A stretch of 21,480 nucleotides of DNA, taken from IMG/VR virus record IMGVR_UViG_3300032132_000743, positions 1 through 21,480 of that record; one strand, given 5' to 3'. The notes under the pieces were generated by a model. That model had not been told where the DNA came from. It saw only the letters and a program-made list of their open reading frames with translations, and ran no database searches. Both the position numbers and the translations under genes were made by a program. The stretch comes from a virus. Positions 1 through 21,480 of this stretch are shown piece after piece (positions within the stretch are counted from its first letter, which is position 1; every line of letters starts with the position of its first letter).

Positions 1-939
1 TCAGTAAAGACCGCGGCCCGACATCAGGCTGGTGTCATTGTCACGCCGCACCGGCGCGTAAGCCGCAACCGGCCGCGTCGTCACAGGAGCTTCCTCGACG
101 GTCTCCTCGGCCTCGGCCGGAACGCTGCGCTCAAAACGACGGCCACCTGGCCGCATGGCTCGCGATGCCGACACTTCGGATGCACCGGCAGCGGCGAAGT
201 CTTCCTGTGTATGACCAAGCGTATAGGGCCGACCCGCGGGCAGCGGAATATCACCCCGTGTGACACCGCGTACCGGTGCAACATCAGGGATAAAGGCACG
301 CGCGGATGCGATCCTGACGCCTGACGGGGCTGGAGCCGGTTCGCCCGTCCGGAGCGTGGCAATCAACTGCCGATCGTCCGATCCGTCGAGCGGCGCCCTA
401 CCGACATATTCGACACGGACGCGGCCAATGCCGTTTTCCCGGAATTCGAGCAGCTTCGCCGCGGTATTCGAGACATCAATAATACGGTTGCCGTGATACG
501 GCCCGCGATCGTTGACACGCACGATGACCGATTTGCCGTTGGCCATATTGGTCACGCGGGCATAACTCGGCAGTGGCATGGTCGGATGAGCTGCGGTGAG
601 CGACGTCATGTCGAACACCTCGCCATTGGCCGTCAGGCGGCCATGGAAGGCATCGCCATACCATGAGGCCAGACCCTCGGCCCGATAGCTCGGATTTTCT
701 TCCGGGACATAGGTTCTACCCGCGACAACGTACGGTTTGCCAACGCGGTAGGTGCCGCCGCCCTTGGGAACGGCCTCGTTGAAATCCACCACACGGGGGC
801 TGCTGGAGACGCCGTATTTCGGATCGACACGGCTGGAGAACTTGTTGGACGAGGCACAATTGGCGACCAGCAGGCACGCGGCTGCGGTTACCGCGACACG
901 CACGGCCGCCCTGCCCGATTCCCTGACGCAAATCCCCAT
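1..939 (-). CDS. rlpA: RlpA-family septal ring lytic transglycosylase-like lipoprotein
   Basis: This 312-aa protein carries a double-psi beta-barrel domain of the RlpA family at about residues 87-180, seen in the blocks SWYGDAFHGRLTANGE and RVNDRGPYHGNRIIDVS. Family members act in the periplasm or outer membrane on peptidoglycan, some as lytic transglycosylases acting on denuded glycan strands. Residues 11-28 form a hydrophobic export signal ending at Cys28. The lipobox-like VANC has Asn at -1, which is unusual, so lipidation is plausible but not certain. No C-terminal SPOR domain is evident; the tail is Pro/Ala/Arg-rich. The stop codon occupies the first three bases of the window, so the gene is complete. 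The start is the first ATG, preceded by a GGGG stretch. It is a host gene outside the mobile element and points away from the tRNA. Confidence 0.9.
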   Translation of the reverse strand: MGICVRESGRAAVRVAVTAAACLLVANCASSNKFSSRVDPKYGVSSSPRVVDFNEAVPKGGGTYRVGKPYVVAGRTYVPEENPSYRAEGLASWYGDAFHGRLTANGEVFDMTSLTAAHPTMPLPSYARVTNMANGKSVIVRVNDRGPYHGNRIIDVSNTAAKLLEFRENGIGRVRVEYVGRAPLDGSDDRQLIATLRTGEPAPAPSGVRIASARAFIPDVAPVRGVTRGDIPLPAGRPYTLGHTQEDFAAAGASEVSASRAMRPGGRRFERSVPAEAEETVEEAPVTTRPVAAYAPVRRDNDTSLMSGRGLY

Positions 940-1342
940 AGAACCCCAAATAGCACTTTCAGCGCTGCCCTGCCTACATCCGGCAGCGTGAGGCCGAACG
1001 CCAGCACTGATACAGCGCTTATCTTAACCCATTGCTTCGGTGCCGGAAACGGCCCGATGCGCGAGTTGGTAAACCAGAGATTGATTTTATGCCGGTTGCA
1101 GCTTCCCCTTGCTCCTGGCGAACCTTGGTATCGCCCGCGCTTTCCGATGGCCGGCGGGCCGTAAAATTGGTCGAGGCGCTCATGAATGGATGGGTTTCCG
1201 TCTTGCTTATCGTCATTCGCCGGACGATCGTGGCGGCGAACTCGATAGCCGGGCGTAAGGCTCCGTATCCGGCGACCGCTTACCGGCAATCGCCCCTTTC
1301 GCTGCCTCGTCCGCTTTGCTAAGTGCTTGGTTTCCAAGTGCA
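940..1342. other. Intergenic region between rlpA-like gene and tRNA-Ser
   Basis: About 400 bp without a convincing gene. Short open frames exist on both strands, but none has a ribosome binding site, a recognisable domain or family-like sequence. The stretch should hold the divergent promoters of the rlpA-like gene and the tRNA. I see no clear -35/-10 pair that I would mark. Confidence 0.5.
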
Positions 1343-1432
1343 GGAAGGGTGGCCGAGTGGTTTAAGGCACCGGTCTTGAAAACCGGCGTGCCTGCAAGGG
1401 CACCGTGGGTTCGAATCCCACCCCTTCCGCCA
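1343..1432 (+). tRNA. tRNA-Ser (anticodon TGA)
   Basis: All arms are visible. The acceptor GGAAGGG (1343-1349) pairs with CCCTTCC (1422-1428), followed by discriminator G and an encoded CCA. The anticodon stem CCGGT/ACCGG encloses loop CTTGAAA with anticodon TGA at 1377-1379, reading UCA serine codons. There is a long variable arm, as expected for a type II serine tRNA, and a T arm GTGGG/CCCAC with TTCGAAT. The gene is intact at its 3' end, as expected when a phage integrates there and restores the tRNA sequence. Confidence 0.97.
1404..1432 (+). other. Predicted attL (3' end of tRNA-Ser)
   Basis: The integrase gene begins about 160 bp downstream on the same strand, the usual arrangement for P4-type integrases that recombine within tRNA 3' ends. 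The attachment core should lie in the T arm and acceptor stem. No second copy of the tRNA 3' end occurs in this window, so the matching attR must lie beyond position 21480. The exact core borders cannot be set from one side. Confidence 0.6.
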
Positions 1433-1481
1433 GCCCTACGTTTTTCCCCGCCTACCCACGTCTAATTGAGCCACCTAAGTG

Positions 1482-1511
1482 CAGCAAGCGCAGTGACTTG
1501 CTGTCTTTTTG
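1482..1511 (+). terminator. Candidate intrinsic terminator after tRNA-Ser
   Basis: A 7-bp perfect stem CAGCAAG (1482-1488) / CTTGCTG (1497-1503) with an 8-nt loop is followed at once by TCTTTTTG. It lies about 50 nt after the tRNA on its strand and could end the tRNA transcript before the integrase. It sits on the element side of the presumed attachment site. The stem is only moderately strong. Confidence 0.5.
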
Positions 1512-1591
1512 TGTCTAAATTTGTCCTCCGAAGTCGAGCTATATCCGCGCTTAGGGCGTGGGTTCGGACGTGGGATTTGGAGGACACTTTC

Positions 1592-2812
1592 TTGGCACTT
1601 TCAGCTTTAAAAGTGAAAAACGCGAAGCCCGGTGAAAAGCTGAGTGATGGCGGTGGCCTGCGGCTGGACGTTGACGCGCGGGGCCGTTCGTCATGGATGT
1701 TTCGGTTCAAAAGCCCATTGACCGGCAAGGAGCGTTACATGGGATTGGGCGCTGCTTCGGATGTGAAACTCACGGAAGCGCGCGAAGCCGCAGAAGCGGC
1801 CCGCACCCTGCTCCGCAAAGGTGTCGATCCTATCGAAGCAAAAAGGGAGCAACGCGCCGCCGCCAGGGCGGAAGCAACTCGCGCCGTCACCTTTAAGCAA
1901 TACGCTGAGGGCTATATCGCCCGCATGGAGTCTGGCTGGAAAAACCCCAAGCATCGTCAGCAATGGACAAACTCACTGAAGACCTACGCATTCCCGGTGA
2001 TCGGCCAGACGCCCGTAGCCGATGTGCGCACTGTCGAAGTGATGAAAGTTCTCACACCGATTTGGAACATAAAGCCCGAGACGGCATCGCGGGTGCGGGG
2101 TCGCATCGAGATGATTCTGACAGCTGCCAAGGCTGAGGGGCTGCGAACAGGAGACAACCCGGCTGCATGGCGTGAGCGCATTAAGCCATTGCTCCCGAGC
2201 AAGCGAAAGGTGCGCAAAGTCCAGCACTACCCCGCCCTGCCCTATACGCTTCTCCCGAAGTTCATGGCGTCGCTACGCGCCGATACGTCTGATTCTGCGT
2301 TAGCGCTACAGTTCATCATTCTGACCGCTGCTCGCTACAACGAAGGCGCGTGGAGCGATTGGGCCGAAATTGACGAAAAGCAAGGTGTGTGGGTCATACC
2401 CGGCGCGCGAATGAAAGGTGATCGCGCCGACAAGCCGCATGCGGTGCCGCTCGCGAATGCCGCGCTGAAAGTCTTGGAAGCGGCGCGCGAGCGCAACAGC
2501 CAAACGGGTTTGATTTTCCCCGGCCAGCGACGAGGCCGACCGCTCAGCGATGTCACCTTAGCTAAAACGATTTCGCGTCATACTAGCTTGGAAGCCACAA
2601 CGCACGGCTTCCGCTCGACGTTCCGCGATTGGGCCGGAGACATGACAAACTTCCCTCGCGACCTCTGCGAGCAGGCGCTGGCGCACGCCATAGAGGACGA
2701 AACGGAAGCGGCTTATCGCCGTTCGGACGCTCTAGCGAAGCGGCGGCTATTGATGAACGAATGGGCGGCGTACTGTGGCTCTATGAGGTGCGGGCCTGAT
2801 GCGCACGCCTGA
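1592..2812 (+). CDS. int: P4-type tyrosine integrase
   Basis: This site-specific recombinase of the tyrosine family drives integration into tRNA-Ser. From the chosen start it is 406 aa, the usual family length. The N-terminus (LSALKVKNAKPGEKLSDGGG) is the arm-DNA-binding DUF4102 domain typical of P4-like integrases. A SAM-like core-binding region (about 100-200) and the catalytic domain follow: Arg about 248 in TAARYNE, Lys about 275, His338/Arg341 in HGFR, His365 in LAHA and the nucleophile Tyr375 in AAYRRSD. The frame opens upstream to an ATG at 1466, but those 42 residues are unlike the family. TTG at 1592 has GGAGG eight bases upstream, so I use it. The 3' end overlaps the convergent 569-aa gene by 32 bp. 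Confidence 0.93.
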   Translation: MALSALKVKNAKPGEKLSDGGGLRLDVDARGRSSWMFRFKSPLTGKERYMGLGAASDVKLTEAREAAEAARTLLRKGVDPIEAKREQRAAARAEATRAVTFKQYAEGYIARMESGWKNPKHRQQWTNSLKTYAFPVIGQTPVADVRTVEVMKVLTPIWNIKPETASRVRGRIEMILTAAKAEGLRTGDNPAAWRERIKPLLPSKRKVRKVQHYPALPYTLLPKFMASLRADTSDSALALQFIILTAARYNEGAWSDWAEIDEKQGVWVIPGARMKGDRADKPHAVPLANAALKVLEAARERNSQTGLIFPGQRRGRPLSDVTLAKTISRHTSLEATTHGFRSTFRDWAGDMTNFPRDLCEQALAHAIEDETEAAYRRSDALAKRRLLMNEWAAYCGSMRCGPDAHA

Positions 2813-4490
2813 TTGCCGGGTCGGCTAAGTCGCGGGCAGGAACATTTAAGAGGCTAAGCACGATACCCTTCGTTCTGCCATCGCCATAGGTAAATGTTAA
2901 CTCGGTCGTTCGGTTTGAGTATCGCATGTTATTCGGCAGATAATGCTCGATTTTGTAAGGCTGCGTTTGCGCCAAGATGGGAAGCTTTTGCATTTGTCGA
3001 TACACTAAGTCTCGTATGATATTGCTCGGGGTGGGCTTGTCGTCCGTCTTTGCAACGTACAAACCAATACATGACAACATCACTCTACTAATCGCAGGAT
3101 AGTAACCGTTCATATTGTCATTGAGCTTGTCGACAATCTTGAAAGCCAATCTTTGCTGAAATGGTGTCAATCCTATTTGGTCGCTGTATTTTTCAAAGCA
3201 CGCCCCAAAACTCTGCAACGCCATGATCCAAAACGGATCACGATAGCCGTTAAATTCGTTGGCAATGCCATTGAATGCTTCAATAACAATTTCGACAAGG
3301 TCCTGAAGCATGTCGCTGCGACGGTCGTCCGCAGACGTGACAAAAGCATAATCCCACTCGCTTGCACTAAAGCCCTCTTGGATTTTTTCGGCCAACGATA
3401 CGGCTTCTTCAACTGCGTCTTGAATGCGGATCATGAACATATGATCGACTGGTTTGATTTCGCGTACTTGATACAGCGATCTAAAAATGCCTTCGTAATG
3501 ATGCCGAACGCTCCACGCCGTTCTTGCATCATATATTTCTCCAGACTCGATTACGGAAGTTAAGCAACGCTTTGCAGCATTGTTGAAACGCTTTAATCCC
3601 TTCTCTTCGAACTTATTCTCTGTATTGAACCGCAATCCGGCGAGCGGATCATATCTAGTGACAATAAATGGAAGGTCGAAGAGACTTTCTGAAAGTACGG
3701 GCGCTGAGGCAAAACCCGTATAACCCGTTTCGCGCTCAAACATACTCTCATCACTGACGACGGCTTGCCGAGCAAGCCCTTGGATAAAAGGCTCGGCAGC
3801 GCGCGAGTGTAGTTCCTTATCGGAAAGGTCGCGAAGTATCGCGGCAGTCTGCCATGGCGCCTTTTCGATAAGAATTTTGCACAGTTTTTCGTCGGAAAGG
3901 ATGTGAAGAAATGAAGAAGCGTAACTAGACTGCTCTATTTTCAGCCGATGAGAGAACTCAACAAAAGCGGACGGCTTCCGCAAAGATTCAATGAACTTTG
4001 ATTCTCTGATGATTACGGGCAAGCTACGATGTAAGTCTTGAATAAAGTCGATGCAATCTTTGTCGTTGGCGGCGGATAACAGGCGCGCTGCGGCTTGAGC
4101 GAAACGCGAAATAGACTTTGCGTCGGCCAGTACGGGCCAGATTATAGCGACGATGATTGCTAAATACGCAGCTACAAAAAAGAGTCCTGCGATAATTTCC
4201 CATATCAAGGGGTATGAAAAGGGGCCGCGTTGTTGAAGCGCAGGGATGCTAGGTAAAATCGCTGCAATAAAAGAACAGGACGCGCCTATTAACATCAGCC
4301 CGTAAAGCAATTGCAACGAACCGAACCGCGCTCGCAGTCTGAAAGAATAAATTGGCTTCAAGAGTTGTTGGACAGCGAGTATGAAGCCGAGAGCAGAAAC
4401 GGCCTCACCAATGCTAAGATAAATGGACGTGGGAGCGGCGGGATTATAATTGCAAAGCCCTAGCGCTTCTATTCCTAAACAGGCGTGCAT
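2781..4490 (-). CDS. Hypothetical protein with three N-terminal membrane segments
   Basis: I do not recognise this 569-aa protein. Three hydrophobic segments at about residues 24-44, 57-80 and 95-121 are likely transmembrane helices. A long, probably cytoplasmic and largely helical domain (about 125-569) follows. No catalytic motif stands out. The gene is clearly richer in A/T than the phage genes to its right, suggesting separate acquisition. It lies 33 bp downstream of the 186-aa gene on the same strand and may be co-transcribed. Its 3' end overlaps the integrase 3' end by 32 bp. The ATG start has only a weak GAG upstream. The position beside the integrase is typical of accessory cargo such as defence or exclusion genes, but the sequence gives no direct evidence of function. 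Confidence 0.75.
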   Translation of the reverse strand: MHACLGIEALGLCNYNPAAPTSIYLSIGEAVSALGFILAVQQLLKPIYSFRLRARFGSLQLLYGLMLIGASCSFIAAILPSIPALQQRGPFSYPLIWEIIAGLFFVAAYLAIIVAIIWPVLADAKSISRFAQAAARLLSAANDKDCIDFIQDLHRSLPVIIRESKFIESLRKPSAFVEFSHRLKIEQSSYASSFLHILSDEKLCKILIEKAPWQTAAILRDLSDKELHSRAAEPFIQGLARQAVVSDESMFERETGYTGFASAPVLSESLFDLPFIVTRYDPLAGLRFNTENKFEEKGLKRFNNAAKRCLTSVIESGEIYDARTAWSVRHHYEGIFRSLYQVREIKPVDHMFMIRIQDAVEEAVSLAEKIQEGFSASEWDYAFVTSADDRRSDMLQDLVEIVIEAFNGIANEFNGYRDPFWIMALQSFGACFEKYSDQIGLTPFQQRLAFKIVDKLNDNMNGYYPAISRVMLSCIGLYVAKTDDKPTPSNIIRDLVYRQMQKLPILAQTQPYKIEHYLPNNMRYSNRTTELTFTYGDGRTKGIVLSLLNVPARDLADPAIRRAHQARTS

Positions 4491-4523
4491 TCAAAGCTCA
4501 TAAGTGATTGAAGCGAAGAGCTT

Positions 4524-5084
4524 CTAAATAGAACCTTTGTATCGCAGTGACTTCATCCTGGGCAAATCGACAGGCCGTGCTGGAAAAATAAACTCGTCAC
4601 TTTCAATCCATCGGCCTTCGAACTTATCCCAAAATCTTATCGCATCGAACTGCCGCTCGAACTCATAGACGCACCAGCGAATGTATCCCCGCTCGATCTT
4701 TTCGCCCGTCGCGTCGAATGGCACATTGTTATAGCGACAGCATGCAGCAATTGCGTCATAATTTTCTTGGACGTAAGAGTTCTGCAAAGCAACATGGTAC
4801 GGGTGCGATGCGCGCCAGCGCCCTATCCGCTTGACGCGCCGCTCGACGAACTCGGGATGCACTTGCAGAAAATCGGGAATGCGGGCGATTGCCTTTGCGA
4901 TCCGGCGCGCTTCGTCCGAAGTCAGATGTTTCCTGTAGTCGTCAAACTGCGCTGCGTGCAGATCGTCGCGACAATAGATCGACGCCAGAACGACACCGTT
5001 CGCATCCTTTACGACGTAGCCATGTTGCGTCCTTTCCACCGGCCAAGGCGGTGGAAATCGTCGTTTTTCGTCCCTTGACTCCAT
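4524..5084 (-). CDS. Hypothetical protein, FPPPW-type small Rhizobiales family
   Basis: The 186-aa product begins MESRDEKRRFPPPWPVERT, followed by a region around TSDEARRIAKAIARIPDFL. Short proteins with FPPPW then DEARRIA blocks are common, uncharacterised ORFs in Bradyrhizobium-type genomes. Here the conserved part is fused to about 110 extra residues rich in aromatic and charged amino acids. The frame extends upstream to 5246, but the extra 54 residues are Cys/Arg-rich and unlike the family. The ATG at 5084 is preferred because a good promoter places transcription start at or next to it, which would make the mRNA leaderless and explain the missing Shine-Dalgarno sequence. It is divergent from the 71-aa gene at 5135. 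Function is unknown. Confidence 0.75.
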   Translation of the reverse strand: MESRDEKRRFPPPWPVERTQHGYVVKDANGVVLASIYCRDDLHAAQFDDYRKHLTSDEARRIAKAIARIPDFLQVHPEFVERRVKRIGRWRASHPYHVALQNSYVQENYDAIAACCRYNNVPFDATGEKIERGYIRWCVYEFERQFDAIRFWDKFEGRWIESDEFIFPARPVDLPRMKSLRYKGSI

Positions 5085-5090
5085 AAGAAC

Positions 5091-5120
5091 AAAATAAGAA
5101 CATGATGGAAAGCTCGTCAA
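5091..5120 (-). promoter_or_regulatory. Candidate sigma-70-type promoter for the 186-aa gene
   Basis: On the minus strand, TTGACG (5120-5115) is followed after 18 bp by TATTTT (5096-5091), or after 17 bp by TTATTT. The -10 box ends six bases before the ATG at 5084, so the predicted transcript starts at or within a base or two of the start codon. This would be a leaderless mRNA. Confidence 0.55.
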
Positions 5121-5134
5121 TCTGGAACTAAGCT

Positions 5135-5350
5135 GTGACCGGCCTGCCCGAACAAAATCCACAAATGGAAATGGACCGGCTCGACGAAGCCACGGACCAA
5201 GCAATCGCCGCGTGCCATGGCGACATGCGGAGCGCCCTTCGCACATTGATTTTAGCGAACGAGTTTCTTGAGCATGAACTGCTCACGAATGTTTCGCAGG
5301 GCTATACGCGTCGCGCGCATCATGGAAGGATCAAAACTTATCGTGCCTAA
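5135..5350 (+). CDS. Small hypothetical protein, Rhizobiales family
   Basis: This 71-aa protein has the core MDRLDEATDQAIAACHGDMR, then RTLILANEFLEHEL, predicted helical and soluble. Short proteins with this DEATDQAIAAC...LI.ANEFLE pattern are common uncharacterised ORFs in Bradyrhizobiaceae, to my knowledge. GTG at 5135 with GGAA upstream gives the longest product. ATG at 5165 or 5171 would match the usual family start better. It is divergent from the 186-aa gene across about 50 bp and is followed after 18 bp by the DUF6161-like gene on the same strand. Function is unknown. Confidence 0.7.
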   Translation: MTGLPEQNPQMEMDRLDEATDQAIAACHGDMRSALRTLILANEFLEHELLTNVSQGYTRRAHHGRIKTYRA

Positions 5351-5368
5351 TTAAACTTTGAGGATTTT

Positions 5369-6580
5369 ATGGCTGAGCAATTTTTTACAGTCGACTCACC
5401 AGACGGATCGCGACTTGAGTTCAGTTCGTTTGATGAAATTGATACTTGGTTGGAGAAAGAGCGCGCGGCTCAACAGTGGCTTGACAAAGGAGGTCAAGCG
5501 GCTGGCGGCGAGGTCGATAATCTCCGAAATTCTCGCGCATCCCGATACGCTGGCATTCGAAAGCGCTTAGATAATTGGAGAGCCGATCCCGAAAGCGCAC
5601 ATGCTCGGCAAAATCTCAGCAATGCTTTTACGAATTTAATGGGAGATCATACTTTTGTTGGGTCAGGTCATCCGTTTGTGCTCATCGCGTCCGACATTGC
5701 GATTAAAGACGGTCCGGTCGCGGCTTCCGCAGCGCTCGGCACTCTTCTCGGCGTGCCTTGCAATCCGAGTACTGAAACAATCAAAGGCACCTTGGGCGCT
5801 ATACTAAGGCGAGACGGCATCGAACCAACCTCGCCGCAGATTGTTAGTAACGCGATCCAAGAATTAAATGCCTCCGCAACAACCACAAGCGCAAAGCAAC
5901 GGGCAGAATGGGATGCATTAAAGCTCAGTGCCACTTCTCAACTAGACGGCACGAAGACTTCGTTCGAGCAACAAACCGTTGCGGCGCATGAAAAGATTGC
6001 AACCACCATTGAGCGCATAAACAGTGAAGTTAACAATGCAATCTTCAATATCCAGGCAACTGAGGCCGGTTATAAAACGCAAATGCAGCTTCAAGCTCCC
6101 GTGGATTATTGGAACACAAAAGCGACTGCTCACAGAGAAGCCATTACAGGCTGGTTCGGCTCTCGATCTCGCCTAATTTATTGCGCGTCTATCGGAAGTC
6201 TTATTTTGATCGTCGTGCTTCTAATGCTCGCTACAAGTGCAGTGGAGATAGCTGAGCGCGCCAAGGGGGACACTGCGATCTATCTGAAATTTGCGGCAAT
6301 TGGCGCAATCATAACTACAATTGTCTTTTGGATAAGTCGCGTTCTTCTTCGAATCTATTTGAGCGACCGACATTTGTTGACTGACGCCGAAGAACGCGTG
6401 GCGATGATAAAGACCTACCTCGCTTTAAGTAACGAAGGAAAAGTCGAAGCTGTCGATAGAGCATTGATATTAGCACCGCTGTTTCGTTCGGCGTCAGATG
6501 GCATCGTCAAAGACGAAGGGCCAGACGCTTCCGTTGCGGGCGTACTCGCAAAATTACTCGATGTGCGCGGGGGCAGATAG
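5369..6580 (+). CDS. DUF6161-like coiled-coil membrane protein
   Basis: The 403-aa product resembles the uncharacterised DUF6161 family as I recall it. Its N-terminus contains a 'fxSfdEidtWLekE' block (residues 18-32). A long polar helical and probably coiled-coil stretch covers about 170-245. The QAPVDYW motif (242-248) with following KATAHREAITGWF precedes two transmembrane helices at about 268-290 and 304-328, and a short C-terminal helical tail follows. The topology suggests a membrane-anchored protein with a large N-terminal cytoplasmic part. ATG at 5369 has GAGG five bases upstream. It is followed after 25 bp by the PIN-like gene, so the two probably form an operon. Base composition is A/T-richer than the structural genes. 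A role in defence or toxin control is inference from location and partner only. Confidence 0.75.
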   Translation: MAEQFFTVDSPDGSRLEFSSFDEIDTWLEKERAAQQWLDKGGQAAGGEVDNLRNSRASRYAGIRKRLDNWRADPESAHARQNLSNAFTNLMGDHTFVGSGHPFVLIASDIAIKDGPVAASAALGTLLGVPCNPSTETIKGTLGAILRRDGIEPTSPQIVSNAIQELNASATTTSAKQRAEWDALKLSATSQLDGTKTSFEQQTVAAHEKIATTIERINSEVNNAIFNIQATEAGYKTQMQLQAPVDYWNTKATAHREAITGWFGSRSRLIYCASIGSLILIVVLLMLATSAVEIAERAKGDTAIYLKFAAIGAIITTIVFWISRVLLRIYLSDRHLLTDAEERVAMIKTYLALSNEGKVEAVDRALILAPLFRSASDGIVKDEGPDASVAGVLAKLLDVRGGR

Positions 6581-6605
6581 CTGTCGCCCCGCCTCGGAGA
6601 TGAAA

Positions 6606-7280
6606 ATGGCACTCAAGATATTGGTTGACAGAAACGTCGAACGAATCGCGAGGACGCATCGAACGACCGCAAAGGATCGAAAAGTCACTTGGGGCAATGC
6701 GGATGGATCGAGCGCTATGGCTTTTGATTCATACGAAATGGTGCGAGTACGCGTGACACGGCCACCTAGCCAGAATGCAACAGATGAGCAAATCCCTTAT
6801 TTAGCAACGGTAGCTCAACTTGCCCGGACGGGCGGGTTAAATCTTTTCACCTCTTGGGAATTAAATGCCGAGCGTATGCGCCAGCCCGGCGACAACGCGG
6901 GTTGGCTAGATGTCAGTTTATTTGACGGCGTTACTATCGATTGGGTCGATTCTCCGGTCATACGCAGCGGCATTGTCACTTTCGCCGCCGAAGAGGAAAC
7001 AGCATTCTTTCAGTCAATTCGACACCCACGCTTCGAAACCTTGCGCAAGCGCATAGGCGAGGCCCATATCGCCGATATTTTTCACTTATGGACGGCTGAG
7101 GTTGCGGGCTTAGACATCTTCATGACTATGGAACGCAGATTTTTCAACGCAGTTGAGAATGAGCGTGACAAGCTCGAACTGAAAGTCAAAGTATCTAATC
7201 CCCAACAGATATGCGAGATGTTAAAAGCTGGCCCCACTGATGTTGACGCTCTCGTCGCGGCTAAGCCGCCTTGGCAGTGA
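6606..7280 (+). CDS. Putative PIN-like domain protein
   Basis: The 224-aa product has the layout of a PIN-like nuclease. There is an early acid in the strand ILVDRN (Asp8) and a central acid in TSWELNAE (Glu85/Glu89). Asp157 lies in HIADIFHLWTAE, and a C-terminal block follows in which FMTMERRFF (172-180), then KVKVSNPQQICEML, mimics the usual 'lTxDxxF ... v.v.sP.el' ending. Such domains usually cut RNA with a metal ion. Identification is by pattern only. I start at ATG 6606, which has GGAG six bases upstream; ATG 6600 is two codons earlier and the open frame reaches 6498 inside the upstream gene. It follows the DUF6161-like gene by 25 bp. Its 3' end overlaps the convergent 79-aa gene by 20 bp. 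Confidence 0.65.
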   Translation: MALKILVDRNVERIARTHRTTAKDRKVTWGNADGSSAMAFDSYEMVRVRVTRPPSQNATDEQIPYLATVAQLARTGGLNLFTSWELNAERMRQPGDNAGWLDVSLFDGVTIDWVDSPVIRSGIVTFAAEEETAFFQSIRHPRFETLRKRIGEAHIADIFHLWTAEVAGLDIFMTMERRFFNAVENERDKLELKVKVSNPQQICEMLKAGPTDVDALVAAKPPWQ

Positions 7281-7500
7281 GCACCTCCCGCTCAATCTGC
7301 CATGGCAACTCCCGTAACCAAGCGAACACGCTCTCAAGATCAAAAGCCCTCTCGCCGTCAAGCTCTCCCGGCATATCGCTCGTCTCTTTCAGGACGAACG
7401 ACCCGCATGGCTTTCGATACATACAATCTCTCGCCAGATATTCCCTGCCCGACTTCAGGCAGTGGAGCGGATAGGTTCGCGTTGCGATAAGGATGTCCAT
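7261..7500 (-). CDS. Small hypothetical protein
   Basis: I do not recognise this 79-aa product. It has an N-terminal strand-like segment (MDILIATRTYPLHC), two Cys residues and an acidic C-terminal helix with FAWLRELPWQIE. ATG at 7500 is preferred because GGGGG lies five bases upstream; an in-frame ATG at 7512 would add four residues. The start codon is embedded in the 3' arm of a strong inverted repeat (7497-7540), so translation may be hairpin-controlled. It lies after the 102-aa gene on the same strand and overlaps the PIN-like gene tail by 20 bp. It may be the last gene of the late operon or an independent gene. Confidence 0.55.
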   Translation of the reverse strand: MDILIATRTYPLHCLKSGREYLARDCMYRKPCGSFVLKETSDMPGELDGERAFDLESVFAWLRELPWQIEREVLTAKAA

Positions 7501-7540
7501 TGTAGCCCCCATTCGTGATGACGAATCGAAGCTACAATGG
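7497..7540 (-). promoter_or_regulatory. Strong imperfect hairpin covering a start codon
   Basis: A perfect 10-bp outer stem CCATTGTAGC (7497-7506) / GCTACAATGG (7531-7540) encloses a 4x4 internal loop, a perfect 6-bp inner stem ATTCGT (7511-7516) / ACGAAT (7521-7526) and loop GATG. In minus-strand RNA the ATG of the 79-aa gene lies within the outer stem and its G-rich ribosome binding site in the internal loop. There is no U-tract on either side, so a regulatory RNA hairpin or DNA operator fits better than a terminator. Confidence 0.6.
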
Positions 7541-7546
7541 AAAGTT

Positions 7547-7578
7547 CGTAAGGTGGGTAAGGTCTCACGGACCTTACG
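7547..7578. repeat. Mutually exclusive short hairpins
   Basis: TAAGGT occurs at 7549-7554 and again at 7558-7563. Both copies can pair with ACCTTA at 7571-7576. This gives either an 8-bp stem CGTAAGGT/ACCTTACG (7547-7554/7571-7578) or a 7-bp stem TAAGGTC/GACCTTA (7558-7564/7570-7576). On the plus strand the stem is followed four bases later by a TTTATTTT run starting around 7581, which could act as a weak terminator in that direction. Confidence 0.45.
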
Positions 7579-7587
7579 ACTTTATTT

Positions 7588-7896
7588 TCAATGGGGTGCG
7601 CCTCCAAACGCAGTCATTAGTTCGCGCGTTCTTGCCCGGCCTAGTCCCCGCTCCAAATGCGCGAAGCCGCATGCCTTAATGAGTGTCTCGACAGCGACGC
7701 GCGGCAAATATCGTTTGCGCGACGCCGCCCAGGCGAGTGCGGGCAGCAACTCGTCTGGAACGCTTTCGATCATGAGGAATACGTCGAGAGACGTGCGGCA
7801 TTTCCGCAGAACGCCTAGCGCCGGAATCAAAATGTCCGGCGTCTCTATCTCCGCGCTACCAGTGCGCGGTGTGTGGTGCAGCCTCAGATCGTTCAT
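7588..7896 (-). CDS. Hypothetical protein of the late operon
   Basis: I do not recognise this 102-aa product. The N-terminal third is strand-like and polar; the rest looks helical (CRTSLDVFLMIESVP, LLPALAWAASRKRYLP). It starts with a 4-nt ATGA overlap on the gpFII-like gene, so it is translationally coupled and presumably a neck or tail protein. A gpU-like tail terminator is a conceivable role by position only. The stop is followed by the hairpin cluster at 7497-7578. Confidence 0.65.
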   Translation of the reverse strand: MNDLRLHHTPRTGSAEIETPDILIPALGVLRKCRTSLDVFLMIESVPDELLPALAWAASRKRYLPRVAVETLIKACGFAHLERGLGRARTRELMTAFGGAPH

Positions 7897-8321
7897 ATCG
7901 CACCCGCTGAAGGTCGCCCAAGCTGCACCACGTCAACGGTCACACGCGCAACGCCGTCCGGCTTAACGGATGTGACTTCGAACGCGCTGCCATCGCAGCG
8001 ACGCTCGATGCGATAGCCTTGCAGAATCGGAAACGGCAGAGCCTTCGCCGTGAAAGTAAAGACCGGGTCGCGGCTAGAAACTTCTAACAGCGGCGTGAAG
8101 CTGCTTTGTCCCGCGTATCCTTTCTTGCCGCCTTCCTCTCGGAAGACCGATTTCGCTTTCCAAAAGAACACCGCGACAACTTGGCTGCGCTGCGATTCAT
8201 CCGGCGTCGCAGGAAAGTTCGGCCTTCGAAGTACGGGCGTAATAAACACGACTTCGCCCATCGTCTCGTCAATCGCGGCGGACACGTCTTGCATCCCCGC
8301 TCGCCAGTTTGTCTGAAACAT
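7893..8321 (-). CDS. Probable head-tail joining protein, gpFII-like
   Basis: The 142-aa protein has the general pattern of lambda gpFII-type head-tail adaptors: an N-terminal helix with a conserved Met (FQTNWRAGMQDVSAAIDETM), then the strand GEVVFITPV, a proline-rich loop with PATPDESQRS, a hydrophobic strand VVAVFFW and beta-strands to the end. Such proteins seal the neck between portal/gpW and the tail. The assignment rests on pattern and size. AGGGG lies six bases before the ATG. The gene follows the tape measure stop by nine bases and overlaps the 102-aa gene by 4 nt. In lambda-like phages this gene lies before the tail genes, so its place after the tape measure gene is unusual. Confidence 0.55.
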   Translation of the reverse strand: MFQTNWRAGMQDVSAAIDETMGEVVFITPVLRRPNFPATPDESQRSQVVAVFFWKAKSVFREEGGKKGYAGQSSFTPLLEVSSRDPVFTFTAKALPFPILQGYRIERRCDGSAFEVTSVKPDGVARVTVDVVQLGRPSAGAI

Positions 8322-8330
8322 AAATCGCCC

Positions 8331-10535
8331 CTATGGTGCTTGTGTCCCGGCATTGAACGCGGGCTTCGCACCGTTGCTCCCGCCCATCCCAGTGCCGTTC
8401 TTGTCGCCGCCAATCGATCCCTTCAGCGTGACAATGTCAGCCTGCATTTGCTGGAATGTCGTGACGAACCACGGCGAAGGCTTTGTCTCGCCCGTGATGC
8501 GTATATCGGCTTGCCCCGTAACTTCGCCCGTGACTGTCTGAGCGCCTCCCGGCTGTCGGCCGTATTGTTCGTCTAGGCTATCTGCCAGATTGCGCCGATA
8601 CGCCCCATTCCCTCCCCGGCGCTCAGTGACCGGAGCCATAGCCTCGTCGCCCCTGCGTGCGGCGCGGGCGGTCTCTTCGCCTTGCGCTCGCAGCCGTTCA
8701 AGCTCGCGATCCATGCGAGCGTCTGCATCCGCTCGAATAGCATCCCGCGCCGTCTGGCTGCGCGTCCGGTCGCGCGTCACACCTTGGGCCTCGTCGTTCA
8801 CAACATCATAGACGAACGGCGCAGCGGCCACTGTGAGCCCTGCAAAGCCCATGAAGCGGGCGGCTGTTCCCAAAACGCTCGCACCACGCGCCGCCAGCCC
8901 GGCAGCGCCCGGCGCGGCTGTAGCCGCGCTGATGCCAGCCGACCGGAGCAAAGACGAAGCGGCAGCGGATGCGGCCGCCGCTAGGCCCGTGATGGCAGAC
9001 GTTGCGGACAACGCCGCAGCCCCAAGGCCAAGCCCGCCAGCGGCGGTTAAGGTTTGCATTCGCTCGGGGCTGAGATTGAGCAGCCCGCCAACCCCGGCGT
9101 TTGCGAGATTGGCCCCCTTCTCTAAAAGCCCTTGGTTGGCTTCGACGAGCTTCTTAGAGGCCGTATCCAGCGAGGCGTTAAATCGGTCCACTGCCGCCGC
9201 CGCGCCCGCCATACGCTCGTTTGCGATCTTCTCGGCATACCCGTCCGACTGGCTGAGCTTTTGGAGATACTCGCGGTATTGGTCCAACGCATTTAGCAGC
9301 ATGACGGCTCTGCCGCCCTGCTTGTCGCCGACCAGGGCCTGAAGGTCTTTAGACGAGCCTTTCGCCAGAATGTCGTCGAGCAGAGCGCCGCCACGGAATC
9401 CAGACTTCGCGAGGTCGTATTGGCGAAGAGCGCTATCGGTCAGATGTTTCTGATCGGTTTTCGAAAGCTTCTCTCCGCTGGCCTCTACGGCTTCCCGGAT
9501 TGCAGTCGTGAACTCTTCGCGGCTTCCAAGGACGTTGCGGCTCTCATCATTGAACGCACCGCGCAGCCCCTCTACGCCCTTCTCTGAAAGCCCCTTGCCG
9601 TATCGACGACGCAACGCAGCGTCTATGGCCTCGGGACTCACATTGCCCTGGCTCGCGTAGTCTTCATACCGCAGGCCCATATGGGCGAATGCGTCGAAGG
9701 CCTGCCGCGTCGGAGACATCAAGCGCGCGGACATCTGGCGCATGAATACGCCCGACTCGTCGCCTCCCACGTTTGCCCGCTTCAGCGTCATAGCAACGGC
9801 ATACGCCTGATCGGGGGAGATGCCCGCAGCGCTCGACATGCCCATGCCGTACTTGGCGAACTGGCGCACGTCCTCCGGCGTCATTGCTCCCGCCTTCGCC
9901 GCAACGGCAGCGCGGTCGCTGCTCTTACGCATTTCGACCGTAGCGGTCTTCGGGTCGTGCAGATGAATACCCTGCGAGAAAGTTATGCCTTCGACGATCT
10001 TCGACGCTTCCTCAACTTGGACGTTGAGGGCCTTCGACAGAATAAGCGCTTGGTCAGTCGCAGCCTTCGTGATCTCCGCGTTGAAATTTCTGGTAACAAA
10101 TGCCTGCTGCGCGTGAAGCGTATCTATTGGCATGACGCCGAATCTTTTTGCAGCGTCAACCCGCTGCGTGTCGAGCATCTTCTGATCTGACGCGCCGAAA
10201 CCCTGAATGGCCGCTTGGTAGCGGACATCCTTTTCGTACGGCAGATAATTCGCTATTGCCGCCTTCGCGCTCTGAAAGAATTTTGTGCCTGCGATCCCGG
10301 CGACAAGGCCCCCGATCTCGCGATGCAGATTCCGAATGCTAGTCAACGTGCCGATATGCTCGCGCGCCGCTGCGTTAGCTCGGCCGAACGAGTTGGCATA
10401 AGCGCTACCGTTGCCGCCTTTTAGAGCGTTGGCTGTATCCTGCGCGATCATCTTCGAAAGGCGCGCAAGTTCTTTCAAAGCTGGCGACGCTTTATCGTCG
10501 ACCGCAATTGTTGCTGTTACTGAAGGATTGCTCAT
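8331..10535 (-). CDS. Phage tail tape measure protein
   Basis: The 734-aa protein opens with TATIAVDDKASPALKELARL, the TP901-type tape measure start. A region on pre-tail fold (ANVGGDESGVFMRQMSARL, then AFAHMGLRYEDY) is well matched to the family. Residues about 480-590 are Ala/Gly-rich and hydrophobic, as usual for the segment that inserts into the host membrane, followed by a charged Arg-rich helical tail. Tape measure length sets tail length, and 734 residues is at the short end for siphophages. The ATG overlaps the stop of the 48-aa frame by 4 nt (ATGA), so translation is coupled to the chaperone genes. This is the longest gene in the operon and is intact. Confidence 0.92.
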   Translation of the reverse strand: MSNPSVTATIAVDDKASPALKELARLSKMIAQDTANALKGGNGSAYANSFGRANAAAREHIGTLTSIRNLHREIGGLVAGIAGTKFFQSAKAAIANYLPYEKDVRYQAAIQGFGASDQKMLDTQRVDAAKRFGVMPIDTLHAQQAFVTRNFNAEITKAATDQALILSKALNVQVEEASKIVEGITFSQGIHLHDPKTATVEMRKSSDRAAVAAKAGAMTPEDVRQFAKYGMGMSSAAGISPDQAYAVAMTLKRANVGGDESGVFMRQMSARLMSPTRQAFDAFAHMGLRYEDYASQGNVSPEAIDAALRRRYGKGLSEKGVEGLRGAFNDESRNVLGSREEFTTAIREAVEASGEKLSKTDQKHLTDSALRQYDLAKSGFRGGALLDDILAKGSSKDLQALVGDKQGGRAVMLLNALDQYREYLQKLSQSDGYAEKIANERMAGAAAAVDRFNASLDTASKKLVEANQGLLEKGANLANAGVGGLLNLSPERMQTLTAAGGLGLGAAALSATSAITGLAAAASAAASSLLRSAGISAATAAPGAAGLAARGASVLGTAARFMGFAGLTVAAAPFVYDVVNDEAQGVTRDRTRSQTARDAIRADADARMDRELERLRAQGEETARAARRGDEAMAPVTERRGGNGAYRRNLADSLDEQYGRQPGGAQTVTGEVTGQADIRITGETKPSPWFVTTFQQMQADIVTLKGSIGGDKNGTGMGGSNGAKPAFNAGTQAP

Positions 10536-10678
10536 CGAGCCTGCCTCTGGTTATCCCGCTCTTTGTTCAAATCGACAGCGCAGCGGATGTATGTGCTTAG
10601 ACGTGAAACGGACATGGACTCGACCGTGTTCGGATCGAGCCCATAGTCGAAGACCAAAACGGTAATCGCGCGCTTCAC
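10532..10678 (-). CDS. Tail assembly chaperone extension, gpE/gpT-like (-1 frame)
   Basis: A 48-aa frame from GTG at 10678 reads VKRAITVLVFDYGLDPNTVE then SMSVSRLSTYIRCAVDLNK. Its '..fgldpntvesmsv..l..y...a' pattern resembles the small gpE-type partner that follows tail chaperones. It lies exactly where the second chaperone frame is expected, between the chaperone and tape measure genes, in the -1 frame. The GTG shares GTGA with the chaperone stop and the end shares ATGA with the tape measure start. It is probably made mainly as a frameshift fusion to the 106-aa chaperone, since the -1 frame stays open back to the slippery heptamer. An independent GTG start is also possible. Confidence 0.7.
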   Translation of the reverse strand: MKRAITVLVFDYGLDPNTVESMSVSRLSTYIRCAVDLNKERDNQRQAR

Positions 10679-10995
10679 GTTGGCGTAGGGTTTTCTCCGG
10701 CCACTCCGAAAATAAGATCGGTAGCGGCGTTCCGCAGCGCATAAAAATCCCTGGCCCGAAGCCCGCCCAGGACAAGGTCGTCGATACCCGTCATATCCTG
10801 CAAGAATTTCCTGAGAATGGAATTATTGTAATCGATCTCGATACGATCCTTATGGCCGTCTGTAACGACCCGCGTCTTGAACGGTTCGCCATGATCGAAA
10901 AACGATTTTGCGCGAGGCTCATTGACAGTGATCTCCATCTTGTCGCCATCGTGCGTCTTGAGCGGCGCGGAAAGGCTGATTGTTCGGCTATTCAT
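10675..10995 (-). CDS. Phage tail assembly chaperone (Mu gp41 / P2 gpE-like)
   Basis: The 106-aa protein has the arrangement of PF10109-type tail assembly chaperones: ISLSAPLKTHDGDKMEITVN at the start, the NEP block, then an Asn/Asp-containing helix and LGGLRARDFYALRNAATDLI. These proteins bind the tape measure protein during tail assembly and are lost from the mature particle. It starts with a 4-nt ATGA overlap on the gene before it. Near the 3' end the frame contains A AAC CCT, a textbook X XXY YYZ heptamer. Slippage there would fuse it to the 48-aa frame. Confidence 0.8.
   Translation of the reverse strand: MNSRTISLSAPLKTHDGDKMEITVNEPRAKSFFDHGEPFKTRVVTDGHKDRIEIDYNNSILRKFLQDMTGIDDLVLGGLRARDFYALRNAATDLIFGVAGENPTPT
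10687..10693 (-). promoter_or_regulatory. Candidate -1 frameshift slippery site AAACCCT
   Basis: Read on the minus strand in the chaperone frame, codons GAA AAC CCT give the heptamer A AAC CCT. Slippage by -1 gives AAA CCC, then TAC GCC AAC GTG and the 48-aa frame, with no stop between. This occurs four codons before the chaperone stop. Tail chaperone frameshifts of this kind are a conserved feature of long-tailed phages. Confidence 0.65.
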
Positions 10996-11765
10996 CGTGC
11001 GGACTCCTCGGAAAGCATCTTGGACGTATCGACGCCCATCTGAGTGAAAATAGTCGCAAGCGGCATTCCGGTCTGGGAATGCACGTTCATCGCGTATGAA
11101 AGGTTCTTGTGTTCGTGGCTGACCACCGTTTCGCCCCGTTCCATGCGGAGCGTGAGCGCGCCGAGCCTGATTTCTGCGAGGCGTTTAAGCCTGACAGGAT
11201 CGACAGCACTTAACGCCTGCGCCGGCTTGGCACGTCGGTCGCCGTCATAGCCTTGCGACTTATTGAAAGCCGACATGCTGCCCGCAATCTCGTCACGCCG
11301 TGCTGAGCGCGGATCGTTGTTAGTGGTCATTGTAGGGGGTGCCTTTGCTTCGGGTTTCTCTTTGGGGAGGCCGCGAAGAAATGCGCGCGCCGATTCAATG
11401 CTTAAGGATTCCGGTGTCTGTCCCGCCACCATTTCGGCAACTGCGGACTCTCGCCCGTTTGCCTCCGGAAGTTTCATAATCGCGGTTCGCCAGGCTCGTT
11501 CAGGCGACGGCGACACGGCCTCAACTGAGGCAGCGTGCCCCGCAATGCGGTAGCCGCACATTCGCGCCGTCGAAGCCGTTTCGACCAAGCCGCCCGGTAG
11601 AACTACCAATCCTTCACGGTGCGGATGTGGCGCAGCGACCTTTTCATGCTGCTGGCAAGCAACGACCCGAAAACCCTTTCTTTCGGCTTCCTGCCGGTCG
11701 ATCACATAGCCATCGGTTAGAACGACTTGTCTGCGCTGCGTCGGGTGCTGATATGCTGTCTTCAT
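10992..11765 (-). CDS. Scaffold-like protein with S49-protease-type C-terminal motif
   Basis: This 257-aa protein has no protease catalytic domain. Residues 89-134 (PERAWRTAIMKLPEANGRES to FLRGLPKE) match the pattern 'ERaRI.aIl..PeA.gR..lA..la..T..s.e.A...L...Pk' that ends lambda gpC/S49-type phage head proteases, a scaffold-related region. Residues 150-173 contain NDPRSARRDEI...AFNKSQGY, closely repeated in the 117-aa gene at 13695. The N-terminus holds two short similar blocks (VVLTDGYVIDRQEAERKGFRVVA, here split as VVLTDGYVID and QEAERKGFRVVA; and LVVLPGGLVETASTARMCGYRIA-like LVVLPGGLVE...GYRIA) suggesting an internal duplication. The start overlaps the gpW-like stop (TAATG); the end overlaps the chaperone by 4 nt. 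The role is inferred. Confidence 0.65.
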   Translation of the reverse strand: MKTAYQHPTQRRQVVLTDGYVIDRQEAERKGFRVVACQQHEKVAAPHPHREGLVVLPGGLVETASTARMCGYRIAGHAASVEAVSPSPERAWRTAIMKLPEANGRESAVAEMVAGQTPESLSIESARAFLRGLPKEKPEAKAPPTMTTNNDPRSARRDEIAGSMSAFNKSQGYDGDRRAKPAQALSAVDPVRLKRLAEIRLGALTLRMERGETVVSHEHKNLSYAMNVHSQTGMPLATIFTQMGVDTSKMLSEESAR

Positions 11766-12001
11766 TATCTCACCCTCACGGCGCGCGGCCCCGTTCCCTC
11801 GCAGATTGCTTCGAGCCGTCGCACTTCACGCTGAAGCGCCTTGGCGTTTCCTTGATGCCAGGTAAGCCACTGTTCGCCGTTGCGAACTTGAGCGCGAGCC
11901 TCTCCGGCAAGCAGTTGGTAAAGCGCTGCGCGCAACTGCGGGAGCATGGCGCATGGGTTATCGACCGAAGGCATAACCCCCGGCGTGGTACAGATCGTCA
12001 T
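11765..12001 (-). CDS. Head-tail joining protein, gpW-like
   Basis: The 78-aa protein contains LPQLRAALYQLLAGEARAQV, RNGEQWLTW, then KALQREVRRLEAI. This is the gpW layout: a helix with LRAAL..L..G, a beta-hairpin carrying a short sequence with Trp/Tyr, and a second helix. Lambda gpW binds below the portal and is needed before tail attachment. It starts eight bases after the portal stop with an AAGGA ribosome binding site, and its stop overlaps the next start as TAATG. Immediately following the portal is unusual only in order; in lambda gpW precedes the portal. The fold is a good fit, but the assignment is by eye. Confidence 0.75.
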   Translation of the reverse strand: MTICTTPGVMPSVDNPCAMLPQLRAALYQLLAGEARAQVRNGEQWLTWHQGNAKALQREVRRLEAICEGTGPRAVRVR

Positions 12002-12010
12002 GTGTGATCC

Positions 12011-13693
12011 TTATCGATGTGCGGGCGTGTCGCCCGGCTCGGCTTCCGACTTCCATTCGTCCCGATTTTTCGGAACGGGATATTGAAAGCCAGCGGCCTC
12101 TAGCTGTTGCTTCTCGGCAATTCGCTGCGCGAGTACCTCTTCAAAGTCCTGGCCATTCTCGCCCAGAACCTCTTCGTAAGTCGCCAACCCGTTCTCCAAA
12201 CGCAGCACTTGTGCCTGCGCTTCTTTGAGCGGATCGGCCACCGGCTTGCCCTTGCCCCGCCAAACGCTTCGCGAGTATGCGTCGCGCGCCTCCCAAAATG
12301 CGGGAGCGTCTTTCGGCAGTTTGATTCGACCCGTCTCGCAGGCCTCTTCAAGCCATGCCGTGAAGACGGCCCGATAGAACGGCTCGACAATTGCGCCCCG
12401 CCGTCGCTCGTTAATTCGCGACGGCAAATCGAGGGCGAGACGTGAGGCGCTGAAAGACGTTTGCGAGTAGTCGCCGCTTGTGTCCTCATACGATGCGCCT
12501 GCCGCCTTCGCGCTCTCACGCTGAAGTGACTTATCGAACGAATCGTAAGTCGTATTAGGCGACTCTGCGCGATGCATTTTCAGCTTATCGCCGGACATCA
12601 AGTGACCGATAACCCCCGGCTGCAAGCTCACCTTTGCTGCGGTGTAGTACTCTCCCCGCGCTTTCGCCCATGCCTCGGGGCTCGTGCCGCCGAACGAAGT
12701 TGGATCGCCCGGTTGAATAGATTGCATCGCTTGCGCGTGCGGCAAGTCACTTTCAATCGTTGTCGCCGTCTGTGTTTGCACAAGCGCCGACGCCAGCGTG
12801 TATTCCCGCAGCGTTCCTTTCGCATGGGCGGCGGATAGAGCGCCGATTAATGGCGGCAATCCCCGAATTTGACCGGCTGCAATGAGGTCAAAAAGATGAA
12901 TAGCCCGTGCCCGGCCCCACGATGTCGTTGCCCTAACGAAGACCGCTTGTGGGGCGTTGCTAAGACTGCCAAGCGCATAGGGCCGAATCCAGTACCCAGC
13001 GAGCCTGCCGCGTTTGTCGAACGCGACGCCTTGTGTAACTGACAGCCCGTCGTCGCCCGCTTGCCGGGTGATAGATTGGTCCAGTTGTCGCGAGTCGAGC
13101 AGCTTGACTTTCGTACTACTAACCGCGCCAGCGACGCTTCGCCAATCCAGCACCACTACCACTTCGCCGCTGAGCAAGTATGACTTATAGGCGGCGGTTG
13201 CCATCTGATTAAATGTGTGCCGACCGGAGGCGTCGCATTCGCGGGGATTGGACACCCAAGCATGCCACGCGCGCTCAATCTCGTTTGAAAGCTCGCGCGC
13301 CGCCTCGGATGAAATGCCGAGCGCGGCATGATCCGGTCGCGACGACAGCGTGAGCCCATTTCCGACGCCATACGTCGCAAGATTTTCGACGAGCGTCGCA
13401 ACCGTCGAGTTAGACGTTAGCAAATCCAGTGTGACCGCCGCCGCCGCTGAGCGCTCGCGGGAGACTTCGCTTCCGGGTGCATGCCCATAAGGACTATAGC
13501 CCCGCCCGTAACCAAACATCGGTTCCGAGTAACGCGCCCATGTCAACGAACGGTGTCCGTCTGTCCCGTCCATGAAGCCCGCCTGCGGAGCCGCCGCACC
13601 GCTGATCGGACCAAGAGCGGGTAACGCCTGGCGGACTTCGGCCGCAGGGGAAGCCCTATTCAACGCTGCGCGTACCGCATCAAACAACCACAT
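12011..13693 (-). CDS. Phage portal protein, lambda family
   Basis: The 560-aa protein fits lambda gpB-type portals (PF05136): an N-terminal arm, the HLFD...GQIRGLPPL block (266-282), the GASYEDTSGDYSQTSFSAS block (399-417), which matches the conserved 'sye.lsgDys..nySs.R', and a C-terminal W-x-G-x-G-x-x-x-x-DPLKEAQAQ region followed by GLATYEEVLGENGQDFEEV. Portals form the dodecameric ring at one capsid vertex, docking the terminase and passing DNA. Length is normal. AAGGTGG lies before the ATG inside the end of the 117-aa gene. No S49 protease gene follows, unlike the usual order. Confidence 0.94.
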   Translation of the reverse strand: MWLFDAVRAALNRASPAAEVRQALPALGPISGAAAPQAGFMDGTDGHRSLTWARYSEPMFGYGRGYSPYGHAPGSEVSRERSAAAAVTLDLLTSNSTVATLVENLATYGVGNGLTLSSRPDHAALGISSEAARELSNEIERAWHAWVSNPRECDASGRHTFNQMATAAYKSYLLSGEVVVVLDWRSVAGAVSSTKVKLLDSRQLDQSITRQAGDDGLSVTQGVAFDKRGRLAGYWIRPYALGSLSNAPQAVFVRATTSWGRARAIHLFDLIAAGQIRGLPPLIGALSAAHAKGTLREYTLASALVQTQTATTIESDLPHAQAMQSIQPGDPTSFGGTSPEAWAKARGEYYTAAKVSLQPGVIGHLMSGDKLKMHRAESPNTTYDSFDKSLQRESAKAAGASYEDTSGDYSQTSFSASRLALDLPSRINERRRGAIVEPFYRAVFTAWLEEACETGRIKLPKDAPAFWEARDAYSRSVWRGKGKPVADPLKEAQAQVLRLENGLATYEEVLGENGQDFEEVLAQRIAEKQQLEAAGFQYPVPKNRDEWKSEAEPGDTPAHR

Positions 13694-13694
13694 A

Positions 13695-14048
13695 TTAGTC
13701 CACCTTCTCAGCCGTGTAGCCGCGCGACGCGTTAAAGGCCTTCACGCCTTCCGAGATCTCTTTCAGACGCGCCGCCTTCGGATCGTTCGTAAAGTCTGCG
13801 GTCGCTGCGTCGATTGAGACCGGACCTTCGCGGTTCATCGCCGCGAGATACGGATTGCTGGCAGGCGCGCGTGCAAGCAATGCTCGCGCCGCCTCTGCGT
13901 CGAGCGGTGTCCGCAGCGCCAGTTCCGCTGCAAGCTCGGGGTTCTTTCGCCCCTCGGGGGACTCGATAATTTGGGAAACGCGCATCCGTTCGGAAAGTAC
14001 AGACGCGTTAATGTCGCCGCTGACTGCGGCAGGCAGTTGTGTGGTCAT
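13695..14048 (-). CDS. Small scaffold-like protein, paralogue-like to 257-aa protein
   Basis: This 117-aa protein reads like a free-standing C-terminal region of lambda gpC/S49-type head proteases. Residues 19-62 have ERMRVSQIIESPEGRKNPEL followed by AELALRTPLDAEAARALLAR and AP, and then SNPYLAAMN, comparable to the usual 'SPL..AM' end. Residues 88-111 (NDPKAARLKEISEGVKAFNA to GY) are 13 of 24 identical to residues 150-173 of the 257-aa protein. It begins eight bases after the large terminase stop with an AGAGGA site and ends one base before the portal start. Its position is where a head gene would be expected. No catalytic Ser/Lys region is present. Role as scaffold or packaging accessory is inference. 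Confidence 0.65.
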   Translation of the reverse strand: MTTQLPAAVSGDINASVLSERMRVSQIIESPEGRKNPELAAELALRTPLDAEAARALLARAPASNPYLAAMNREGPVSIDAATADFTNDPKAARLKEISEGVKAFNASRGYTAEKVD

Positions 14049-14056
14049 GGTGTCCT

Positions 14057-15847
14057 CTAAGAGTTGTGAGCGGCGTTTAACTTCGCCGCTAGTTGGGCAA
14101 TGGATTCTTGCGGTTTAGCTGGCGTTGTGAGCGCCTTCACATTGACAACGCCCGTGATGGCGCTGGCATAGACAAGGCAATCAAGCGGCTCATTCGCACG
14201 AACTACCCGCCTGTATTCATGACGCGGTGCGCCGCGAACATAACGAACGTGAAGCTGCTCGGATGCGAGCCCTTGAAAATATTCCGGCCCCAAATGATTG
14301 GGCAGCCGAATGAAGCCAGGCTCGACGGTTTGCAACGCTAGACGTTTTTGAATCGTCAGCTTGACCGCGTCGACTCCAACTAGGAGCAACTTCATTTGCC
14401 CCTTTAGTTTCCCGCCCCACCTTAGCGATTGCCGATCAAATCCCGTGACGCCCTTGACGGCGTAGCACGCTCGCGACTTACGGCGTTGCGCCGTCACGAA
14501 GGTTAGAACTTGATCCGCATTGAAACCGGAGTCGACCGCAGTTGCCGAGACAATCAGACGCTTGCCGCCGTGACACACAAAAGTTGCCCCGAGCGCCGTG
14601 TCGAGTGCAGTCCATACGGCATTACCCGATGTGTCGCCTTCAAGGCGAAGATGATTGAGCACAGACGCGGTGTCGTCGCCGTGGTGACCTAAGAAAGTAC
14701 ATTCGACACGATCCGACTGAACGTCCACCCCCGCTGTCACGAATTGAATGTTCGCGGCATACGGGGCAGCTATTGGCTCCGCTCTTTGCTGAAGCTCCGT
14801 CGATGAAAGCTCTACTTCTGACGACGCATCGTAAACCTGAGCTAGCGTGGTATTGTAAAATGCCTGCTTTTGCGTCGGGTCCTTGGCGGCCTCCGCCGCT
14901 TGCGCGACGGATTCCAATGTCGAGAATTTCGAAGCCAGTTCGTTCAAATGGTAGGATCGAATACCCGACTCGCCCTTCGCCGTTGGCTCCCACCTACCGC
15001 ATTCGATCATGGCGCGACGCTGCGCTTCGTCGTGAACCGCTCCGCATGCCTCGCACGACAAATATGCCGTTTCAGGCTTTCCCTCATCCCATTTCAGATT
15101 TTCAAAAGCGAACGGCGCACGATGTGCGCAGTCCGGACATTCTACAGCGAAGCGACGCTGATCTCCGCGCTCGAACCACTTGTTAATCCGCGATCCGACG
15201 CTCGACGTGGGCGTCGAAACAAGAACGATCTTGCGCCCCCTACCTTCGAAGGTCTTTGTCCGCTTGATCGCCAATGCTATCGGATCGCCCTCAACGCCAG
15301 CGCTAGGCGCAAAACGATCGATCTCGTCGAGCACCAGGAGTCGGATCGCTCTGGCGGCAAGCTGGTCAGGTTTATGCGAAGACGCGAACGCAAGCTGCCC
15401 GCCCGGAAATGATTTTGACGCGAGCGAGTTTGCCCCACCCGCTCTGCCCTTGCGCTTATCCTGGCCCTTTCCGATCAAAGCCCGCAACGCAGGCGACGCC
15501 GAAACGAGGGGATCAAAGCGGTCGCGAACAAAGTCTTCGGAACGTGCGCCGGTTGGCGATACGTGAAGCATCGGCCCAGGCGCGCAGGCAATGCCATACG
15601 CGAGCATCGCGTCGATACTGAGTGACTTACCTGTCTGCGACGACAACATCATGACGATTATTTCAGCGTCTTCCGCGACGACTGAGTCGACAAGCTCGCG
15701 TTGATAAACCGCGAGACGCAACGGCCCAGGCTCGGCATTCGACGACCCCGGCAGAAATATCTCCGACTCCGCGAAGTCAGACGGCGCGACTTTGGGTGGT
15801 GGCGCAAAGGCGCGCAGCCACGCTGCCGTTAATTGAGAGTCCATCAT
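14057..15847 (-). CDS. Phage terminase large subunit, GpA family
   Basis: The 596-aa protein is a lambda gpA-type packaging motor and nuclease (PF05876). An N-terminal ATPase has Walker A SSQTGKS (69-75), Walker B LLVLDEID (170-177) and the coupling motif STPT (211-214). Two CxxC pairs (CPDC 237-240, CEAC 265-268) look like the small zinc-binding insert found in this family. The C-terminal nuclease begins around VTAGVDVQSDRVE, providing the first acidic metal ligand. It cuts concatemeric DNA and pumps it through the portal. Its ATG shares ATGA with the small subunit stop; a second ATG follows directly. Length is typical and the motifs are intact, so the enzyme looks functional. Confidence 0.95.
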   Translation of the reverse strand: MMDSQLTAAWLRAFAPPPKVAPSDFAESEIFLPGSSNAEPGPLRLAVYQRELVDSVVAEDAEIIVMMLSSQTGKSLSIDAMLAYGIACAPGPMLHVSPTGARSEDFVRDRFDPLVSASPALRALIGKGQDKRKGRAGGANSLASKSFPGGQLAFASSHKPDQLAARAIRLLVLDEIDRFAPSAGVEGDPIALAIKRTKTFEGRGRKIVLVSTPTSSVGSRINKWFERGDQRRFAVECPDCAHRAPFAFENLKWDEGKPETAYLSCEACGAVHDEAQRRAMIECGRWEPTAKGESGIRSYHLNELASKFSTLESVAQAAEAAKDPTQKQAFYNTTLAQVYDASSEVELSSTELQQRAEPIAAPYAANIQFVTAGVDVQSDRVECTFLGHHGDDTASVLNHLRLEGDTSGNAVWTALDTALGATFVCHGGKRLIVSATAVDSGFNADQVLTFVTAQRRKSRACYAVKGVTGFDRQSLRWGGKLKGQMKLLLVGVDAVKLTIQKRLALQTVEPGFIRLPNHLGPEYFQGLASEQLHVRYVRGAPRHEYRRVVRANEPLDCLVYASAITGVVNVKALTTPAKPQESIAQLAAKLNAAHNS

Positions 15848-16539
15848 GAGAGAGCTTCAGCTTCTAATTCCGCAAAGAACCTGTCCGGATCGGCAAGAAC
15901 GCCGAGCACTGTCCGAACTTCCTCTTCGATCAATCGCGCGATTTCCGGTAGGTCTGTCTTCCCCGCCAGCTTTGGCGCAACGCGCGTGCCAATAGCGAGC
16001 AATGCAGTCCGCACCGCAGTTATGATGCCTACGCCCGTATCCGTGACGGCTTCTCGGGGTATGAGCCTGCCTTCCGTGGCTTCGTTTTCAAGTTCTAGCT
16101 TGCGGGCGCGGTGGCGCTCAGCAAGTGCCTTAGCTTCTGAATAGGCGGATACTTGCGTAGCGCCGCCCTCGCCCCTTCCGCTTGCTGCATTCCCCAAGAG
16201 GCGGTCCTGGTCGGCGATGGCTTTCACAATTTCAACGGCATCGTTGAACGCGTAACCGCCCCTGCCGGGCGTTAGGCCTTCGGCCCGCAGCGCTCGACGC
16301 ACCGTCGCCTGGTTGACTCCGGTAGCCTCGGCTATTTCCTGTATGGTGCCACGCTTGCTCACTGCTAAATCCGTCTCTGCTATCGTTTTTGCGTGTTCGT
16401 CGATCAAGAATCGCACGGCAGCGGCCCTCGGGGCGTTTCGACCGGCGTCCGGAGGGACCCGAGAAACTGCCAGATGCGCGCACTTCTGCCGCTCTTCGCG
16501 CCGTGTTCGTGTTTTGGTTACGCGCGAGCGCCGCGCCAT
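15844..16539 (-). CDS. Terminase small subunit, Nu1-like
   Basis: The C-terminal 170 residues match lambda Nu1-type small terminases: a winged/HTH DNA-binding segment (TIQEIAEATGVNQATVRRAL), then a helical region with ELENEATEGRLIPREAV and a final helix pair LPEIARLIEEEVRTVLG. The protein would recognise the element's packaging site and load the large subunit, whose start overlaps this stop by 4 nt. The longest frame (231 aa) begins at ATG 16539, but its first 59 residues are Arg-rich, not family-like and lack a Shine-Dalgarno site. GTG 16362 (172 aa, usual family length, starts VSKRGTIQEIA) or GTG 16416 (GAGG upstream) are credible true starts. If so, up to 340 bp upstream is non-coding and may contain the packaging site. 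Confidence 0.8.
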   Translation of the reverse strand: MARRSRVTKTRTRREERQKCAHLAVSRVPPDAGRNAPRAAAVRFLIDEHAKTIAETDLAVSKRGTIQEIAEATGVNQATVRRALRAEGLTPGRGGYAFNDAVEIVKAIADQDRLLGNAASGRGEGGATQVSAYSEAKALAERHRARKLELENEATEGRLIPREAVTDTGVGIITAVRTALLAIGTRVAPKLAGKTDLPEIARLIEEEVRTVLGVLADPDRFFAELEAEALS

Positions 16540-16704
16540 CGGTGAGATGACGCGACGCCACGCTGATCGCTTGCTTCGCGAGCCTTGCTCGGCTGCATGC
16601 GGGTGATGGAAGGCGCGGCGCGCTCATTGCCCCCAACCGCCAAGGGTACAACAAGCACGCCGCGCAAAACGTCGCGCGCTCGACACAGCGCTGCGACGAT
16701 TGTT

Positions 16705-17313
16705 CTAGTCTTCGCTGCCAACCGGCGACGCAGGGCCAAGCCCTTCGCGGGCGAACTGCTTCGCTACCTCTACCGGCAAGCGCATGGCTGCTTCGCGGCT
16801 GGCCTCGCGTTCCCAAGTCTGTCGCGCGGCTGCGTTCGCCTGCCCCATCGCGGTGGCCGGGTGCTCGGCATAGACGCCCTTAATAGGTAGCCGGTCCGAA
16901 CCACGGCGGAACGCTACGAAGCGCCCGCCAGACTTCGAGTTCACGACGAACGCATTCTTGACGTTGAGCGACGCAGACCCGCCGCCCGTCAGCCTATGCG
17001 TCGAAGCCCGCAAGCCTATCGTTTTGCTGACCTTCGCGCCTGCGACGTTTAGAATGCCGATGCGCGCCTTTCCGATGGTCCATCGCGCGGCCAGATCGCC
17101 AGCGGTGGACGCGCGGACCTTTGGCACCGCATCCTTAAACTTGCTCTTCGAGACGCCGATGTCTCTCTCTATCGTGCCTATCGTGATCTTGCGGGCAGCA
17201 CGAGCAGACTGATCGACTGCGCGCCTGATCGCATTCCGCAATCCGCGTGCCGACAATTCGGCTGCCCATTGCTCTAGCTGAGTGGCGTCAATCCCGACCT
17301 TGATTAGTGACAT
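16705..17313 (-). CDS. Minor tail protein Z-like (tail completion)
   Basis: The 202-aa protein resembles the prophage minor tail protein Z family: LRNAIRRAVDQSARAARKIT near the N-terminus, DIGVSKSKFKDAVPKVRAST, then glycine-rich strands with ARIGILNVAGAKVSK and SGGRFVAFRRGSDRLPIKGV. Lambda gpZ helps connect or activate the finished tail. The start lies six bases after the stop of the 58-aa ORF and has no good ribosome binding site, so coupling is likely. In lambda-like phages Z lies between the head and tail genes; here it precedes the terminase genes, an unusual place. Confidence 0.7.
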   Translation of the reverse strand: MSLIKVGIDATQLEQWAAELSARGLRNAIRRAVDQSARAARKITIGTIERDIGVSKSKFKDAVPKVRASTAGDLAARWTIGKARIGILNVAGAKVSKTIGLRASTHRLTGGGSASLNVKNAFVVNSKSGGRFVAFRRGSDRLPIKGVYAEHPATAMGQANAAARQTWEREASREAAMRLPVEVAKQFAREGLGPASPVGSED

Positions 17314-17319
17314 GGCCGG

Positions 17320-17496
17320 TTAACGCGGTAGGAAGGCGCTCAACTCAAGAGCACTTTGCGCGGCCTGGATGGCCTGCGACTTAGCCACGCTAAGGATATG
17401 GCGAGTGGCGTCAACGGTGCGCTGCTTCTGTGCGACGCCTGGCGCGGCGTTCGTCCCCGGTTCGAGCCCGGCTGGAATAAATGGCGGCTGATACAT
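17320..17496 (-). CDS. Small hypothetical protein, first gene of the late operon
   Basis: A 58-aa frame starts MYQPPFIPAGLEPGTNAAPG and continues as a helical Ala/Gln-rich tail. GAGAGG lies six bases before its ATG and its stop lies six bases before the Z-like gene. This tight spacing supports it as a real, coupled gene. I do not recognise the family. It is the most upstream minus-strand gene of the morphogenesis operon, so the operon promoter should lie in 17497-17662. Confidence 0.6.
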   Translation of the reverse strand: MYQPPFIPAGLEPGTNAAPGVAQKQRTVDATRHILSVAKSQAIQAAQSALELSAFLPR

Positions 17497-17662
17497 GAAA
17501 GCCTCTCAGGCGGGCAGCAAAGCGCCGCACGACCGGCCCGAGAAATGGCCAGCCGCGCGGCGCGTGTTTCGGTCGGGGCCTTCCCGCCAAGGTGTTCCCT
17601 ATACTACCCGGGAGAATCAGGCTTTCGTTTGCAGATCGTGTCGCAATCTAAAGAGGCTTCAT

Positions 17663-18313
17663 TTGATTGATCTATTTGAGTTCTGGGGTCGCATAAAGCC
17701 ATCGGCCACGATTCATCCATCCGACAAGCCTGTGTTTGACCGTTTGCGCGGGCAACACGGCTTCAATCTCAACTGCTTACCAAAGCCCTACTCGGGGCCG
17801 CTCAAGACAGCCCGTGTCGTGCTGTTATATTTGTCTCCGGGTTTTTCGCCGCAAGATTTGAAGGACGCTAAGTCTAAGGCCGGGCAGCGCCACTATGTCG
17901 AGCAGCGAAGCGGAGAAGCTGATCTGCCCGTTGATAGCACGATGGCCGGGCACAGTTGGCGAATGAGCCGCTTGGCATTTCTAGGCGAATGGCAAAATTA
18001 CCGCGAACAAATTGCAGTCCTTGATATTGGAGCATACCATTCGAAGAATTTCACCGATCACGACGTGCTCGCGTCGCTCCCCTCAAGCCGGGTGACGCTC
18101 GATTGGGCACAACAGACTCTCTTCCCCGAGGCCGAGGCGGGAAAGCGCGTTGTGATCTGCATGAGAGCCGCGAAGTATTGGGGGCTCAGAGCCGGACAGA
18201 CTTACGGCAAAAGCCTGTTTGCTCCCGACACGGGCCGCAGCGGGCATATGAATAGCGGAATACAACGCGAACAGATTATTAGGGCCGCGCGCCGTGCACT
18301 GGCCGAAAGCTAA
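17663..18313 (+). CDS. Hypothetical protein, faintly glycosylase-like
   Basis: From the chosen start the product is 216 aa. TTG at 17663 has AAAGAGG six bases upstream, a much better context than the ATG at 17495, whose 56 extra residues are low in family-like features and overlap the 58-aa gene on the other strand. The central strand ARVVLLYLSPGFSPQD recalls the first motif of uracil-DNA glycosylase folds, and RVVICMRAAKYWGL could be a later core strand. I cannot confirm active-site residues, so I make no functional call. A TATACT box lies at 17600-17605 without a good -35. This is the only plus-strand gene between the packaging and replication regions and diverges from the late operon. Confidence 0.65.
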   Translation: MIDLFEFWGRIKPSATIHPSDKPVFDRLRGQHGFNLNCLPKPYSGPLKTARVVLLYLSPGFSPQDLKDAKSKAGQRHYVEQRSGEADLPVDSTMAGHSWRMSRLAFLGEWQNYREQIAVLDIGAYHSKNFTDHDVLASLPSSRVTLDWAQQTLFPEAEAGKRVVICMRAAKYWGLRAGQTYGKSLFAPDTGRSGHMNSGIQREQIIRAARRALAES

Positions 18314-18354
18314 AAGATAAGACTTTGTCTCCCGACAACTCAGCCCCTGTGCCG

Positions 18355-18377
18355 TTCCCTCTCTTAGAGAGAGGGAA
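18355..18377. repeat. Perfect 10-bp hairpin beside repeat array
   Basis: TTCCCTCTCT (18355-18364) and AGAGAGGGAA (18368-18377) are perfectly complementary around the loop TAG. It lies 41 bp after the 216-aa gene stop and directly before the 8-mer array. There is no T-run after it on either strand, so it is a poor intrinsic terminator. A role as part of a replication origin is plausible. Confidence 0.65.
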
Positions 18378-18380
18378 ACG

Positions 18381-18560
18381 TGCACGGTGAGTGGGAAAAT
18401 AGATGCACGGTTCATGCACGGTCATCGCACGGTCGGGCTATGTAGCTGATTTTCCTACAAAACGACCGTGCATCTCACTGTGCAGCCACCGTGCACATGA
18501 CCGTGCAAGCCACCGTGCATCGACCGTGCACGGTTAACGAATGAACAGTCCTTGCACGGT
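18381..18560. repeat. Iteron-like array of TGCACGGT motifs, candidate replication origin
   Basis: Ten perfect copies of TGCACGGT or its complement ACCGTGCA and two single-mismatch copies lie in 180 bp. Forward copies start at 18381, 18404, 18415, 18426 (CGCACGGT), 18527 and 18553. Reverse copies start at 18465, 18477 (ACTGTGCA), 18488, 18500, 18512 and 18523. Within the blocks spacing is 11-12 bp, close to one helical turn, so bound proteins would sit on one face. Copies at 18523 and 18527 form the palindrome ACCGTGCACGGT. An A/T-richer gap at 18441-18464 splits the two blocks. The region 18314-18655 has no gene. The nearby primase-helicase suggests an origin; a repressor- or regulator-binding array is the alternative. 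Confidence 0.75.
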
Positions 18561-18655
18561 GAGTAGCTGTCATCGCAAAGACAAGATCGACCGGGTGCAT
18601 GATTTGCTGGAAACGAGAGCGCTCTTGAGGCGGCGGCTGCTTAACGTGGTTTATC

Positions 18656-18868
18656 TCACTTTCTGAGACTATTTACCTCGACCGGAGCACGTAGACCAGG
18701 CGACGATACCCACTCGTTGATGTGACAAGCCGTATCTAAATGCCGCGCTTTATCGAGCAAAGCATCTCTGGCGCTGCCCGGTGGTGCCAGTGCCGCTTCC
18801 TCGCGCATTTGCGCTGCAATCTCTTGCCACTTGTCATGGATCGATTGCTTCTGTGTTTGTGCACTCAT
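18656..18868 (-). CDS. Small hypothetical protein, Rhizobiales family
   Basis: This 70-aa protein has DKWQEIAAQMREEAALAPPG, then RDALLDKARHLDTA, then HINEWVSSPGLRAP. Short ORFs with the 'W..iA..mReEA..lppG..RdaLl.kAr.ld.A..inewl.SPGL..P' pattern are common uncharacterised genes in Bradyrhizobium-like genomes, to my knowledge. It is likely soluble and helical. AGGAG lies eight bases before the ATG. It follows the 57-aa membrane ORF on the same strand and ends about 95 bp before the repeat array. Confidence 0.75.
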   Translation of the reverse strand: MSAQTQKQSIHDKWQEIAAQMREEAALAPPGSARDALLDKARHLDTACHINEWVSSPGLRAPVEVNSLRK

Positions 18869-18889
18869 GGCGAACTCCTAACGATTAGT

Positions 18890-19063
18890 TCAAAGCAACA
18901 GATAGACGGCCGAGGTCAAAAAAATCAGCCCGCCTAGCGCCGCGACAATGAGAAAACTACGCGAAATGGAATCGGGTTTTAAGACCTCTGGCACAACATG
19001 CGCCCTCCGTGCATGAGACAGGCGGGAACGCAATAAGGCGGTCTCATCACCGATATCAGCCAC
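18890..19063 (-). CDS. Small single-pass membrane protein
   Basis: A 57-aa frame from GTG 19063 has a polar charged N-terminus with ETALLRSRLSHARRAH and one clear membrane helix near the C-terminus (SFLIVAALGGLIFLTSAVYL). No Shine-Dalgarno site precedes the GTG. The frame stays open 15 more codons upstream (LEWAEHFHITARI) without an ATG, GTG or TTG start, so the true start may be non-standard or the N-terminus altered. It lies 21 bp before the 70-aa gene on the same strand. I do not recognise the family. Confidence 0.45.
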   Translation of the reverse strand: MADIGDETALLRSRLSHARRAHVVPEVLKPDSISRSFLIVAALGGLIFLTSAVYLLL

Positions 19064-19093
19064 TATCCGAGCGGTGATATGGAAATGCTCTGC

Positions 19094-19110
19094 CCATTCT
19101 AAATGAATGG
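19094..19110. repeat. Short inverted repeat, possible operator
   Basis: CCATTC (19094-19099) and GAATGG (19105-19110) flank TAAAT, and a further CCATTC lies at 19127-19132. They sit in the A/T-rich gap (19064-19278) between the primase-helicase and the 57-aa ORF, where a minus-strand promoter for the small genes would be expected. No gene is seen in that gap. This is only a weak candidate. Confidence 0.3.
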
Positions 19111-19278
19111 CGAGTCATTTAATTTGCCATTCGACGCAACCTTTCTGCCGCGTCGAATGCTAACCGCTAAGAGGTTCGGGACGTTGACGAAATTCGACGT
19201 TCAGTTAAGCGCCACAGAAATAAAATATCTTTGGAACCTCAGAACATTGCATCGAAAATGGATGAGACCGCTGACCGC

Positions 19279-21480
19279 CTACGGCATCCGGTACTCTGTT
19301 CGCCTGTTGTCTCCGCTCTTCACGATCTCGCCGCGCTCAGCCAGCTTTCCCAACAGCCGCGTCGCCATTGTTCGATCTTTCAGCACGGGCAGCCCCGCGC
19401 CTCGACGATCTGCATTCAACGCATTGAATACTCGGCCCGCAGATACCCCGACCTCGCCGAGCTTGTCGCCGGTCGTCGCTGCGCCTTCGTTTGCCAATTC
19501 TTCGACGATACGGAGCACCGCTCGTAGCTTGTCTTCAGGCGTATCCGGTGCGATCAATGCTGCATCGTCTTCGACATCATCGACGACCAAATCGGCTCGC
19601 GGCATTTCCTCAACGGCCAGCATTACATTTATGTCGTCGCCGTCCTCATCCTGTCCGATCTTGTGAGACTTCAGCCGGTAGCCAAACTCGACCTTTGCCG
19701 GATCGCCGATGCGATACTTTGACCCCGCCTTGATCGTCCCCCGCCCTGCCTTATCGCGCGACACTTCGATAACGGTATCGACGTTCGCCTGTAGCGCGCC
19801 GCTCCCCCGGACGCCGTCGCCCGCCTTCGTGGGGTGCGCAAGCGCCGTCACGTTCGCGCCGGTCGCGTCAGATATGCGTTTCAGCGCAGCGGTGTAGATT
19901 CCCGCGTCTTTTGCGCTGTTATCGTCGCCGGGCGCGATGCTTTGCGCCAAGGTATCAAGCACAATCATTGCAACGTCGAGACGGTAATGCCGCGCCGCTA
20001 TTGAGGCGATTTCGATCAGGTCCTTTTCATCACGCGTCGGCTTGCCGCTCGGATCGAATAGGCAACACGGCCCGCGATGCACGACGAATGCGCCGTCGCT
20101 AACATCCCGGCCTGCTTTCTCCATAAGCTCGCACCATGTCGAAACGCGCCTCTCGACATCATCCGAGTTTTCCAAGGCGACGTAAATCACGACGCCCTTT
20201 GTCACTTTCCTACCCCGCCACTCGAAACCGTGCCCGACATGCAAACCAATGTCGGAAAAAACCGCCGTTTTGCCAGCGCCCCATAGGCCAGTCGCAACGG
20301 AAGTTGTGCCTCTCGCGACGACGAACTTAATGCACCATTCGAGAAAACGAACGGCCGCTCCGCGCAGATTTTCGATGTACTCGAATCGTCGCGCCAACCG
20401 GGTGCGGACCTCCGGCTGCACGACTTCAATCTGATCGCTCACATCTCCGAATGCCGCACCGTCGCTCGGCTTATAGACCAAGCGCGGCGATAGCTTCGCC
20501 TTTGCGAACTCCCGCGCGAGTTGGCGCGCGTCGAAGTCGCCCGCGCCATCCCACTCGCCGCAAAATGCAGCGTAGTCCTGCACGGTTAAATCGGGAAACG
20601 CGCCAGCGAGATAGCACGCTGCGTTAAAGCGGTTGGCTGATCGGTCGCTCGACGGGTCGTCGTAAAGCTTGATGAAACCCGGCTCACAGTCGCGAAGGTA
20701 TTGAAGGCTATATCCGCCAAGCGCCTCATCGAACGCGACGGAAAAGTCCGGCCACGCCTCCGCGCCTAGCTGCCCTATCAGGCTTTTAATCGTCGGGTCC
20801 GAATCGCTCAGCGACGCTTCGGCTTCCGACGCTTCGCCGATCTTGGCGCGAATGTAATCGGGCACTTCCGGAATCTTTCCGCCCCGATAAGCGCGAAGGA
20901 AGGCGTACAAGTCTTCCCGTGTGCCGTAGCGCTTCCCGTCTTCACGCCAAGAGCCAGGCGCAACGGTCTGACCGCCCCGCCCCCGAACATCCGTACCGTA
21001 TTCGCGCTTCAACGCACCCGCGCGATTGCCGAATGTACCGTCAGACTTCAAGTAGAGATGAAACCCGCCGTCACGCGTCGGCACCTTCGGCGCGCCCTCG
21101 GGATAACCATGATCTTCGAGCAGTTGGCCTAACTTCTCCGGCCCGCCGTCTTTTGCATCCGCATCCAGCACGACCAAGCCAGACGGTCCGCACGCAATCG
21201 AAGGCACGGCGTCGGGGTACTTGCGCCAAAGCATTTTTACGACGGATAGCGTCCGCGTCGCTCCGATGTGCGGCGGCTCTTCGCCATCATGCTCTTGCCG
21301 GTACTTGGCCGCGTGGTCTTCCCGCTCGTCGTCCGTAAGATCGGTGTCGAGCCGATTGAATGCCTTGACGAGTGGCACTTTGCCAGAACTCGGAAAGACG
21401 ACGAGTCCGCATTCGGCCAACATGCGCGCGTTTTCTGCGTTGACGTTGCGGCGTGCCTGGGTGTTGTTAACGTCGCTCAT
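19279..21480 (-). CDS. Bifunctional Prim-Pol primase / RepA-type helicase
   Basis: The 733-aa protein combines two replication activities. Residues about 15-200 are a Prim-Pol (archaeo-eukaryotic primase) domain: the catalytic acids are in LVVLDADAKDGG (Asp106, Asp108), followed by GGFHLYLK (His141) and VRGRGGQTVAPGS. Residues about 370-600 are a RecA-fold hexameric helicase of the RepA/AAA type with Walker A GLWGAGKT (398-405), VALENS (Glu437), Walker B AMIVLD (504-509) and sensor His549 in ALAHPTK. The C-terminal 90 residues look like a winged helix (LRAVLRIVEELA, TTGDKLGEVGVSAGRVFNAL) and may bind DNA. Such proteins start replication in phages, plasmids and satellites. The ATG is at the last base of the window, so the upstream context is unseen. 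Confidence 0.93.
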   Translation of the reverse strand: MSDVNNTQARRNVNAENARMLAECGLVVFPSSGKVPLVKAFNRLDTDLTDDEREDHAAKYRQEHDGEEPPHIGATRTLSVVKMLWRKYPDAVPSIACGPSGLVVLDADAKDGGPEKLGQLLEDHGYPEGAPKVPTRDGGFHLYLKSDGTFGNRAGALKREYGTDVRGRGGQTVAPGSWREDGKRYGTREDLYAFLRAYRGGKIPEVPDYIRAKIGEASEAEASLSDSDPTIKSLIGQLGAEAWPDFSVAFDEALGGYSLQYLRDCEPGFIKLYDDPSSDRSANRFNAACYLAGAFPDLTVQDYAAFCGEWDGAGDFDARQLAREFAKAKLSPRLVYKPSDGAAFGDVSDQIEVVQPEVRTRLARRFEYIENLRGAAVRFLEWCIKFVVARGTTSVATGLWGAGKTAVFSDIGLHVGHGFEWRGRKVTKGVVIYVALENSDDVERRVSTWCELMEKAGRDVSDGAFVVHRGPCCLFDPSGKPTRDEKDLIEIASIAARHYRLDVAMIVLDTLAQSIAPGDDNSAKDAGIYTAALKRISDATGANVTALAHPTKAGDGVRGSGALQANVDTVIEVSRDKAGRGTIKAGSKYRIGDPAKVEFGYRLKSHKIGQDEDGDDINVMLAVEEMPRADLVVDDVEDDAALIAPDTPEDKLRAVLRIVEELANEGAATTGDKLGEVGVSAGRVFNALNADRRGAGLPVLKDRTMATRLLGKLAERGEIVKSGDNRRTEYRMP

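Follow-up and report, generated by a model that had tools for sequence, protein, structure and literature searches.

The DNA analyzed here (the window) is a complete IMG/VR record of 21,480 bases with an A+T content of 43% and is a prophage fragment. It carries a tRNA-Ser gene, an integrase gene, and a set of accessory genes, and its minus strand encodes tape measure, portal, and neck proteins as well as both terminase subunits, the large one being of the GpA type (Table 1). The last part of the record is taken up by a primase-helicase gene. As the start codon of this gene (positions 21478 to 21480) is also the last codon of the record, with the upstream sequence lying beyond it, the N terminus of the protein may be incomplete. 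Downstream, the gene points at an array of octamer repeats that begins 0.7 kb from its stop codon, with one small open reading frame (ORF) between the two. The terminase small subunit gene lies 1.8 kb from the array. On the side of the array opposite the primase gene is a 272-aa ORF, for whose product no match was found in phages. As it has no family match, this ORF is only a putative gene; were it real, the array would sit between convergent genes.

The Pfam matches in the primase-helicase are limited to a Prim-Pol domain and an AAA_25 domain. By profile comparison, the N-terminal half matches the phage NrS-1 primase structure (6a9w). For the helicase domain, RSF1010 RepA (1g8y) is a match both by profile (E 1.9e-13) and by Foldseek (TM 0.76, normalised by target). 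In the AlphaFold2 model (mean pLDDT 83), the C-terminal tail consists of three helices plus a beta wing, and its fold matches, obtained with Foldseek and VIA-align, are winged-helix domains. They include the MCM C-terminal domain and the winged helices by which Orc1/Cdc6 and ORC bind origins (VIA Z about 9 to 10.6). The P4 alpha C-terminal structure is absent among the tail fold matches listed, which speaks neither for nor against kinship. According to this model, the tail is a winged helix, although sharing a fold is no proof of function.

Table 1. Features of the window, in order of position (aa, amino acids)
Feature	Positions	Strand	Details
tRNA-Ser	1343-1432		
Tyrosine integrase	1466-2812		
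Accessory genes	2781-6580		Between integrase and late genes; 569-aa protein without family match; DUF6161 protein
ORF, 272 aa	17495-18313	+	Without family match; on the other side of the array from the primase gene
Degenerate iteron partner	18350-18355		TGCCGT; pairs with the iteron at 18377-18388
Hairpin	18355-18377		TTCCCTCTCT-TAG-AGAGAGGGAA; perfect 10-bp stem, 3-nt loop; primase-distal side of the array
Additional one-mismatch site	18377	-	Overlaps the first iteron
Exact TGCACGGT sites	18381, 18404, 18415, 18527, 18553	+	
Exact TGCACGGT sites	18465, 18488, 18500, 18512, 18523	-	
One-mismatch site	18426	+	CGCACGGT
One-mismatch site	18477	-	TGCACAGT
Forward iteron block	18381-18433	+	TGCACGGT at 18381, 18404, and 18415; CGCACGGT at 18426
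Spacer between inverted blocks	18434-18464		31 bp; A+T 55%
Reverse iteron block	18465-18530	-	Six sites: five TGCACGGT and TGCACAGT at 18477
Palindrome	18523-18534		ACCGTGCACGGT; two opposed overlapping sites
Two more forward sites	18527-18560	+	At 18527 and 18553
ORF, 70 aa	18656-18868	-	Without family match; between the array and the primase gene
Primase-helicase gene	19279-21480	-	733 aa
Winged-helix tail, proposed octamer reader	19282-19539	-	C terminal; residues 648-733
Recognition helix and wing of tail			Residues 704-733
RepA-type hexameric helicase domain	19816-20346	-	AAA_25; residues 379-555
Prim-Pol domain	20908-21420	-	PF09250; residues 21-191

Layout of the octamer array

A first-pass annotation of the window had described twelve octamer sites, ten of them perfect, at positions 18381 to 18560, with one palindrome among them and a perfect 10-bp hairpin beside them. 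A search of the window recovered all twelve sites, and the palindrome and the hairpin are both present. Read along the primase gene, the order is an outlying site, the overlapped palindrome, the six-site block, the spacer, the opposed four-site block, and the hairpin. The annotation had also held that such an array cannot be due to chance, and the counts agree: the densest 7-mer occurs in 11 copies within 300 bp, compared with at most 3 in 100 dinucleotide shuffles, and only about 0.006 exact TGCACGGT copies are expected per 180 bp. Elsewhere in the window, there is a single exact copy, at position 20579. The number of one-mismatch octamers in the whole window (25 found versus 18.65 expected) is uninformative, because the signal is one of local clustering.

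The spacing within the blocks (11 and 11 bp in one and 12, 11, 12, 12, and 11 bp in the other) is as annotated. However, this spacing does not support strict helical phasing, and the binding to one DNA face that had been read from it is only approximate, since at 11 to 12 bp successive sites drift around the helix. Related arrays have a spacing of 9 to 12 bp.

Two features went unmentioned in the annotation. One is the 31-bp spacer between the opposed blocks, which is likely the melting site. The other is an outer stem of the hairpin that is made by an iteron: when the single-stranded DNA is folded, the first iteron pairs with its degenerate TGCCGT partner. The hairpin itself has one pyrimidine-rich arm and a TAG/CTA loop. 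The folding z of the hairpin region is −4.5 and −6.3 for the two strands, and similar values were obtained for the related elements L037, L004, L005, and L054.

Octamers and tails in related elements

All relatives of the primase with readable 3′ sequence (5/5) have a downstream array together with a hairpin. A related element with the same primase and no repeats, which the annotation had named as the case that would speak against an origin, was not found among these five closest relatives. The octamer, the two-block layout, and the hairpin are all the same as those of the window in L037, located in an Afipia genome (helicase and tail 66% identical to those of the window), in L005 (full-length primase-helicase, 55% identical), and in L032, a record that covers only the last primase codons. 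In these three elements and the window, the spacer is exactly 31 bp long, with 13 of the 31 positions invariant and an A+T content of 55 to 61%. The overlapped palindromic pair at the primase-proximal end also recurs in L005 and L037, with one site degenerate in the latter. The 4.6-Mb Afipia genome has no paired octamer outside the prophage array.

Other relatives carry other repeats. The primase gene of L004 (about 45% identical) is directly followed by ACTGGCGGA repeats and a hairpin. The repeats are AAAGTGCCG in L054 and GCATGAT in L055, again with a hairpin in each. As these elements differ in the repeat but keep the layout, the anatomy of the array is kept while the octamer changes.

We compared the identities of the protein domains between elements. 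In pairs with the same octamer, the tails are 58 to 66% identical, and helix 3 plus the wing is 70 to 80% identical, whereas neither value exceeds 43% in pairs with different octamers. The identities of the Prim-Pol and helicase domains fail to separate the two kinds of pairs. Two chimeric combinations illustrate this. L005 and L054 share 74% identity in the Prim-Pol domain and 76% in the helicase but only 30% in the tail, and their motifs differ. L005 and L037 have tails that are 58% identical (helix 3 plus wing, 77%), and their motifs are the same although L037 lacks the Prim-Pol domain. In this Afipia prophage (L037:8637-11122), a separate 313-aa protein without a family match replaces the Prim-Pol half, and the N terminus of the helicase is different. 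L037 is thus a natural primase swap with the tail and the octamer retained. Among the close relatives, a new octamer thus always comes with a new tail, and a new tail with a new octamer. For six elements, a label permutation cannot yield a P value below 0.05, and we therefore made a wider test.

For this, we collected 86 nonredundant helicase loci from viral contigs and Hyphomicrobiales genomes and scanned 1.2 kb 3′ of each gene for the densest 7-mer on both strands. The annotation had suggested looking for arrays beside related Prim-Pol genes, and arrays do occur 3′ of the Prim-Pol/RepA-type genes: 61 of the 86 loci have a significant array 3′ of the helicase gene, in most cases no more than 300 bp from the stop codon, compared with 2/71 5′ flanks and 3/170 random windows of the same loci. 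No significant 3′ array was detected in 25/86 of these more distant loci, and some of the detected arrays (L066 and L148) may be other repeats. Across the 61 array loci, motif similarity was correlated with the similarity of the tails once that of the helicases was accounted for (partial r = 0.30; P = 0.001 [by a Mantel test]). After deduplication, the tail effect was 0.23 (P = 0.001), and the effect of the helicase given the tail was 0.03 (P = 0.27). Under the strictest deduplication, the tail effect falls to 0.11 (P = 0.047).

Pairs of loci in which the tail and the array were replaced together were also found. The phages L078 and L115 share homology over most of their length, yet their DNA similarity ends at position 7705, 92 codons before the helicase stop, and returns at 8178, just past the L078 array (8014 to 8127). 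Their tails are unrelated, and their motifs are TGCTACA and GTGAAGA, respectively. Between L078 and L092, the break falls at the same position (7705), and homology returns at 8177. The replaced block is about 470 bp long (the other two arrays are L115:7980-8103 and L092:5678-5825). As the homology breaks span exactly the tail codons and the array, the two change as a unit. The placement of the reader domain at the C terminus, beside its target, may reflect this, since a single exchange moves both.

Arrays directly 3′ of the gene are also present in named phages, with 12 copies of CGTGACA in Rhizobium phage 16-3, a 13-copy array in RHph_X2_25, and 11 copies of CTACAAA in Roseobacter phage CRP-811. 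No array was found 3′ of the gene in Caulobacter phage GB2A. Circular, plasmid-form carriers are Methylobacterium currus unnamed4, Caenibius p1, and a 17-kb Klebsiella element. The M. currus element (L173; NZ_CP089300.1; 35 kb, circular) is phage-plasmid-like and has ParA, a BrnT/BrnA toxin-antitoxin pair, and a CGCAACA array. Among its annotated and scanned proteins, many of which are hypothetical, a Toprim primase and a RepA-type helicase are the only recognized replication genes. GC skew gave no origin signal in the two circular elements for which it was calculated.

The hairpin is a recurrent companion of the arrays. Near 18 of the 61 arrays lies a hairpin that has an A/T loop and one arm rich in C (typically CCCCTTTAGGGG), compared with 0.22 expected and 0/47 in 5′ controls. 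A looser definition, together with added phage and plasmid cases, yielded 31 hairpins, and 27 of these have opposed iterons on both sides, versus 113/620 (18%) random positions in the same arrays. By analogy with RSF1010, the hairpin may be a core origin element that acts as a single-strand initiation site. We rejected a role as an intrinsic terminator for the window and its close relatives, in which no T-run follows the hairpin. A short T-run does follow it in phage 16-3, and in some phages, this one included, the hairpin may serve as a terminator.

A candidate origin and its alternatives

The linkage of the array to the gene, the fold model of the tail, and the covariation of octamer and tail support the earlier proposal of an iteron-type origin that is read by the winged-helix tail. 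We consider it highly probable that the array is the replication origin of the phage, placed 3′ of its initiator gene, and that the octamers are bound by the tail of the primase-helicase. This Prim-Pol/RepA-type protein would bind each TGCACGGT octamer through its C-terminal winged helix, and the two opposed protein-bound blocks would melt the 31-bp spacer and/or allow the extrusion of the iteron-clamped hairpin. The RepA-type helicase domain could then assemble on the exposed strands, and the first primers would be made by the Prim-Pol domain. A single protein would in this way cover the roles that are split among RepC, RepA, and RepB′ on RSF1010. We lean, with confidence only a little above even, toward a broader reading in which the tail, the 3′ array, and the iteron-clamped CCCC-(A/T loop)-GGGG hairpin are swapped as one cassette, giving full phages and phage-plasmids private origins of a PICI-like class, with the hairpin as the priming site.

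The tail could also bind the array while replication starts elsewhere, the array being an enhancer or a site for copy number control and incompatibility. There is a precedent in P4, in which the alpha protein binds iterons both at the origin and at a separate site, crr, and in the window an ORF does separate the array from the gene, 0.7 kb away. However, no other repeat cluster of the 3′ region is as dense as the array, its opposed blocks, spacer, and hairpin form an origin layout, and in most of the distant relatives the array directly follows the stop codon, like PICI origins (PMC6092414). We regard this alternative as unlikely. Still less probable is an operator for a phage transcription regulator. 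Repressor sites also show clustered 8-mers with palindromic pairs, but the arrays of the window and of 61/86 loci lie 3′ of the primase gene and not at a promoter region, while the 5′ flanks are nearly empty. Moreover, the motif tracks the primase tail, and the paired octamer of the Afipia genome is confined to the prophage array.

Recognition by the terminase small subunit, as at a packaging site (cos/pac), would fit the position of the arrays between the primase and the neck and terminase genes among the relatives, and the terminase small subunit has a weak helix-turn-helix match. The terminases themselves make this reading very improbable. L055, with small and large subunits 57% and 67% identical to those of the window, has another motif, while L005, with subunits only 52% and 52% identical, has the same motif; a terminase site is disfavored because the element with the closer terminases is the one with the different motif. 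In distant loci, the array also stays with the helicase gene. Some carriers are plasmids with ParA, which brings to mind a parS-like partition centromere of an extrachromosomal prophage. We give this reading almost no weight, as ParA and the array are about 11 kb apart in the M. currus plasmid, no ParB gene adjoined any of the arrays inspected, and the motif follows the helicase tail.

Relation to known replication systems

The proposed origin, in which an array 3′ of the initiator gene would be read by the winged-helix tail, is most readily compared with those of the SaPI/PICI satellites. In these, the origin lies directly 3′ of the gene for the initiator-helicase (Rep or Pri-Rep), with two sets of iterons around an A+T-rich region (PMC6092414), and the iterons of SaPI Rep and SCCmec Cch2 are read by the C-terminal domain (PMC7581432). 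Similarly, the arrays described here lie 3′ of the putative initiator gene (61/86 loci; 0.7 kb downstream in the window), and opposed iteron sets flank an A+T spacer, in which the enrichment is mild (55 to 61% in four elements). Unlike the satellites, the window has its own terminase, portal, neck, and tape measure genes. The helicase also differs, being of the RecA-fold RepA type (AAA_25), often fused to Prim-Pol, and found in integrase-bearing prophages with full sets of head and tail genes. A further difference is the conserved iteron-clamped hairpin of the present arrays.

The helicase of P4 alpha belongs to SF3. P4 alpha combines a Toprim primase, a helicase, and a C-terminal winged helix that binds origin repeats (PMC4234260). 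The fusion of primase and helicase with a C-terminal winged helix is shared with the protein of the window, whereas the primase domain is Prim-Pol instead of Toprim and the helicase is RepA type. The oriV of RSF1010 has iterons and stem-loops, and its initiator, helicase, and primase are RepC, RepA, and RepB′ (PMC4234260). Iterons, a stem-loop, and a RepA-family hexameric helicase are common to both systems, but here the functions reside in one gene, and no separate initiator was recognized in the window. The iteron reader would be the winged-helix tail, for which we claim no kinship to RepC. In pRN1 ORF904 and BIP-1-type phages, Prim-Pol, helicase, and C-terminal winged-helix domains are combined, and an essential stem-loop lies 3′ of the gene (PMC4234260). 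These systems differ in having an SF3 helicase and one long stem-loop without iterons, compared with the RepA-type helicase and iterons found here. The domain layout is shared with the PrimPol-PV1 primases, which have a RepA-type helicase and a winged helix suggested to recognize origins (PMC5862659); the present analysis locates candidate origins and matches them to tails.

In the open literature, to which our search was confined, we found no description of the origins of RepA-type phage primase-helicases. What is most likely new here is a RecA-fold RepA-type helicase with its own proposed iteron-reading tail in full phages, a layout also present in dozens of phages and phage-like plasmids. 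This would extend to full phages a type of origin layout that has been ascribed to phage satellites alone. It would also provide a simple rule for finding origins in temperate phages and phage-plasmids, most of which are uncharacterized, namely, to search the DNA immediately downstream of the RepA-type helicase gene, as well as a sequence-based key to which initiator tail reads which octamer. The laboratory phage 16-3 and the natural swap pairs offer testable cases, and orthogonal pairs of tails and octamers could act as compatible plasmid replicons.

A search of viral contigs for the TGCACGGT-type motif returned mostly chance pairs, with clusters only in L005, L010, L015, L031, L032, L034, L007, L029, and L036. 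We rejected the last three as arrays, as they look like coding or short tandem repeats. Two-block TGCACGGT arrays lie beside the gene for an Sf6-type terminase small subunit in L031 (10460 to 10744), L015 (1299 to 1584), and L010 (469 to 741). Those of L031 and L015 follow a Prim-Pol/D5-type primase-helicase, which belongs to a different helicase family and has an unrelated-looking tail. The octamer of these three elements is probably convergent. In L034 (6766 to 6926), an all-forward TGCACGGT array followed by hairpins lies after a DnaB-N plus AAA_25 helicase gene.
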